From contig NC_014654.1 in NCBI RefSeq assembly GCF_000166415.1, positions 2,418,001-2,482,000 of the forward strand: DNA of 64,000 nt, given 5' to 3'. This DNA comes from Halanaerobium hydrogeniformans. Lineage in GTDB: Bacteria > Bacillota > Halanaerobiia > Halanaerobiales > Halanaerobiaceae. The notes under the pieces are model-generated. The model saw nothing but the letters and a program-made list of their open reading frames with translations, had not been told where the DNA came from and did no database searches. A program made the translations under genes and the position numbers. Position 1 is the first letter of the stretch. Every line of letters starts with the position of its first letter. Shown piece after piece: positions 1-64,000 of this stretch.

Positions 1-807
1 GATTTTTCCAATATGACCAAAAATAATGATCTCTTCTAGGTCAAGCCCGGAGCTCTGCTCAAGCATAAAACCAACAAAATTACTCATCCTTATTATCTGT
101 TCTTCTCTCTTACCCAACTCAAGCAATCTATCTCTACCATTATTACCAAAAACAAAATATAATTTTTTCTCTCCTAAAGCAGCAGATTGTTTTAATTCAA
201 CAGCTAGTGATTCTTTATAAGCTGATTCTGACATTGGCTCAACTATTCCACTGCTGCCAAGTATAGAAATCCCTCCTTTGATACCTAGCCTGGGATTAAA
301 AGTTTTTTCTGCCACCTCTTTACCACCCGGAACAGAAATCGTAAGTTTAAATTTGTTTTTCTGAGGGAAGACTTCCCTAACTGCTTTTTTAAGCATTTTT
401 CGAGGAGTGGGATTAACTGCTGCAGAACCTACGGGTAGTTGTAACCCTTTTTTAGTTACTATACCAACACCCTCACCAGCAGCAATATTAATAATGCTTT
501 CTCCAAGATCTTTATCATAATTCAATCTCTCTAATAAAACATATATTTTCAAACCATCTGTTACATCAGGATCATCACCGGCATCTTTAACAACAGCTGC
601 TTGAGCTCGCTCAGGATTATACTCGGCATCAAAAACATCCATTTCCACCTGTAGTCCATAAGGAGTATTTATTACTACTTGAGATACCTGCTCTTGATTA
701 AGCAACATCAAAGCGGCAGCTTTTGCCGCACCTGCAGCAGCAGTACCGGTAGTATAACCAAGTCTGTATTTTTTTCCTCCTTTAGTGATATACTTTTCAA
801 AAGTCAT
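1..807 (-). CDS. cbiD: Cobalt-precorrin-5B C1-methyltransferase, partial (C-terminus beyond left edge)
   Basis: CbiD methylates C1 of the corrin ring in the anaerobic cobalamin pathway. Reading leftward from the ATG at 807, the protein opens with the family signature GYTTGTAAAGAAKAA. It continues with glycine-rich CbiD blocks such as AAGEGVGIVTKKGL, then NPRLGIKGGISILGSSGIV. About 269 codons are visible of a family length near 370, so the C-terminus lies outside the window. The gene starts 2 bases after the cbiC stop, so translational coupling is likely. It is distal in the riboswitch-controlled operon that begins at 5114. Confidence 0.93.
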   Translation of the reverse strand, partial: MTFEKYITKGGKKYRLGYTTGTAAAGAAKAAALMLLNQEQVSQVVINTPYGLQVEMDVFDAEYNPERAQAAVVKDAGDDPDVTDGLKIYVLLERLNYDKDLGESIINIAAGEGVGIVTKKGLQLPVGSAAVNPTPRKMLKKAVREVFPQKNKFKLTISVPGGKEVAEKTFNPRLGIKGGISILGSSGIVEPMSESAYKESLAVELKQSAALGEKKLYFVFGNNGRDRLLELGKREEQIIRMSNFVGFMLEQSSGLDLEEIIIFGHIGKI

Positions 808-809
808 CC

Positions 810-1433
810 TTAATCTCCCATCATATATAGAATAGAATTGACAATTGAAGCAGCAATAGCACTACCTCCCTTTCTACCTTCTAAAGAAATATGAGGAATA
901 TCGCTCTGCATAAGTTCTTCTTTCGATTCTGCTGCCCCAACAAACCCAACTGGAGTTCCGACTATAAAATCTATTTTTAAATTTTCTTCTTCATTTAATC
1001 TAAGCAGTTCAAATAGTGCGGTTGGTGCATTACCTATGGCAAATATCTTTTTACCAGGTAATTTAGCCGCTTTTCGGACAGCCATTATCGACCTTGTCAG
1101 ACCGGTTTTTTCTGCTGCCTCCATTACTTTTTCATCTCTAATAAAACATTTAAGTTCCCCACCATATTGGGCCAATTTTCGTTCATTTATTCCTGATTTA
1201 AGCATTGTTACATCTGTAATAATATCTGCACCTTCTCTGATAAGCTTTTGAGCTTTTTCAGCAGCTCCCGGTGAAAAACTCACCTTAGTTGCTAAGTCAG
1301 TATCTGCAGATGCGTGAACTACTCTTTTGATCGTCTTTCTTTCTGCCTCTGTACAGTTTAAATTTCCAATTTCTTCATCAATCATTCTCATGCTTTTAGC
1401 TTCTATTTCTCTAGGATTATTTTCTTCCATCAT
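810..1433 (-). CDS. cbiC: Precorrin-8X/cobalt-precorrin-8 methylmutase
   Basis: CbiC moves a methyl group from C11 to C12 to give cobyrinate. The 207-residue length is normal for the family. The catalytic histidine lies in RVVHASADTDLA near residue 40. The family block IVGTPVGFVGAAESKEEL is near residue 157, followed by a C-terminal GRKGGSAIAASIVNS. It sits between cobO and cbiD in one minus-strand operon, 32 bases after cobO. Nothing looks damaged. Confidence 0.95.
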   Translation of the reverse strand: MMEENNPREIEAKSMRMIDEEIGNLNCTEAERKTIKRVVHASADTDLATKVSFSPGAAEKAQKLIREGADIITDVTMLKSGINERKLAQYGGELKCFIRDEKVMEAAEKTGLTRSIMAVRKAAKLPGKKIFAIGNAPTALFELLRLNEEENLKIDFIVGTPVGFVGAAESKEELMQSDIPHISLEGRKGGSAIAASIVNSILYMMGD

Positions 1434-1465
1434 TTACCTCCTTTAAAAGCAGGGGTTTTTTTACT

Positions 1466-1978
1466 TTATTTTTCAATCCCCTTACGCGCTTTAATGCCTT
1501 TTTTAAAATAATGTTTTATCTCTTTCATTTCTGTAACAAGGTCTGCATATTCGATCAATTCTTCTGCTGCATATCTTCCGGTGATTACAATCTCAATATT
1601 TTCTCGGCTTTTTTCTAGAACAGTAATTAATTCACCAACAGAAAAAAGATTATAGTGAACAGCTATATTCGCCTCATCAAGTATTATAAGATCATATTCT
1701 CCTTTTTCTAGTAGTTCTTCTACTTCTTTTAAACCCTGTCTAGCTGCTGTTTTATCTTTCTTTGAACTCTTTCCTTTTATAAAATAATTATGGCCGTACT
1801 GTTTTAAACCAATGTTTTCAATTTTTGATATACTTTTTAATTCACTGTACTGCATTCCTTTAACGAACTGGGCAACAAACACCTTTTTATCAGCTCCTAT
1901 TGCTCTAAGAGCTAAGCCTAAGGCAGCTGTTGTTTTGCCTTTCCCACATCCAGTATAAACATGTACCATAGCTTTCAT
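1466..1978 (-). CDS. cobO: Cob(I)yrinic acid a,c-diamide adenosyltransferase
   Basis: This BtuR/CobO/CobA-family ATP:corrinoid adenosyltransferase adds the upper 5'-deoxyadenosyl ligand to the corrinoid. The 170-residue protein has an N-terminal P-loop (YTGCGKGKTTAALGLALRA, residues 8-26) and the Walker-B-like LIILDEANIAVHY near residue 97. It follows the two cobQ genes, consistent with adenosylation being needed for their substrate. A ribosome site lies just upstream of the ATG at 1978. Confidence 0.93.
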   Translation of the reverse strand: MKAMVHVYTGCGKGKTTAALGLALRAIGADKKVFVAQFVKGMQYSELKSISKIENIGLKQYGHNYFIKGKSSKKDKTAARQGLKEVEELLEKGEYDLIILDEANIAVHYNLFSVGELITVLEKSRENIEIVITGRYAAEELIEYADLVTEMKEIKHYFKKGIKARKGIEK

Positions 1979-2031
1979 AAATTGATCCTCCTTGGGGCAT
2001 TGCAGGCAGAAATAAATTCTCTCAAATGCTT

Positions 2032-3555
2032 TTAGTTCTCAAAGATTATTTTATAAAATGATTCCATATCAATATATTTTCTAAACATATCTGCCAGATA
2101 ATTATAATTTTCTTCTCTAATTTCTAAGGCGCTTTTGTTATCACCCTCAGGACGACTTAAGCCTTTCTTTTTAAAAAGATAGATTATTAAAGCTTTTCTA
2201 AATTCATCATTTTTGAAAATATCATGAATATATGTACCCCAAATATTACCTTTTTCATTAATCGCACCATCAGACTGGCTTTTTGATTCAAAATCTTTCA
2301 TTTTTCGCTGAAGTCTAAAAACAGGTTTAACATTAGAATCTCTGATAGTTCTACCCTGATGAATTTCAAACCCACTTAGATTTTTAAAGACAAAATCAGT
2401 TTCGAAAGGCAAATTCTTTGCTGAACTAGCTGTTATCTGATTTGTCACTTTTTCTGCTGCTAACACTGTTTTAATATTAAGCAGATTCAAAGCTTTTATA
2501 CTCCTTGAACTTATTTCAAAATTTTCAGGATCTCTAATTTCTTTACCAAGCATCTGATAGCCACCACAGATCCCGATTATATCTTTACCTTTTCCGGCAA
2601 GTTCCTTTATTTTATCAGCCATTTTTGAGCTGTAAAGATATTTCAAATCTTTAATAGTTGTTTTGCTCCCAGGTAAAATGATTAAATCAGGGTCAGCAAT
2701 TTCTTCTACCCTTCTGATATAGCGGAGCTGCACTCCTTTTTCAGCCTTAAAATAATCGAAATCAGTAAAATTAGACATCTGAGGATAGGCAACCACTACA
2801 ATATCAAGCTGATCATTTGCACTGTTAAAAACATTGTTTTCTAGGCTATCTTCAGCCGGAAGATCTAGATCTTCTAAATATGGCAAGACACCAAGTACCT
2901 GCTTAGAAGTGTGTTCTTCAATAAGTTTTACTCCATCTTCAAACTTTTTAGGATCACCTCTAAATTTGTTAATTATAATCCCTTTGACTCTCGCCCTTTC
3001 TTCTTCAGTTAGGAGTTCAAGAGTTCCAATAACAGAAGCAAAAACTCCTCCCTTATCAATATCTGCAATTAAAATCACAGGAGACTCTGCAAGTTCAGCA
3101 GCCTTCATGTTAACCAGATCTTTATCTCTTAAGTTCACTTCGGCAGGGTTCCCACCACCTTCAAGTACTATCACCTTATAATTATTCTTTAATACAGTTA
3201 GGGATTCTTTTATTATCTCAAGCAATTTATCCTTAGAGGCAAAATAATCGGCTGCATTCATGTTTTTATATAGTTTTCCCTGCAATATTACCTGTGAATT
3301 ATTATCTGCATTTGGCTTTAAAAGAATTGGACTCATCTCTACAATTGGCTCAACCTGAGCAGCTTCTGCCTGGACTGCCTGGGCAACCGCTATTTCTTTA
3401 GCATCTTTTGTAATCCAGGAATTTAAAGACATATTCTGTGATTTAAATGGTGCCACAAGATATCCATCCTGAGCCAAAACTCTACAGGCTGCTGCTGTAA
3501 TTATACTTTTCCCGGCATCTGAGGCTGTACCCTGAAACATAATCGCTGCTGTCAT
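2032..3555 (-). CDS. cobQ: Cobyric acid synthase, paralogue 2 (CobQ/CbiP family)
   Basis: CobQ amidates the b, d, e and g side chains of adenosylcobyrinic diamide using glutamine and ATP. This 507-residue copy has the P-loop-like GTASDAGKSIITAAACR at the N-terminus, then the family block PFKSQNMSLNSWITKDAKEI. The glutaminase nucleophile is in IIGICGGYQMLG near residue 329, and the C-terminal histidine is in GTYIHDIF, where HG is more usual than HD. It starts 3 bases after the stop of a second cobQ-type gene. The two proteins are clearly diverged, so this is an old duplication rather than an assembly artefact. Which copy does the standard reaction cannot be decided here. Confidence 0.88.
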   Translation of the reverse strand: MTAAIMFQGTASDAGKSIITAAACRVLAQDGYLVAPFKSQNMSLNSWITKDAKEIAVAQAVQAEAAQVEPIVEMSPILLKPNADNNSQVILQGKLYKNMNAADYFASKDKLLEIIKESLTVLKNNYKVIVLEGGGNPAEVNLRDKDLVNMKAAELAESPVILIADIDKGGVFASVIGTLELLTEEERARVKGIIINKFRGDPKKFEDGVKLIEEHTSKQVLGVLPYLEDLDLPAEDSLENNVFNSANDQLDIVVVAYPQMSNFTDFDYFKAEKGVQLRYIRRVEEIADPDLIILPGSKTTIKDLKYLYSSKMADKIKELAGKGKDIIGICGGYQMLGKEIRDPENFEISSRSIKALNLLNIKTVLAAEKVTNQITASSAKNLPFETDFVFKNLSGFEIHQGRTIRDSNVKPVFRLQRKMKDFESKSQSDGAINEKGNIWGTYIHDIFKNDEFRKALIIYLFKKKGLSRPEGDNKSALEIREENYNYLADMFRKYIDMESFYKIIFEN

Positions 3556-3557
3556 AA

Positions 3558-5114
3558 TTAACTCCTTTTGCTTAATTCTAAAAGTTTATCTACATCTACC
3601 TTGCTTTCCACAACATCTGCTAGCCTTTCAAGTTCTTTCTGTAGGTTTTCTTGATAAGAATTTTGAGAACCTGTATTTGCTTGATCTAAAAAAAGATTCT
3701 TCTTATCTTTTAAATAATTAATTAAAGATCTGCGAAAACCATCATTGTCAAACAGACCATGCAGATAACTACCAAAACAGTTGCTTTCAATAGCAAAAGC
3801 ACCATCCATTATTTTTAATTTTTCTCCAGAGCGTTTCTGCAGCTCAAATAATGGCTTGCTCTTTTCTAAATATTTTGTGATTCCCATATGAATCTCATAA
3901 CCCTTTAATTTTTCATTGAAATCAAAACTAGAGAAAAAATCTGTTTTTTCTAAATTCTTATTCAAAACTGCTTCAACCTGGTGGGTTGTTTTACTTGCTA
4001 AAAATTCTGTCTCAATAGGAAGCAAATTTAAACCTTCCATTTTTTTGCTGCCACCTTCTGTCTGCTGTTTATCATAAAGATTGCGGCCAAGCATTTGGAA
4101 GCCTCCACAAATACCCATAATCAGTGTACCTGCCTTGGCAGCAAGCCTTATCTCTTTAGCTAAGCCTGAACTCTTTAAAAAATCTAAATCTTTAGTAGTT
4201 GTTTTAGTACCAGGTACAATAATCAAATCAAAACTATTTAATTTTTGGGGTTTTGCTATATATTCTAAGTAAACATCAGCTTCCATTTTCAAACTATTAA
4301 AATCACTGAAATTAGAAATATGAGGCAGCCTTATTATTCCAATTTTTATCTTATCATTACTATTTTTTTGATTTATTTTTTTAAGAGATGCTGAATCTTC
4401 TTCAGGAAGATTCAAATCTTTTAGATAAGGAATTACACCAAGAACTTCTTTGCCAGTATATTCTTTTAAAAAGCCAAGAGCGGGTTTTAAGAGCTCAAAA
4501 TCTCCTCTAAATTTATTTATTAAAAGTCCTTTGACTAATTTTTTTTCTTTTTCAGAAAGAAGCTTTAAAGTTCCTACCAGGGAAGCAAGTGCTCCACCTC
4601 GATCAATATTGCTGATCAACAGGACAGGAGAATTATAGATTTTTGCTGTAAACATATTTGCAAAATCTGGGCCACTGCGGTTTATTTCAGCAGGACTACC
4701 AGCTCCCTCAATAATTATAAGCTCATTTTCCCGGCTCAATTTCTGCAGAGAATTTGTGATCGTTTCTGCAAAAATTTCTCTATAATCTTCTTTTCCTTGA
4801 GAGTAATAAATATTTTTATCTGCTTTTCCTCTGATTATAACCTGGGTCTGGCCATCACCCATGGCTTTGATCAAAATTGGCTGCATATCTACCTCAGGCT
4901 CCCGCCCGGCAGCTTCAGCCTGCAGTGCCTGGGCAATACCTATTTCTCCTCCGTTTTTTGTCACATATGAATTAAGCGACATATTCCAGGCTTTAAAAGG
5001 AGTAGTTTTTATTCCCTTCCGATTAAAAATCCTGCATAAAGCTGCTGCAAAAAGGCTTTTACCAGCATCTGAGGAAGTAGCTTGGATCATTATTGTACCT
5101 GCTCTGTTTTTCAC
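3558..5114 (-). CDS. cobQ: Cobyric acid synthase, paralogue 1 (CobQ/CbiP family)
   Basis: This is the first gene after the cobalamin riboswitch, 518 residues long, with CobQ architecture. It has an N-terminal ATP-binding half (QATSSDAGKSLFAAALCR) and a C-terminal glutaminase half with MGICGGFQMLGRNL and the histidine in GSYLHGLFDNDGFRRSL. The usual PFKAQNMSLNS reads PFKAWNMSLNS, and PILLKP reads PILIKA, so two positions near the nucleotide and substrate region differ from the common form. It overlaps nothing and is followed at 3 bases by the second paralogue. Likely repressed when adenosylcobalamin is plentiful. Confidence 0.88.
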   Translation of the reverse strand: MKNRAGTIMIQATSSDAGKSLFAAALCRIFNRKGIKTTPFKAWNMSLNSYVTKNGGEIGIAQALQAEAAGREPEVDMQPILIKAMGDGQTQVIIRGKADKNIYYSQGKEDYREIFAETITNSLQKLSRENELIIIEGAGSPAEINRSGPDFANMFTAKIYNSPVLLISNIDRGGALASLVGTLKLLSEKEKKLVKGLLINKFRGDFELLKPALGFLKEYTGKEVLGVIPYLKDLNLPEEDSASLKKINQKNSNDKIKIGIIRLPHISNFSDFNSLKMEADVYLEYIAKPQKLNSFDLIIVPGTKTTTKDLDFLKSSGLAKEIRLAAKAGTLIMGICGGFQMLGRNLYDKQQTEGGSKKMEGLNLLPIETEFLASKTTHQVEAVLNKNLEKTDFFSSFDFNEKLKGYEIHMGITKYLEKSKPLFELQKRSGEKLKIMDGAFAIESNCFGSYLHGLFDNDGFRRSLINYLKDKKNLFLDQANTGSQNSYQENLQKELERLADVVESKVDVDKLLELSKRS

Positions 5115-5247
5115 AACAATCTTCTCCTTTAGCTATACTTATAATAAGATTTGTTAAATCTTTCACCTTTATTTAAGTGAATTACCAAGCAATTTAGATA
5201 AAATTAGAGTCATACATTATGGAAATTTTCTAAAAACTAAGAGAAAA

Positions 5248-5275
5248 ATAAAAAAACTCAACCCTAAGGTTGAGT
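5248..5275 (-). terminator. Rho-independent terminator of the cob riboswitch leader
   Basis: On the minus strand an 8-bp stem (ACTCAACC / GGTTGAGT, 5256-5275) with a 4-base loop is followed by a T-rich tract. It lies between the cobalamin aptamer and the first cobQ start, where an expression-platform terminator would be. Confidence 0.8.
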
Positions 5276-5379
5276 AAAATGATAGCTAATCATAAAAAAT
5301 ATGATTTGCAAAGAAAATAAAATGCTTATAATTAAACTTTATGAGCACTATTAATTCCTGTTTCCCGAGGATTAGATAG

Positions 5380-5556
5380 AAATACAAAAGGCAGGTCTCC
5401 TGACTCCTGACATTAACAATTAAATTTATATCCTTCCCCAGTAAATACTGAGTGGATGTATTTAAATTTAATCTGTCAGTTACAGTGGCGGGCCCGTACA
5501 GGTTTTTCACCTGTTTCCCTATTCTCTTTCAGCCGTAACTGAAAGCACCTTGATGT
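5380..5556 (-). promoter_or_regulatory. Cobalamin riboswitch (cob operon)
   Basis: Read on the minus strand the region holds the conserved cobalamin-aptamer blocks in order: AAGGTGC at the 5' end, GGGAAACAGGTGAAAAACCTG, CGGGCCCGCCACTGT, and finally AGTCAGGAGACCTGCC. A terminator and the cobQ-cobQ-cobO-cbiC-cbiD genes follow. Adenosylcobalamin binding would favour termination and lower synthesis. The exact 3' boundary is approximate. Confidence 0.93.
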
Positions 5557-5728
5557 ATTATTATATTTGATTTTTTGATATACTAGTAGAAATATTATTA
5601 GAAAAATTATTGTTATCTATTTTACTTTATTCAATGCTTTTAATAAATATCCTGCAAAAAAAATCAAATTTATTTAAAACTGCCAAGAAAACTCCATCCA
5701 AGCTATGCATTAGGTGGAGATGAATTGG

Positions 5729-5849
5729 CTATTTATTCTGATTTTCAATATACTTTTTAATTGTCTCAATAGTAGCACCACCAGAAGATACAATAATGAT
5801 ATTGTAGACTATAAACAGAATGATAATTGTTATTTAAGTCTCTATCCAT
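5729..5849 (-). pseudogene. tnpA (Y1 transposase) remnant, internally deleted
   Basis: Starting at the ATG at 5849 with a good GGAGGT site, the first residues (MDRDLNNNYHSVYSLQYH) match the beginning of IS200-type TnpA. A different frame then gives SGGATIETIKKYIENQNK and a stop, which is the usual TnpA C-terminus. The roughly 100 residues between, including the HUH metal site and catalytic tyrosine, are missing, and the junction is out of frame. No transposase can be made. Confidence 0.75.
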
Positions 5850-5928
5850 AAAAATCAAACCTCCATTTTTTCTTTTACAAGCAAACATATGTATGATATA
5901 ATTATAGTAGGATGGAGGTGAAAAATCA

Positions 5929-6652
5929 ATGCGATTATCATTTAAATTCAAGCCTAAATTAAGCCATAAGCAATTAGTAATAATTAATGAATTAGCCTGG
6001 CATTGCTCTAAATTATATAATACAGTCAATTATCAGATTAAAAATAATAAAGATGTAAAAGCTGTCTATACTGAATTAGAAACTAGATATAAAAATAACT
6101 GGCATAATGACTACCTTCACTCCCATAACAGACAGCAGGCATTAAAGCAGTTAGCTCAGGACTGGAAAAGTTTTTTTAATTCTCTCAAAGATTATAAAAA
6201 GAATCCTCAAAAATATAAGGGTCAGCCAGGATCACCTAATTTTAAACATATGAACAGTAATCCCTGTGAAATAATTTTTACCAATCTGGCTATTAGAATT
6301 AAAGATAACAAATTACTCTTATCCTTATCTAAAAAGATACAATCTAAATATAATGTGAAGGTCACTAAAGCTTTTAATTTATAATACGCAAGGAAAGCTT
6401 TAGTATGACCGTATTCGATTTGGCCGCTGTTCAGTAGATCTGGAAAAAATAAATAAAAGTAACTATGATAAATCCAGAAGAATTACTAGAGGTCTCTTTA
6501 AAACTAACGAGGGCCTATTAATTAATGCTGATCAGAATGGTAGCTTTAATATACTTCGTAAATATCATAACGATAAATGTATTCTCAGACCTATCAAAGA
6601 GGCGAGAGATAATGGATTTGTGGACAATCCTTCAAGATTAAGGGTATCCTAA
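5929..6652 (+). pseudogene. tnpB remnant, internally deleted and frameshifted
   Basis: The first 151 codons (5929-6384) encode the N-terminal part of a TnpB/OrfB protein, beginning MRLSFKFKPKLSHKQ. After a stop, another frame from about 6415 to 6652 encodes the C-terminal part, including RRITRGLFKTNEG and INADQNGSFNILRK, the last RuvC motif region. Most of the RuvC core and the zinc finger are absent, so the nuclease is dead. The copy at 18330 carries the same deletion. Confidence 0.8.
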
Positions 6653-6808
6653 ACTATTAGGAGCAAAACTTAAAAGCCAAACATCTTGTAAACTGACCTA
6701 GTAATATAGGTTGAACTTTAATCTATATGAAGCAGTTAGAAGCTCCATCCGACGCGAAGCTAGTATCTCTTTTGATGCAAATCTTGGTTTTGATTTAGGT
6801 GGAGAGGT

Positions 6809-7432
6809 TCACTTAAAATTATTAGAGTATAAAAGATTTAGCTTTGTCAAAACAGCTACTTCTCCAGTAAATTTAATTTCTGTCAGAGAATTATTCTCAA
6901 TCTGAAACTGCCAGAATCTCTTTTTTGGTACTGCCATTATTTCTGTTAAATAAGTTTTAATAACTCCACCATGGGTTACTACAATAATTTTTTTATCCCT
7001 GTGTTTTTTTAAAACACTTTTAAAAAAGCGATTTACTCTCTCAGTAAAATCACTTATCTTTTCTCCTCCAGGAGGATTATTTTTTAAAAAATCTTCTTGC
7101 CAGGCCTTAAATTCATCAGGATATTTCTCTTCTATTGATTTAAAGTCAAGTCCTTCCCATTTACCAAAATCTAATTCGCGGATTTCTTTACTTTCAATTA
7201 TTTTTTTATTCAGCTTATCTGCGATAAAACCAGCTGTATCTTTTGCCCTTTTTAGATCACTACAATAAATATAATCATAGTTGAGATCTTTTAACAATTC
7301 TGCATTTTTCTTAGCATTTTTTATACCTTTTTCGTTTAATTCTGTATCGCTATGCCCTTGAAAAATCAATTCTTTGTTCCAATCTGTTTCTCCATGTCTA
7401 ATTAAAAGCATTTTTGTTGCCACTATTTTCAC
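6809..7432 (-). CDS. cobC: Alpha-ribazole phosphatase / histidine phosphatase family
   Basis: A 207-residue phosphoglycerate-mutase-fold phosphatase. The catalytic signature LLIRHGETDWNKE is at residues 10-22 and the second histidine is in VVTHGGVIKTYL near residue 154. In cobalamin synthesis CobC dephosphorylates alpha-ribazole phosphate; the nearby cob operon makes that role likely, but the superfamily is broad. The stop codon lies inside the right end of the adjoining IS element, so the native tail may have been altered by a few residues. It ends the nikR-led gene series. Confidence 0.75.
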   Translation of the reverse strand: MKIVATKMLLIRHGETDWNKELIFQGHSDTELNEKGIKNAKKNAELLKDLNYDYIYCSDLKRAKDTAGFIADKLNKKIIESKEIRELDFGKWEGLDFKSIEEKYPDEFKAWQEDFLKNNPPGGEKISDFTERVNRFFKSVLKKHRDKKIIVVTHGGVIKTYLTEIMAVPKKRFWQFQIENNSLTEIKFTGEVAVLTKLNLLYSNNFK

Positions 7433-7444
7433 CCTTTGCTCAGC

Positions 7445-8530
7445 TTAATCAAATTTTTTTACAGTTAAACCACTTCCATCAAGCTGTATATATTCTGCCT
7501 GAGCACACTTTTTACAATAATCCTGATTCTCTTTTTCTACTGCTTTTACTGCCATGATTTTTTCTCCACATTCCTGACAGTATTTATCTTCAAAAATTGG
7601 CGCATAATCAGGAACTTCAATTTCAATATCTCTTTCTACTTTAAAATATTTTGCTATATCTTCTTCAATTATTTCAAAAGCTATTTTTTTCCATAGTTCT
7701 TTTAACTTCTTTTCTTCAGCTCTGCTGCCTTCTCTTCTAGCAACAACTTTTTCAAAAAGTTCTTTTGCTTCAGTATAATCTTTTTCTAAAAATTTATCAT
7801 TTTTAAGATAATAGCGGAGATTTCCACCCTCTCGGCTGACAAAAGTTACTGCTGTTTTACCAAGATCTCTGTAGATTAAAGCATTATTAGCAAAAGTTGC
7901 TCCACTGACAACTTGTATACCATCACTAAAACAGCTATTTGTTTCTACAACTGCAAGTAATTTTTCCATTCCTGCATCAGCTTTTTGCATTCTTTTTAAA
8001 GCATCAGCTGCTGCCAAAACTCCCAGGGCCAGAAAAGGACAATAATGACCATGAAATTCCCCTGCTTTTAATAAAAGCTCATCTATATTCTGATATCTTA
8101 TCATTTTCTCTATTTTATAGCGAGGATTATTTTTCTGAAGTGATATAGAGGCTTCATCCATAAAAGAAGCATAAGGCTTAATATCTACCACCGGGGTTCC
8201 ATCTATAGCATCAAGTCCATATACATATAGTTTATTCCCTTCTCTTTTTAATAGTTCTACAGTGGTAATTCCAATCCCACTTGCTCGGCGAGGACTTCGA
8301 GAAGCAAAAAGTCCTTTTTCTCCCCCAATTCTTCTTTTACTGATCAAGTCATATCCCTCTGATTTGTGAAAATAGAATAAAACCTGCAGATATTCATGTT
8401 CCTCAATTCCATATAGCCCATCTTCAAATTCTTCTTTCACTTCAATAATACTTTCGGTTTTTTTCATTTTATCAGGCCCAATCGGTTCTTTATATTTACT
8501 TTTAACTTTTGCAATCTCTGTTAAATTCAC
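7445..8530 (-). CDS. Fusion of TrmO-like (UPF0066/TsaA) domain, FmdE domain and zinc ribbon
   Basis: Three parts are visible in 361 residues. Residues about 35-125 resemble the UPF0066/TrmO SAM-binding fold (YGIEEHEYLQVLFYFHKSE, SRSPRRASGIGIT, YGLDAIDGTPVVDIKPY), although the usual RPNPIG core reads RASGIG. Residues about 150-300 are an FmdE domain with FHGHYCPFLALG at 159-170. The C-terminus has two CxxC pairs (CQECG and CKKC), a zinc ribbon. FmdE is known from formylmethanofuran dehydrogenase operons, but no such enzyme is here. Its position between a NikR-linked metal transporter and cobC suggests a metal or cofactor role; the activity is unknown. Confidence 0.7.
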   Translation of the reverse strand: MNLTEIAKVKSKYKEPIGPDKMKKTESIIEVKEEFEDGLYGIEEHEYLQVLFYFHKSEGYDLISKRRIGGEKGLFASRSPRRASGIGITTVELLKREGNKLYVYGLDAIDGTPVVDIKPYASFMDEASISLQKNNPRYKIEKMIRYQNIDELLLKAGEFHGHYCPFLALGVLAAADALKRMQKADAGMEKLLAVVETNSCFSDGIQVVSGATFANNALIYRDLGKTAVTFVSREGGNLRYYLKNDKFLEKDYTEAKELFEKVVARREGSRAEEKKLKELWKKIAFEIIEEDIAKYFKVERDIEIEVPDYAPIFEDKYCQECGEKIMAVKAVEKENQDYCKKCAQAEYIQLDGSGLTVKKFD

Positions 8531-8556
8531 TCTACACCACCCTTTATTTATTAATA

Positions 8557-9318
8557 TTAAACAACTACTCTTTCTGGTATTATAACATGACTGCCATTGT
8601 GTTCTTTAAGACTAACTTCTACTCCATAAACAGAATGTATTTTGGCAGCAGATAAAGAACTTTTATCACCATCAGAATAGATTTCTCCATCTTTAAGCAT
8701 AATAATTCTATCACTAAAACGGCTTACAAGAGAAAGATCATGCATGGTAACTATTGCAGTTTTGCCTTTATCAACCTCATTTTGAATAAGCTCAAAAATT
8801 TCAAGTTGATGTTTTAAATCCAGATTATTGGTAGGTTCATCCAATAAAATAAGATCAGCCTGTTGGGCCATCATCCGACCTATAAAAACTTTTTGCTTTT
8901 GACCTCCACTTAAATTATTTATATTTGTACAGGAAAAATCACCTAAACCAAGTTTAGCTATTACTTCAGCAGTAATTTCTTTATCTTTTTGACTGGCCCT
9001 CCAGCTGCTGTGAGATTTTCTTCCCATCAAAATAGTTTCAAAAACAGTAAGAGGAAAGCTGTAATTTTCCAGTTGAGGTATATAAGCAATAATTTCTGCC
9101 AGCTCATTTTTACTGTAAGAGGCTAAATTTTTAGCCTTGATTTTAATATTGCCCTGCTCAACTTTTAAATATGAATTTATGCATTTTAAAATAGTACTTT
9201 TGCCAGAGCCATTGGGACCAATTAATGTAATTAATTCTCCCTTTTTAGCTGCAAAACTAATATTTTTTAGCACTTCTTCTCTACTATAACTAAAGCTTAA
9301 ATTTTCAACTTTTAGCAT
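8557..9318 (-). CDS. Fec/Btu-type ABC transporter ATP-binding protein (probable nickel uptake)
   Basis: The cytoplasmic ATPase of a metal-chelate importer. Walker A (GPNGSGKSTILK), the signature NLSGGQKQKVFIGRMM and Walker B (ADLILLDEPTNNLDLKH) are intact. The ATG at 9318 overlaps the permease stop (TGATG), so the two are translationally coupled. It belongs to the cluster nikR - binding protein - permease - ATPase. The NikR context points to nickel, but the family also carries haem, siderophores and cobalamin. Confidence 0.85.
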   Translation of the reverse strand: MLKVENLSFSYSREEVLKNISFAAKKGELITLIGPNGSGKSTILKCINSYLKVEQGNIKIKAKNLASYSKNELAEIIAYIPQLENYSFPLTVFETILMGRKSHSSWRASQKDKEITAEVIAKLGLGDFSCTNINNLSGGQKQKVFIGRMMAQQADLILLDEPTNNLDLKHQLEIFELIQNEVDKGKTAIVTMHDLSLVSRFSDRIIMLKDGEIYSDGDKSSLSAAKIHSVYGVEVSLKEHNGSHVIIPERVVV

Positions 9319-10394
9319 CACCAGTACTGCCTCCCTTTTATAACAAGATAAATAAAAAGTGGTGCTCCTAAAAATGCAGTTAAAACCCCAACCGGTAAAA
9401 CCACCGGTCTAAAAGCTGTTCTGGCAAGATTATCAGATATTATTAAAAGCAGCCCACCAGCAAGAGCTGAGTTGATAAAAAACTGTCTCTGACTGCCAAC
9501 GGCTATTTTTCTGATAATATGAGGTGTAACAAGACCAATAAAGCCAATAATCCCCACAAAAGAAATAATTACCGCTGTTAATATAGAAGCAGCTGTCATT
9601 GCAGTTAAACGCATCTTAGCAGAATCAACTCCTAAGCTGGAAGCAACCTCATCTCCAGCATTTAAAATACTGTAATTCCAGCTGTTATAAATAAAATAAG
9701 CAGCAATGAAAATAAAGACCAGTGTTATAATCAGCAGTTGATTCCAGGTAGTTCTACCTGGATCGCCAAAAGTCCAATAAATAACAGAAGCAAGTTCTAA
9801 ATCATCAGCAAAAAACTGTAAAGCAGTAGTTCCAGCTGTAAAAAGAGATGAAAGAGCTATCCCTGCCAGAACAATTGTTTCGGCGGTTGCCCTGTTTTTT
9901 CTACTGATAAACAAGACTATTACAACTGCAATCTGAGAAAACAAAAATGCTGCTACTGATGGTAAATATATCCCTTCTAGAAAAGCAAAACTTTCAATTA
10001 CTGCAGAAAAATCGAGTACAACTATAGAAAAAGCTGCTCCAAATGCTGCCGCATGAGAAATACCGAGAGTAAATGGAGAAGCAAGAGGATTTTTTAGAAT
10101 ACACTGCATTACTGCCCCGGAAAGGGCCAGGCCCATTCCAGCTATTAAAGAAGTCAAAATTGAAGGCAATCTAATATTCCAGATGATATTATAAACCATT
10201 CCTCTGCTTCCTGCAAAAAAAACACCGTAAATATCACGCCATTCAATTTGGGCTGAACCTATGAAAAGACTATAGACTGCAGCTGCAATTATTAATATTA
10301 TTAAACTAAAAGTAAGTAAATATATTTTTTTATTATTTTCCTGTTGCTCAGCTAATATTCTTTTTTTCTCCTTATCATAAAACTCTTTACTCAT
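9318..10394 (-). CDS. FecCD-family ABC permease (probable nickel uptake)
   Basis: A 358-residue inner-membrane permease with about ten hydrophobic segments and the FecCD blocks RLPSILTSLIAGMGLALSGA, NPLASPFTLGIS and GFIGLVTPHIIRKI. A charged 25-residue cytoplasmic extension rich in K and E precedes the first membrane segment. It lies between the solute-binding protein (12-base gap) and the ATPase (overlap). Substrate is inferred from the upstream nikR only. Confidence 0.87.
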   Translation of the reverse strand: MSKEFYDKEKKRILAEQQENNKKIYLLTFSLIILIIAAAVYSLFIGSAQIEWRDIYGVFFAGSRGMVYNIIWNIRLPSILTSLIAGMGLALSGAVMQCILKNPLASPFTLGISHAAAFGAAFSIVVLDFSAVIESFAFLEGIYLPSVAAFLFSQIAVVIVLFISRKNRATAETIVLAGIALSSLFTAGTTALQFFADDLELASVIYWTFGDPGRTTWNQLLIITLVFIFIAAYFIYNSWNYSILNAGDEVASSLGVDSAKMRLTAMTAASILTAVIISFVGIIGFIGLVTPHIIRKIAVGSQRQFFINSALAGGLLLIISDNLARTAFRPVVLPVGVLTAFLGAPLFIYLVIKGRQYW

Positions 10395-10406
10395 ATTATA
10401 GCCTCT

Positions 10407-11480
10407 TTAATCAAAACTTATATTTTTAAATCCACCAAATATTTCTGCCATATCTTGATAGACTTTCTCTCCAAGAAAAAATTGATAAATCTCATCCGCT
10501 TTTTCAGCTGGATCTTCTTCAATAAAATCATCACCAAAGATAACCTGACCAATATAATAAGCATCTGCCAGTACAGTAGCAAAATTAGTAGTATAGTGAT
10601 TATATGGAAGTACTCCATATAAATTATAATTAGCAACTGCCTGTAAATAAGAATATTCAGCTCTGTTCAAATCATTTCTTACTAATTCAATTCCACCCTG
10701 ATCAATAAATATAATTTCCGGATCTCTAAGCAAAAGTTCTTCTCCGCTAATAAATATATTGCTTTTGTCACCCTGTTTAAATACATTCTCTAAACCCAAA
10801 TATTGAAAAGGAAGATAATTAGTTTCTGTTGATCTAATTCCTTGAGCTCCGCGATGTCCAATTCCACCAATATAAAGCTTTTTCTCTTTTAAGCTCTGAT
10901 CATACTCTGCTGCCCTATTTATTAGATCATTTTTATACTCTTGATAGCCATTAACTAATTCTTCAGCTCTATCTTCTTTATTTAAAAGTGGTGCTAAAAA
11001 ATTTAAAGCAGCGGTTAATTCGTTTTCACTCATTGAACCTGCTGACTCATCATTAATTAAGACAACCGGAAGTGAGGTTTTGGCTGCCAGATTATCAGCT
11101 TCTGTTTTAGATAAATAAGAAGCAATAATTAAATCAGGCTCTGCCGCTGCTATTAATTCAGCATCTCCACCAAATTGAGGCCCAATTACCGGTAACTCTC
11201 TAAGTTCAGGCCTGGCTAAATTATAAGGTCGATTATTATCCCTTCTTTCAAATTCTTCTATACCGATAACCATCGAATCTGCTTCTAAATAAACTACAAG
11301 CCTTAAAGCTCCAGGACCTACTGCAATTATTTCGTCAATCTCGTCTGGAATCATAAGCTCTCTACCTGACAGATCAGTTATAGCCCTTCCATAACTATTA
11401 GTGCTGAAAATACTTATAAAAAAAATGAATATTAAAATAATTAATAGCCTTTTCTTTTTATTTATGAATTTTTCAAGCAT
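10407..11480 (-). CDS. Periplasmic metal(-chelate)-binding protein of the NikR-linked ABC transporter
   Basis: A Fec/BtuF-type solute-binding protein. An N-terminal hydrophobic signal segment leads into ITDLSGRELMIPDEIDEIIA, the usual opening of this fold, and later PDLIIASYLSK. There is no lipobox cysteine, so it is probably a free periplasmic protein. The ATG at 11480 is preferred over an earlier one at 11495 because GAGGTGG lies at the right distance upstream of it; it overlaps the nikR stop by 8 bases. Nickel or nickel-chelate is the likely ligand from context. Confidence 0.82.
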   Translation of the reverse strand: MLEKFINKKKRLLIILIFIFFISIFSTNSYGRAITDLSGRELMIPDEIDEIIAVGPGALRLVVYLEADSMVIGIEEFERRDNNRPYNLARPELRELPVIGPQFGGDAELIAAAEPDLIIASYLSKTEADNLAAKTSLPVVLINDESAGSMSENELTAALNFLAPLLNKEDRAEELVNGYQEYKNDLINRAAEYDQSLKEKKLYIGGIGHRGAQGIRSTETNYLPFQYLGLENVFKQGDKSNIFISGEELLLRDPEIIFIDQGGIELVRNDLNRAEYSYLQAVANYNLYGVLPYNHYTTNFATVLADAYYIGQVIFGDDFIEEDPAEKADEIYQFFLGEKVYQDMAEIFGGFKNISFD

Positions 11481-11895
11481 TATTTTCCACCTCATTTAAA
11501 TTGCTAACAACTAATCTGCCATGTTTTACACCTTTTAAAGCCCTTATTTTAGAAGTTATTTCTTTTAGTTTCCTGTAATTTCCCTCAACCACTATTACCT
11601 CTAGACAGTAATCATGATTTAAATGAAGGTGTAGATTAGATTTAAATAAGCAGTGATAATCATGCTGAAGTTTGATCATCTTATCTGTTAAACCCTTTTT
11701 ATGATGATCATAAATAAGGGTTAAAGTACCAGCTACTTCTGTATTTTCCTCTTTATTTTTTGCTTCCATTATTTTTTCCCTTATTAAATCTCTAATTGCC
11801 TCAGAACGATTATTATAGATTCCAGCAGTAATGTTATCAAATTGATTTAAAAGATCTTGATCTATAGAGACCCCGAATCTTTTTAGTTCTGACAA
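11473..11895 (-). CDS. nikR: Nickel-responsive transcriptional regulator
   Basis: A 140-residue NikR: an N-terminal ribbon-helix-helix (KRFGVSIDQDLLNQFD, then RSEAIRDLIRE) and a C-terminal ACT-like metal domain. The high-affinity nickel ligands are visible as H78 and the HLHLNHDYC segment (H89, H91, C97). With nickel bound, NikR represses uptake genes; a palindrome lies 20 bases upstream of its own start. It leads the transporter genes and sits directly downstream of the lar operon. Confidence 0.93.
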   Translation of the reverse strand: MSELKRFGVSIDQDLLNQFDNITAGIYNNRSEAIRDLIREKIMEAKNKEENTEVAGTLTLIYDHHKKGLTDKMIKLQHDYHCLFKSNLHLHLNHDYCLEVIVVEGNYRKLKEITSKIRALKGVKHGRLVVSNLNEVENNA

Positions 11896-11914
11896 AATCG
11901 CACCTCCTTAAAAA

Positions 11915-11944
11915 TAACACGATATTTTAATTCGTGTTACTATA
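11915..11944. promoter_or_regulatory. Probable NikR operator and -10 element
   Basis: A perfect inverted repeat, TAACACGA - 9 bases - TCGTGTTA (11915-11939), lies between the nikR ribosome site and a TATAGT -10-like element (minus strand, 11939-11944). The two-fold symmetry suits a ribbon-helix-helix tetramer. Autoregulation of nikR plus transporter is inferred. Confidence 0.6.
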
Positions 11945-12008
11945 GTTCTTTTTAAGAACTCATTATCCTGCAAAATAAATAGTTTATTTTAAAAAAATTA
12001 TTTTAGAT

Positions 12009-12036
12009 CAAAAAATCCCTGCCGATTAGCAGGGAT
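12009..12036 (-). terminator. Terminator of the larEBC operon
   Basis: An 8-bp perfect stem (ATCCCTGC / GCAGGGAT, 12015-12036) with a 6-base loop follows the larC stop and is trailed on the minus strand by a T tract. A-rich sequence on the other side could also support plus-strand use. Confidence 0.85.
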
Positions 12037-12062
12037 CAAAAAAATACTTTTAATTATGATGC

Positions 12063-12467
12063 TTAAAATAATTCTTTGCTTGCTTCATTTTTAATCAATT
12101 CCATAACATCTTTTAGAGGCCGATCTTCTTTTTCGGCAATCTTTCGGCAATCTTCATATTCAGGAGCTAATTTTAATAATTCTCCCTCATAATAAGCTGC
12201 CTTAATTTTTACCAGGCCAATAGAAGAATTGAAATCATAGAACTTTCTTTTTAAGCAGCTTCTTTTGATTTCTTTCCTTCTGATACCAAGAGTTGTTGTT
12301 TCTCTGTAAATTATCTTTTCTATCGCTTTGCGATTCTTTTCTTCACATAATACACTTAATTTTTGGGCAGGTCTGTTTTTTTTCATCACAATATTTGTTA
12401 GATAAAGATCTTTTACCCCTGCCTGCAGTAATTTAGGAAAAAGATAAGAATATATTTCTCCACTCAT
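12063..12467 (-). CDS. larC: LarC C-terminal part (larC2), expressed by frameshift from larC1
   Basis: This is the C-terminal third of the LarC nickel insertase. The open frame actually runs back through ELLILETNIDDMSGEIYSY to the A-run at 12509-12518, so the ATG at 12467 is an internal methionine of the fused protein. ETNIDDMSGE is the junction motif of LarC-family proteins. With larC1 it gives about 421 residues, the normal LarC length. In Lactobacillus plantarum LarC is likewise split into two ORFs joined by programmed frameshifting. Confidence 0.85.
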   Translation of the reverse strand: MSGEIYSYLFPKLLQAGVKDLYLTNIVMKKNRPAQKLSVLCEEKNRKAIEKIIYRETTTLGIRRKEIKRSCLKRKFYDFNSSIGLVKIKAAYYEGELLKLAPEYEDCRKIAEKEDRPLKDVMELIKNEASKELF

Positions 12468-12490
12468 ATCATCAATATTTGTCTCTAATA

Positions 12491-13327
12491 TTAAAAGTTC
12501 TTTTTCAGTTTTTTTTTTGCCTGATAAAGCCTAAGCACATTAGTGCTTTCTAAATCTTTTTTACCAGCACCATAAGCTATTTTTTCTATTTCCAGCTCAG
12601 GTAGATTAATAAAATCTTCAGCTAAAGTTTTAATTATCGCTGCTCCAGTAGGTGTTACAAGTTCGCTTTTTACACAGGTTGAATAAACTGGTACACATTT
12701 TAAAATTTCTATGGTTGCCGGAGCTGGAACCGGTATTATTCCATGGGCAGCTTTAACAAATCCACTCCCCAGTGATAATGGTGATGCATAGATATGATCA
12801 TATTCAATCATATTTATTAATATCGCTGTACCCACTATATCAACTATAGAATCAATAGCACCAACCTCATGAAAGTGAACTTCACTAATATCTTGAGCAT
12901 GAACCTTTGCTTCTGCCCGAGCAACTTTTTCAAATATATCAATACTTAATTTTTTGATTTTTTTATTTAAAGTACTTTGATTAATTAACTCTTTAATATC
13001 ATTAAAATTTCTATGATGATGCTCAGCAACTGAAGACTGCTTATCTTTTTGAGAATCTTTATTATCATGATCTTCAGAATGATGTTCATGGTCTCCATGA
13101 CAGTGATCATGAACTAAAGATCCGGTATCCTCAATAACAACTTTAAAATCTGTAGCTTCTATACCGTTTTTTTTCACCTTAGAAATTTCTATGCTGTAAC
13201 CCTCAAGTCCCAACTTGTCTAATTCAGATAAGAACTTATCTTGATCAAGACCAAGGTCTAAAAGAGAAGCTATTGTCATATCTCCACTAATACCAGAATT
13301 AACTTCAAAATATAGTATTTTTTCCAC
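12491..13327 (-). CDS. larC: LarC N-terminal part (larC1), nickel-pincer cofactor nickel insertase
   Basis: LarC inserts nickel into the dithiolated pyridinium mononucleotide to finish the nickel-pincer cofactor, using CTP. The 278-codon ORF opens ILYFEVNSGISGDMTIASLL and carries a histidine-rich metal-binding stretch (HDHCHGDHEHHSEDHD, near residues 94-109), then VHFHEVGAIDSIVDIVGTA. It ends with KKKLKKNF and a stop shortly after a ten-A run, where a -1 shift enters larC2. It follows larB with a 2-base gap. Confidence 0.9.
   Translation of the reverse strand: MEKILYFEVNSGISGDMTIASLLDLGLDQDKFLSELDKLGLEGYSIEISKVKKNGIEATDFKVVIEDTGSLVHDHCHGDHEHHSEDHDNKDSQKDKQSSVAEHHHRNFNDIKELINQSTLNKKIKKLSIDIFEKVARAEAKVHAQDISEVHFHEVGAIDSIVDIVGTAILINMIEYDHIYASPLSLGSGFVKAAHGIIPVPAPATIEILKCVPVYSTCVKSELVTPTGAAIIKTLAEDFINLPELEIEKIAYGAGKKDLESTNVLRLYQAKKKLKKNF
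12509..12518 (-). promoter_or_regulatory. Probable -1 frameshift slippery site in larC
   Basis: On the minus strand the codons GCA AAA AAA AAA CTG contain ten consecutive A. Slipping back one base leaves the larC1 frame and enters the frame that reads TEKELLILETNIDDMSGE of larC2. Either ribosomal slippage or transcriptional slippage on the A-run would work. No strong downstream stem or pseudoknot was obvious by eye. Confidence 0.75.
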
Positions 13328-13329
13328 AA

Positions 13330-14103
13330 CTACCCTTCCCTTCTTGCTTTTTCTATCTGCAAAATAATAGTACTGGCCAGATAAGCAGCTCCAAAACCAT
13401 TATCGATGTTAACCACTCCAACACCACTTGCACAGCTATTTATCATGGTTAAGAGTGAAGACAGACCACCAAAATTAGCTCCATAACCTACACTAGTAGG
13501 GACTGCAATCACAGGTTTATCAACCAAACCTCCTACTACACTAGCTAAAGCGCCCTCCATACCTGCAACAACGATTATAACTTCAGCTTCATCCAATTTT
13601 TCTAAACTACCTAAAAGTCGATGCAGTCCTGCAACTCCTACATCATAAAGTGTGTCTACTTTAGTCCCCAGAGCATTTGCAGTAACAACCGCTTCTTCTG
13701 CAACCGGCATATCAGAAGTTCCACCACTTACAACCAGTATTTTTGATTTGGTTTTTTTTAATTTATTTTTCTCTATGAAAACCATTTTAGGCCGCTCATG
13801 ATAAACTGCATCAGGAGCTATTTTTTTAATTCTCTCATAAACCTCTTTACTAGCTCTACTGGCCAAAATATTATTATTATGTTTAAGCATTTCAGCTACA
13901 ATTCCTTCAATTTCATCCAGAGATTTACCTTCACAATAAATAACCTCTGGAAATCCATTTCTAATACTGCGGTGATGATCTACCCTGGCATAACCAAGAT
14001 CTTTATAGGGCAAATCTTTTAAAGAATCAGCTGCTTTATCAACTTCAATTTCTCCACTTTTTACTTTTTTTAATATTTCTTTTAAGAATGATTTATTCAT
14101 CAT
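13330..14103 (-). CDS. larB: Pyridinium-3,5-biscarboxylic acid mononucleotide synthase
   Basis: LarB carboxylates and hydrolyses nicotinic acid adenine dinucleotide in the first step of nickel-pincer cofactor synthesis. The 257-residue protein has a PurE-like C-terminal domain: ILVVSGGTSDMPVAEEAV, VAGLHRLLG, VVAGMEGALASVVGGL, then PVIAVPTSVGYGANFGGLS and the MINSCASGVGVVNIDNGFG block. It overlaps larE by 11 bases. A true PurE is also present at 55280, and the two should not be confused. Confidence 0.93.
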   Translation of the reverse strand: MMNKSFLKEILKKVKSGEIEVDKAADSLKDLPYKDLGYARVDHHRSIRNGFPEVIYCEGKSLDEIEGIVAEMLKHNNNILASRASKEVYERIKKIAPDAVYHERPKMVFIEKNKLKKTKSKILVVSGGTSDMPVAEEAVVTANALGTKVDTLYDVGVAGLHRLLGSLEKLDEAEVIIVVAGMEGALASVVGGLVDKPVIAVPTSVGYGANFGGLSSLLTMINSCASGVGVVNIDNGFGAAYLASTIILQIEKARREG

Positions 14104-14911
14104 CTACCCCCAATATTTCTTTATTCATGCTACCACTTTTATATGCTGATAAATCAAGTGTAACATATTGGAATCCTAATTTAATTAATTTAGAATGAAT
14201 TTTATCCATCAAATTTAAATCTAAAATTTTGCTTCTTTCCTGAGGAGCAATTTCTATTCGAGCCAGGTTATTATGATCTCTTACCCTGAATTGTATCAAG
14301 CCATTTTTTCTTAATAATTCTTCTGCTAAATATATTTTTTCTAATTTTTCTTCAGTAATCTGGTCATTATAAGAGATACGGGTTGCCAGACAGGATAAAG
14401 TTGCTTTATTCCAGGTAGATAAATCCATTTTTTTCGATAAACTTCTAATCTCTTTTTTAGTAAAACCAGCATCTAAAAGAGGACTTTTTACCTTTAACTC
14501 TTTTAATGCCTTCCTTCCAGGCCTATAATCTCCAGTATCATCCAGATTAGACCCTTCTATAATTTCCCTTTCTCCAGCGTATTCTTTAATTTTTGAAAAG
14601 ATAATTTCTTTGCAATAATAGCAGCGTTCTGGCGTATTTTCAAGAGCTTTTTCTAACTCAGAAAGTCCAATATCTAGTTGCCTGTGTTCAAATTTAAGCT
14701 CTTTTACCAGTTCTTTTATCTCATTAATTTCTCTTTGCGGAACAAAAGGTGTATTAACAGTAACAGCTTCAAATTCTACTTCTGCATCTAAAGCTGCTGC
14801 AGTAAGAAAAGTGCTGTCTACTCCTCCCGAAAATGCCAGAATAAAGGGTTCTAAGTTTTTTAAATTATCTAATAAAATGCTGTATTTTTCTTCTTTAGTA
14901 ACTGTACTCAA
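14093..14911 (-). CDS. larE: Pyridinium-3,5-biscarboxylate sulfurtransferase, three-cysteine type
   Basis: LarE adds the two sulfurs of the nickel-pincer cofactor. The 272-residue protein has the PP-loop ATP pyrophosphatase motif AFSGGVDSTFLTAA near residue 26. Three cysteines stand out: C97 and C100 in RCYYCKE, and C174 in TLSCLATRIS. LarE proteins with only the last cysteine sacrifice it, whereas three-cysteine LarEs are known to hold a [4Fe-4S] cluster that ferries sulfide, so this one probably belongs to the second, reusable type. It is the first gene of larE-larB-larC. Confidence 0.92.
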   Translation of the reverse strand: MSTVTKEEKYSILLDNLKNLEPFILAFSGGVDSTFLTAAALDAEVEFEAVTVNTPFVPQREINEIKELVKELKFEHRQLDIGLSELEKALENTPERCYYCKEIIFSKIKEYAGEREIIEGSNLDDTGDYRPGRKALKELKVKSPLLDAGFTKKEIRSLSKKMDLSTWNKATLSCLATRISYNDQITEEKLEKIYLAEELLRKNGLIQFRVRDHNNLARIEIAPQERSKILDLNLMDKIHSKLIKLGFQYVTLDLSAYKSGSMNKEILGVDDE

Positions 14912-15065
14912 TTCTTTAACCCTCCTAACTGAGTTAATAAATTTAAAAGCATAGTTTTATATTCGCTTAATTAAATATATTCTTTAATCTTAAACAAAGT
15001 CCTGCTATTTAAATATAAAAGCTTCGCAATTTTCTCTATATTAAAATTAATCTGCTAAAATTCGC

Positions 15066-16880
15066 TTATTTATCAACTGGTGGAACAAGGGCTTTTTTGT
15101 GAAAACCAATCAAATCTCTTCGACCTGCCATTTTCAGAGCTTTTCTAACCAATTTATGGTTTCTTTTTTTATGGTACTGCAGCAGTGCTCTCTGCATTTT
15201 TTTTGCTTGTGAAGACTTAGCAGTATAAATCTCTTCCATACTATCTGGATCATATCCACTGTAGTACATTGCAGTTGATTTTGTGCCTGGAGTTGGATAA
15301 AAATCCTGAACCTGTTCGGGATGATGGTCAATATCCCTTAAATATTCAGCTAATTTTACTGCATCTTCAAGAGTGCTTCCAGGGTGGCTAGAAATAAAAT
15401 AAGGAATCAAGTATTGTTCTTTATCAATTTGTCTATTAATTTGATAAAACTTTTTTCTAAACTTATCAAAAACATCTATTGAAGGCTTACCCATATATTT
15501 TAAGACTCGTTCTGAAACATGTTCTGGAGCAACTTTTAACTGACCGCTGACATGGTTTTGGGCCAATTCTTTAAGATAACCATGGCTTGATTTATCCTCT
15601 AGTAAATAATCATAGCGGATTCCGGATCGAACAAAAACTTTTTTGACTCCGGGCAGCCCTCTAATTTCCCTTAAAATATCAAAATATTCACTGTGATCAA
15701 CCTCCAATTGGCTGCATGCTTCAGGAAAAATACACTCTTTATTTTTACATAAACCCTGAGAAAGCTGTTTGCTGCAGGATGGTTTTCTGAAATTAGCTGT
15801 AGGCCCACCAACATCATGAATATAGCCTTTAAAATCATCCATTGCAATTATTGTTTTGGCCTCTTCTAATAGCGATTCTTTTGATCTAGCAGCCATCATC
15901 TTGCCCTGATGAAAAGTAATGGCACAAAAAGAACAGGCTCCAAAACAGCCCCTAGAACTTATCAAACTAAATTTAACTTCTTTAATTGCTGGAACCCCTC
16001 CTTCTTTTTCATAAATCGGATGATAATCTCGCTGATAAGGCAGTGAATAAACATGGTCTAATTTTTCCTGACTCAGTGGTTTCACAGGTGGGTTTTGAAG
16101 CAAATATTTATCATTATGTTGCTGAACCAAAATTTTACCTCTAATAGGATCCTGCTCTAAATATTCTAATTTATAGGCATATGCATATTGTTTTTTGTTT
16201 TTCCTCACTTCTTCATAAGAAGGCAGCAGCTGATAATCAGCCATATTTTCTAAGTCATCTGCTACATAAGCAGTCCCGGGCAGATAATTAACATATTGAA
16301 TATCAATGCCTGCCTCCAGATTTTCTGCAATCTTTAAAATTTGTGTTTCTCCCATTCCATACACCAATAAATCTGCTCTACTGTCAAACAAGATTGAACG
16401 ACGTACACTATCATCCCAGTAGTCATAATAGGCAAAGCGCCTTAAACTAGCTTCAATCCCACCAATGATAATTGCTATATCTCCATAAGCCTCTCTTATT
16501 CTATTGCAGTAAACAATAGTTGCCCTATCCGGTCTGAGTCCACTTTGACCACCAGGAGAATAATTATCATAACTACGTCTGTGTTTGTTTACTGAATAAT
16601 GATTAACCATTGAGTCCATATTTCCAGCTGTAACCAAAAAACCATAGCGAGGTCTACCTAGTTTTTTGAAATCTTTAAGATCATGCCAGTCAGGTTGAGC
16701 TATGATACCAACCTTATAGCCGGCATCCTCTAATACTCTAGCAATAACGGCAGTCCCAAAGGATGGGTGGTCAATATATGCGTCACCACTAACTATAATA
16801 AAATCTAATTGATTCCACTTGCGTTCTGCCATGTCTTTTTTAGAAATAACCATAAATCTATCTCTATTTATTTCAACCAT
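15066..16880 (-). CDS. ygiQ: YgiQ family radical-SAM protein (UPF0313)
   Basis: A 604-residue protein with an N-terminal cobalamin-binding-like region ([19 protein letters not shown]) and a central radical-SAM core whose cluster cysteines are in [20 protein letters not shown] second cysteine-rich stretch ([20 protein letters not shown]) and a C-terminal DUF3362-like tail follow. The substrate is not known. It has its own promoter and is separated from larE by 154 bases in which I see no terminator, so read-through is possible. Confidence 0.9.
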
Positions 16881-16944
16881 AATTTGTCTCCTCTTGTTTT
16901 TAACTTTTTAATAATTTAACAATGTAGAATTTCTTGCTTATTTA

Positions 16945-16973
16945 ATTATAGCAGTCAGACTCTTTTAATTCAA
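16945..16973 (-). promoter_or_regulatory. Sigma-A-type promoter of ygiQ
   Basis: On the minus strand TTGAAT (16968-16973) and TATAAT (16945-16950) are spaced by exactly 17 bases, about 65 bases upstream of the ygiQ start. Confidence 0.6.
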
Positions 16974-17009
16974 AATAATAATGATATACTTGTAATGAGG
17001 TGATCAAAA

Positions 17010-17915
17010 ATGAATAATGATTTAACAGCTGTCAAAGGTATAAAAGTTGGGAATGCAGAAATAAAAGATGCAGGGACAGGCTGTACAGTAATTTTAGCTG
17101 AAGATGGCTTTACAATAGGAGCCGAAATCAGAGGTGGGGCTCCAGCCACACGAGAAACTGCTTTAATTAGTTCTGAAGCTGTAGTTGATAAAGCAAATGC
17201 TGTGTTTTTAACCGGTGGCAGTGCTTTTGGACTTGATGCAGCCGGTGGTGTAATGCAGTACCTCTCAGAAGAAAAAATAGGTTTTAAAACAGGAGGTGGA
17301 ATAGTACCTATAGTACCTTCTGCTGCAATTTATGATTTAGAATACATATCTTCTCAAAAACCTGACCAGTCTTTAGCGTATCAGGCCTGTAAAAATGCTA
17401 ATTCAAAAGCTTTAAAATCTGCCAGTCTGGGGGCAGCGGCCGGAGCAGTTTGTGGTAAAATTAATGGTATGGAATCAGCCAGTAAAACTCTTTTAGGACA
17501 TGCTTCTCATAAAAATGGGGATCTTATTGTAGCTGCTTTAGCAGTTGTTAATGCTTTTTTTGATATAACAGACCTTAATAATAATATACTGGCTGGTGCC
17601 AAAAACAAAGAGGGAGAATTTATTGATAGCCAAAAATATATACTAAATACTCCCCGGGTAAAACTCGGGTTCAGCAGAGAAAATACAACTTTAGTAGTTG
17701 TAGCTACAAATGCCATTTTAAATAAAAATGAAGCAAATAGAATTTCAATGATGGGCCATAGTGGGTTTTCTAGAAGTATTAATGGTGTTCATACAATGCT
17801 AGACGGGGATGCGGTTTTTACTGTGGGCACTAATAAAGTTAAAGCAGATATTAATCAGATAGGTATTACTGCAGCAGAAGTTGTTAGAAGAGCTATCGTT
17901 TCTGCAGCTGGATAA
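17010..17915 (+). CDS. P1 (S58/NylC-DmpA-like) self-processing peptidase
   Basis: A 301-residue N-terminal-nucleophile hydrolase of the P1/DmpA family, with the opening GIKVGNAEIKDAGTGCTVIL, the glycine-rich VFLTGGSAFGLDAAGGV and GAAAGAVCGK. The probable self-cleavage point is N225-T226 in SRENTTLVVVATN, which would free Thr226 as nucleophile, as in NylC-type members. Members cleave aminopeptide or amide bonds; the substrate is unknown. It is one of the few plus-strand genes, preceded by GAGGTGAT, and stands alone. Confidence 0.85.
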   Translation: MNNDLTAVKGIKVGNAEIKDAGTGCTVILAEDGFTIGAEIRGGAPATRETALISSEAVVDKANAVFLTGGSAFGLDAAGGVMQYLSEEKIGFKTGGGIVPIVPSAAIYDLEYISSQKPDQSLAYQACKNANSKALKSASLGAAAGAVCGKINGMESASKTLLGHASHKNGDLIVAALAVVNAFFDITDLNNNILAGAKNKEGEFIDSQKYILNTPRVKLGFSRENTTLVVVATNAILNKNEANRISMMGHSGFSRSINGVHTMLDGDAVFTVGTNKVKADINQIGITAAEVVRRAIVSAAG

Positions 17916-17960
17916 TGATTTGCAAAAATTAAAGAGGATGTTGATATAGGCACAGGCACT

Positions 17961-18161
17961 TTGATTTATACTATGGTACTATATTCTATTGCTTTTATGA
18001 TCGGCTGGACCATATTATTAATTATCTGGTTTATGTTTAATCTACCAATTGGTCCAGGTGGTGTTTTATTTTATCTAAAACTGCCAAGAAAACTCCATCC
18101 AAGCTATGCATTGGCTGGAGATGAATTGGCTATTTATTCTGATTTTCAATATACTTTTTAA
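17961..18161 (+). pseudogene. Small hydrophobic ORF, apparently interrupted by IS copy 2
   Basis: An open frame with a strongly hydrophobic segment (SIAFMIGWTILLIIWFMF) runs from the end of the P1 peptidase into the left end of IS copy 2, so its last 20 or so codons are IS sequence. Removing the element would join it to a few codons and a stop just before the terminator at 19217, giving a single-span membrane peptide of about 46 residues. There is no convincing ribosome site, so this may not be a gene. Confidence 0.25.
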
Positions 18162-18250
18162 TTGTCTCAATAGTAGCACCACCAGAAGATACAATAATGA
18201 TATTGTAGACTATAAACAGAATGATAATTGTTATTTAAGTCTCTATTCAT
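18130..18250 (-). pseudogene. tnpA remnant, internally deleted (copy 2)
   Basis: Same structure as the remnant at 5729: the first twenty or so TnpA residues (MNRDLNNNYHSVYSLQYH) joined out of frame to the last 18. One early residue differs (N for D). It is not functional. Confidence 0.75.
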
Positions 18251-18329
18251 AAAAATCAAACCTCCATTTTTTCTTTTACAAGCAAACATATGTATGATAT
18301 AATTATAGTAGGATGGAGGTGAAAAATCA

Positions 18330-19053
18330 ATGCGATTATCATTTAAATTCAAGCCTAAATTAAGCCATAAGCAATTAGTAATAATTAATGAATTAGCCTA
18401 GCATTGCTCTAAATTATATAATACAGTCAATTATCAGATTAAAAATAATAAAGATGTAAAAGCTGTCTATACTGAATTAGAAACTAGATATAAAAATAAC
18501 TGGCATAATGACTACCTTCACTCCCATAACAGACAACAGGCATTAAAGCAGTTAGCTCAGGACTGGAAAAGTTTTTTTAATTCACTCAAAGATTATAAAA
18601 AGAATCCTCAAAAATATAAGGGTCAGCCAGGGTCACCTAATTTTAAACATATGAACAGTAATCCCTGTGAAATAATTTTTACCAATTTAGCTGTTAGAAT
18701 TAAAGATAACAAATTACTCTTATCCTTATCTAAAAAGATACAATCTAAATATAATGTGAAGGTCACTAAAGCTTTTAATTTATAATACGCAAGGTAAGCT
18801 TTAGTATGACCGTATTCGATTTGGCCGCTGTTCAGTAGATCTGGAAAAAATAAATAAAAGTAACTATGATAAATCCAGAAGAATTACTAGAGGTCTCTTT
18901 AAAACTAACGAGGGCCTATTAATTAATGCTGATCAGAATGGTAGCTTTAATATACTTCGTAAATACCATAACGATAAATGTATTCTCAGACCTATCAAAG
19001 AGGCGAGAGATAATGGATTTGTGGACAATCCTTCAAGATTAAGGGTATCCTAA
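18330..19053 (+). pseudogene. tnpB remnant with extra nonsense codon (copy 2)
   Basis: Matches the remnant at 5929, with the same missing RuvC core. In addition codon 24 is TAG (18399-18401) where copy 1 has TGG, so even the N-terminal fragment is interrupted. The C-terminal frame ends at 19053 as in copy 1. The stretch from here to 19185 is where an omega-RNA (guide scaffold) would lie in an intact element; it is conserved between copies. Confidence 0.78.
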
Positions 19054-19216
19054 ACTATTAGGAGCAAAACTTAAAAGCCAAACATCTTGTAAACTGACCT
19101 AGTAATATAGGTTGAACTTTAATCTATATGAAGCAGTTAGAAGCTCCATCTAAATCTTGGTTTTGATTTAGGTGGAGAGGTTCACTAAGTTTAAATATTT
19201 TCACTCAATAAAAAAG

Positions 19217-19240
19217 GTCCGGCAGATGCCGGACTTTTTT
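19217..19240. terminator. Bidirectional terminator between IS copy 2 and phoU
   Basis: GTCCGGC - AGAT - GCCGGAC (19217-19234) forms a 7-bp GC-rich stem flanked by A on the left and T on the right, so it can end transcription from both directions. It serves phoU on the minus strand and anything downstream of the P1 peptidase on the plus strand. Confidence 0.85.
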
Positions 19241-19295
19241 TATCTATTATTATTAAAATTTAAAAGATTAATTTCAAAATTATTATTTATTTAAT

Positions 19296-19949
19296 TTAAT
19301 ATTTAACCCTTTTCCCTGTAGCAATAAAGATTGTTTCTTCACCAATATTTGTTGCGTGATCTCCAACCCTTTCGAGTGATTTAGCCAGGTTAAGATTTTT
19401 AACTATCTCCTGAATATTCTTTTTCTCTTCTTGGTCTCCCAGCATTTTAATCCCACGAGAATAGATTTCTTCATATAAATTATCAGCTTGTTCATCTTTA
19501 CGACAGGCTGCTTCTGCAAGATCAACATTTCTAGTTGTAAAAGATTCTAAGACAACATCAAGCATTTCTGTTACAATATCTGCTAATTCAGGGATCATGA
19601 CCATAGGATTTGTAATACCATCATGTTTTAACTCAAGCATTATTTCGGCTATATTTGTAGCATGATCTCCTACTCTTTCTAGATCTCCAGCTATTTTAAC
19701 TAAAGAAATACAAAACCAGGTATCAGCTGCAGTAGGTTGATCCAGGGTTAATAAGCGTGACACTTCTTCCTCAATAGTGATTTTATAATTATCTAAAACA
19801 TCATCTCTATTAATTATATCTTTAGCTGTTTCTACATCCATATTATCCAGAGCTTTAATAACTTTCTGTAACATGTCATCTGCTACCTCACTCATATCAC
19901 TGAGATCATCTAGAAGCTGTTCACGCTTTTTTGCATACACCTGCTCCAT
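19296..19949 (-). CDS. phoU: Phosphate signalling/transport accessory protein PhoU
   Basis: A 217-residue all-helical protein made of two PhoU three-helix repeats. Each repeat has the metal-binding type motif: VKIAGDLERVGDHATNIAE near residue 86 and LNLAKSLERVGDHATNIGE near residue 187. PhoU modulates the Pst transporter and PhoR kinase. No pst or phoR gene is adjacent, so this is an isolated copy. A periplasmic alkaline phosphatase lies at 61504. Confidence 0.93.
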   Translation of the reverse strand: MEQVYAKKREQLLDDLSDMSEVADDMLQKVIKALDNMDVETAKDIINRDDVLDNYKITIEEEVSRLLTLDQPTAADTWFCISLVKIAGDLERVGDHATNIAEIMLELKHDGITNPMVMIPELADIVTEMLDVVLESFTTRNVDLAEAACRKDEQADNLYEEIYSRGIKMLGDQEEKKNIQEIVKNLNLAKSLERVGDHATNIGEETIFIATGKRVKY

Positions 19950-20071
19950 TGGACTATCACTCTCCTCTTTTAAATTTAAATTAAATTAAACTTTTTTTTA
20001 TTGAAGTCATACTTAAATATTCTTGACATCTTGCTAAAATCCTTCCTTTTTTTAAATATAATTTTTCTAAT

Positions 20072-21112
20072 TTATTCAGGAAAAATTTGATTTGCTATTT
20101 TTTCAATGTTTTTAACGGCAAAACGAATATCATCTCTGCCTACATCAAGATGAGTTACTGCTCTTAGTTTTCCATTTAATCTACTAACCCTTATTCCTTG
20201 TTTTAAAAGTTCATCAGCAAAAAGTTCAGTTTTATTATCTTTGACAGAAAATAGTACTATATTAGTTTCAACTGTATCAGGATCAATCTCTAAACCCGGT
20301 TGATCATCTATAGTCTTAGCCAACATCTTAGCGTGCTCATGATCTTCTTTTAGTCTACTTACATTATGTTCTAAAGCGAAAATTCCACCAGCAGCAATAA
20401 TACCTGCCTGTCTCATTGCACCACCAAGTCTTTGTTTCCAAAAGCGTGCTTTTTCAATAAATTCAGCCGAACCAGCCAGTACTGAACCTACAGGTGCGCC
20501 CAGGCCTTTACTTAAATCCAGCCAGATAGAATCAAAATATTGCCCATAATCTAAAGGAGCAACTCCTGCTGCAATTGCTGCATTAAGCATTCTGGCTCCA
20601 TCCATATGCATTTTTAAATCATTAGCAGCAGCTATTTTTGCAATTTCTGCGATTCTTTCTAAAGGCCAAATCCTGCCACCACCTAAATTAGTAGTTTGTT
20701 CAATAGAAACGACTTTAGTTTGCGGACTGTGATAGTCATAACCTCTAATTGCTGCTTTTAGATCAGCTGCACTGAAAATACCTCCTTCACCAGCTAAAGC
20801 TTTTATAGAGGCTCCAGAAATAACAGCAACAGCACCTGCTTCATAGTGAATTGGATGAGCAGTTCGGTCCATAATTATTTCGTCACCAGGATTTGTATGA
20901 ACTGCATAAGAAATCTGGTTCGCCATTAAACCAGAGGGGAGATAAATAGCTTCATCTTTACCCATCATTTCAGCAGCCATCCTACAGAGTCTATTAACAC
21001 TTGGATCTTCCCCCAGTTGTTCATCCCCCACTTCAGCCTCTGCCATAAATCTTCTCATATCCTGAGAAGGCCTGGTTCCTGTATCACTAAATAAATCTAC
21101 TTTGATTTCCAT
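20072..21112 (-). CDS. ltaE: Low-specificity L-threonine aldolase
   Basis: A fold-type I PLP enzyme of 346 residues that splits L-threonine or allo-threonine into glycine and acetaldehyde. Visible signatures are DLFSDTGTRPSQDMRRFM, GDEQLGEDPSVNRL, HMDGARMLNAAIAAG and the PLP lysine in WLDLSKGLGAPVGSVL (near residue 202). It stands between phoU and azlD with short gaps and may share a transcript with the azl genes, linking amino-acid breakdown with export. Confidence 0.92.
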   Translation of the reverse strand: MEIKVDLFSDTGTRPSQDMRRFMAEAEVGDEQLGEDPSVNRLCRMAAEMMGKDEAIYLPSGLMANQISYAVHTNPGDEIIMDRTAHPIHYEAGAVAVISGASIKALAGEGGIFSAADLKAAIRGYDYHSPQTKVVSIEQTTNLGGGRIWPLERIAEIAKIAAANDLKMHMDGARMLNAAIAAGVAPLDYGQYFDSIWLDLSKGLGAPVGSVLAGSAEFIEKARFWKQRLGGAMRQAGIIAAGGIFALEHNVSRLKEDHEHAKMLAKTIDDQPGLEIDPDTVETNIVLFSVKDNKTELFADELLKQGIRVSRLNGKLRAVTHLDVGRDDIRFAVKNIEKIANQIFPE

Positions 21113-21139
21113 AATGATCCCCCATTTTAAATTAATTTA

Positions 21140-21463
21140 TTATAAAATTATATCTAAAAAAAGATAAAAAAACATTCCACCACTAACGGTCAAAAATATA
21201 TTTTTTGTTTTATAAGCTATTAACAAAGTTGGAAAAAAAGCCAGTAAAGCTATATTATCCAGTGCGATATAAAGGCCACCCTCCTCCATCAAAATAGAAG
21301 GAGCCAGCAGAGCAGAAAGAACAGCTGCTGGTATATAACTAAGCCAGCTGATAGCTTTTTGGGGGAGTTCTTTTTTCCCCAAAAGCATCAAAGGTAAAAA
21401 GCGAGGTAAAAATGTTACAATCAGCATTCCTGTAATCATTAATATGTATTTATCTGTTTCCAT
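21140..21463 (-). CDS. azlD: Branched-chain amino acid export small subunit AzlD
   Basis: A 107-residue membrane protein with three to four hydrophobic segments and the AzlD block FLPRFLPLMLLGKKELPQK followed by SYIPAAVLSALLAPSIL. It pairs with AzlC to export branched-chain amino acids. It overlaps the azlC stop by 14 bases. Confidence 0.9.
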   Translation of the reverse strand: METDKYILMITGMLIVTFLPRFLPLMLLGKKELPQKAISWLSYIPAAVLSALLAPSILMEEGGLYIALDNIALLAFFPTLLIAYKTKNIFLTVSGGMFFYLFLDIIL

Positions 21464-22151
21464 CTAAATATACCCCCAAAAATGCCGCTGCCACTGTAGC
21501 TAAAATTATATTCCAACTACCCTCAATAGTCAAACTAAAAATCAGGGATAAAAATCCGGCAAACAGTGCGACTGTAATTTCTATTTTATCATTAATCTGC
21601 ATTACAAGAAGAACTATAAACATTGCCGGTAAAACAAAATCCAATAGACCAGCATCAGTAAAAGGAATAACCGCTGTCAAAAAGGCACCAATAGCAGAAC
21701 TAAAAACCCAGCCTAAATATGCAGTTAATCCAAGTCCCAAAAAGTATCCCTGCGTATTTTTTACGTTTTTTAGTTTAGTCATTGCTACTGCAAAAGACTC
21801 ATCTGTTATTAAAAAACCTAAAAATGGATAATAATATAATGGTAAGTCCCTTAAGTGAAGACTAAGAGAAGCAGACAATAGCAGATGTCTTAAATTAACT
21901 AAAAAAGTCATGGCAATAATTGCAGTTACTGCTGCACCTGCTGCTATCATTTCTATTGAAACTAGTTGAGCTGAACCTGCAAAAACAAAGATGGACATTG
22001 TGGTAGTTTGAACTGGTGTCAGCCCCTTATTAACAGCCAGCATTCCGAATGCAATTCCAATTGGCAAATAGCCTAAAATTATTGGTATGGCTGCTTTAAT
22101 TCCTTTTTTAAAAGCATGAACTGCAGAATTCCCCGTTGTATTTTTTTTCAT
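21450..22151 (-). CDS. azlC: Branched-chain amino acid exporter large subunit AzlC
   Basis: About 233 residues with several membrane spans and AzlC signatures: AIPIILGYLPIGIAFGMLAV, SIFVFAGSAQLVSIEMI and FLVNLRHLLLSASLS. It is translationally coupled to azlD. The ATG at 22151 is taken in place of the TTG one codon upstream. A 50-base gap separates it from the peptide ABC genes to the right. Confidence 0.9.
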   Translation of the reverse strand: MKKNTTGNSAVHAFKKGIKAAIPIILGYLPIGIAFGMLAVNKGLTPVQTTTMSIFVFAGSAQLVSIEMIAAGAAVTAIIAMTFLVNLRHLLLSASLSLHLRDLPLYYYPFLGFLITDESFAVAMTKLKNVKNTQGYFLGLGLTAYLGWVFSSAIGAFLTAVIPFTDAGLLDFVLPAMFIVLLVMQINDKIEITVALFAGFLSLIFSLTIEGSWNIILATVAAAFLGVYLDGNR

Positions 22152-22204
22152 CAAATAAAATCGTCCTCCCCAAACAAAATAAAGCTTAACTAAAATATTT
22201 TAAT

Positions 22205-23236
22205 TTACTCTAATTGTCTTGGATCAAGTGCATCTCTAAGTGCATCTCCTAATAGATTAAAACTTAAAACGGTAACAACTATTGCTAAACCAGGAAATAT
22301 GGACATCCAGGGAGCCTGAATTAAATAATCCTGTCCTCTATTCAACATTGTTCCCCAGGCTGAAGTCGGAGGTTGGATCCCTAAACCAAGAAAACTCAAA
22401 CCAGCTACTATCAAAATTGAAATCCCTATTCTGAGGGTAGCTAAAACTATTAAAGAAGAAATAGAATTAGGCAGCACATGTTTTATTAAAATTCTTCTGT
22501 CACTTGCTCCCAGAGCTCTAGCAGCTTCTACATACTCCTTTTCTTTTATCTGAAGAACAATTGACCTGGTTAAACGAGAAAAGTTAATTAAACCTGTGAC
22601 CCCTACTGCTATAATTAGATTAACCATTCCTCTACCCAGTGCAGAAATAATTGCTAGTGCCAATAAAATAAAGGGAATAGAGTTCCAAATTTCTATGATT
22701 CTCATAATAATCATATCTGCTTTCCCACCATAATAACCAGCCAATAAACCAAGAGTAACTCCTAAGGTTGCATTTACCAAAACAGCAGCAAAGCCAATAC
22801 CTAAAGCTATTCTAGCTCCATATAAAACTCTTGAGAATATATCGCGACCAAAATCATCAGTTCCAAACCAATTATCAAGTGAAGGTGGTGAGTAAGTCAT
22901 ATTACTGTAATCTATAGCAGTTGGTGAATATGGTGCAATAAAAGGAGCCATGAAAGCAGCATAAAAAATTAAAAAAAGCATAACTACTGCAATTTTACCC
23001 CCAAGGTTTTTATTGAATTCATGCCAGGTTTTTAAAAATAAATCATTTTCCATTAAAAAACTAAACATATTTTTATTAAAAATTAACAATAACAAAAGAG
23101 CAGTTAAAAAAATAGAAAAGACGGTAGCAACCCTAAGTTCCAATCTGTCCCAGGCCTGACCTTTTAAAAACCAATTTTGATAATTTACATATAATTGAAT
23201 TATTAACAGTATAATAAATAATGCTTTTTTCTTCAA
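22205..23236 (-). CDS. Peptide/nickel-type ABC transporter permease (DppC/OppC family)
   Basis: A 343-residue permease; it probably starts at a TTG (23236) preceded by GAGGTG. Two extra hydrophobic segments at the N-terminus precede the DppC domain, which has FGTDDFGRDIFSRVLYGAR, the EAA loop KEKEYVEAARALGASDRRIL and GLSFLGLGIQPPTSAWGTML. It works with the DppB homologue at 23259 and the binding protein at 24305. The two ATPase genes usual for this family are not adjacent. Confidence 0.87.
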   Translation of the reverse strand: MKKKALFIILLIIQLYVNYQNWFLKGQAWDRLELRVATVFSIFLTALLLLLIFNKNMFSFLMENDLFLKTWHEFNKNLGGKIAVVMLFLIFYAAFMAPFIAPYSPTAIDYSNMTYSPPSLDNWFGTDDFGRDIFSRVLYGARIALGIGFAAVLVNATLGVTLGLLAGYYGGKADMIIMRIIEIWNSIPFILLALAIISALGRGMVNLIIAVGVTGLINFSRLTRSIVLQIKEKEYVEAARALGASDRRILIKHVLPNSISSLIVLATLRIGISILIVAGLSFLGLGIQPPTSAWGTMLNRGQDYLIQAPWMSIFPGLAIVVTVLSFNLLGDALRDALDPRQLE

Positions 23237-23258
23237 GTTTTACACCTCAATTCTACCG

Positions 23259-24197
23259 CTAATCATAGCTTATTCTTGGATTAATAAGAACATAAAGTAA
23301 ATCGATAACAAGATTGCTTATTACAAATAAAGTAGATAATATTAATATAGAACCAAATACCAGTGGTTGATCCCTATACTCAACTGCCCTAACTGCTAAA
23401 CGACCAACCCCGGGCCAGGCAAAAACAGATTCTATTAAAATTGCTCCTCCAAACATCATTGCCAGTTGATTTCCTATATTAGTTAAAACAGGAATTAATG
23501 CATTACGAAAAGCATGTTTTAAAATTATAGCTTTTTCTTTAAGACCTTTAGACCGTGCAGTTAACAGATAATCTTCTTTCATAACATCTAGCATTGATGA
23601 TCTTGTTAATCTGCTTGTGCTGGCAATCATAACTGTACTTAAAGCTAAAGCAGGCAAAATTAAATGTCTCATCCCATTTAAAGTATAAAAGGGACCTCCA
23701 TAACCTGAGGAAGGGAAAATTCTAAAACGAACAGAAAAAAGATATATAAAAATAATTCCAGTAAAAAAAGCAGGCACCGAAATACCTATTGTAGCAAAAA
23801 GCATACTCACAAAATCAAAAACAGAATTTTTCTTTACAGCAGCAATAACTCCGGTTGGAATTGCAACCATTACAGCAATAACTAAAGATAATAAACCTAA
23901 CTCAATAGTTGCAGTCAGCCTTCTTCCAATAATGCTTATAACCTGATCATTATAATAAATAGAATTCAACTCACCTGTCAAAAAATTTCTTAACATTAAA
24001 AAATAGCGGACATGAAAAGCTTCATTAAATCCAAATTTTTCATTTAATGCTTCAACTGCCGCAGGTGTAACATTAGTACCAAGCATAATTGTAGCAGGAT
24101 CACCAGGGACAAGCTCCATAATCCCAAAAAGAATTAATGAAACCCCTATTAAAACTGGTATCAACCAGAGCATACGTTTTAATATATAAACAAACAA
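23259..24197 (-). CDS. Peptide/nickel-type ABC transporter permease (DppB/OppB family)
   Basis: An approximately 312-residue permease with DppB signatures: LGVSLILFGIMELVPGDPA, PTGVIAAVKKNSVFD, the EAA loop TARSKGLKEKAIILKHAFRN, and the C-terminal ESVFAWPGVGRLAVRA. The TTG at 24197 is preferred over the GTG at 24206, because the GTG overlaps the AGAGGTG ribosome site. It follows the binding-protein gene after a strong hairpin at 24222. Confidence 0.88.
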   Translation of the reverse strand: MFVYILKRMLWLIPVLIGVSLILFGIMELVPGDPATIMLGTNVTPAAVEALNEKFGFNEAFHVRYFLMLRNFLTGELNSIYYNDQVISIIGRRLTATIELGLLSLVIAVMVAIPTGVIAAVKKNSVFDFVSMLFATIGISVPAFFTGIIFIYLFSVRFRIFPSSGYGGPFYTLNGMRHLILPALALSTVMIASTSRLTRSSMLDVMKEDYLLTARSKGLKEKAIILKHAFRNALIPVLTNIGNQLAMMFGGAILIESVFAWPGVGRLAVRAVEYRDQPLVFGSILILSTLFVISNLVIDLLYVLINPRISYD

Positions 24198-24214
24198 TAA
24201 ATTCACCTCTTTCT

Positions 24215-24256
24215 AAAAAAGAGTATGCAGATAGCTGTAAAATCTACCTGCATACT
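24215..24256 (-). terminator. Intercistronic hairpin between binding protein and permease
   Basis: A 13-bp stem with one G-T pair (24222-24234 with 24244-24256) and a 9-base loop is followed by CTTTTTT on the minus strand. Partial termination or 3'-end protection here would raise the amount of binding protein over the permeases. Confidence 0.7.
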
Positions 24257-24304
24257 TGATATTTTAGTCTAAATTTAATTTTATGAAGTTTTTATTTTTA
24301 ACTT

Positions 24305-25843
24305 CTACTCTTTATATACATTAGCAGTTGGGGTTACAAGTGGAATTAATAAAGAATTCCCGGGTTCAAGCCCAACTACATTATCCTGCATTACATAAAT
24401 CTGGGTTGAATGTGCCATTGGGTAAAAAACTATATCTTCGGTTAACACTTTTCTTAACACATTGGTATATAGTTCTTCTCGTTCTTCTTGAACAGAAGTA
24501 ATCCGAGCTGCATCTAACCATTGATCAACTTCTTGATCTTCATAAAAAGCCCTATTTAAAGCTCCATCAGATTTAAAAAATCTATAAAGCCAATAATCTG
24601 GATCAGGATCAGAAACAAATCTTAAGAAAAAGAAGCCTATTTCTCCTCTACCCAGCATGTCCCACATTGTACCGAATTCCATGGCATTTACTTCAGCTTT
24701 TAAACCAGCTTGATTTAAAGCTGTAACCAAAGCTTCTGCTACCTTAACCTGATCTGGTCTGCTGTTAGAAACAAATACTTCAGCAACAAAATTATTAGGT
24801 ATAACTCCTTCTTCTTTTAATCTATCAAAAGTATTACTAGCAGTTTCAGGATCAAATGCAGGTAAATTAGCTGCTAAATATTCACTATCATCTGGCCAAA
24901 TAGTTGGAGGTAACATAGAATATGCTCGTTCTCCTAACAAACCAAAAATTTGAGGAATTATTTGGTCAAAAGGAACAGCCTGGATTATAGCTTCTCTAAA
25001 TTCTCTATTGTTATAAGGTTCTATTCCAAAATTAAATCCTGCAAAATTAATTCCTGCTCCTGCAGCAGATTTAACTTGAAAGTTTTCATCCTCAGCAAAA
25101 GTCTCTAACTGACCAACATCTAAGTTTACACCAAAGTCAATTCCACCACTACGCAATTCCATAGCCTGGGTTGAAGATTCCGGTATAGATCTAATTATAA
25201 CTTCTTTTAAATTAGGCTCTGTTCTCCAGTAATCTTCAAAAGCAGATAAAACGATTCTATTCCCGGCATCCCATTCTTCCATTTTAAAAGGCCCTGCTCC
25301 CATCGGATTACGCCCTAAATTTTCTGCACCAACTTCTTCTGCATAAGATTTAGAAACGATGCCAAAGGTCATACCTAAAATAAGAGGGGCATAAGGTTCA
25401 CTTAAAGTAAAACGAACTGTATAATCATCAAGAGCTTCTACACTTTCTACTGCCTCTATCTTAGCTTTAAGCCCTGAACCAAAATCAGGATCTAAAATAC
25501 GCTCATAACTAAAGACCACATCTTCTGCTGTTAATTCTTCTCCATTATGAAATAATACACCTTCTCTTAATTCAAAAACATATTCTAAACCATCTTCAGA
25601 AATCGTCCAGTCATGAGCAACACCAGGAACTATTCGGTTATCTTCACCATATTGTACTAAACCATCAAAAATTAGAGAAGCAACTCTCTCATTAACGGAA
25701 ATAATAGTATTACCAGGATCAAGATCACTTACTTCATCTTCAATCCCCATTACAAATCTATCATGATTTGCTGCCTGTACAACACCAAAAACAGACACCA
25801 AAAGAACTGCTGTCAATAAAAATACAAATATTTTATTTTTCAT
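24305..25843 (-). CDS. Extracellular peptide-binding protein of ABC transporter (SBP family 5)
   Basis: A 512-residue solute-binding protein. A signal peptide (VFLLTAVLLVSVFGVVQA, cleavage after VQA) leads into SBP_bac_5 blocks: DLDPGNTIISVNERVASLIF, ENLGRNPMGAGPFKMEEWD and NNREFREAIIQAVPFDQI. No lipobox cysteine is present, implying a soluble periplasmic protein and an outer membrane. It is the first gene of a binding protein - DppB - DppC set. Ligand is probably oligopeptide, but the family also binds nickel and other solutes. Confidence 0.88.
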   Translation of the reverse strand: MKNKIFVFLLTAVLLVSVFGVVQAANHDRFVMGIEDEVSDLDPGNTIISVNERVASLIFDGLVQYGEDNRIVPGVAHDWTISEDGLEYVFELREGVLFHNGEELTAEDVVFSYERILDPDFGSGLKAKIEAVESVEALDDYTVRFTLSEPYAPLILGMTFGIVSKSYAEEVGAENLGRNPMGAGPFKMEEWDAGNRIVLSAFEDYWRTEPNLKEVIIRSIPESSTQAMELRSGGIDFGVNLDVGQLETFAEDENFQVKSAAGAGINFAGFNFGIEPYNNREFREAIIQAVPFDQIIPQIFGLLGERAYSMLPPTIWPDDSEYLAANLPAFDPETASNTFDRLKEEGVIPNNFVAEVFVSNSRPDQVKVAEALVTALNQAGLKAEVNAMEFGTMWDMLGRGEIGFFFLRFVSDPDPDYWLYRFFKSDGALNRAFYEDQEVDQWLDAARITSVQEEREELYTNVLRKVLTEDIVFYPMAHSTQIYVMQDNVVGLEPGNSLLIPLVTPTANVYKE

Positions 25844-25885
25844 ATTACTTCCTCCTATTCTGTTTTAAAATAATCAATTCGCCAA

Positions 25886-26653
25886 CTACCCATTTTTATA
25901 AGCATCTACAAAATCAACAAAGTTTTTAAAAATTTCAAACTGTTCTTTTTCTTTAGCCGCCATCATTTCTGGATGCCACTGGACCCCCAATAGATAAGGA
26001 TAATTAGGATCCTCAACAGCTTCTACAACACCATCAGGAGCAACTCCAGAAACAACTAAACCTTTTCCAACTTCTTTTACTGCTTGATGATGATAACTGT
26101 TTACAGCTATATCTTCTTTCCCGAAAATATCTGCTAATCTGCTTTCTTTCTTTATTTTTAGTTTATGGGTCTTATAATATTTAGGTACCATTAAAGCCAT
26201 ATGAGGAATTCTGCTTTCTACATCACTTCCACAAACATCTACTTTAAGAGAACCTCCATAATAAATATTTATTAGCTGAAAACCACGGCAAACACCTAGA
26301 ATAGGTTTTTTTGCTTCCATTGCCAGTTTCAATATTTTAAGCTCCCAGTGATCACGTTCAGGAGAAATTTTACCCAGGTTTTTTTGCGGATAAGAATCAT
26401 AAAGAGCAGGGTCAATATCACTTCCACCCGGAAGTACAATACCATCAACTTCATTTATAACTTTTTTGATGTATTCTTCATCATTCTTTCTTGATTCTAA
26501 ATAAGGAAAAATCATTGGTAATGCACCAGCTCTGCTCAATGCTTCTGAATAATCCTGGGTGATTAAAGAAAATTCTAAACCACTTAAATCATATTTATCT
26601 CCCATAACTTCTGCCGGTATTTTATACGCCGCAATTAATATTTTGGGATACAT
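25886..26653 (-). CDS. Gamma-glutamyl-gamma-aminobutyrate hydrolase family (peptidase C26)
   Basis: A class-I glutamine-amidotransferase-fold hydrolase of about 255 residues, related to PuuD. The catalytic cysteine is in KPILGVCRGFQLINIYYGG and the histidine-glutamate pair is in LLGVQWHPEMMA. GIVLPGGSDIDPALYDSYP marks the family. The ATG at 26653 with GGAGG upstream is preferred over an earlier in-frame ATG. It precedes the peptide ABC genes, so hydrolysis of imported gamma-glutamyl compounds is a possible role. Confidence 0.85.
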   Translation of the reverse strand: MYPKILIAAYKIPAEVMGDKYDLSGLEFSLITQDYSEALSRAGALPMIFPYLESRKNDEEYIKKVINEVDGIVLPGGSDIDPALYDSYPQKNLGKISPERDHWELKILKLAMEAKKPILGVCRGFQLINIYYGGSLKVDVCGSDVESRIPHMALMVPKYYKTHKLKIKKESRLADIFGKEDIAVNSYHHQAVKEVGKGLVVSGVAPDGVVEAVEDPNYPYLLGVQWHPEMMAAKEKEQFEIFKNFVDFVDAYKNG

Positions 26654-26737
26654 ACTTGGCCTCCAATATCTAAACAATTATTTTAATCTATTAATATATA
26701 GGAAAATTTATATCAATCTTTAGTAAGCTTGTCAACT

Positions 26738-27049
26738 TTAAATTATCTGTATAAATACTTCTATTTGTCCACCACATACCCAGCCAATATCTGCTGCTTC
26801 CTTACGGGTTAAAGATAGTTTTATTTTTTCTGATCGCTGTTCATCTATTAAGTTAATCGCTTTTTCAATTATAGTTTTTTCATCAGTGCCACCACCAATT
26901 GTACCAAAGGTTTCTCCATTCTCAGTAATCAGCATCTCAGCACCAACATTACGGGGAGAAGAACTTTTAGCTTTAATAATAAATGCTCTAGCCAATTTAA
27001 TTTCTTCTTTCTTAAGTTCAATAATCTTTTCTAAATAATTTTTTCGCAC
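26738..27049 (-). CDS. XdhC/CoxI-type short protein (N-terminal domain only)
   Basis: A 103-residue protein with the XdhC_CoxI signature KSSSPRNVGAEMLITENG followed by GTIGGG, and a C-terminal IGWVCGGQIEVFI whose cysteine is typical of the family. XdhC-type proteins load or sulfurate the molybdenum cofactor of xanthine dehydrogenase-like enzymes. It starts with GTG within one base of the stop of the longer XdhC protein, so the two form a split pair. No molybdenum hydroxylase structural gene is in the window. Confidence 0.82.
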   Translation of the reverse strand: MRKNYLEKIIELKKEEIKLARAFIIKAKSSSPRNVGAEMLITENGETFGTIGGGTDEKTIIEKAINLIDEQRSEKIKLSLTRKEAADIGWVCGGQIEVFIQII

Positions 27050-27825
27050 TATTTACCCCTCCTGAGAGCGATTATCTCTGCTGCAATTGCAACCGCAATT
27101 TCTGCAGGTGTTTCACCGGCAATATCAAGTCCTATTGGCGCCTTTACTTCTGATAATTCTTTTTCAGTAAAACCGTCTTCACGAAGCTTGTCATAAACAT
27201 TTTTTATTTTTCTTGAACTACCTATCATACCTATATAACTTGCTTTAGAACGTATAACATTTTTTAAAACCTGATAATCATATTGATGACCCCTCGTTAT
27301 AATAACCAGATAATCATTTTCTTTAATTTTACTATTTGCAAAAAATTCTTGATATTTAAGCGCTAAAAGTTGATCTGCACTTGGAAATCTCTCAAAGTTT
27401 AAAAAGTCTTCTCTGTCATCTACAACTGTAATGCTAAAATCAAGCAAACTGCAGATTTTTACAAGTGGTTCTGCAATATGTCCGGCTCCAAAAACTATCA
27501 ATCTGGGTATATCCATTACTGGCTCCAGAAAAAATTCCAGTGTATTATTTTTATCAAGTTTAATTTCTTTTAATTCTGCATCTGTTTTTTTAGCTTCCAC
27601 TGGAGTTAAAAGTTGACTTTTAATATCTTCTTCTAGCATAAATTTCTGCATTTCTTCTTCTAAAACATCTGAAGAAAACTCAATAATCCCTTCTTCATCA
27701 AACAAAAACATTTCTCCAAGTAAATTTTCTGGTATTTCTTCTCCATCAATTCCAGTCAAAACAGCAGTTATAATTTTTTTTGAATCTTTTAATTCTTCAA
27801 TCATTTTTTTGAAAAAATCTCCCAT
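27049..27825 (-). CDS. XdhC family protein with Rossmann domain
   Basis: A 258-residue protein. After a variable N-terminal half comes the XdhC Rossmann domain: PRLIVFGAGHIAEPLVKIC near residue 114, VVDDREDF, VIITRGHQYDYQVL and SYIGMIGSSRKI, ending IGLDIAGETPAEIAVAIAAE. It is thought to act in delivering sulfurated molybdenum cofactor. The ATG at 27825, with AGGAAG upstream, is preferred over a GTG three codons earlier. It lies directly after the molybdenum-type ABC transporter genes. Confidence 0.86.
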   Translation of the reverse strand: MGDFFKKMIEELKDSKKIITAVLTGIDGEEIPENLLGEMFLFDEEGIIEFSSDVLEEEMQKFMLEEDIKSQLLTPVEAKKTDAELKEIKLDKNNTLEFFLEPVMDIPRLIVFGAGHIAEPLVKICSLLDFSITVVDDREDFLNFERFPSADQLLALKYQEFFANSKIKENDYLVIITRGHQYDYQVLKNVIRSKASYIGMIGSSRKIKNVYDKLREDGFTEKELSEVKAPIGLDIAGETPAEIAVAIAAEIIALRRGK

Positions 27826-27863
27826 AATTTCCACTTCCTTTCTAAATTCTAACTAATTAGTGC

Positions 27864-28643
27864 TTATGCTTTCTTTTTGAAAGTTTGTGCTGGTTTAAAT
27901 TTAAGCGAAAAATCAGGTTTTGATTTTTGAATATTAAAATCATATGCTGAAGATAAATTTGCAGCTGTCATTACTTTTTCAACCGCCCCTGCAGCTAAAA
28001 TTTTACCTTTTTTTAAAATAATAACCTTATCCGAATAATTATATGCTAAATTAGGATCATGGAGTGCTGTAATTATAGTTTTATTTTTATAACTCAAATC
28101 TCTCATGATTTCCATCATTAAATGAACATTTTTAAAATCAAGATGTGAATTAGGCTCATCTAAAAGCAAAATATCTGTCTTCTGCATTAAAGCTCGGGCA
28201 ATCAAAACTAACTGCCTTTCTCCACCAGAAATTTGATTGTAATTTTTACTTTTGAGTTCTTCTACACCTAAGTGCTCTAATATTTTTTCTGCCTTCTGAT
28301 AATCAGCTTGAGAAGGATGTTCTGTAAAAGAAAGCCAGGGGTTAATACCCATAACAACCATATCAAGCACCTCATAAGCAAAAATATTTTTGTTTTCCTG
28401 TGGGACTACAGAAATTTTTCGAGCAATCTCTTTTTTAGATAGTTGTATTATATTTTCTCCATCTATAAGTATTTTCCCTTCTTTTGGAGTCAATAAACCC
28501 TGTATACATTTTAAAAAAGTTGTTTTTCCAGATCCATTTGCCCCTAATAAAGAAATGAACTCTCCTTTTTTTGCTTGAAAATTTATCTTGTTTAATATTT
28601 TATCTCTATTATAATAAAAATCTAGATTTTTAATCTCTAACAT
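27864..28643 (-). CDS. Fec/Mol-type ABC transporter ATP-binding protein (probable molybdate/tungstate)
   Basis: An importer ATPase with Walker A (GANGSGKTTFLK), signature QISGGERQLVLIARALM and Walker B (DILLLDEPNSHLDFKN). The ATG at 28643 overlaps the permease stop by one base. Fec-type transporters of the MolABC kind are known to carry molybdate and tungstate. The neighbouring ModE-type regulator, XdhC proteins and MocA make that substrate more likely than iron chelates. Confidence 0.83.
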   Translation of the reverse strand: MLEIKNLDFYYNRDKILNKINFQAKKGEFISLLGANGSGKTTFLKCIQGLLTPKEGKILIDGENIIQLSKKEIARKISVVPQENKNIFAYEVLDMVVMGINPWLSFTEHPSQADYQKAEKILEHLGVEELKSKNYNQISGGERQLVLIARALMQKTDILLLDEPNSHLDFKNVHLMMEIMRDLSYKNKTIITALHDPNLAYNYSDKVIILKKGKILAAGAVEKVMTAANLSSAYDFNIQKSKPDFSLKFKPAQTFKKKA

Positions 28644-29668
28644 TAGCTCCACCCACTTTCTCGACCTGATATTAATAAATATGCAAAAAACGGAGCACCA
28701 ATCAAAGCCGTGATAATACTAATTGGAATTTCTGCTCCGCTTATAGTCCGAGCAAGATTATCCATTAGCAAAAGCAAAAAGGCTCCAATTAAAGCTGATG
28801 CTGGAAGTAAAAATTTATGTTTAGTACCAACTATAAATCTGGCTATATGTGGTACAACCAGTCCAATCCAGCTAACCTGTCCAGCCGCAGCAGTTGCTGC
28901 TGAAACCATCATCGTAGAAAATATAATTACAATTACTTTTATTTTCTCAGTATCTACTCCAAGAGAAGCAGCCTGGTTTTCTCCTAAAGAGAAAATATTT
29001 AACTGCCAGCGCAAAAAAATAAGTACAAAACCTCCAATAATAACTATCGGTAAAATTAAATAAAATTCTCGCCAGGAAACACGAGTAAATCCACCCATTA
29101 AATAAAAAACTATTCCCGGAAGTTTTTCCAGAGGATCTGCAGTATATTTTAATAGTGATATTAAAGCATTAGCAAGTGAGGCAACCACTATTCCAGCTAA
29201 AACCATAAACATACTGTTGTTTCTACCACTAATTCTACTCAAACAATAAGTTATAAGAACAGCAGTTATGCCCATCAAAAAAGCGAAAAAATAAACATAT
29301 AAAATAGATCCTTCTGTATAAAGTAGTCCTAAAGCAACTCCTAAACCTGCTCCAGCCGATACACCAAGAATATCAGGAGAAACCAGAGGATTTCTAAATA
29401 TATTTTGATAAGCTGAACCACTTAAAGAAAGAGCAGCTCCCACCAAAACTACCGTTAATATTCTGGGAAGCCTAATATAATATAGCACAGACCAGGCTGG
29501 ATTAGCATTTAACTCTGCTCTACTACCATTCAAAAGTTGTCCAAAAATCACCTTTAAATCTCTGCTGGAAAGCGGATAATTACCTATCATAAGTGAGATT
29601 ATTATTAGAAATAATAAAAGCGTAAAAATCAAAGTTAATTTTAACTGAGAGGAACTTTTATTTTTCAT
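28643..29668 (-). CDS. FecCD/MolB-type ABC permease (probable molybdate/tungstate)
   Basis: A 341-residue polytopic permease with the family blocks RLPRILTVVLVGAALSLSGS, NPLVSPDILGVSAGAGLG and SWIGLVVPHIARFIVG. It sits 14 bases after the binding protein and overlaps the ATPase by one base. Substrate is inferred from the ModE-like box before the operon. Confidence 0.85.
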   Translation of the reverse strand: MKNKSSSQLKLTLIFTLLLFLIIISLMIGNYPLSSRDLKVIFGQLLNGSRAELNANPAWSVLYYIRLPRILTVVLVGAALSLSGSAYQNIFRNPLVSPDILGVSAGAGLGVALGLLYTEGSILYVYFFAFLMGITAVLITYCLSRISGRNNSMFMVLAGIVVASLANALISLLKYTADPLEKLPGIVFYLMGGFTRVSWREFYLILPIVIIGGFVLIFLRWQLNIFSLGENQAASLGVDTEKIKVIVIIFSTMMVSAATAAAGQVSWIGLVVPHIARFIVGTKHKFLLPASALIGAFLLLLMDNLARTISGAEIPISIITALIGAPFFAYLLISGRESGWS

Positions 29669-29682
29669 ATATTGCTCCTTTA

Positions 29683-30723
29683 TTAAAATTCTCCACCTAA
29701 AGTGCTAAAACTTTTCTCATATAAACTCTTATAAAACTGCTCTACTTCAGCCTCATAATCAAGATCATCATATTTCTCTGGGTATGTTTTTACTGCAAGC
29801 CAAAGTTGAGCTATATATGAAGATGGTGACGGGAAATCCCAGGGTTCCAATTGAGAAGGGAAACGATAAACATCCCCATTTTTAAATGCTTTGAGAGATT
29901 GAAATTTGGGATCCCCTGAAATTTCAACTAGATTTTCATTAAAAAATTGAGAAACAATAATTAAATCAGGATTCCATCCTATTAGTCTTTCAGCAGAAAT
30001 ATTTAAAAATCCACTTTTCAAATCTGCTGCTGGATTGACTGCTCCAGCATTTTCTATTAGAGAAGTCTGCATCATATCAGCCCCCACGGAACTCATTAGT
30101 TCTGAATTAGCAAAATAAATTTGTTTTTTTTCCTCAGTTTTAATTTGAGAACTTCTAGCTGTAAGGGTTTCAATTCTATCATATGCATTTATAATTTTTT
30201 CACCCTGTTCTTCTTTATTAAGTATACTGGCTAATAAATTAGTAGTTTCTCTAATCTTAGTAAGACTTTCCGGATTGATTATTATAGATTGAATACCCTG
30301 AAGTTCAAGCTTTTCAGCAGTATCTAAAGAATCCCTATGGGGATAAAGTATCACCAAATCTGGATTAACTGAAACAATTGTTTCAATATTAACTCCATTT
30401 CTTCGAGATCCTACCTGAGGTAATTCAGCTAATTCGGGATTTAGTTTCATAAATAATTGCTGTTTTTCTGTTTGAATTGGTACAGCTTTTAACCTGTCTC
30501 CTGCCTGTAGAGATAATACGAATTGAGTTGCTGGTTTATACGTTGTTACAATTCTTTCTACCTGATCAGAAATTATTACTTTTCTTCCCATCATATCTAT
30601 AAACTCTCTTTGTGCTGATGAAGAAAAAGTACATAATAAAATTATAATTATTAATATTACTGTTATATTTAAAAAAGTCAAAAGATTATCCAAATAATTG
30701 TTTTTATATATTTTCTTTAACAC
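29683..30723 (-). CDS. Periplasmic binding protein, MolA-like (probable molybdate/tungstate)
   Basis: A 346-residue Fec/BtuF-fold binding protein beginning at a GTG. The membrane-spanning signal region (NITVILIIIILLCTFSSSA) is followed by REFIDMMGRKVIISDQVERI, and PDLVILYPHRD is the second family block. No typical lipobox is seen. It is the first gene of the binding protein - permease - ATPase - XdhC series and lies 17 bases downstream of a ModE-like palindrome. Confidence 0.8.
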   Translation of the reverse strand: MLKKIYKNNYLDNLLTFLNITVILIIIILLCTFSSSAQREFIDMMGRKVIISDQVERIVTTYKPATQFVLSLQAGDRLKAVPIQTEKQQLFMKLNPELAELPQVGSRRNGVNIETIVSVNPDLVILYPHRDSLDTAEKLELQGIQSIIINPESLTKIRETTNLLASILNKEEQGEKIINAYDRIETLTARSSQIKTEEKKQIYFANSELMSSVGADMMQTSLIENAGAVNPAADLKSGFLNISAERLIGWNPDLIIVSQFFNENLVEISGDPKFQSLKAFKNGDVYRFPSQLEPWDFPSPSSYIAQLWLAVKTYPEKYDDLDYEAEVEQFYKSLYEKSFSTLGGEF

Positions 30724-30739
30724 ACCTAACCTCCATTTC

Positions 30740-30763
30740 CGTTATGCTTAACCTCACATAACG
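30740..30763. promoter_or_regulatory. ModE-like operator
   Basis: CGTTATG - 10 bases - CATAACG is a perfect 7-bp inverted repeat spanning 24 bases. The known ModE consensus (CGnTATATA - 6 - TATATAACG) has the same span and the same outer CG-TAT / ATAACG. It lies between the ModE-type regulator gene and the transporter start, so it would repress uptake when molybdate is bound. Confidence 0.6.
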
Positions 30764-30799
30764 CTCATATAATAAATTATATAACAAATAACTAAACAA

Positions 30800-31162
30800 T
30801 TAAACTTTATTTTTCTTTAATTTTTGTTGGAAATCTTGATCAAAATATTTTTCTTCTAATTTTTTTAAATAAACTTGAGCTTCTTTTCTAAAATCTGAAA
30901 ATCTTTTAGTTAAAAACCGTCCTTTTTCAGTTAATTCTGATCCTCCTCCACTACTTCCACCTATTTGTTTGTTAAGTAGTTTAAAGCCCAATCTTTTCTC
31001 GAGCTTATTAATTAATTTCCAGGCCTGACTGTATGACATGTTTATCTCTGCTGCCGCCTGTCTTAAAGAACCAAGTTGATCAACTAATTCTAAAATATGG
31101 CATGGTCCATCTCCAAAGAGTCTCTGCTCTTCTTCCAACCAGAGCTTATAATTGAGCCGCAT
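30800..31162 (-). CDS. ModE-type winged-helix regulator (DNA-binding domain only)
   Basis: A 120-residue protein matching the N-terminal LysR-like winged helix of ModE: GPCHILELVDQLGSLRQAAA, MSYSQAWKLINKLEKRLGF and GGSSGGGSELTEKGR. The C-terminal molbindin domains of full ModE are absent, so molybdate sensing, if any, must work differently. It sits directly upstream of a ModE-like box and the probable molybdate transporter. Confidence 0.85.
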   Translation of the reverse strand: MRLNYKLWLEEEQRLFGDGPCHILELVDQLGSLRQAAAEINMSYSQAWKLINKLEKRLGFKLLNKQIGGSSGGGSELTEKGRFLTKRFSDFRKEAQVYLKKLEEKYFDQDFQQKLKKNKV

Positions 31163-31205
31163 AAGATCATCCTTTCTCTTCTGTTTTTAAATAGTTTAAT
31201 ATTAA

Positions 31206-31838
31206 TTATGGTTTAAATTTGAAATCATTATTTAAATAAAACAAGTAATCTTTTTTATAGTCTATATCTTTTAAAATTTCTGGATATGAGCAGCTGTAAT
31301 TATAAACTTTTTCCGGCATCTGTTGAAAAAGATTCTTTAGTCCACCTCTACCTTCTAATTCAAATATATTACTAATTAAATAGCTTTTGATTATCACAGG
31401 GTGTCCTTTTGCACCTTTATATTTAGGAAGTAATATATCAGGATTTTTATTTAAAAACTCATTATATATCTCTTTATAAATTTGAGCACCTATAAACGGT
31501 TTATCAGCTAAAGTAAATAAGATATGTTCTGTATCTAAAGAAAGATCTTCTAAAGAAATTTTTACAGAAGTCAAAAGTCCATCTTCATATAATGAGTTAT
31601 CGATTATAATTATTTTATCAGAATTTAGCTCAGATTTATATTTATTATTTAAGTATCCATGAATTTTTTCTTTTTCAGCTCCCACGATTATTCTAAGTTG
31701 GTCATCAATAATATCTGCAGCTAAAAGATTATCTATTACCCTGCCTAAAATAGTATTGTTTTCTTCCCAGGTCAAAAGTTGCTTTAACTCACCCATTCTT
31801 TCTGCTTGACCTGCCGCTAAGATAACTGCTGTTAACAT
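31206..31838 (-). CDS. mocA: MocA-type molybdenum cofactor nucleotidyltransferase
   Basis: A 210-residue NTP transferase with the signature LTAVILAAGQAERMGELKQL and the acidic loop ILFTLADKPF; MocA transfers CMP to molybdopterin for xanthine dehydrogenase-type enzymes. The ATG at 31838 with AAGGGG upstream is preferred: an in-frame start at 31925 lies inside the amylase gene and would add 29 unrelated residues. It belongs with the XdhC proteins and the molybdenum transporter. Confidence 0.82.
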   Translation of the reverse strand: MLTAVILAAGQAERMGELKQLLTWEENNTILGRVIDNLLAADIIDDQLRIIVGAEKEKIHGYLNNKYKSELNSDKIIIIDNSLYEDGLLTSVKISLEDLSLDTEHILFTLADKPFIGAQIYKEIYNEFLNKNPDILLPKYKGAKGHPVIIKSYLISNIFELEGRGGLKNLFQQMPEKVYNYSCSYPEILKDIDYKKDYLFYLNNDFKFKP

Positions 31839-31851
31839 AATAATAACCCCT

Positions 31852-33282
31852 TTAATCTTGCTTTTTAACCCAAACTGAATAACCATCTGCCATTGTACCT
31901 TTGACAAAAAATTTACCATTACCATCCTGATCTGTTTTTACTTCTTTTTCTACATGACCGGTGTAATCATAGTATAGCGTTTCAGCTTCCCCTGTATTAA
32001 TAACTTTTTCTATTAACTCACCATTATCATGTTGAGTTATCATCATTACCAGTCCACTTCCAGGGTGATTATCATCACCTGTTCTGATATAGGAGTATGT
32101 ATTTTTATCATTTGATTCGCTTTCATATGGCTCACCATGAGCAAATTTTTTGCGTGCCTCTATTAAATTATCAAGCTTTTCTTTAAGACCATGATTATGA
32201 TAATCTTTCCAATATATTGTAGGTACTCCTTCACGGCGCATAAGAATATAACAGTAAGCCTGAAATTTACGATCCATTATTGGCTCAGTTCCATATTCAT
32301 TATCCCCATCTCTATCTGTGTCATGATTATCTACAAAGGTAATTGCCCGATGACCATAACCATCTTTGTTAACAAGTCCTTTTTCCCCAAGCCATCTCAT
32401 GTCTAATTTACCATGCATTAAATCGATAAAGTTTTTGCGGAGAGGAAAATCAAAAACATGTAATCTATCCTGACCCACAGTTTCTAGATAATCGATCAAT
32501 ACCTCAGCATCATTAACCCAGGCTTCACCAATATAAAAAAGCTCTTTGTCTGTGCTTTGAGCTGTCTGCTCAACAAAATCATATATCATTTGATTATCTA
32601 CGTGTTTGCTAGCATCTAAGCGAAAACCATCAAAACCAATTTCATTGACAATCCACTTACCCCAGTTTAGCACATCTTCTTTAATAATATCATTTTGATA
32701 ATCCATATCTGCTCCCATTAAATAATTCTCTCCATATGAATCATCCCATTCTTTGGTATGAAATAAAAATTTTTCCGCTCTCTGAGTTCTCTCATCCCAA
32801 TCTACTCCATCAAAACATTTCCAGCCCAATTTTAAAGAACTATAATTATCACCCCGTCCCGGAAAATTAAATTTTGTCCAGACTTCTGCTTCAGAACCAT
32901 CTTTCAACTCTACCAGCTGTTTTTCATCAGCACCTAATCTATGGTTTAAAACAGCATCATATAATATTTTTAAATCATTTTTGTGAAGTTCTGCTATTGC
33001 TAACTCTAATTCTTCTTTAGTCCCATATTTTGTTCTGACACTTCCTTTTTGGTTAAATTCACCTAAGTCCCATAAGTCATAAGTTCCATAACCAACATCA
33101 TACTGGCCAGCTGCCCCTTTATTTGCCGGGGGAAGCCAGACAAAATCAAATTGTGATCTTTTAATTTCTTCAGCACTATCAGCAATAAGAATCCATAAAT
33201 CATTTTCTTCTGGGTACTGCTCAGCATATTCTTCAGTTCCCATTTCCCAGTAAAAAGCCTGTAAAATTATTGGGTTTTGCAT
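31852..33282 (-). CDS. Cytoplasmic alpha-amylase (GH13)
   Basis: A 476-residue glycoside hydrolase of the short AmyS/maltohexaosidase type. It has no signal peptide, so it should act on internal glucans or imported maltodextrins. The TIM-barrel catalytic residues are visible: Asp in FDGFRLDASKHV (near 226), Glu in LFYIGEAWV and Asp in TFVDNHDTDRDG. An isolated gene with a good ribosome site, followed closely by mocA although the functions are unrelated. Confidence 0.92.
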   Translation of the reverse strand: MQNPIILQAFYWEMGTEEYAEQYPEENDLWILIADSAEEIKRSQFDFVWLPPANKGAAGQYDVGYGTYDLWDLGEFNQKGSVRTKYGTKEELELAIAELHKNDLKILYDAVLNHRLGADEKQLVELKDGSEAEVWTKFNFPGRGDNYSSLKLGWKCFDGVDWDERTQRAEKFLFHTKEWDDSYGENYLMGADMDYQNDIIKEDVLNWGKWIVNEIGFDGFRLDASKHVDNQMIYDFVEQTAQSTDKELFYIGEAWVNDAEVLIDYLETVGQDRLHVFDFPLRKNFIDLMHGKLDMRWLGEKGLVNKDGYGHRAITFVDNHDTDRDGDNEYGTEPIMDRKFQAYCYILMRREGVPTIYWKDYHNHGLKEKLDNLIEARKKFAHGEPYESESNDKNTYSYIRTGDDNHPGSGLVMMITQHDNGELIEKVINTGEAETLYYDYTGHVEKEVKTDQDGNGKFFVKGTMADGYSVWVKKQD

Positions 33283-33398
33283 TATTTAGCCTCCTAAATT
33301 TTGGCTGTGTTATATTTCTTTTATTAAAATTTTAAATATTTGGATATTTTTATTTTATCATATATATAGAAAAAATAAATTAAATTGAGCAAAAAAAA

Positions 33399-33458
33399 GA
33401 AAAACCCTCTAAAAAAGAGGGTTGATTTAATAAGCCCCGACTATAATGTCGGGGCAGG
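33399..33458 (-). terminator. Tandem hairpins ending the nrdD-nrdG-csp region
   Basis: Two stems lie downstream of the cold-shock gene on the minus strand: GCCCCGAC / GTCGGGGC (33436-33457), then AACCCTC / GAGGGTT (33405-33425) followed by a T-rich run. The second is a standard rho-independent terminator. Confidence 0.85.
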
Positions 33459-33483
33459 TTGTCAGTTTATACAGTTTTAAACT

Positions 33484-33687
33484 CTATAACTTTACAACGT
33501 TTTCAGCTTGTGGACCACGATCGCCTTCAACGATTTCAAATTCTACTTCTTGTTCATCTTCTAGAGTTTTGAAACCTTCGTCCTCAATAGCTGAGAAGTG
33601 TACAAATACATCGTCTCCATCTTCTCTTTCAATAAAACCATAACCTTTTTTCGCGTCAAACCATTTTACTTTTCCTGTGTAAATCAT
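33484..33687 (-). CDS. Cold-shock domain protein
   Basis: A 67-residue CspA-type OB-fold RNA/DNA-binding protein with both nucleic-acid motifs: RNP1 KGYGFIE near residue 14 and RNP2 DVFVHFS near residue 26. It acts as an RNA chaperone. The ATG follows GAGGAATAAATTA. It lies about 100 bases after the small glycyl-radical gene and just before a double terminator, so it may be transcribed alone or as the end of the RNR operon. Confidence 0.95.
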
Positions 33688-33793
33688 ATTAATTTATTCC
33701 TCCTAATGTTAATTCTATATGGGTTAATCATAATTATAATCGACCCATTGCTGAAATTATACCATAAGCAAAATTGTATTTCAAGCGAAAAAA

Positions 33794-33928
33794 TTAACTG
33801 CTTTTTTCTTCACTCTCAAAAGTTTGCCTATCTTTAAACTCCTCCTTTTTCCCCCTGTTCCACTCTGATACAGGTGAAAGATAACCTACAACCCTTGAAT
33901 AAACCTCGCATTTTTGTTTTTTAGCCAT
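33794..33928 (-). CDS. Separately encoded glycyl-radical module of class III ribonucleotide reductase
   Basis: A 44-residue protein, MAKKQKCEVYSRVVGYLS at its start, then SEWNRGKKEEFKDRQTF. This matches the extreme C-terminus of single-chain NrdD, where the glycine of the RVxGY motif (here G15) carries the stable radical. A perfect AGGAGG lies 6 bases before the ATG. The large NrdD chain encoded at 34699 stops just after its zinc site and has no RVxGY motif. Gene order is nrdD, nrdG, then this gene. I infer that it docks with NrdD and is activated by NrdG. Confidence 0.88.
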   Translation of the reverse strand: MAKKQKCEVYSRVVGYLSPVSEWNRGKKEEFKDRQTFESEEKSS

Positions 33929-34000
33929 TATTAGCCTCCTTTTATTGGTAAAGTTACATCAAATCCAAATATTTCACTTCTATGGTTAGTTAAGGTTTTT

Positions 34001-34702
34001 TTAGTTTCTAATTCTAACCACCGATAAATATTTTTCAGCTATTTTTTTAAAGTTCTTTAATTCAGCAGGAGAAAAAGATCTTCTATTTTTAAGTTTTGGG
34101 TCTAAAGTGTTGACTGCTTTAAAATTTTGAATATAATATCTATCTGCCCCCTGAATGATTTTAGCTATTTTTTCAATTTCTCTTTTATCATGCCAACCTG
34201 GAACAACAGTTGTTCTAAATTCATAGTTGACGTTAGAGTTTAAGATCAAAGAAAAAGTCTTCTTTAGTTCAGGTACTATTTTTTCTGAACTTAAATCAGA
34301 ATATTTATTCCAGCTCTGTTTAATATCAACTGCCAGATAATCTATTAAATCTTCTTTAATTAATTCTGCAATTGTTCTTTGGTTACTGCCATTACTGTCC
34401 AGTTTGATTTTTAAATTATGTTTTCTTTTTATTTTTTTAATAAAATTCTTTAAATCAGGCTGTAAAGTTGGCTCACCACCACTAATTACAACTCCGTCTA
34501 TCAACCCTTGTCTTTTATCTAAAAAATCAAAGAAAATTTCTTCAGGCATATTTTCTTTTTCTGCTTTATTATTGATTAGCTGACTGTTATGGCAATATCC
34601 ACATTTAAAATTACATCCCCTTGTAAAAACAACTGCAGAAATCAGATCTGGATAATCAATCAGTGAGGTTTTTTTTAACCCAGCCAGTTTCAATTTTATC
34701 AA
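34001..34702 (-). CDS. nrdG: Anaerobic ribonucleotide reductase activating protein (radical SAM)
   Basis: NrdG uses SAM and a [4Fe-4S] cluster to generate the glycyl radical of NrdD. The 233-residue protein has the cluster motif in FTRGCNFKCGYCHNSQ near residue 28 and the glycine-rich GVVISGGEPTLQPDL near residue 73. It resembles the longer pyruvate-formate-lyase-activase-like NrdG branch. The start overlaps the nrdD stop by 4 bases. Its target glycine appears to be on the separate 44-residue protein encoded 72 bases downstream. Confidence 0.92.
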   Translation of the reverse strand: MIKLKLAGLKKTSLIDYPDLISAVVFTRGCNFKCGYCHNSQLINNKAEKENMPEEIFFDFLDKRQGLIDGVVISGGEPTLQPDLKNFIKKIKRKHNLKIKLDSNGSNQRTIAELIKEDLIDYLAVDIKQSWNKYSDLSSEKIVPELKKTFSLILNSNVNYEFRTTVVPGWHDKREIEKIAKIIQGADRYYIQNFKAVNTLDPKLKNRRSFSPAELKNFKKIAEKYLSVVRIRN

Positions 34703-37700
34703 GCCTCCTGCTCAGATTCAGATTCTGCTTCACATTTGGGACAGTAATAATGTTCTCCTGCTAAATATCCATGTACTGGACAAATACTAAAAGTTGGGGT
34801 TATTGTATAATATGGAAGTTGAAAATTCTCGGCAATTCTTTTAACCAATTTTTTGGTGCTTTTTATTGATGGCATTTTTTCCCCTAAAAATCCATGTAAC
34901 ACTGTATTATGAATAAAAACTAGAGTGTTTTTACCTGCTAAATAATTATGATTCAGCTGGGTTGTAAGGTCATAAAATTGATTATCTTCAACGTCAATTT
35001 TAGTAATCTCTTCGACCATTACAACAGGTAATTGACGTTTTATTTTTTGAGCAAGTCTATCATTTGACTGTTCAACTTCGTTATTTTGAATTTTTCTTTC
35101 TAAGAAATCAAAATGAGGAATTGTTATACTGTAATGATTTTTCTTTTGCTTTTCACAAAGACTTTTTTGAATCATAATCCCAGCCATTGTGAAAATTTCC
35201 AGAATATCATCTGCCATTTTTTCTGAACAGCTTTCATATCGGGCACTGCCATTAACTGGATCTACTTCTCCTCTTCCATCTATCAGACCAAAAAGTAAGC
35301 TATAGACATTTTTTTGTGTCAACTGTTCTGTAATTGTTTTAGAAATACCTTTATTTCTTTCTTTTGCTCCTTCATTAAATCCATAATCAAAAAGGAATTT
35401 AACCGCTTTTTCTTCTTTTGTAGTTAAGTGATATCCATTATTATTTTTTCTATAATTTATAATTTCACTATCTGCATCAAAATATTTTTCCATGATTTGT
35501 AGAACTTTTAAGATTATTTTTTTGTCATCAGCAAAAATATTTATTTGATATTTATTACTTCTGTTTTCAGCTTGAGAAGTTGATTTACAAAGGCTAATTA
35601 CACCTCGATCATAAAAATAGCCTAAAAACCACATCAAATCTTGATCCAATTTAGAATAAATATCCGGGTAAATGTTATAGTGATTTTGTAATATATAATC
35701 TCCCTTTTTTAACTGATCTGCTCTTTTTTCTGTAATCTTATATTTTTTATCTAGGTTTTCTCCACTTAAAAATAATTTATTGTCGATATCTTTAACTAAG
35801 ATTTCATTATCATCTGCAGATTTTAAATTTGCTAAAGCTACCTTTTTTTCTGTTATAGGCTCCAACACAAAAAATGGATGCCAGTCACTTGTAGTAATAT
35901 CAAGATCTTTTTCAGCTTTAATTCTAATTTTATCATGTCTGCTAACATCTATGGCAACTGCATCAGTAATTAAATCCCATTCTGATCTATGATACTCTTC
36001 ATTATAACTTAAGGCCATAATAGGCTTTAAATTTTCATAATTTTTAACGATCTCTTCTATTTTCATTAATCCTTTATCAGTTAAAACCTTATTTCCTTTC
36101 TCAATACAGCCTCCTGTATATTTAGACTGCAGTTCATCCTGTAATTCAAGGGCAGTAAATATATCATCTGTCAAATTTACAGGTAACTGAGTAGAGTTTG
36201 TATAATAAGGATCTGCACCTTCGTTAATTACCCTGTCCTCATTTGCAGAAATAATGCTGTCACCAAATTTTTCTTTATCAAGTCTGGCAAACCTATATGC
36301 TGTTCCCTCAGCAGGAGTAGCTTCTAGATTATATAAATTATCAGTTTTTTCCTGATATTCCTGTAGTTTATCCCGCATTGCATCCATCACTTCTAAAGCA
36401 AACTTTTGTCCATCCTGGGAAGCTATATCTTTATCCATAAAATTAAGTAGAGCCTCATTCATTCCATTTAATCCTATTGTGTTGAAATGATTTTTCCAGT
36501 ATTCATCAAAACGTTTTTTAACATCTCTTAAATAAAATTTAGAATATGGATATAACCCCTGTTCTGTAAGATTTTCAAGTACTTTTCTTTTGATTTCAAG
36601 ACTGTCTTTAGAAATATCCATTAATCTATAGACACGATTGATAAAATCAGCTTTATCTGCCGCCAAATATCCAATTCTTGGCATATTTAAAGTAACCACT
36701 CCTATACTTCCTGTCATAGGATTAGCGCCAAATAAACCTCCCCCTCTTTTGCGCAGCTCTTTATTGTCAAGACGTAATCGACAACACATAGAACGAGCAT
36801 CTTCGGGATTCATATCTGAATTGATAAAGTTGGAAAAATAGGGAATTCCAAATTTTGCAGTCATCTCCCAAACGGGATCAAGCACCGGATTATTCCAATC
36901 AAAATCATCTGTAATATTATAGGTAGGAATAGGGAAAGAAAACATTCTGCCTTTTGCATCACCATCCATCATCACTTCCGCAAAAGCACGGTTAAACTTA
37001 TCCATTTCCTCCTGGAATTCTCCGTATGTTTTTGATTTATATTCTCCTCCTATAATTACTGACTGTTCTTTTAAATAATTAGGTACTTCAAGATCCATAG
37101 TAATATTTGTAAAAGGAGTCTGAAATCCAACCCGGGTAGGGACGTTCATATTGAATAAAAATTCCTGCATTATTTGTTTAACTTCTTCATAATTAAGATT
37201 ATCATAAGCGATAAATGGTGCCAGATAGGTGTCAAAATTTGAAAAAGCCATTGCCCCTGCAGCCTCGCCCTGGAGCGTATAATAAAAATTTGTGATTTGG
37301 CCTAAAGCTGTCTGAAGATGCCTGGGTGGAGAACTTTCAATTTTTGTTGGTACACCTCGAAAACCTGTCCGTAAAAGATCTTCTAAATCCCATCCACAGC
37401 AATAGACACTCAGGTTTCCTAAATCATGAACATGCAAATCACCGTCTTTATGTAATTTCTCTATTTCATCTGAATAAATTTGCTGCAACCAGTACTGACC
37501 TGTTACCTCTGAAGCAATAAAATTATTTAAGCCCTGCAGAGAATAGCTCATATTAGAATTTTCATTAACTTTCCAGTCACTTCGATCTAAATAATTATCC
37601 ATAATATTTACAGCATCTGCAAATAGTTTTTTGGTATCACGAAGTTTAGAGTGCTGCTCTCGATAAAGTATGTATGCTTTTGCAACATCGGCATAACCTT

Positions 37701-37929
37701 TTTCTATTAATACTTTTTCTACTAGATCTTGAATTTGTTCAACCTCAACTATCCCGCCATCTTTGAAAAATATTTTAAGATAAGAAATAACTTCTGAACA
37801 AATTTCATCTCCAATTTTATCATTATTGCTTTCTACAGCTTCTGCTGCTTTAATTACTGCAGCTTTAATTTTATCAGAATTAAAATCTACTTTTTTGCCG
37901 TTTCTCTTTTTTACATATTTTAAGGCCAT
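34699..37929 (-). CDS. nrdD: Anaerobic ribonucleoside-triphosphate reductase, catalytic chain with intein
   Basis: Class III RNR reduces ribonucleoside triphosphates without oxygen or cobalamin. The 1076-residue precursor has an N-terminal ATP-cone (residues about 1-95), the catalytic barrel (SVYCCGWDLEDLLRTGF, GGGLFGANPMTGSIGVVTLN), an intein at 608-1008 and a C-terminal zinc site (C1050, H1053, C1063, C1066). After splicing about 675 residues remain, but the RVxGY glycyl-radical tail is missing and is supplied by the gene at 33794. Expression is probably controlled by the cobalamin riboswitch upstream. Confidence 0.93.
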   Translation of the reverse strand: MALKYVKKRNGKKVDFNSDKIKAAVIKAAEAVESNNDKIGDEICSEVISYLKIFFKDGGIVEVEQIQDLVEKVLIEKGYADVAKAYILYREQHSKLRDTKKLFADAVNIMDNYLDRSDWKVNENSNMSYSLQGLNNFIASEVTGQYWLQQIYSDEIEKLHKDGDLHVHDLGNLSVYCCGWDLEDLLRTGFRGVPTKIESSPPRHLQTALGQITNFYYTLQGEAAGAMAFSNFDTYLAPFIAYDNLNYEEVKQIMQEFLFNMNVPTRVGFQTPFTNITMDLEVPNYLKEQSVIIGGEYKSKTYGEFQEEMDKFNRAFAEVMMDGDAKGRMFSFPIPTYNITDDFDWNNPVLDPVWEMTAKFGIPYFSNFINSDMNPEDARSMCCRLRLDNKELRKRGGGLFGANPMTGSIGVVTLNMPRIGYLAADKADFINRVYRLMDISKDSLEIKRKVLENLTEQGLYPYSKFYLRDVKKRFDEYWKNHFNTIGLNGMNEALLNFMDKDIASQDGQKFALEVMDAMRDKLQEYQEKTDNLYNLEATPAEGTAYRFARLDKEKFGDSIISANEDRVINEGADPYYTNSTQLPVNLTDDIFTALELQDELQSKYTGGCIEKGNKVLTDKGLMKIEEIVKNYENLKPIMALSYNEEYHRSEWDLITDAVAIDVSRHDKIRIKAEKDLDITTSDWHPFFVLEPITEKKVALANLKSADDNEILVKDIDNKLFLSGENLDKKYKITEKRADQLKKGDYILQNHYNIYPDIYSKLDQDLMWFLGYFYDRGVISLCKSTSQAENRSNKYQINIFADDKKIILKVLQIMEKYFDADSEIINYRKNNNGYHLTTKEEKAVKFLFDYGFNEGAKERNKGISKTITEQLTQKNVYSLLFGLIDGRGEVDPVNGSARYESCSEKMADDILEIFTMAGIMIQKSLCEKQKKNHYSITIPHFDFLERKIQNNEVEQSNDRLAQKIKRQLPVVMVEEITKIDVEDNQFYDLTTQLNHNYLAGKNTLVFIHNTVLHGFLGEKMPSIKSTKKLVKRIAENFQLPYYTITPTFSICPVHGYLAGEHYYCPKCEAESESEQEA
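34906..36108 (-). other. Intein within NrdD, with degenerate LAGLIDADG endonuclease
   Basis: A 401-residue insertion, C608 to N1008, interrupts the NrdD motif TGG/TVLHGFLGE. Splicing features are present: Cys1 in GGCIEKGNKVLTDKGLMKIEEI, a block-B TTSDWHPF (residues 679-686), and the C-terminal FIHN before Thr as the +1 residue. Between them lie two LAGLIDADG-like helices (LMWFLGYFYDRG near 765 and LLFGLIDGRGEVD near 878). The first has Tyr-Asp-Arg rather than the common acidic pattern, so cutting ability is uncertain. Confidence 0.9.
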
Positions 37930-38021
37930 CCTTATATCCCCCTATTTATAAAATAAACATTTGTTTACAATGACTGTAATATTTACTTATTCTTGACAGA
38001 ATTAATATTTCCTGCGTCAAA

Positions 38022-38061
38022 AACAAAAAAGAAAATCCCTTCCGAAAAATATCGCAAGGGA
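38022..38061 (-). terminator. Terminator of the nrdD riboswitch leader
   Basis: TCCCTT / AAGGGA (38036-38061) closes a short stem that is followed on the minus strand by a T-rich tract. It lies between the cobalamin aptamer and the nrdD start. Confidence 0.72.
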
Positions 38062-38094
38062 GTCATAAGAGCAAAACTGAATTTAATTATCTTT

Positions 38095-38265
38095 CACCCC
38101 TCTCATATCCCGTGAGTATCTGGTGATTAAATATGGCAGGTCTTCCGGCTTGGTTTGCAAAGCAGACCCTCTTCCCGGTTTCCCAGTGAGATAACAGTCT
38201 TTTTTTAAACCTTACGGCGGCGGGACCGCAGAGGACTTTAACCTCTTTCCCATTTTAATGCAATT
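38095..38265 (-). promoter_or_regulatory. Cobalamin riboswitch upstream of nrdD
   Basis: On the minus strand the conserved blocks appear in order: GGGAAAGAGGTTAAAGTCCTC, GCGGTCCCGCCGCCGTAAGG, a long variable arm, and CAAGCCGGAAGACCTGCC. The terminator at 38022 follows, then the RNR genes. When B12 is available a cobalamin-dependent class II RNR can serve, so shutting off the B12-independent enzyme makes sense. Boundaries are approximate. Confidence 0.9.
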
Positions 38266-38392
38266 ATTAATTTTCGTTTTAAACACCAAAACAATAATTA
38301 CAACCTATATTTAATAATATTAAATTTTTAATTGTTAGTAATTTCCTAAAATTTCTTCCAACTTATCTATATCTTATAATATTTGTTATCTA

Positions 38393-38418
38393 AAAAGCAA
38401 ATTAAGTTTGCTTTTTTA
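38393..38418 (-). terminator. Terminator of the DUF445 gene
   Basis: AAAAGCAAA / TTTGCTTTT (38393-38415) with a 5-base loop lies directly after the stop codon and ends in T on the minus strand. Confidence 0.75.
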
Positions 38419-38423
38419 AAAAA

Positions 38424-41400
38424 TTATAAGATAAATGACCTTAACAATAATTGAAGTACACCAAAAATTCCTCCAAACCATCCATATTGTTTTAATTGAT
38501 TAAAATAATGGCCGGCAAAACTATTAAAAGTGCTTTCAATTTCAGCAGGATCCATTTTTCTTATTTCAGCAGAAGTTAATTCTTTTAATTCTAAGCTCTC
38601 AACAATTTTTTCAGAATTAACAATTAAACTATCTATTCCACTCTGCAAAAATAGTTCTAATAAATAATTTAAACTTTCTCTGTCCATTTCCTTTTGTAAA
38701 TGACTTATGAAATCAGACACTAAAGCTATTGTTTCTTCAGCTATGCTTTCGAGCGTTTCTTCTTTTTCCAAAATTGCACTCAAGTTATCTATAATTTCAT
38801 TTATTGATTGAGATGATATAAAATTTCTTTCTGCAAAATTTAAATTCTCAGTAAAATTAAGCCATGTTTTTTCTGCTTTTACAAATTGATTATTATTAAT
38901 CAGGTATTTAAATTGATTTTTTATTTTTTGATCTGAAAAAATATTTTTTAGATCAACTAAAAGTTTTAATTTTTGTTCAAGGCTGAATTGATTTTTTATA
39001 AATTTTTCTAATTCAATTTTGTTTACTTCAAAATTAAAATTAAATAGCTCTTTTTCTTCACCTTTAAGCAAAGCTTGACTAAGTTTTTCTATTTCAGTCT
39101 CATTTAAAAATATAAATGTATTTAAAAAATCTTCACCTTTAGCAGAATTAAAGAAATAAGTTGCTGAAGATGAAAAATCAAAGCTGCTTAAACTCTCAAA
39201 GCTTTTCTGCTCGAGATCTTTTAGATAGCTTTCTAAATCATTTTTTATATTTTCATCTTCTTCTGCAAAGAATGCTGGCAAATAATGATTAAAAATTCTT
39301 TTCCCAACTGCATCAATAAAGCCATCCAAATCAGCCATTAATATTGCTCCAGAGATAAGAGTGTTTTTAAGAATCCCACCTTTTTTAGCTTTCTCAAACT
39401 CTATTAACTCATCTTTTTTAAATTTTAGTTTCTGCAAAATATTCTCTTCCTCTTTATATAAAAACTCTGTGGCTGTTCCAAAGAGATCATCTTTATTTTC
39501 TTGTAAATAAGAAAAAATAAGATCATTTAAATCTAGCTTTAAATCAGTTCCAAAAAGTTGTGGGACAAGATATTTGGCAAAAGGAAAAATCTTTTTATCA
39601 CTGATAATTTCTTTAAAACGATGAGAGCTTAAACTCAAAGTATATTCCCCTGCCAAAGCAGTAGATACTTTCTCTAATGAAAAAATATCCTGTCCTATCT
39701 GAGCAGTGGAAAAATTAATATTTTCTTCCTTTTTATTTAAGAATTCAAGGCTTTTTTCCTCTAAACTGATAATTTTAATTTCATTTTCTAGAACATTAGC
39801 AAGCTTTGTATTGATATATTTTTGCAAATCTGCGTTTCCTTTGGCTTTAGGAATTTGCTCAAGCGAAAAATTAATTAACTGTTCTGCTATTAAACTATCC
39901 TTGTTTTTTAACAGGCTGAACAAAAGCCGATAATCCTGCTCTTTAAAATACTGCAATCCTTTATCGGTTATTTTAGCCCTATTATTTTCTAACAATTCTG
40001 CAGCAGAGTTTGCCTTAAGAAGTTCTTTTTCTACAAAAGATCCCATAGAATCAGCAAATCTATTTCTATTTTTAGCCACTACTCCTGGGGTAAAAGGCAT
40101 TTTAAAAGAAGCAATATATTTTTCCTGATAGGGGTTAAAAATCATCCAAATAGCTAATACATTTGTCAACCAACCAACTCCACCATATAAAACAGCAGAA
40201 GATACATAATCAACCCAAACTGGAGATGCAGCCATCAAAGCAGCCTCAACACCTGTTAGGTTGAATATCATTCCAGCTGCAGCCCCAAGTAAAGCTCCTA
40301 AATAAGTGATAGGTTTCAGTTCTTTACCCATGAATTCCTCAATTGCTTTTTGTACTTCCTGATCAGAAAGTTGATTAAGATTTGCAGAAGCTGTTTGAGC
40401 TATACTCCCTTCAACTATTTCTGGTAGATAATTGTATAAAAAAGCACATAGCTCATCAGTTAGTTTAAGAATATTTTTTTTATCTTTAGAAAAGTCTTTA
40501 TATAAATCTCTAAGCTCCTTATTTTCTATTTTACTTTCTAAATCTAAAAATCTGTTTTCTAATTGCCCAGAAATTATTTCAGTATTATTTTTAATGAATT
40601 TGTTTAGATATATCAAGGCATTTTCATTAATATATTTAAATAAAGAATTAATAAATTCATAATTATTTTTCAAATTTTCTAAGATCAAATTTTCAAGATA
40701 ATCAGCTTTTAGAGAAAAATCTTCTGCTTTAATTACCTTTTCTAAAGGCAAACCAAAAATATTTTCTATAAATAGCTTTAATAATTCTGGATCTGAAAGG
40801 GTGTTTTGGATAAATGTAAAAAGCAGATTAAATAATTTACTTTCAAGATTCTGGTTTTCAAAAAAATCTTGAGAAAATATTTCTTCTAAAGATTTAGTGT
40901 TATTTTCTTGTAAAAAGCTAAAAAAATAATTTTCAATTTTTTCTGTTATACTATTTACTTTGATAAAACTGCTAAATTGAGATAATTTTTTATTTTTAAT
41001 TTCCCGGATTAGTTTTTCACTAAGACTATTATCTTTAGAAATCGAATTATTTATATAATTTATTATTAATTCAGTCGGACTTCCATATTCATCCATGTTT
41101 TCTTGATATTTATTATAGATAGCAGAGCGACTCATTGCTTTGAATCCACTATTTAATTTAATTTCTTCTTCAACTGCTGTAAAAATCATTTCTTCAATTT
41201 CATTTTCATGATTTCTAATAAACTTAATTATTTTTGCTTTGCTATGAACAATGATTATATCAAGATCTTCTTTTAAGCTTTTCTCTAGTTGTGGAGATAT
41301 TAAATCATCTATTATTAATTCGGATTTTTCTATTTCGATTTTCAAATTAATAATAAATTCATTAATAATATTTTTGAATTTATTTTCTGTAAAAAAGTTT

Positions 41401-42170
41401 TCAAGGCTTCTTTCTTCTTTAAATATTTCTTCTATTTTTATTTTCTTTATTTTTTTAATCAAATTATTGCTTAATTTATTTAAATCAACTAAACTTTTAA
41501 GGCTTTGTTTTAAATCAGCTTTATCCTGATCAGAAGCATATGCTCTATTTAATTCTAAAGAAAATGCTTTTAAAAAATCACTTAATTCTGCTTTGCTTTG
41601 TTTTGTTAATAAATCAGATATTTTTTCTTCTTTTAGTTCTTGATAAATATTAATTAATACTTTTTTCAATAGATTTTTATCTTTAATTTCTTGAATAAAA
41701 TCAAAATAAAAGTTCTCAATAATTTCATTTAAGCCCTCTTGACTGAGCAAATCATCTATTTGATGATTCTGGGCCAGCTCTGAAGTTAAACTAATAAAAT
41801 ATTGGGGAAGCTTTTCTGCTAAATACTTTGTGCTAAGCTGATAATTATTTTTCCAGGCTGGAAAATCAGATAATTTTTCTTGATTGCTGCGTTGATAAAG
41901 ATGGAACTTAAGTAGATCTTTAACTGTTTTATTTAAATTTTTTTTAAATTCTGCTTTAGAAAATTCTTCTTTTAAAGTGTCATGATTAATAATATCTCTT
42001 TCTACTAACTGCGAAATACTCTTTATAAATTCATCTCTGGTCTTTATAACTACTCCACCAAAAGGACCATATTTTTTAAAAATCATTTTCAATGCTAAAT
42101 TATTTGTTAAATAACCAGTAACAGCACCCGTACTTGCTGCAGCTAATATTGCTGGAATATCTAAAAGCAT
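38424..42170 (-). CDS. Very large membrane protein with two DUF445 domains
   Basis: About 1248 residues. The N-terminal DUF445 unit opens with a membrane segment and the family block AVTGYLTNNLALKMIFKKYG; a long helical, charged region of some 550 residues follows. A second DUF445 unit near residue 640 has hydrophobic segments and WLTNVLAIWMIFNPYQEKY, then GVVAKNRNRFADSMGSFVEK. A C-terminal hydrophobic segment (GGIFGVLQLLLRSFIL) closes the chain. Typical DUF445 (YheB-like) proteins are about 380-450 residues, so this is a tandem fusion. The ATG at 42170 is preferred for spacing to AGGAGG. Function unknown. Confidence 0.8.
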   Translation of the reverse strand: MLLDIPAILAAASTGAVTGYLTNNLALKMIFKKYGPFGGVVIKTRDEFIKSISQLVERDIINHDTLKEEFSKAEFKKNLNKTVKDLLKFHLYQRSNQEKLSDFPAWKNNYQLSTKYLAEKLPQYFISLTSELAQNHQIDDLLSQEGLNEIIENFYFDFIQEIKDKNLLKKVLINIYQELKEEKISDLLTKQSKAELSDFLKAFSLELNRAYASDQDKADLKQSLKSLVDLNKLSNNLIKKIKKIKIEEIFKEERSLENFFTENKFKNIINEFIINLKIEIEKSELIIDDLISPQLEKSLKEDLDIIIVHSKAKIIKFIRNHENEIEEMIFTAVEEEIKLNSGFKAMSRSAIYNKYQENMDEYGSPTELIINYINNSISKDNSLSEKLIREIKNKKLSQFSSFIKVNSITEKIENYFFSFLQENNTKSLEEIFSQDFFENQNLESKLFNLLFTFIQNTLSDPELLKLFIENIFGLPLEKVIKAEDFSLKADYLENLILENLKNNYEFINSLFKYINENALIYLNKFIKNNTEIISGQLENRFLDLESKIENKELRDLYKDFSKDKKNILKLTDELCAFLYNYLPEIVEGSIAQTASANLNQLSDQEVQKAIEEFMGKELKPITYLGALLGAAAGMIFNLTGVEAALMAASPVWVDYVSSAVLYGGVGWLTNVLAIWMIFNPYQEKYIASFKMPFTPGVVAKNRNRFADSMGSFVEKELLKANSAAELLENNRAKITDKGLQYFKEQDYRLLFSLLKNKDSLIAEQLINFSLEQIPKAKGNADLQKYINTKLANVLENEIKIISLEEKSLEFLNKKEENINFSTAQIGQDIFSLEKVSTALAGEYTLSLSSHRFKEIISDKKIFPFAKYLVPQLFGTDLKLDLNDLIFSYLQENKDDLFGTATEFLYKEEENILQKLKFKKDELIEFEKAKKGGILKNTLISGAILMADLDGFIDAVGKRIFNHYLPAFFAEEDENIKNDLESYLKDLEQKSFESLSSFDFSSSATYFFNSAKGEDFLNTFIFLNETEIEKLSQALLKGEEKELFNFNFEVNKIELEKFIKNQFSLEQKLKLLVDLKNIFSDQKIKNQFKYLINNNQFVKAEKTWLNFTENLNFAERNFISSQSINEIIDNLSAILEKEETLESIAEETIALVSDFISHLQKEMDRESLNYLLELFLQSGIDSLIVNSEKIVESLELKELTSAEIRKMDPAEIESTFNSFAGHYFNQLKQYGWFGGIFGVLQLLLRSFIL

Positions 42171-42186
42171 AATCATATCCTCCTGT

Positions 42187-42203
42187 AATGATAATCATTT
42201 TTG
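42187..42203. promoter_or_regulatory. Fur-family-like palindrome before the DUF445 gene
   Basis: AATGATAATCATT is a 13-base palindrome identical to the centre of the classical Fur consensus. It lies immediately upstream of the AGGAGG of the DUF445 gene. Which Fur-family protein would bind is unknown. Confidence 0.35.
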
Positions 42204-42319
42204 ATATCCACAATTCTGGATAAGTTGTTAATAAGTTCTTGGTTTAATCCACAAAATTTGTTGATTAGATGTTGACAACTGTGGATAAAACACCTGTTTT
42301 GTTATTAACTTGTGGATAA
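42204..42319. promoter_or_regulatory. Cluster of DnaA boxes
   Basis: Within 116 bases there are two perfect 9-mers of the DnaA box (TGTGGATAA at 42280-42288 and 42311-42319) and three with one mismatch (ATATCCACA 42204-42212, TCTGGATAA 42215-42223, TAATCCACA 42245-42253). The spacer DNA is AT-rich. No dnaA, dnaN or rpmH is near, so this is more likely a DnaA-titration or DnaA-controlled promoter site than the main origin. Confidence 0.65.
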
Positions 42320-42334
42320 CCTCGCTTTGTAAGC

Positions 42335-44185
42335 TTATTTATCCCCTAATATAAGCTTTTTAATGAATTCATCGCTAAGCTCAGGATCAAAAATCTTACC
42401 CTTATAATTTTCTATTTCTTCAATTATTTCTCTGTTCGTTAAAGAAGCAAAATAATATTTTTCTTTTGTAAAAGGATAATAAAGGTGGTTTTTAAGAGCA
42501 TCGAAAAAATTAACAAGCACAAAGAGTCTATTTAAATAAGAAATATTTTTGCCCGTTAAACCGTCAGGATATCCACTTCCATCAAAATGCTCATGGTGAT
42601 GATAAATCAAATTATAGCTTTCTGCTAAATCATGATATGAAGCAACAAAAATTGCTGATTTATCAACATGTGTTATATATTGTTCCCACTCCGATTTGTT
42701 TAAAGAAGATCCTTTTTTTAAAATATTTTTATTAATTGCCAGTTTTCCAATATCATGAAGTTGTGCTAAAAGCATAAATTTTCTACTTTCTTCACTGTTA
42801 AGATTAAATTCTACTGCTGTTTTTTTGCTTAATTCCAATAAATTACTACTGTGATGTAGATCATTATAATTATTTTTTTCTACAAAATTAAGGTGGCTTT
42901 TATAAAAAACACTTTTTTGACTATTTCTCATATTGTAGTCAATACTTTTTAATTTAATAATAGTGCTATTAAAAATATCGCTTAAACTTTTTTGGTTATT
43001 ATCATTGCATTCTATTAATACTGAAATATCAAATTCAATGTGATCTAATTTTATTTTTGAAAATTCTTTTTTTAATTCTTCAACTACTGAAATGACTTTA
43101 TTCTTAGAAGTGCTTTCTAAAAGCACTGCAAAATAAGCATTTTCAATAAAGACTTTAAGAGTACTACTTTTTAAAATTTTATTGATTATTTCAACTAATT
43201 CTGTCAATAATTTTTCTGATTTTTCAAATCCATAAAAATTTTTATATAAATTAAAAGAATTAATATTAATAAATATTAATGAAAAACTCGAATCTTCTTT
43301 TTGCTCCAAATGTTTTAATTTCTTAACAAAATAATCTTTGTTATAAAGGCCAGTTAAAAGGTCATGCTCTAAACAGTATTTTAATTTTTTCTTTTGTCTC
43401 TCTATTTCACTGATATCAGTTAATGAGCCCACTATTTGCTTTACCCTATTATTTTTAATAATAGGATAAAGATTTATATCCCAAATTCTTCGTGAACTAG
43501 AAAATACTAAACTACTTTGAAAGTTAACTTTTTCTTTTTTCGTTGCACAACGTTTAATGTTTTCTTTTAACTGATCTGCTATTTCTGATGAAAATATGTC
43601 ATCTGATTTCTGTTTTTTAAGATCTCTGTTATTATAACCTGTTAATTCCAAACAGCTTTGATTCATTCTTTTATAATAAAAATTATTTTTTTCATCTAAT
43701 TCAAGTAGAAAAATAGCATCATTATTATAATCGATTATTTTTTGATAATCTTCTAATATTTTTCTGTTTTCAGCCAAATTTTTAACTTTTTGTTTTTGTT
43801 TTATAGCAGTCATTCTTAAAGAATTTATAAAACTATCACTATTTGAAACCTTTGTTAATACAGCATTAAGATTATTTAATTGATATTCCGATAAATTCAA
43901 ATTATCATTCTCTTCACTGATCAATATGATACTGGAATAAGAAAACTCTTTCTCAGCAAGCAAAGCAAAATCTAAACCCGAAAAAATTCCACTTAAGTAA
44001 TTTTCAATAATTAAAATATCGATTTTCCGGTTTTGATAAAGAAAATTGATAGCTTGAGAACTATTATTAAACTCAGCTACCAATTTAAATTCAAACTGCT
44101 CTTGAGAGCTATTAATCTTGTTTAAATATGATTTAACTTTTGCCCTTTCAATTAAATCATTTATAATTATAACTACTTTAAGCAC
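42335..44185 (-). CDS. Degenerate receiver - PAS - GGDEF-like - HD-GYP protein
   Basis: A 616-residue cyclic-di-GMP-type signalling protein. Residues 1-125 resemble a receiver domain, but the phospho-acceptor position reads Glu61 (ILIIENYLSG). A PAS domain spans roughly 145-265. The GGDEF-like domain (DLLTGLYNKDYFVKKL) has FIENAYFAVLL where the GGDEF loop belongs, so it should not make c-di-GMP. The HD-GYP domain is intact (LAQLHDIGKLAINKNIL, HHHEHFDGSGYPDGLTG), so a phosphodiesterase is likely. It starts with GTG after GAGGAG. Confidence 0.87.
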   Translation of the reverse strand: MLKVVIIINDLIERAKVKSYLNKINSSQEQFEFKLVAEFNNSSQAINFLYQNRKIDILIIENYLSGIFSGLDFALLAEKEFSYSSIILISEENDNLNLSEYQLNNLNAVLTKVSNSDSFINSLRMTAIKQKQKVKNLAENRKILEDYQKIIDYNNDAIFLLELDEKNNFYYKRMNQSCLELTGYNNRDLKKQKSDDIFSSEIADQLKENIKRCATKKEKVNFQSSLVFSSSRRIWDINLYPIIKNNRVKQIVGSLTDISEIERQKKKLKYCLEHDLLTGLYNKDYFVKKLKHLEQKEDSSFSLIFININSFNLYKNFYGFEKSEKLLTELVEIINKILKSSTLKVFIENAYFAVLLESTSKNKVISVVEELKKEFSKIKLDHIEFDISVLIECNDNNQKSLSDIFNSTIIKLKSIDYNMRNSQKSVFYKSHLNFVEKNNYNDLHHSSNLLELSKKTAVEFNLNSEESRKFMLLAQLHDIGKLAINKNILKKGSSLNKSEWEQYITHVDKSAIFVASYHDLAESYNLIYHHHEHFDGSGYPDGLTGKNISYLNRLFVLVNFFDALKNHLYYPFTKEKYYFASLTNREIIEEIENYKGKIFDPELSDEFIKKLILGDK

Positions 44186-44216
44186 TCTGAATTCTCCTCA
44201 ATAATTAGATTTTAAA

Positions 44217-45098
44217 TCAGTGAACACTATTAGGATTGACATGAACCAATACATCTTTTACATCATCATTTTCTGAAATTATTTTTTGTTTTACATCTGC
44301 TGCAATATTATGTCCCTGTCTAACTGTAATTCGACCACTTACAACTATTTTTAAGTCTACTATATACCGAGGCCCGTAACTTCTGATTTTAATATCAGAA
44401 ACATCGATTACACCTTCGATGGTCTTAGTCGTTTTATAAATTATATCTATTTTTTCTTTTGATGGTCTTCCATCCATTAATTCATAAGAGGTTGTTTTTA
44501 ATATATCATAACCTACTTTAAATATTAATACTGCTACCACTAAACCAGCTAAAGGATCCAAAACTGTAAAACCCATTCTAGCTCCAGCTATACCAATTAA
44601 AGCTGCAATAGAAGATAGTGCATCAGAACGATGATGATGAGCATCTGCAATTAAAGCTCTACTATTTATTTTTTTACCTATAATAATTGTATAACGATAT
44701 AATAACTCTTTAGCAACTATAGAAATAAAAGCTACTATAAGCGCTACAAATCCAGGCTGAGAAATTTCTCCACTGATTAAGGTTAAAAATGCTTCACGAC
44801 TAAGAAACACAGCGGTTATAATTAAAATAACTGCCAGAAGATTTGTCCCTAGAGCCTCTGCCTTTTCATGACCATAAGGATGGTTTTTATCTGCAGGAGT
44901 TTCAGAAAGTTTAATGCTAATTAAAACTATTAAAGTTGAAGCCATATCTGATACAGAATGAAATCCATCTGCAATCAAAGCTGTACTACCTGCAAAAAAG
45001 CCCATAGAAATTTTTAGAATTGCTAATAATATATTAGCTATTAAACTAATATATGAAACCTTTTTTCCTTCTTGATATCTATTATTTTTTTCAAGCAC
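44217..45098 (-). CDS. Cation diffusion facilitator (CDF) metal exporter
   Basis: A 293-residue CDF transporter with six predicted membrane segments and the metal-site motifs ALIADGFHSVSDMASTLIV and ALIADAHHHRSDALSSIAAL, a His/Asp pattern common in zinc or iron exporters. The C-terminal cytoplasmic domain begins near residue 210 (GVIDVSDIKIRSYG). It starts at a GTG preceded by GGGAG. An IS256-type element has inserted 66 bases upstream, apparently separating it from its promoter at 46505. Confidence 0.92.
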   Translation of the reverse strand: MLEKNNRYQEGKKVSYISLIANILLAILKISMGFFAGSTALIADGFHSVSDMASTLIVLISIKLSETPADKNHPYGHEKAEALGTNLLAVILIITAVFLSREAFLTLISGEISQPGFVALIVAFISIVAKELLYRYTIIIGKKINSRALIADAHHHRSDALSSIAALIGIAGARMGFTVLDPLAGLVVAVLIFKVGYDILKTTSYELMDGRPSKEKIDIIYKTTKTIEGVIDVSDIKIRSYGPRYIVDLKIVVSGRITVRQGHNIAADVKQKIISENDDVKDVLVHVNPNSVH

Positions 45099-45163
45099 AA
45101 AATCACTCCCAGTTGATTATACAACTATTTATATTTTTTCTTTAATTTGTTATTTTACAAAGT

Positions 45164-46487
45164 AGTGTACAATAAGTTGTGTAAATAGATTTTTTTCAAT
45201 AAAAAAAGAGGAATCCTTCTTTGAATGGTTGAAATATTTATTAGCGAAATAAACTCAACCCAAAGGAGGACTCCTCATGAACAGTATACCCGAAAAAAAC
45301 AGTGATGGTCAAGTTGAATTTCACGATTTAATCATTGAACTCATCAAAAATTTTCTCGAGAATTTCCTCAAGGCTGAATTAACTGAATTTCTAAACTATG
45401 AAAAACATGAATACTCAGGTAGAAACTCTGGCAATAGTCGTAATGGATCTTATCTTCGTGATTTCTTAACTCAGTTTGGCAGTATTAAAGGCTTAAATGT
45501 TCCTAGAGATAGAAATGGTGAATTCCAAACTGAACTATTCCAACCATATAAACGCTATGATAACTGGCTTGAAGAAGCTATAATAAACATGTATGCTAAT
45601 GGCCTTTCCACCCGCTATGTAGCTGATTGGATAGAGCAGATGTATGGACAAAAATATAGCCCTACTACTATTAGTAATCTAACTAATGTTGCTCTTGAAG
45701 AGGTTAAAAAGTGGAAAGAAAGACCACTTCAAAAACGGTACAGCGTTATTTTTATTGATGGCATGAGCATAAAAGTCAGACGAGATACTGTTGCAAATGA
45801 ATCTGTATATATTATCATTGGTATCAATGAAGACGGCTATCGTGAAATACTTGATTTCTACATTGGTGCAACTGAATCTGCTGCTTTATGGGAAGAAGTA
45901 CTAAGTAATTTAAAAGAACGCGGAGTCCAGGAAGTCCTACTAGGTGTTATAGATGGACTCCCAGGACTTAAAGATTCTTTTCTAAAAGTATTCCCTAAAG
46001 CGGATGTGCAGCGTTGTATAGTTCATAAAGTGCGTAATACAATAGTCAAAGTTAGAAAAAAAGATACTGATGAAATCGTTAAAGATTTAAAAAAGATCTA
46101 TAGATCTCCCAGCAGAGAGTTTGCAGAAAAAGCTTTAGAAGAATTTGATTTTAAATGGAGTAAAATCTATCCTAAAGTTACTCAAAGCTGGTACGTAGAT
46201 AAAGATGAACTATTAACATTTTATAAATATCCAGAAAGCATACATAAAGCCATATACACAACAAACTGGATTGAAAGAGCCAATAAAGAAATCAAAAAAA
46301 GATTAAAGCCTATGAATAGTTTGCCTAATGTACAAGCAGCTGAAAAAATAATTTATTTAAAGATTATTGAGTACAACTCAAAATGGTCTGATAGAAAGAT
46401 GAGAGGATTTTTAGCTGCAAAAGATCAGCTCCATCAACTATTTAAAGAACGATACTGATTTATTTACACAAGATTCTTGACGTTATC
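45164..46487 (+). mobile_element. IS256-family insertion sequence, complete
   Basis: About 1324 bases bounded by a direct repeat, TTTTACAAAGT, on both sides (45153-45163 and 46488-46498; the duplication is probably 8-9 of these). The ends are imperfect inverted repeats sharing TTGTGTAAATA. One full-length transposase fills the element. The unmutated flanking repeat implies a recent insertion. Confidence 0.88.
45277..46458 (+). CDS. IS256-family (Mutator-type) transposase
   Basis: A 393-residue DDE transposase. The catalytic Asp residues are in VIFIDGMSIKVRRD and VLLGVIDGLPGLKDSF; the Glu is in TTNWIERANKEIKKRLKPM. The CIVHKVRNTI block between them is family-typical. The ATG follows AAAGGAGG. 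The gene appears intact and could mobilise the element. Confidence 0.95.
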   Translation: MNSIPEKNSDGQVEFHDLIIELIKNFLENFLKAELTEFLNYEKHEYSGRNSGNSRNGSYLRDFLTQFGSIKGLNVPRDRNGEFQTELFQPYKRYDNWLEEAIINMYANGLSTRYVADWIEQMYGQKYSPTTISNLTNVALEEVKKWKERPLQKRYSVIFIDGMSIKVRRDTVANESVYIIIGINEDGYREILDFYIGATESAALWEEVLSNLKERGVQEVLLGVIDGLPGLKDSFLKVFPKADVQRCIVHKVRNTIVKVRKKDTDEIVKDLKKIYRSPSREFAEKALEEFDFKWSKIYPKVTQSWYVDKDELLTFYKYPESIHKAIYTTNWIERANKEIKKRLKPMNSLPNVQAAEKIIYLKIIEYNSKWSDRKMRGFLAAKDQLHQLFKERY

Positions 46488-46897
46488 TTTTACAAAGTCA
46501 ATTTATTATATCAATTAAAACAATTAATCGCAATTATCATTATAATAAAATATAGTTTTTTCAAATAATAAAAGACTGCTCTTTAAATTAACCATTTAAA
46601 AGGCAGTCTCAAGTTTAATTGTTTTTTAAGCTTATTAATTATTTAATTAAGTAGATTTTTTTCCTATTGCAAACTCATTAATTAATTCTAATTACTTTTT
46701 AATCTTTTTTTAAAGTAAATCTAATCTTTTCCTGCTATTATGTAATTAAGCTAAAGAAATACTTGCACTTCCCTTTTAAAGCTGCAAAACACAGCTATTA
46801 ATATAGATAAGAACTTAAGTACTTTTCTCCTTGTTTTTCCCGCTCTTTTCCCGGGGCGGGTTTTTATTTTTGCCCACTCTTAAGTGAGTGGGTTTTT
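46488..46897. other. Gene-free region between IS256 and the ankyrin gene
   Basis: No convincing ORF on either strand. It holds the stranded CDF promoter, a hairpin at 46573-46609 (AGACTGC / GCAGTCT) with a T-rich tail on the minus strand that could end the pur/ankyrin transcript, and two plus-strand terminators at 46839-46899 that belong to no visible gene. Confidence 0.6.
46505..46533 (-). promoter_or_regulatory. Probable promoter of the CDF exporter, now separated by IS256
   Basis: On the minus strand TTGCGA (46528-46533) and TATAAT (46505-46510) are 17 bases apart and point toward the CDF gene. Just upstream lies ATAATGATAAT, half of a Fur-type box. The IS now adds 1.3 kb between this promoter and the gene. 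Confidence 0.55.
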
Positions 46898-46899
46898 TT
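46839..46899 (+). terminator. Two adjacent plus-strand terminators without a gene
   Basis: CCCGCTC / GGGCGGG (46839-46860) followed by TTTTTATTTTT, then CCCACTC / GAGTGGG (46873-46892) followed by seven T. Neither has a T tract on the minus strand. They point to a plus-strand transcript ending here, possibly a small RNA. Confidence 0.7.
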
Positions 46900-48277
46900 A
46901 TTCAAGAAATTTTTGATTAAATTCTTCAGCTTTCTGATTATAATCAATTATTTCTTCATTCAATTTTTCTGCTTCATCTAAAGAATCAATAACTTCAAAT
47001 ACTTTTAGAACAGCAAAGACACTCAAATAAGAATTTCTATTATCACTATCATTAATTGCTGCTCCAATTAAAGCTCCTTCTCCAAGTAAAAAAAGTGCTC
47101 CTTTTGGCCACCAACTCTCTGTATATGCATGGCCTGCTGAAGGGATTACAGTAGACATTAAAGCAGCCTGAAATTTAGACTTCAATTCTATGGTCTCTAT
47201 TTCTCTTTTATCAGGTTCAAGTTTATGCAGTTCCCAATAAACATCACTACCCCTTAAAGATCTATTTTCTTCCAGATAATCTACAACTCTTTTCCCATTA
47301 TTATCTCTAGCGGTAGGATCTGCATTTTTAGCCAATAGTAACTCAATAATTTTAGGATTAGAATTATTTTTTGCAGCTGACATTAAAACACTTTTGCCGC
47401 TGTATGACTGTAAATTTACAAAAGCTCCATAAGATGTTAAAAGATTTAAATAAGCAGGATCTTCATGTCTTCTTACAGCATAAAAAAGCACAGTTTCTCC
47501 TTTGTGATCTTTAAGATTAACCCTAGCTCCATTCTTTAATAAAAAGTCCAGAGCGTTTAAATTATTATCAGTTACAGCATAAAAAATTGCTGTTTTACCA
47601 TTATCATCTCTCAGATTAATATCAGCTTCATTTTTAAGCAGATAATCTAATTCAGAAATATTTCTTCGGGCTGAAACAGCGTAAGCCAGTACAGTTTTAC
47701 CATTATTGTCCCTGGCATTAACATCTGCTCCCCAATCAATCAGAGTTTTGATTAAATCATGATTGCTTCTAGCTTGATAAGCAGTCATTAAAGGTTTAAC
47801 ACCTCTATTATTACCCAGATTCGGATCAGCTCCAAACCTTAATAAATACCAGATATTTCCCCTTTTATTATTTTCTGCAGCCAAATGAAGAGCCGTATTA
47901 CCAGCTTCGTTTTTAAGATTTAAGTTTCTATCAAATCGCATTACTTCTCTTAAAATTTCAGGATTGTTATTATAAGCTGCAGCATACATTAAAGCAGTCC
48001 AACCAGAGGAATCACGATAATAAATATTTGCTCCTTCTCTTCTCAGTAATCTAATTACTGCAGGATAAGGATTTTCTGCTGCAGCTGCCAGATAGGGAGT
48101 TATACCATCTTCGTCAACCATATTAACATCTGCTCCCTCAGCAATTGCGTCTGCAGCTTCATTTACTCCAGCATTTTTTATCAACTCAATAAAGCTTAGA
48201 TCTTCAGCTATTACTGGATTAGTTATTAATAATGAAACTATTATAAAGAATATGCTTAAATTTATTTTAGTTTTCAT
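46898..48277 (-). CDS. Exported ankyrin-repeat protein
   Basis: A 459-residue protein with a signal peptide (FFIIVSLLITNPVIA), then about nine ankyrin repeats from roughly residue 30 to 345 (repeat cores such as GWTALMYAAAYNNNPEIL and GKTVLAYAVSARRNISEL). A C-terminal region has a hydrophobic stretch (WPKGALFLLGEGALIGAAI) and ends in a charged helix. It is likely periplasmic or membrane-bound and used for protein binding; the partner is unknown. It starts 42 bases after purH with GGGAGGG and no terminator between, so it may be the last gene of the pur transcript. Confidence 0.85.
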   Translation of the reverse strand: MKTKINLSIFFIIVSLLITNPVIAEDLSFIELIKNAGVNEAADAIAEGADVNMVDEDGITPYLAAAAENPYPAVIRLLRREGANIYYRDSSGWTALMYAAAYNNNPEILREVMRFDRNLNLKNEAGNTALHLAAENNKRGNIWYLLRFGADPNLGNNRGVKPLMTAYQARSNHDLIKTLIDWGADVNARDNNGKTVLAYAVSARRNISELDYLLKNEADINLRDDNGKTAIFYAVTDNNLNALDFLLKNGARVNLKDHKGETVLFYAVRRHEDPAYLNLLTSYGAFVNLQSYSGKSVLMSAAKNNSNPKIIELLLAKNADPTARDNNGKRVVDYLEENRSLRGSDVYWELHKLEPDKREIETIELKSKFQAALMSTVIPSAGHAYTESWWPKGALFLLGEGALIGAAINDSDNRNSYLSVFAVLKVFEVIDSLDEAEKLNEEIIDYNQKAEEFNQKFLE

Positions 48278-48319
48278 ATTAAAATCCCTCCCTGCAGTTT
48301 ATACATTTTTTATGTTATT

Positions 48320-49897
48320 TTAATGGCGGAAATGTCTTTTTCCTGTAAAGACCATTGCGATCCCTAATTTATCACAAGCCTCTATAACTTTATCATCTCT
48401 AATTGAACCACCAGGTTGAATTATTGCTTTAATCCCCAACTCAGCTGCTTTTTCTACAGCATCAGGGAAAGGAAAGAACGCATCTGAAGCAACAACACCA
48501 TCACGTTGACGTCCTTCTGCTTTACGACCAGCAATTATCATAGAATCAACCCGGCTCATCTGACCTGCGCCTACACCAACTACCATTTGTTCCTTAGCCA
48601 TAACTATAGCATTAGATTTAACATGTTTAACTACCTTCCAGGAAAATAATAAATCTTTAATTTCCTCTTCTGTAGGAGCTTTTTTTGTTACAACTTCGAG
48701 CTCATCAGCAGTAGTTTGTCCCAGATCTCTGTCTTGAACCAACATTCCTCCCGTTACTTTTTTCATACTATAACCAGGTTTATCATAATTTATTTTTAAT
48801 TCACCTGTTTTTAAAATTCTTACATTATCCCAGCGTTTTTTAAGAATTTTAAGTGCTTTTTCTTCATAATCGGGAGCAATCACTACTTCTACAAATTTAT
48901 CATCTTTTGCTATTTCAGAAGCTGCTTCTGCAGTTATAGTTCTGTTTGACGCAACAATTGAACCAAAAGCAGAAAGCGGATCACCTGCATGTGCTTTGAG
49001 AAAAGCATCTTTTACATTATCTCCTAAAGCCATACCACAGGGATTAGCATGCTTAATTACAGCTACAGCTGTATTATCTTCAAATTCTTTCACCAGTTCT
49101 AAAGCTCCATCAGTATCATTAATATTATTAAAAGATAGTGCTTTACCATGTAGTTGTTCCGCAGTTGAAATTGAAGGTTCATTTGTTTTTCGTTCTAAAT
49201 AAAAAGCTGCTTTTTGATGAGGATTTTCTCCATAACGAAGATCCATTTTTTTATCATATCTATCAAGTCTAATTTCTGGCATTTTCTCTTTCTCTTTATC
49301 TTCAAGAGCCAGGTCAGATAAGAAATCTTGAATTAACTGATCATATTCTGCTGTATGTCTAAATGCTTTATAAGCAAGCTTAAGCTTTTTAGATTTATTT
49401 AAAGCACCTTCAGCTGCTTTCATCTCATTTAAAATATTGTCATAGTCAGCTGGATCAACTACAACAGCTACATCCTGATGATTTTTTGCAGCAGAGCGTA
49501 TCATAGTAGGTCCACCTATATCAATGTTTTCAACGGCTTCTTCTAAAGTAACTCCTTCTTTTTTAATTGTCTCTGCAAAGGGATATAGATTACAGACCAC
49601 CAAATCAATCGTTTCAATATCTTGAGCAGCAATTTCTTTTAAGTGTTCTTTATTATCTCTAACAGCCAAAATTCCACCGTGAACTGCTGGATGAAGAGTC
49701 TTTACTCTACCGTTCATCATTTCCGGAAAATTAGTCACTTCACTAATATCTGTGACCTCAAGTCCACTTTCTTTTAGCAAACTACCTGTTCCACCTGTTG
49801 ATATAATTTCTACATCAAACTCTTTTAATCCTTTAGCAAAATCTACAATTCCTGCTTTGTTTGATACACTTATGAGAGCTTTTTTGATTTTAGACAA
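48320..49897 (-). CDS. purH: Bifunctional AICAR formyltransferase / IMP cyclohydrolase
   Basis: Catalyses the last two steps to IMP. The 525-residue chain has the N-terminal IMP cyclohydrolase domain (KALISVSNKAGIVDFAKGL, STGGTGSLLKESG) and the C-terminal formyltransferase domain with the Lys-His pair in VAVIKHANPCGMALG. It ends in the typical MVFTGKRHFRH. It follows purN by one base. Confidence 0.96.
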   Translation of the reverse strand: MSKIKKALISVSNKAGIVDFAKGLKEFDVEIISTGGTGSLLKESGLEVTDISEVTNFPEMMNGRVKTLHPAVHGGILAVRDNKEHLKEIAAQDIETIDLVVCNLYPFAETIKKEGVTLEEAVENIDIGGPTMIRSAAKNHQDVAVVVDPADYDNILNEMKAAEGALNKSKKLKLAYKAFRHTAEYDQLIQDFLSDLALEDKEKEKMPEIRLDRYDKKMDLRYGENPHQKAAFYLERKTNEPSISTAEQLHGKALSFNNINDTDGALELVKEFEDNTAVAVIKHANPCGMALGDNVKDAFLKAHAGDPLSAFGSIVASNRTITAEAASEIAKDDKFVEVVIAPDYEEKALKILKKRWDNVRILKTGELKINYDKPGYSMKKVTGGMLVQDRDLGQTTADELEVVTKKAPTEEEIKDLLFSWKVVKHVKSNAIVMAKEQMVVGVGAGQMSRVDSMIIAGRKAEGRQRDGVVASDAFFPFPDAVEKAAELGIKAIIQPGGSIRDDKVIEACDKLGIAMVFTGKRHFRH

Positions 49898-49898
49898 A

Positions 49899-50513
49899 TT
49901 ATTTCTCCTCCTTCAAAATTTTAACCTTTCTTCCCTCTAATTTAATCCTGTTTTCTGCAATTAATTTTACTGCTTCTGGATAAATTTTATGTTCTTCTTT
50001 TAGTATTCTAGCTGCCAGATCTTCAACTGTATCATCTTCTTCAACCTTAACAACAGCCTGTAAAATGATCGGTCCAGTATCCATTCCTTCATCTACAAAA
50101 TGAACTGTACATCCACTATATTTTACCCCATAATCTAAAGCCTGTTTTTGAGCATTTAAGCCTTTAAATGCAGGTAAAAGTGAAGGGTGTATATTAATAA
50201 TTTTATTTTTGTATTTTTTTACAAATAGAGGTGATAAAATTCGCATATATCCTGCTAATACAATTAAATCTATTTCTGCCATTTCTAAGATATTAATTAT
50301 TTCTTTTTCATATTCAATTTGATTTTCAAAATGCTCTGGATTAATAAAAATATTTTCTATTTCTTCACTTTCAGCTCTTTTTAGAGCACCGGAGTTTTCT
50401 TTATCACTCAACAAAACTTTAACTTCAGCTGGAACTTCTCCTCTATTAACTGCATCAATTATTGATTGAAAATTAGAGCCCCTTCCAGAAGCAAATACTG
50501 CAATTTTAAACAC
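49899..50513 (-). CDS. purN: Phosphoribosylglycinamide formyltransferase
   Basis: A 204-residue folate-dependent GAR transformylase with IAVFASGRGSNFQSIIDAV, the catalytic Asn-His pair in NIHPSLLPAFKGLNAQ and VHFVDEGMDTGPIILQ. It starts 4 bases after purM. It performs the third step of IMP synthesis using 10-formyl-tetrahydrofolate. Confidence 0.95.
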   Translation of the reverse strand: MFKIAVFASGRGSNFQSIIDAVNRGEVPAEVKVLLSDKENSGALKRAESEEIENIFINPEHFENQIEYEKEIINILEMAEIDLIVLAGYMRILSPLFVKKYKNKIINIHPSLLPAFKGLNAQKQALDYGVKYSGCTVHFVDEGMDTGPIILQAVVKVEEDDTVEDLAARILKEEHKIYPEAVKLIAENRIKLEGRKVKILKEEK

Positions 50514-50517
50514 TCTA

Positions 50518-51582
50518 TCACCCCATCTCTATTATCTCACCGGCTATTTTTATCTTCATACCATAATCTTGCGATTTCTCAATCTCTCCAATTTGATAAG
50601 GACTTTCCCCCTGTGCTTTTAATTCTGACATTATTTCTTTTTTATCTGAAGGATCTATAATCAAGACCATTCCGATCCCCATATTGAAAGTTCTTAACAT
50701 TTCAAAATCATCTATTTTTCCTGCTTCCTGGATAATTTTAAATATTTTTTGTTGCTCCCATTTTGATGAATCTATTTCTGCTGCTAATTGCTCTGGTAAA
50801 ATTCTGATAATGTTTTCTATTAATCCTCCTCCAGTAATATGAGCAATTCCATTTATGGAAAGATAATAATCTTCCAGGGTAGATAGTACAGATTTCACAT
50901 AAATTCTGGTTGGCTTGAGCAATTCTTCTCCCAAATTATTTTCTAATCCAGGTATTTTTTCCTGATAGTCATAGCCAGCTTTATTAAATAAAGCTGCTCT
51001 GGCCAGGGTAAAGCCATTACTGTGGAGACCATTTGAAGCTAAGCCAATAATTAAATTACCTTCTTTAATATTTTGACCTGTAATAATCTTGGACCTGTCT
51101 ACTATTCCAACTGCAAATCCTGCTAAATCATATTCTCCATCTTTATAAAAACCAGCCATTTCTGCAGTTTCACCACCAATTAAAGCAGCTGAAGATTCCT
51201 GACACCCTAATGCTATTCCCCTAACAATCTGAGCGGTCTTTTCTGGCTCCAATTTGCCTGTTGCTAAATAATCGAGAAAAAATAATGGCTTTGCTCCCTG
51301 GGCTAAAATGTCATTTACAGACATTGCCACTAAATCAATCCCAATACTATCATGTTTATCAAGTTTAAAGGCAAGCTTAAGTTTTGTCCCAACTCCATCT
51401 GTACCGGATACCAGAACAGGTTTTTCATATTTACCTAAATCTAACTGAAACAGCCCACCAAAACCTCCCAGAGAATTTAAAACCTCTGGTCCATGAGTTG
51501 CCTCAACATCTTTTTTCATCAAATTTACAGCCTTTTTCCCGGCATCAATATCTACACCTGATTCTTTATAATTAAGGCCCAC
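50518..51582 (-). CDS. purM: Phosphoribosylformylglycinamidine cyclo-ligase (AIR synthetase)
   Basis: A 354-residue ATP-dependent AIR synthetase with SGTDGVGTKLKLAFKL, ALIGGETAEMAGFY and GIAHITGGGLIENIIRILP. It starts at a GTG that overlaps the purF stop by one base, with GAGGAGG upstream. Its substrate FGAM comes from PurSLQ, which is not encoded in this operon. Confidence 0.95.
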   Translation of the reverse strand: MGLNYKESGVDIDAGKKAVNLMKKDVEATHGPEVLNSLGGFGGLFQLDLGKYEKPVLVSGTDGVGTKLKLAFKLDKHDSIGIDLVAMSVNDILAQGAKPLFFLDYLATGKLEPEKTAQIVRGIALGCQESSAALIGGETAEMAGFYKDGEYDLAGFAVGIVDRSKIITGQNIKEGNLIIGLASNGLHSNGFTLARAALFNKAGYDYQEKIPGLENNLGEELLKPTRIYVKSVLSTLEDYYLSINGIAHITGGGLIENIIRILPEQLAAEIDSSKWEQQKIFKIIQEAGKIDDFEMLRTFNMGIGMVLIIDPSDKKEIMSELKAQGESPYQIGEIEKSQDYGMKIKIAGEIIEMG

Positions 51583-53093
51583 TAGTTTTCCTCCTCAATT
51601 AAATATTTATTACTAATTGGATAATCACCATCAAAACAGGCAGTGCAAAAACCTAATTTTTTATCAGTATTAATTGCTTTAAGCATACCTGTTTGAGAAA
51701 GATAATGAAGACTTACCGCACCTATGCTTTCTGCAATCTCTTCAACCGTATTTCTACTGGCAATTAGCTCCTGTCTACGAGAAGTATCTAAACCAAAATA
51801 ACATGGGTGTTCTACCGGAGGTGAAGAAATTGCCATATGGACTTCACTTGCTCCAGCTTCTTTTATTCTTGAAATAATTTGTTTGCTGGTTGTCCCCCTT
51901 ACAATTGAATCATCAATCAAAATAACCTTTTTACCCTCAATAATTTCTTTGATAGGAGCTAATTTAAGCCTTACTTTAAGATCTCTAATTGCCTGAGAAG
52001 GCTGGATAAAAGTCCGCCCTACATAACGATTTCTTAATATTCCCTGGGCAAATTCTATTTCTGATTCTTCGGCAAAACCCAGTGCTGCAGGAATTCCTGA
52101 ATCTGGAACTGGTATTACTAAGTCAGCTTCTAAATCCATTTCTTTTGCAAGTTGTCTTCCCATTTCTTTTCTTGCTAAAAGAACATTTTGACCCTCTATA
52201 TTACTATCAGGTCTGGCAAAATAAATATATTCAAATACACATAAACTACTTTCCTTAGACCCACTATATTTTCTGCTTTTTAAACCATTTTCATTAATTA
52301 TTACAACTTCACCTGGTTCTACATCTCTAACGAATTCTGCGCCAACTATATCAAAAGCACAGCTTTCTGAAGCAACAATATAGCTGTTACCAGCTTTTCC
52401 AATTGAAAGAGGTCTAAAACCCTTTGGATCTCTTATTGCAACAAGACTATCTTTGGTCATTGCAACAATACTAAAGGCACCTTTAAGCTGGTGTAAACTT
52501 TGGATTAGAGCTTCCACGATATCATCCTCTAAAGCCCTTGCTACTAGATGAGCAATCACCTCAGTATCTAAAGTGGAATGAAATATTGAGCCATTCATTT
52601 CTAAATTATACCTAAGTGTCTCTGCATTAGCTACATTACCATTATGGGCAAGAGCAAGATCTCCTTTAATACTATTTATTAATAAAGGCTGTGCATTTGC
52701 TAAATGACTGGAGCCGCTAGTTGAATAACGAACATGCCCAATTGCCATTTCACCTTTCAAGTTCAAAAGATCCTCTTCATTAAAAACATTCTCTACTAAA
52801 CCCATTCCTTTATGAAGATCAAACTCTCCTTCGTGATTTGCACAAATGCCTGCACTTTCTTGGCCTCTATGCTGAAGTGCAATTAAACCAAGATAACTCA
52901 AATCAGCTGCACTACTTTTTCCATCAGCATTAAAAACACCAAAAACTCCACATTCTTCTCTCATTTTGTCTGCTCGATATTTCATTTCTGAACTGCAGAC
53001 TTTTTTCTTTTGTTTATTTTGTTTGCTTATATAACTGTTATTTTTATTGGATAATTTAATTTTTAAATTAGAGAAGTTATTTATTTCTCCCAT
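51582..53093 (-). CDS. purF: Amidophosphoribosyltransferase
   Basis: Commits PRPP to purine synthesis. The nucleophilic cysteine of the glutaminase domain is in KMREECGVFGVF (Cys48 from this start), and the PRPP-binding loop is VILIDDSIVRGTTSK. Four C-terminal cysteines, including CTACFDGD, suit the [4Fe-4S] form known from Bacillus. From the ATG at 53093 (AAGGGG upstream) the propeptide would be 47 residues; an ATG at 52985 would give the usual 11 but has no ribosome site. The 5' end is therefore uncertain. Confidence 0.93.
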   Translation of the reverse strand: MGEINNFSNLKIKLSNKNNSYISKQNKQKKKVCSSEMKYRADKMREECGVFGVFNADGKSSAADLSYLGLIALQHRGQESAGICANHEGEFDLHKGMGLVENVFNEEDLLNLKGEMAIGHVRYSTSGSSHLANAQPLLINSIKGDLALAHNGNVANAETLRYNLEMNGSIFHSTLDTEVIAHLVARALEDDIVEALIQSLHQLKGAFSIVAMTKDSLVAIRDPKGFRPLSIGKAGNSYIVASESCAFDIVGAEFVRDVEPGEVVIINENGLKSRKYSGSKESSLCVFEYIYFARPDSNIEGQNVLLARKEMGRQLAKEMDLEADLVIPVPDSGIPAALGFAEESEIEFAQGILRNRYVGRTFIQPSQAIRDLKVRLKLAPIKEIIEGKKVILIDDSIVRGTTSKQIISRIKEAGASEVHMAISSPPVEHPCYFGLDTSRRQELIASRNTVEEIAESIGAVSLHYLSQTGMLKAINTDKKLGFCTACFDGDYPISNKYLIEEEN

Positions 53094-53149
53094 TCTTATT
53101 TTCAGCCCCTTAATTAATATAAAAATTGAATCAAAATATCTGTTGAATG

Positions 53150-53869
53150 TTAAATTTTATTTTTCCCAGTAATTCTCTGTAGCATCTCTATATAGCCTGA
53201 CTCTACATCACCAAGATCTTTCCTAAATCTATCCTTATCAAGTTTTTGTTTAGTATAAGTATCCCAAAAACGACATGTATCAGGAGAAATCTCGTCAGCT
53301 AAAATGATCTCTCCAGAACTAGTGATGCCGAATTCTAATTTAAAATCAACCAGATCAACTCCCTTGCTTTTTGAAAAATCTCTTAAAACTCTATTGATTT
53401 TTTTCGCTTTTACTGTTATTTCATCAAGCTGTTCATAATCTGCCAGTTCTAAAATTTCAATATGCGAACGATTAATCAAAGGATCACCAAGCTGGTCATT
53501 TTTATAGTAAAATTCTACTATAGGTTTAGAGAGCTCAATACCTTCTTCAATCCCCAACCTTTTAACGAGACTTCCTGCAGAAATATTTCTAATCACAACT
53601 TCAATTAAAATTATATCAACTTTTTTAACTAAAGTTTCTCTTTTATTTAATTCTTTGATAAAATGTGTTTTAATTCCTTTTTTTTCTAAAACTTCAAAAA
53701 AGGCGTTAGATATTTTATTATTTATAATTCCCTTATTTTCAATCTGCCCTCTTTTTTGACCATCAAATGCAGTTGCATCATCTTTAAAGTAAACTATTAA
53801 CTCGTCTTTGTTATCTGTTTTAAAGATCTTTTTGGCTTTACCTTCATATAAGATTTCTTTTTTCTCCAT
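53150..53869 (-). CDS. purC: SAICAR synthetase
   Basis: A 239-residue enzyme joining aspartate to CAIR. Signatures: LYEGKAKKIFKTDNKDELIV, FKDDATAFDGQKRG, VEVVIRNISAGSLVKRLG and LADEISPDTCRFWD. It lies between purB and purF where Bacillus has purSQL as well; here only about 56 bases separate purC from purF. Confidence 0.96.
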   Translation of the reverse strand: MEKKEILYEGKAKKIFKTDNKDELIVYFKDDATAFDGQKRGQIENKGIINNKISNAFFEVLEKKGIKTHFIKELNKRETLVKKVDIILIEVVIRNISAGSLVKRLGIEEGIELSKPIVEFYYKNDQLGDPLINRSHIEILELADYEQLDEITVKAKKINRVLRDFSKSKGVDLVDFKLEFGITSSGEIILADEISPDTCRFWDTYTKQKLDKDRFRKDLGDVESGYIEMLQRITGKNKI

Positions 53870-53898
53870 TTGACTAACCTCCTGCCAGTTAAAGCTTT

Positions 53899-55290
53899 TT
53901 AATTTAAATTAAATTCTGCACGCCAGTTATTGACTATTTTTTCTGTTTTTTTAGCTGCTATTCCCGTATATTTAGCTGGATTTAAGATTAATTCTTTTTG
54001 TTTATCATTAAAATTCTCCCAGTAACCTTTTAAATCACTACTTTCTGCAACTAAATCTTTTAAAGAAAGATCTGTGCTCTGAGCCTTAAGAGTTAATTTC
54101 CTGACTGCTTCATGAGCATCTGGATGACCTGCAGCAGCTAACAATATATAAAGTGGTTCAGCTACAATCATCCTTTTGTTTTGTTCAAAGTTCTTTTTAA
54201 TATTTTCTTGATCAACCAACATCTTTTTACTAACTCGATTTAATCTTGCTGCTGCAGAAATTAAAGCTGCAATTAATTCTGGAACAAAACGTGAAGATGC
54301 TGAATTGGTTAAATCTCTCTGATGTTCAGAAAGCTGATCCATATAAATGGTATTCATTTGAGGCATAAAAGCTTTCCACATGCTTTTTACATTCTCATAG
54401 TTAATTGGATTTCTTTTGTGAGGCATAGTAGATGATCCAACCTGTTCTTCAGCAAAATGTTCACCTATTTCTGCTATTTCTGAACGCTGTAAATGCCTCA
54501 TATCATCGGCAAAAGCAGCCAAAACTCCAAATGTTGATACAAGACTATGAATAAAGTCAGTAATTGCTTCTGCAGCAACAATCTGGGTAGAATGTTCCCC
54601 AGCTTTAAGCCCTAGTTCTGCTAAAACTTCTTTTTCAAATTCTTCTGGATCATCAAAAAAGATACTGCTAGCATTATATGCTCCAACTGCTCCAGAAAAT
54701 TTCCCGACTAATTTTTGAGCTTTAGCTTCAACCTCTTTAATTCTCTCACCGAATCTGCTCACATATTCTGCAATTGTAAAGCCAAAAGTTATTGGTACTG
54801 CATGTTGACCGTGAGTTCTGCCGATCTGAACCCTATCTTTTTCTCTTTCGGCAATTTCTAACCAGGTCTTTTCTAATTCAATAAGTTGGGGAAGAATAAG
54901 GTCTTCTGCAGCTTTTTTATAACGAAGTGAATTTGCTGTATCAACAATATCATAAGATGTAGCAGTAAAGTGAATATATGGTCTTGTTTCTTTGCTAACT
55001 TTTTTTTGAATACAATTAACAAGTGCTCTTATATTATGCCTTGTTTTTGCTTCTTCTTTATAGACTTCTTCAGTATTTAACTCTTTAATGGCTTTTTCTA
55101 CTTCTTGAGGAGCATCTTGCGGACAAATACCTCGTTGGGCCAATACTTTTACTAAAGCTAATTCTACTTCTGCCTGAAAATAAATAGTGGCATTTTCAGA
55201 AAGATACTCAGATAATTCAGAAAAACTTTCCCCTCTAGAGTAGCGATGGTCAAGTGGACTTATATTGGCAAAAATATCTCTAGTCTGCAA
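53899..55290 (-). CDS. purB: Adenylosuccinate lyase
   Basis: A fumarase-superfamily lyase of about 463 residues acting on SAICAR and adenylosuccinate. The superfamily signature is [17 protein letters not shown] near residue 280, and histidines lie in [14 protein letters not shown]. The TTG at 55290 is chosen because GAGAGGAG is correctly spaced before it; an upstream TTG at 55308 overlaps that ribosome site. It overlaps purE by 11 bases. Confidence 0.94.
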
Positions 55291-55810
55291 ATTTTTCGCT
55301 CCTCTCAAAATATTCTTTATATCCTAATTCCTCTAATGAGGAAGCTGTAGCTAAAACTTTATTTTTCATTTTTTCTCTATATTCTTTCTGCTTTTCTCTT
55401 AATTCAGGATCTTTTCTGGCTAAAATCTGTACTGCCAAAAGTGCTGCATTTTTTGCACCATTAATAGCCACAGTTGCAACTGGAACCCCTGGAGGCATCT
55501 GAACTATTGAATAAAGTGAATCCAAACCATTTAATTTGGAGGTCTTAACCGGAACTCCTATTACCGGAAGATCAGTCACAGCTGCTGTCATTCCTGGTAG
55601 ATGAGCTGCACCACCTGCGCCAGCAATGATTACATCAAAATTATTTTTCTCTGCATTTTCTGCATAATTATATAACCTTTCTGGTGTACGATGAGCAGAT
55701 ACAACAGTTAGTTCATATTCAACTGCGAATTCATCTAATATTTCTGCGGCTTCTTTCATTACCGGTAGATCAGAATCACTGCCCATAATTATCGCTACTT
55801 TAGAATTCAT
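55280..55810 (-). CDS. purE: N5-CAIR mutase, catalytic subunit
   Basis: A 176-residue PurE with [35 protein letters not shown] and [20 protein letters not shown]. Class I PurE works with PurK, which is encoded just upstream. The related LarB at 13330 shares this fold but has a different role. Confidence 0.96.
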
Positions 55811-55858
55811 AAAACTCTCACTCCTATTTAGACTTGATTTTAAAGATTATTTAAAAAA

Positions 55859-57022
55859 TTAAATTTCACCTTTTATTTCAATCAATTTGCTCGCTTCTAA
55901 AGCCCTTTTTTCTGCCTCACTACGATTTTCAGCCAGCACACAAAGATGGCCCATTTTTCTTCCGGGTCTTGCTATATTTTTATTGTAGATATGTACTTTC
56001 ACTCCTTCAACTGCAAGAGCAGCTTCTAAACCGACCACTTTTGCTTTCCCTTCACTTCCACTTCCTAATATATTTCTCATTACTGCAGGCCTCAGCAGAG
56101 TAGTTTCTCCCAGTGGTAGAGAGGTGATGGCCCTTATATGTTGTTCAAATTGAGAAGTTAAGCAGGCTTCAATGGTATAATGACCAGAATTGTGGGGGCG
56201 AGGTGCTATTTCATTTATTAAAAGATCATCGGATTCAGTCACAAACATTTCTACACAGAACATACCTATTCCAGTAAATACCTCTAGAACTTCAAAGGCT
56301 AATTTATCAGCTTTTTCTTTTAAGCTAGCCGCAATCGAGGCGGGAACTTTTGTTTCATATAAAATATTATCTTTGTGCACATTTTCTGCAATCGGAAAAA
56401 CTTTCATTTCTCCATTCAGACCTCTACAGGCTAGAACAGATATCTCTTTTTTAAACGGTATATATTCTTCCACCATTAATTTTGCATTATCCCCACCTAA
56501 TTGCTGATAACTTTTTTTTATATCCTTTGGGCTATCAATAACTATATTTCCCTTACCATCATAACCACCTGTACAACTTTTTAACATTAAAGGATATGAA
56601 AATTTTTGAGCTGCTTCTTTAATATCATCTATACTGCTGACTTTTATAAACTTAGGCACGGGAATATTATTCTGACTGAGCATATTTTTTTGATGAAATT
56701 TATTTTGTATTATTTCTAAACTTCTAGCCGTAGGATAGATCTTATGACCTTCACTTTCTAAATCTTTTAAAACCTCTACTCCTATATGTTCAAATTCATA
56801 TGTCAATATATCAGATTTACTAGCAAGTTTTCTAATAGCAGCTTTATCATCAAAATCAGCTATGATATGCTCATCAGCAATACTGTCAGCCGGACATTTT
56901 TTAGTTGGATCAAGTATAATAACATAAAAGCCCATTTTTTTTGCCTCTAAAATCATCATTTTTCCAAGCTGACCACCACCGATAATCCCGATCTTTTCTT
57001 TGATCTTATCTTTAATCTCCAT
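55859..57022 (-). CDS. purK: N5-carboxyaminoimidazole ribonucleotide synthase
   Basis: A 387-residue ATP-grasp enzyme converting AIR and bicarbonate to N5-CAIR. IGIIGGGQLGKMMILEAKKM opens the fold; FSYPLMLKSCTGGYDGKGN and NEIAPRPHNSGHYTIEACLT are family marks. It lies 29 bases after purD and 48 before purE. Confidence 0.95.
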   Translation of the reverse strand: MEIKDKIKEKIGIIGGGQLGKMMILEAKKMGFYVIILDPTKKCPADSIADEHIIADFDDKAAIRKLASKSDILTYEFEHIGVEVLKDLESEGHKIYPTARSLEIIQNKFHQKNMLSQNNIPVPKFIKVSSIDDIKEAAQKFSYPLMLKSCTGGYDGKGNIVIDSPKDIKKSYQQLGGDNAKLMVEEYIPFKKEISVLACRGLNGEMKVFPIAENVHKDNILYETKVPASIAASLKEKADKLAFEVLEVFTGIGMFCVEMFVTESDDLLINEIAPRPHNSGHYTIEACLTSQFEQHIRAITSLPLGETTLLRPAVMRNILGSGSEGKAKVVGLEAALAVEGVKVHIYNKNIARPGRKMGHLCVLAENRSEAEKRALEASKLIEIKGEI

Positions 57023-57050
57023 TATAAACCTCCTAATACAAAATAACTAA

Positions 57051-58325
57051 TTATACTCTTTGCAGGGCTTTATATCCTATATCATGTCTAATATGAAAGT
57101 CTTCAAATTGGATTTTTTCTACTCCTTTATATGCCTTTTCAATCACTTCTGTAAAGCCATCTGCTAAAGCTGTAACAGCCAAAACACGGCCTCCATCAGT
57201 AAATAATTCTCCATTAACAGCTTTTGTACCTGCCTGGAAAACTATTAAATCATCTCTTTCTTCGAACATTTCTATTCCGGTAATTTTTTTGCCAGTTTCA
57301 TATTCTACAGGATAACCACCTGAAGCCATTACAACACAGAGAGCTTTTTTAGTAGACCACTCAATTTTTAGATCTCCTAATTTATTATTTAAAACTGCTT
57401 CAATTATTTCTAATAAATCGGTTTTTAAAAGTGGCAAAACAACCTGTGCTTCTGGATCTCCAAAACGAACATTATATTCTAATACTTTAGCTTTATTATT
57501 TTTTATCATCAAACCAAAATATATTATACCCTTAAAATCAATTCCTTCTTTCTGCAGGGCTTTTAAAGTAGGCTCCATTATCTCTTTTTTTATTTCTGAC
57601 ATCATTTTTTTGTCAACAACAGGTGCTGGCGCATAAGCTCCCATACCACCTGTATTTGGACCTTCATCTCCATCATAAACTGGCTTATGGTCTTGAGAAG
57701 GAATCATTGGTACTATACTTTCTCCATCACAAAATGATAAAATAGTTGCTTCTTCACCTTCCAGGTACTCTTCCACAACTATTTTTTCTCCTGCCTGACC
57801 AAACTTCTCATCAATCATAATTTTTTCAACAGCATTTAGAGCTTCTTCTAGATGCTGAGCTACTATAACCCCTTTACCAGCTGCCAGACCTTCTGCTTTA
57901 ACAACAATAGGTACTCCTTTTTCTTTGATATATTTTCTGGCATCTTTGGGATCAGAAAAACTCTTATATTCAGCTGTAGGAATATTATATTTCTGCATTA
58001 AATTTTTCGCAAAAACTTTACTGCTTTCTAATTGGGCAGCATCTTTTGTAGGACCAAAAACCTTAATACCATGTTCTTTAAATAAATCAACAATGCCGGC
58101 AGCTAAAGGAGCTTCAGGCCCTACTATGGTAATATCTATTTTTTCTTTTAGGGCAAACTCCAGTAAACCCTGATGATTATTTTCTTCAAAATCAAGGTTT
58201 TCACCAAATTTAGCAGTCCCTGGATTACCGGCTGCTATATATAGTTCGTCAACCTTATTACTTTGTGCGAGTTTCCAAGCTAGTGCATTTTCTCTTCCAC
58301 CACTTCCGATGAGAAGAATATTCAT
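57051..58325 (-). CDS. purD: Phosphoribosylamine-glycine ligase
   Basis: A 424-residue ATP-grasp GAR synthetase, first gene of the pur operon. Signatures: NILLIGSGGRENALAWKL, VGPEAPLAAGIVDLF, VVKAEGLAAGKGVIVA and LEYNVRFGDPEAQ. The ATG at 58325 is preferred over a GTG three codons earlier because AGGGGTGG is correctly placed. It follows the tandem riboswitch leader. Confidence 0.95.
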   Translation of the reverse strand: MNILLIGSGGRENALAWKLAQSNKVDELYIAAGNPGTAKFGENLDFEENNHQGLLEFALKEKIDITIVGPEAPLAAGIVDLFKEHGIKVFGPTKDAAQLESSKVFAKNLMQKYNIPTAEYKSFSDPKDARKYIKEKGVPIVVKAEGLAAGKGVIVAQHLEEALNAVEKIMIDEKFGQAGEKIVVEEYLEGEEATILSFCDGESIVPMIPSQDHKPVYDGDEGPNTGGMGAYAPAPVVDKKMMSEIKKEIMEPTLKALQKEGIDFKGIIYFGLMIKNNKAKVLEYNVRFGDPEAQVVLPLLKTDLLEIIEAVLNNKLGDLKIEWSTKKALCVVMASGGYPVEYETGKKITGIEMFEERDDLIVFQAGTKAVNGELFTDGGRVLAVTALADGFTEVIEKAYKGVEKIQFEDFHIRHDIGYKALQRV

Positions 58326-58399
58326 TCTATCCACCCCTAGTTTGATTTTTTCTCAGATATCCTAAAATGAATTGTAGAATAACTGGATAATTGTGTACT

Positions 58400-58463
58400 A
58401 AATAAAAAGAGCCCAGGTCAGGAAGACTCTACATTAATTGAGTAGAACCTCCCCGCCTGGGCT
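58400..58463 (-). terminator. Terminator of the pur operon leader
   Basis: AGCCCAGG / CCTGGGCT (58410-58417 with 58456-58463) encloses an inner hairpin and is followed by CTTTTTATTT on the minus strand. Its 5' arm shares bases with the 3' edge of the PRPP aptamer, so aptamer folding and termination compete. Confidence 0.85.
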
Positions 58464-58538
58464 TTTATCCCTTCGGTGTGATATATCAATATCTGTACCG
58501 CTCGGACCAGCCAGCCTTAGCTGCGGAAACCTAGGTAC
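58448..58538 (-). promoter_or_regulatory. PRPP riboswitch aptamer (ykkC subtype 2 family)
   Basis: On the minus strand CCTAGGTTTCCGC, GGCTGGTCCGAGCGGTAC, ACACCG and GGGATAAAAGCCC, followed by GGGGAGG, match the ykkC-family layout. The operon content and the guanine aptamer directly upstream favour the PRPP class over guanidine or ppGpp classes. PRPP binding would prevent the terminator and turn the pur genes on. Confidence 0.75.
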
Positions 58539-58543
58539 ACTTC

Positions 58544-58612
58544 CCTCATAGGCAAACTGTTTAAGGCAGTTCGGTAGAGACTTGTGAGCCATATTCTCAC
58601 TATTATATGAGG
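58544..58612 (-). promoter_or_regulatory. Guanine-type purine riboswitch aptamer
   Basis: The minus strand reads CCTCATATAATAGTGAGAATA with TGGCTCAC, GTCTCTACCGAACTG and GCCTATGAGG, the three-way junction of purine riboswitches. The position that pairs with the ligand is C, so guanine rather than adenine is expected. The base before it is C where A is usual. It lies 5 bases upstream of the PRPP aptamer and has no terminator of its own. Confidence 0.9.
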
Positions 58613-58648
58613 TACAAATTCAGTTTTGACTTTAGTTCATACATGTCA

Positions 58649-58677
58649 ATATTAACAGATGAATTTTAAGAAGTCAA
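58649..58677 (-). promoter_or_regulatory. Promoter of the pur operon
   Basis: On the minus strand TTGACT (58672-58677) and TAATAT (58649-58654) have a 17-base spacer and lie about 40 bases upstream of the guanine aptamer. Confidence 0.55.
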
Positions 58678-58684
58678 GCAGTAA

Positions 58685-58903
58685 TTAAATTTTTAATTCT
58701 TCAGAAATCATTCTTAAATCATGGAAAAAGCTAAGCACTTCCGAATGATGCTGCGCTAAATCGGGATTATGGAAAGTATAAACACCTTCGGCTTGAGCAG
58801 CTTAAACCGGAGCAACTCCTATGATAATAGAAAAAAGCATTGTTGTAATCATATCAAGATCATCTGTAACCTTAATTCCGACTGCTTTTGTTTTCGCTCT
58901 CAT
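58685..58903 (-). pseudogene. Short broken ORF of unknown function
   Basis: From an ATG at 58903 the frame reads MRAKTKAVGIKVTDD, then MITTMLFSIIIGVAPV, a TAA, and continues in the same frame with AAQAEGVYTFHNPDLAQHHS to a stop at 58685. The stretch before the TAA resembles a membrane or signal segment, and the part after it is rich in His and Glu. The coherent frame on both sides of the stop suggests a decayed small exported protein. I do not recognise the family, and no ribosome site is seen. Confidence 0.35.
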
Positions 58904-59057
58904 TGAAGTTCCATGTTAATAATTTTCTGAAAATGTTAACTGCTTTTTAGATTTTATGACAATATTATTATAAAATTATAAATAGTATAAATAAAACTCT
59001 TTTACTGCTTTCACTATTAGATTTGACGTAACACATAAAAAATTGGAGGTATTAAAC

Positions 59058-60203
59058 ATGAAAATTAAAGTTTTTTGGCTGGTCTTAGCCGTAACCTTAG
59101 TATTTTCAATCACAGTTCAGGCTCAAATTAGAGTTGGTAGTTTTCCTCAAGAAGTTGAAGATCAGTTTATGAGAGAACCTGACGGTGTAATTGTTGAAAG
59201 CTGGGTAGAAAATCTTAATATACCCTGGGAATTAGTGTTTTTAAGTGAAGAAAGAGCATTAGTTTCTGAAAGAGATGGGAAAATAAGATTGATTAAATCA
59301 GGAGAATTACAATCAGAACCGTATCTAGAAATAAATCTTACTGCAATTGGAGAAGGTGGTTTAATGGGAATGGCAGTACATCCAGATTATCCTGATGAAA
59401 ACTATCTATATGTTATGTATACCTATAGAGGTGCTGATGATAATGTTTTAAATAGGGTTTCTAGATTTGAAACAAAAGCCGAAACTGCTACAAACGAAGA
59501 AATATTAATCGATGAAATACCTGGTGGCAGAAATCATAATGGTGGGAGAATTGCTTTTGGTCCAGATGAAATGCTATATATAACAACAGGTGACAGCTGG
59601 AATAGAGAAATTGCTCAAGATTTAAATATTCTAGGTGGAAAAATATTGAGACTTACTGCTGAAGGAAATATTCCAGATGATAACCCCTTCGAAAACTCTC
59701 CAGTTTACAGCCTTGGTCACCGTAATCCTCAGGGGCTTAGCTGGCATCCAGAAACAAAAGAGCTCTTTATTTCAGATCACGGTCCTTCTGGAGAAGATAA
59801 CTTACAAGCTAAAGATAGAATTAAGCAGGTTAATGCAGGTGACAATTTTGGCTGGCCTGAAAAAATCGGTTATTTTGAAGATTGTGAATTTGCGAACCCG
59901 CTGATCATGTGGGAAGATGCTGTTCCTCCATCTGGTATGACTTTTTATAATGGAGATCTCTATGTTGCTACTTTGCGCAGTCAGGCCCTGGTGAGAATTG
60001 TTTTAAATAATAAGAAGAATTATGAAGTGGAGACTATAGAAAGATGGTTTAAAGAAAAAGATGGCCCTTCTACTTTTGGCAGGTTAAGAACTGCTGTAAA
60101 AGGACCAGATGGATTTCTATATCTTCTCACAAGTAATAGAGATGGTAGAGGCAATCCAATTGCAGAAGATGATAGAATTATTCGATTAAAAATTGAAAAT
60201 TAA
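59058..60203 (+). CDS. Secreted PQQ-dependent sugar dehydrogenase-like beta-propeller
   Basis: A 381-residue exported protein of the glucose/sorbosone dehydrogenase family. A signal peptide (FWLVLAVTLVFSITVQA) precedes propeller blocks: NIPWELVFLSEERALVSERD, GEGGLMGMAVHPDYP, GGRNHNGGRIAFGPDEMLY, and SLGHRNPQGLSWHPETKELF. These carry the His and Arg residues of the PQQ site in characterised members. Whether PQQ is available in this organism is doubtful, so another aldose-oxidase-like or binding role is possible. The ATG at 59058 follows GGAGGT; an upstream TTG is not used. Confidence 0.87.
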   Translation: MKIKVFWLVLAVTLVFSITVQAQIRVGSFPQEVEDQFMREPDGVIVESWVENLNIPWELVFLSEERALVSERDGKIRLIKSGELQSEPYLEINLTAIGEGGLMGMAVHPDYPDENYLYVMYTYRGADDNVLNRVSRFETKAETATNEEILIDEIPGGRNHNGGRIAFGPDEMLYITTGDSWNREIAQDLNILGGKILRLTAEGNIPDDNPFENSPVYSLGHRNPQGLSWHPETKELFISDHGPSGEDNLQAKDRIKQVNAGDNFGWPEKIGYFEDCEFANPLIMWEDAVPPSGMTFYNGDLYVATLRSQALVRIVLNNKKNYEVETIERWFKEKDGPSTFGRLRTAVKGPDGFLYLLTSNRDGRGNPIAEDDRIIRLKIEN

Positions 60204-60212
60204 TATTTCGCT

Positions 60213-60266
60213 TCATTAGATTGAGAGTTTCTTGTTAATAGCTCTTAATCTAATGATTTTTATTTT
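60213..60266 (+). terminator. Terminator of the sugar dehydrogenase-like gene
   Basis: A long stem (60213-60227 with 60242-60256, about 15 bp with one or two mismatches) is followed by TTTTTATTTTT on the plus strand. It overlaps the 3' end of the convergent yibE/F gene. Confidence 0.82.
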
Positions 60267-61404
60267 TAAAAAATTTTCTTTTAATTCCATTAAAGTCTAT
60301 CTCTACAGTAAAAAGCCAGGCAGCAAAAATGGTAGTTATCGGTGCAACAAGTACTATACCAATGCTTCCTACCAATATTCTTAATATTTCCGATACTATA
60401 ATCCTTAGATTAAATATTCTTCTATATGTTGTTGTTCTTGTCATAAATGCCATCATCAAAGTTAAATATCCACCTGAATAAGCCAAGAGAAGGGTTGTTG
60501 TCATTGTACCTATTACATCACTACCAACATTAAACCCAGACTTTGTTAATCCTTTCATGTCAATATCTGGTCTTCGAGCTTTAAGTTCTTTAATCGTAGT
60601 TGCCATATCCATGGCTATATCCATTGCTGCTCCAGAAGAACCAATCACAACTGCAGCAAAAAATATATCTCTTACATTTAGATGCATATACCCTCCTGCC
60701 ATTAATTCGCCTACATAAGGAGAAGACATGCCATCTAGGGCAAGCATTGAACCAAAGAACATTGTTAAGCCAATAGTAATAAAGAGACTACAGGTAGTAC
60801 CAAAAAAGGCTGATAACCCTTTTTTCGTAAAACCAGCTATAGAAAATAAGATTAAGGCAGATAAAATTGCCAGAATAAAAGCTGTAAACAAAAGTGGATT
60901 TAACCCGTTTAGCAAACCAGGTATCAATACCTGCCAGATTAAAATTATACTCGCAATAAAAGAAAATAGAGCTTTTAAACCAATATATCCAGCATATAAT
61001 AACAATAAAGTAATAAAAACTCCGAGTAAAACTAACAGCCAACCCTGCCTGTATATATCTAAGGCTAAAGCTGAAGCTATCTCACCATCTTCTGTTTCAG
61101 ATATTGCAACAAGAATTTCATCCCCTATTTCAAAACGATAATCCCAGCCCAAATTACCAGATAGATTATTGGCAGCATTAACTTTTTCTCCACTAAATTT
61201 TCCTTCTTTTATTTCTACTCTTACTCTTTGAACTCCTGTTCTGGATATTCCAACTCCTCTAACATCACGCTCATCAACTTCTAAAACATGAGCTCTAAAT
61301 TCTCTAGAATCTTCATCAATCACACTTAAATTATTAATTAATAAAAATAAAAAAGTAATTATTAAAATTGCTAAAACTAATCTTTTAATTGTTTTTTTCT
61401 GCAT
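60250..61404 (-). CDS. YibE/F family membrane protein
   Basis: About 384 residues. An N-terminal membrane anchor (LVLAILIITFLFLLI) is followed by a small extracytoplasmic beta domain (to about residue 115). Then come seven or eight membrane segments with the YibE/F blocks GSSGAAMDIAMDMATTIKEL and GFNVGSDVIGTMTTTLLLAY. The family is linked to a proposed multispanning transporter role, but the substrate is not established. The ATG at 61404 with GGAGGGG upstream is preferred over an earlier frame opening. It lies 99 bases downstream of the alkaline phosphatase gene. Confidence 0.86.
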   Translation of the reverse strand: MQKKTIKRLVLAILIITFLFLLINNLSVIDEDSREFRAHVLEVDERDVRGVGISRTGVQRVRVEIKEGKFSGEKVNAANNLSGNLGWDYRFEIGDEILVAISETEDGEIASALALDIYRQGWLLVLLGVFITLLLLYAGYIGLKALFSFIASIILIWQVLIPGLLNGLNPLLFTAFILAILSALILFSIAGFTKKGLSAFFGTTCSLFITIGLTMFFGSMLALDGMSSPYVGELMAGGYMHLNVRDIFFAAVVIGSSGAAMDIAMDMATTIKELKARRPDIDMKGLTKSGFNVGSDVIGTMTTTLLLAYSGGYLTLMMAFMTRTTTYRRIFNLRIIVSEILRILVGSIGIVLVAPITTIFAAWLFTVEIDFNGIKRKFFKNKNH

Positions 61405-61503
61405 TTTTCCCCTCCAGAAAAAATATAAATAACAGGTGAGGTTATATAACCCCACCTGTTAAGTAACCTGATAATTTTAATCAATTAACTTTTGAAGTTA
61501 ATT

Positions 61504-63048
61504 TTATAGTGCTGGTACTTCAACATCTAACTCTAGACCTAAAATAGCACCTGTTAATTGTCCTACATCAGTATTATCAAGAGCAGCATCAAAGTATTCT
61601 GCATTTACTCCATGGGCAGACATTGGAATAGTTGAACCTGTATGTGATGAAGTACTCCAACCAATTTTTGATCTTCTTGAAGTTATATGAGCTATTGTTG
61701 CTTGAGTAGGACTAATCCAGGGTGCCTGTGGCCAATAAGCTCCAAAATCTGCTACATCAGCTTCTACACCTTCTGCATCTTCTAAGTCCATAGCATTTTC
61801 AAGCATTTCTATTTCAAAATCTTCAAGATCATCTATACCAAAAATATTTTCCATGTCAGCATAAAGTTGATCTCTATCACCAGTATAAGCAAAGCCTTCT
61901 TCTACTGAGCCACTAACTTTTGTCACTGGTTCTAAGTCTAAGAAATAATCATATTCCATACCTTCACAACTATTTAATGATAAACCACCAGTTTCATGGT
62001 CTCCAACAACGATAATTAATGTTTCATCAGGATATTGTTCATAGAAATCTAATGCTACTGCTATTGAATCATCAAAAGCTAAAGTATCATAGATTGTACC
62101 TGCAACATCATTATTATGAGCAGCATGGTCAATACGGCCACCCTCTACCATCATTATAAAACCACTATCGTCAGTTGTTAAAGCTTCGATTCCTCTTTCA
62201 GTTAATTCAGCTAAACTAGGTTCTTCTGAGTCAACTCTATCAATCTCATATGACATGTGAGTTTGGTGAGGAGTATATAATATTTTACTTTCAGCAGTTG
62301 GCTGATAATCTCTAAACTTCTGAGTATCTTCTGCAGATCTAAATACAGAATAACCAGCTTCTTCATATTCTCTAAAGAGATCTCTACTATCTTCTCTGCT
62401 TGATCCATCAACTGTTTGTGGTAGGAAATGTCTGTATCCTCCACCTGCTAAAAAGTCAATGTCATTTTCTAAATACTGTTCTGCGATTTCATTTTCCATA
62501 CTTCTATCAAGAACGTTAGCTCCAAAAGCACCTGGAGTAGCATGAGTAATTCTTGCTGTAGAAATTAAACCTGTATTCATACCCTCTTTGTTTGCAGCTA
62601 ATAATACGGTTTCTAATGGATTACCATCTGGATCAACAGATATTGCATTTCTAGATGTTTTAATCCCAGTTGCCAGAGCTGTTGCAGTCTGCCCTGAACC
62701 AGGAACTATAGTATCTGATCCAGTAGTTCTAGTTGAACCATGAACATCTAACTGATGCATTGTTAAACGATCACCAGGTTGTTCTGCTTCATGATCAATA
62801 AAACTTTCACCCATATCTTCGTAACTATGAGTAACTTCTTCTTTATTTTCAAATTGAGTATAAAATTCAGCTAAAGTAGTATGAGCATGTGCCATTCCAT
62901 CACCAATGAAATAAAATACATACTTTGGACTTTCAGCCTGAGCAACTGTGCTATTAGCAATTGCTACGCTTCCCATCATAAAAGTTACAAATAAAACTAA
63001 AACAAAAACACTTAATAATTTTTTCTTCCCAAATAAAGCTTTAAACAT
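61504..63048 (-). CDS. phoA: Periplasmic alkaline phosphatase (PhoA family)
   Basis: A 514-residue metal-dependent phosphomonoesterase. A signal peptide (LLSVFVLVLFVTFMMGSVAIA) precedes the first metal aspartate in YFIGDGMAHAH (D50). The nucleophile region reads IVPGSGQTATALATG with Ser118; in most relatives the residue before this serine is Asp, here Gly. Later metal ligands are in MMVEGGRIDHAAHNND and IIVVGDHETGGLSL, and a C-terminal HTGSTIPMSAHG supplies the last histidine. No Pho-type operator was convincingly seen. Confidence 0.9.
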   Translation of the reverse strand: MFKALFGKKKLLSVFVLVLFVTFMMGSVAIANSTVAQAESPKYVFYFIGDGMAHAHTTLAEFYTQFENKEEVTHSYEDMGESFIDHEAEQPGDRLTMHQLDVHGSTRTTGSDTIVPGSGQTATALATGIKTSRNAISVDPDGNPLETVLLAANKEGMNTGLISTARITHATPGAFGANVLDRSMENEIAEQYLENDIDFLAGGGYRHFLPQTVDGSSREDSRDLFREYEEAGYSVFRSAEDTQKFRDYQPTAESKILYTPHQTHMSYEIDRVDSEEPSLAELTERGIEALTTDDSGFIMMVEGGRIDHAAHNNDVAGTIYDTLAFDDSIAVALDFYEQYPDETLIIVVGDHETGGLSLNSCEGMEYDYFLDLEPVTKVSGSVEEGFAYTGDRDQLYADMENIFGIDDLEDFEIEMLENAMDLEDAEGVEADVADFGAYWPQAPWISPTQATIAHITSRRSKIGWSTSSHTGSTIPMSAHGVNAEYFDAALDNTDVGQLTGAILGLELDVEVPAL

Positions 63049-63304
63049 TTGTAAATCCCCCTAATAGTATTTTAATTGTTCTAAATAATGATATTTGCCA
63101 ACATTGTTTACTTTTTATCCCCTCACTTTCTCAAAAATACATACAGTAGTTTTAATTTAACTGAGTTTTTCTGCTTCAACTGCCTATATAAATTGCAATT
63201 ATCATTCCAATCAACCCAATAATTTAAAATTTAACTCTAAAATTTGATATTTTTTAAAAAAAGCTTTAAGATGCCTGTATTAACAGAGAATCAATTATCA
63301 AAAA
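63049..63304. other. Intergenic region upstream of phoA
   Basis: An AT-rich stretch with no supported gene. It contains the ribosome site of phoA and, to the right, the junction with the group II intron. I see no clear operator or RNA structure in it. Confidence 0.5.
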
Positions 63305-63314
63305 ATCGAGTAGG

Positions 63315-63384
63315 AGGAAAATAATTAATTTATTTTCCGTCCTCTCACACCACCGCAGCGTACCGTTCGGTACTGGGCGGTTCA
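63315..63384 (-). ncRNA. Group II intron domains V and VI
   Basis: Directly after the maturase stop, the minus strand reads GAACCGCCCAGTACC, a GAAC tetraloop-like turn and GGTACGCTGCGGTGGTGTGAG, the domain V hairpin with its 2-base bulge. Domain VI follows as GGAAAATAAATT/AATTATTTTCC. Confidence 0.85.
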
Positions 63385-64000
63385 TTAAGTATTAGTTGCT
63401 TGTGCATATCTTTCCGTAAAACTGAAGTATCCCAGTTTCTTTAATAACTGGTTGGTAAAGGTTCTTGCAAGTATTGGGCTATTGGATATTCTCCAGTAGC
63501 CTTTCCTTGTGTTAGCATATTTCCATGCCTTAGCTTCTTTGATACCCAGTTTCCTGAGCATCTTAAAGCGGGTTCTAATTTTCTTCCACCTCTTCCAGTA
63601 GCACATTCTTATTCTTCGTCTTGCCCACTGGTCAAGTTCCCTCATCTTTCTTTTCATATCAGCTATTTTATAGTAGCTGACCCAGCCTGTGATTATCTGT
63701 TTTAATTTCTTAAAACGATATTTCATTGTCCATGGCTTACTCCTTGATGTGAGTGCTTTTATCTTTCCTTTAATTTTCTTAATCGATTTCGGGTGGATTC
63801 TAACCCTTACTTCACCTTTCCTACTATAGAATGAAAACCCTAAGAATTTTCTTCTCCAGGGTCTGCCGACTGCACTTTTCCTTGCATTGACTTTAAGTTT
63901 GAGTTTCTTTTCAACAAATACAGTTATGCTTTCCATAACTCTCTTGGCCGCTTTTCTGCTTCTGACATAGATCTGACTATCATCAGCGTAGCGACAGAAT
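63385..64000 (-). CDS. ltrA: Group II intron reverse transcriptase/maturase, partial
   Basis: The visible 205 codons hold the end of the reverse-transcriptase domain, including the catalytic CRYADDSQIYVRS near the window edge. They continue with the thumb/maturase domain X (RKFLGFSFYSRKGEVRVRIH, ITGWVSYYKIADMKRKMREL) and end YFSFTERYAQATNT. The N-terminal RT blocks are outside the window. An ATG at 63936 is internal and not the real start. Confidence 0.92.
   Translation of the reverse strand, partial: FCRYADDSQIYVRSRKAAKRVMESITVFVEKKLKLKVNARKSAVGRPWRRKFLGFSFYSRKGEVRVRIHPKSIKKIKGKIKALTSRSKPWTMKYRFKKLKQIITGWVSYYKIADMKRKMRELDQWARRRIRMCYWKRWKKIRTRFKMLRKLGIKEAKAWKYANTRKGYWRISNSPILARTFTNQLLKKLGYFSFTERYAQATNT

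Follow-up and report, generated by a model that had tools for sequence, protein, structure and literature searches.

Background

How can two aptamers in front of a single terminator turn two ligands into one regulatory decision, and does the leader of the purine biosynthesis operon of Halanaerobium hydrogeniformans belong to this kind of device? Tandems of a guanine and a PRPP riboswitch are known from Firmicutes, with 127 described by Sherlock et al. 2018 (eLife 7:e33908; PMC5912903) and 192 counted in a 2022 review (PMC9481103). The P1 stems of the two aptamers are spaced 5–7 nt apart in the published tandems (PMC5912903). In the B. megaterium codA tandem, PRPP overrides guanine and expression is switched off solely when guanine is present and PRPP absent, which constitutes an IMPLY gate (PMC5912903). 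Published in-line probing found that PRPP tightens, and guanine loosens, the 5' end of the PRPP aptamer (PMC5912903). For the T. mathranii tandem, Knappenberger et al. 2018 predicted from one sequence that P0 of the PRPP aptamer and P1 of the guanine aptamer are mutually exclusive (PMC6031431), and according to the 2022 review the structural basis of tandem IMPLY logic was not yet established (PMC9481103). Here we describe a tandem in a 64,000-nt stretch of the H. hydrogeniformans genome (hereafter, the window) and compare its strands with those of other tandems.

Results

Layout of the element and the genes it precedes

The leader element extends on the minus strand from approximately 58640 down to 58404. 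From 58612 to 58404 it consists of a purine-class aptamer, 5 nt, a ykkC-fold aptamer and one terminator, followed by pur genes. The features are as follows:

58649..58677 (-), promoter-like site TTGACT-17-TAATAT whose second hexamer is preceded by TG, nine of 12 consensus matches
58544..58612 (-), guanine-type aptamer, from the RF00167 alignment
58612-58606 with 58550-58544 (-), P1 of the guanine aptamer, from the RF00167 alignment
58600-58584 (-), P2 of the guanine aptamer, from the RF00167 alignment
58573-58553 (-), P3 of the guanine aptamer, from the RF00167 alignment
58552 and 58551 (-), C73 and C74, forming J3/1 of the guanine aptamer, from the RF00167 alignment
58539..58543 (-), GAAGU, a 5-nt linker that separates the P1 stems and whose GAA forms the core of PRPP P0
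58445..58543 (-), predicted ykkC subtype 2b (PRPP) aptamer, from the RF00442 alignment and the diagnostic bases of PMC6031431
58538-58534 with 58499-58495 (-), P1 of the PRPP aptamer
58471-58469 with 58461-58459 (-), P3 of the PRPP aptamer
58541..58548 (-), shared strand UGAGGGAA, in which 58548-58544 serves as 3' strand of guanine P1 or, alternatively, as 5' strand of extended PRPP P0
58439..58447 (-), PRPP 3' tail UUCUACUCA, which pairs with the shared strand when P0 is extended
58404..58463 (-), the one intrinsic terminator, common to both aptamers, a 22-bp stem followed by CUUUUU, -35.6 kcal/mol
57051..58334 (-), purD, at the head of the operon (TIGR00877, 565.8 bits)
48320..57022 (-), purK, purE, purB, purC, purF, purM, purN and purH, close-packed on the same strand as purD

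Exactly 5 nt separate the end of the purine P1 (58544) from the start of the ykkC P1 (58538), which is within the published range. The guanine aptamer lies directly upstream of the PRPP aptamer with no terminator between them. The PRPP aptamer ends in a conserved GGUUC tail, and its 3' part is overlapped by the 5' arm of the terminator, whose stem begins in the 3' strand of P3. Transcription is predicted to start near 58642 from the promoter-like site, which is weak when taken alone (1.3 such sites are expected by chance in the region, based on shuffles); Halanaerobium relatives carry a comparable sequence. In the operon, purB scores slightly below threshold (312.4 against a cut-off of 326.2). 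A blastn search against plasmids for similar DNA gave no match.

By its sequence, the element is a guanine–PRPP tandem riboswitch of the published kind, and it shows every structural feature of these tandems. The initial annotation, which gave no strand, had described guanine and PRPP aptamers 5 bases apart, sharing one terminator in front of a pur operon in the manner of a Boolean gate reported in Firmicutes, and the aptamers, their spacing, the terminator and the operon are borne out. It shares with the tandems of Sherlock et al. the guanine-to-PRPP order, the 5-nt spacing, a shared terminator overlapping the PRPP aptamer, and purine biosynthesis genes. The assayed example was B. megaterium codA, whereas here purD heads the operon, J3/1 has C73, and the element is known from sequence. 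With its one expression platform, the tandem is predicted to attenuate transcription of purDKEBCFMNH. By analogy, IMPLY logic (OFF when guanine is present and PRPP absent, otherwise ON) would be expected here as well; the initial annotation's reading that PRPP activates and guanine overrides reverses the order seen in the B. megaterium tandem (PMC5912903).

Several other features of the window were observed. Directly after purH, an ORF at 46898-48277 (-) has below-cut-off matches to ankyrin-repeat families that probably reflect repeats only. Two cobalamin riboswitches (RF00174) are found on the minus strand at 5373-5568 (110.3 bits) and 38118-38305 (86.2 bits). An ORF at 63385-63999 (-), running off the window end, resembles by eye the C-terminal part of a group II intron reverse transcriptase/maturase.

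A strand shared by guanine P1 and PRPP P0

Five nucleotides belong both to the guanine P1 3' strand (58550-58544) and to the extended P0 5' strand (58548-58541), so the two helices cannot both form fully at once. Extended P0 comprises 8 bp around a GAA/UUC core with a single bulged A at 58443, and the 5' arm of the terminator contains both the P3 3' strand and the P0-making tail. In the mechanism we propose, extended P0 and P3 would hold the tail when no ligand is bound, acting as an antiterminator (ON). Upon binding of guanine, P1 would be locked and the shared strand taken back, leaving P0 with approximately 3 bp and allowing the tail to join the terminator (OFF); in this OFF state the first part of the PRPP 3' tail (58439..58447) would sit in the terminator 5' arm. 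PRPP bound across P0 and P3 would hold the tail even with guanine present (ON), and the net result would be an IMPLY gate whose single OFF condition is guanine in the absence of PRPP. The ligand effects in this RNA are carried over from the published assays. When the RNA of the window was folded, extended P0 (-47.2 kcal/mol) and P1 with a 3-bp P0 (-47.4 kcal/mol) were near-equal, and both lay above the unconstrained fold (-56.7 kcal/mol); the ligand-free ON state is therefore only a proposal for this RNA.

In order to compare the two strands across tandems, 73 genome loci found by pattern, together with further genomes, were parsed into 81 distinct tandem and 63 singlet strand pairs. Each of the 81 distinct tandems can form a P0, 6-13 bp long (median 9), that includes at least 3 nt of the guanine P1 3' strand. 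The tails pair better with their own partners than tails swapped among tandems do (7.28 versus 6.60, sd 0.12), and the best of 1000 swaps reached 7.03. In 38 tandems that could be placed in one register, 81% of cells at positions -4 to -9 are paired, versus 45-55% when the strands are slid. These 38 tandems contain 15 double-changed cells versus a shuffle mean of 7.3, and 0 of 2000 shuffles, in which relatedness is uncontrolled, reached 15; a slide of +1 also gives 16 double changes, though with few paired cells. In one distant relative (L038), three successive pairs have changed together. Several tandems of the Tissierellia type have most of the complementary tail in the terminator loop, and its complementarity to the P1 strand therefore cannot stem from terminator pairing.

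When only the pairs that involve the P1 strand are counted, own tails show no significant advantage over swapped ones (the observed value was reached in 600 of 5000 permutations). What carries the argument is therefore the pairing of the whole helix, the compensatory changes and the tandems whose tail is terminator loop. A long P0 is also not unique to tandems, as singlet PRPP switches have a median P0 of 7 bp (63 pairs). As a separate candidate, a GUACC repeat in the leader and PRPP P1 was considered as a competitor helix and rejected, as it is not conserved beyond Halanaerobium and near relatives.

The T. mathranii PRPP aptamer likewise has the ykkC fold with P0 and lies within a tandem; its P0/P1 exclusion was predicted from one sequence, whereas here the exclusion draws on the comparison of 81 distinct tandems. 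The comparison of sequences supports and generalises the mutual-exclusion model of Knappenberger et al. 2018, to which it is a modest addition. The two aptamers might instead interfere by steric clash at their junction, an alternative raised by Sherlock et al. 2018 (PMC5912903) that accords with the abutting stems and the 5 nt between them. A clash appears unlikely to be the explanation, given that complementarity between the guanine P1 3' strand and the PRPP tail is conserved and covaries across tandems, and holds also where the tail is the terminator loop.

The ligand of the guanine aptamer

The Rfam Purine model, a check suggested with the initial annotation, matches 58529-58630 (-) over its full length with 82.4 bits against a cut-off of 37 (E = 2.7e-13 over the full 64,000 nt). 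Compared with guanine-type riboswitches of RF00167, the aptamer retains U22, U51 and C74, and differs by A73C in J3/1 and G62U in L3. The C preceding the ligand-pairing C, already pointed out in the initial annotation, is real: in the RF00167 alignment, C73-C74 (58552-58551) replaces the consensus A73-C74. It is accompanied by an L3 loop that reads CCUUAAA instead of CCGUAAA. Both changes are common to the sister genome G010 (L046), and C73 recurs with a standard L3 in another family (L030, 85.9 bits). The A73 of guanine aptamers, absent at 58552, is usual rather than defining: of 43 distinct tandems sampled irrespective of A73, 35 have A as base 73, four G (some of which resemble deletions), two C and two U. 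The literature searched contained no paper on what A73 does in guanine riboswitches.

Since U22, U51 and C74, which have been named as ligand contacts (PMC9295807), are all retained, guanine remains the expected ligand; C at position 74 denotes the guanine rather than the adenine type. From its sequence, the first aptamer most likely still binds guanine despite A73C, possibly with a change in affinity. Could the aptamer have lost or changed its specificity, leaving what is effectively a one-input PRPP switch? Two departures from consensus co-occur in the window's genome and its sister, and in rare variants altered ligands come with changes in J3/1. This nevertheless seems improbable in view of the 82.4-bit match and the three retained contacts; J3/1 is non-A or altered in eight of the 43 tandems, A73C is present in two species and has therefore persisted, and the other-family aptamer combining A73C with a standard L3 outscores this one.

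The class of the second aptamer

The only ykkC-fold match in the Rfam search was Guanidine-I (RF00442), at 58452-58545 (-), where it spans the full model length and overlaps the 3' end of the RF00167 match; it scores 55.7 bits (E = 3.7e-9) and so falls short of the model's cut-off, which is 63. There was no PRPP family among the matches, and the ykkC class was therefore judged from diagnostic bases in structural papers. These are a pyrimidine at position 49, which is A in guanidine-I, and position 96, at which G denotes PRPP and a different or absent base ppGpp (PMC6031431). The '49' site, mapped by motif, is C (GAGCGG versus GAGAG in the consensus). The '96' site is G in CCCAGGCGGGGAGG, counted back from A103-G104-G105 and thus mapped by motif spacing rather than by alignment to the solved T. 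mathranii RNA. The P0-forming tails (GAA and UUC) are present and can be extended to 8 bp.

The C at '49', the G at '96', the P0 tails and the purine-synthesis genes indicate that the second aptamer is almost certainly a PRPP aptamer of ykkC subtype 2b; gene context and the guanine partner agree with this assignment. It has the same scaffold as the Guanidine-I riboswitch (ykkC subtype 1) and is set apart from it by the below-cut-off score, a C in place of the guanidine-I A, and an extra P0. Although the sole Rfam match is to the guanidine-I model and altering position 96 alone switches the specificity from PRPP to ppGpp (PMC6031431), sensing of ppGpp (ykkC 2a) or guanidine is highly improbable given the sub-threshold score, the two diagnostic bases, the P0 tails, the de novo purine synthesis genes and the pairing of this aptamer with a guanine aptamer in close relatives.

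Distribution among relatives

A PRPP-aptamer sequence pattern was found in 40 of the 59 genomes of the class, and nearly all ykkC matches adjoin a purine match. Because the same tandem occurs in most genomes of the class, the tandem is, as far as these patterns indicate, old in this group and not a product of chance. The window's genome contains no other ykkC match.

The same genome has one further purine riboswitch, a guanine-type singlet with the usual A73 (L002 1501-1600; G000:C1:2308738-2308837; 73.0 bits). It lies upstream of an ORF that by eye resembles an NCS2-type permease, and an ORF resembling adenine deaminase lies on its other side. Long P1b hairpin insertions were observed in the PRPP aptamers of Halanaerobium relatives (L024, L033, L051, L059 and L061), and the Rfam guanidine-I search missed some Halanaerobium-relative genomes with such insertions (G007 and G016). 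Two PRPP-aptamer elements occur within at most 8 kb of each other on several Tissierellia and related contigs (L108, L114, L118, L138, L142 and L146). In L114, one of the elements has strongly altered sequence at the expected place of the guanine aptamer.

Discussion

The purDKEBCFMNH leader of H. hydrogeniformans very probably carries a guanine–PRPP tandem that acts as an IMPLY gate by strand exchange between P1 and extended P0, with guanine kept as a ligand. We tentatively suggest that this exchange, with a ligand-free antiterminator, might be the general IMPLY mechanism across several Firmicutes lineages, within which the A73C lineage might have retuned its guanine aptamer; this wider view is possible rather than probable. 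The single element described here extends a known logic-gate riboswitch, and the comparison bears on how two aptamers and one terminator yield IMPLY logic. As the exact shared strand and its partners are named, the proposal of Knappenberger et al. 2018 becomes testable by strand-specific compensatory mutants.
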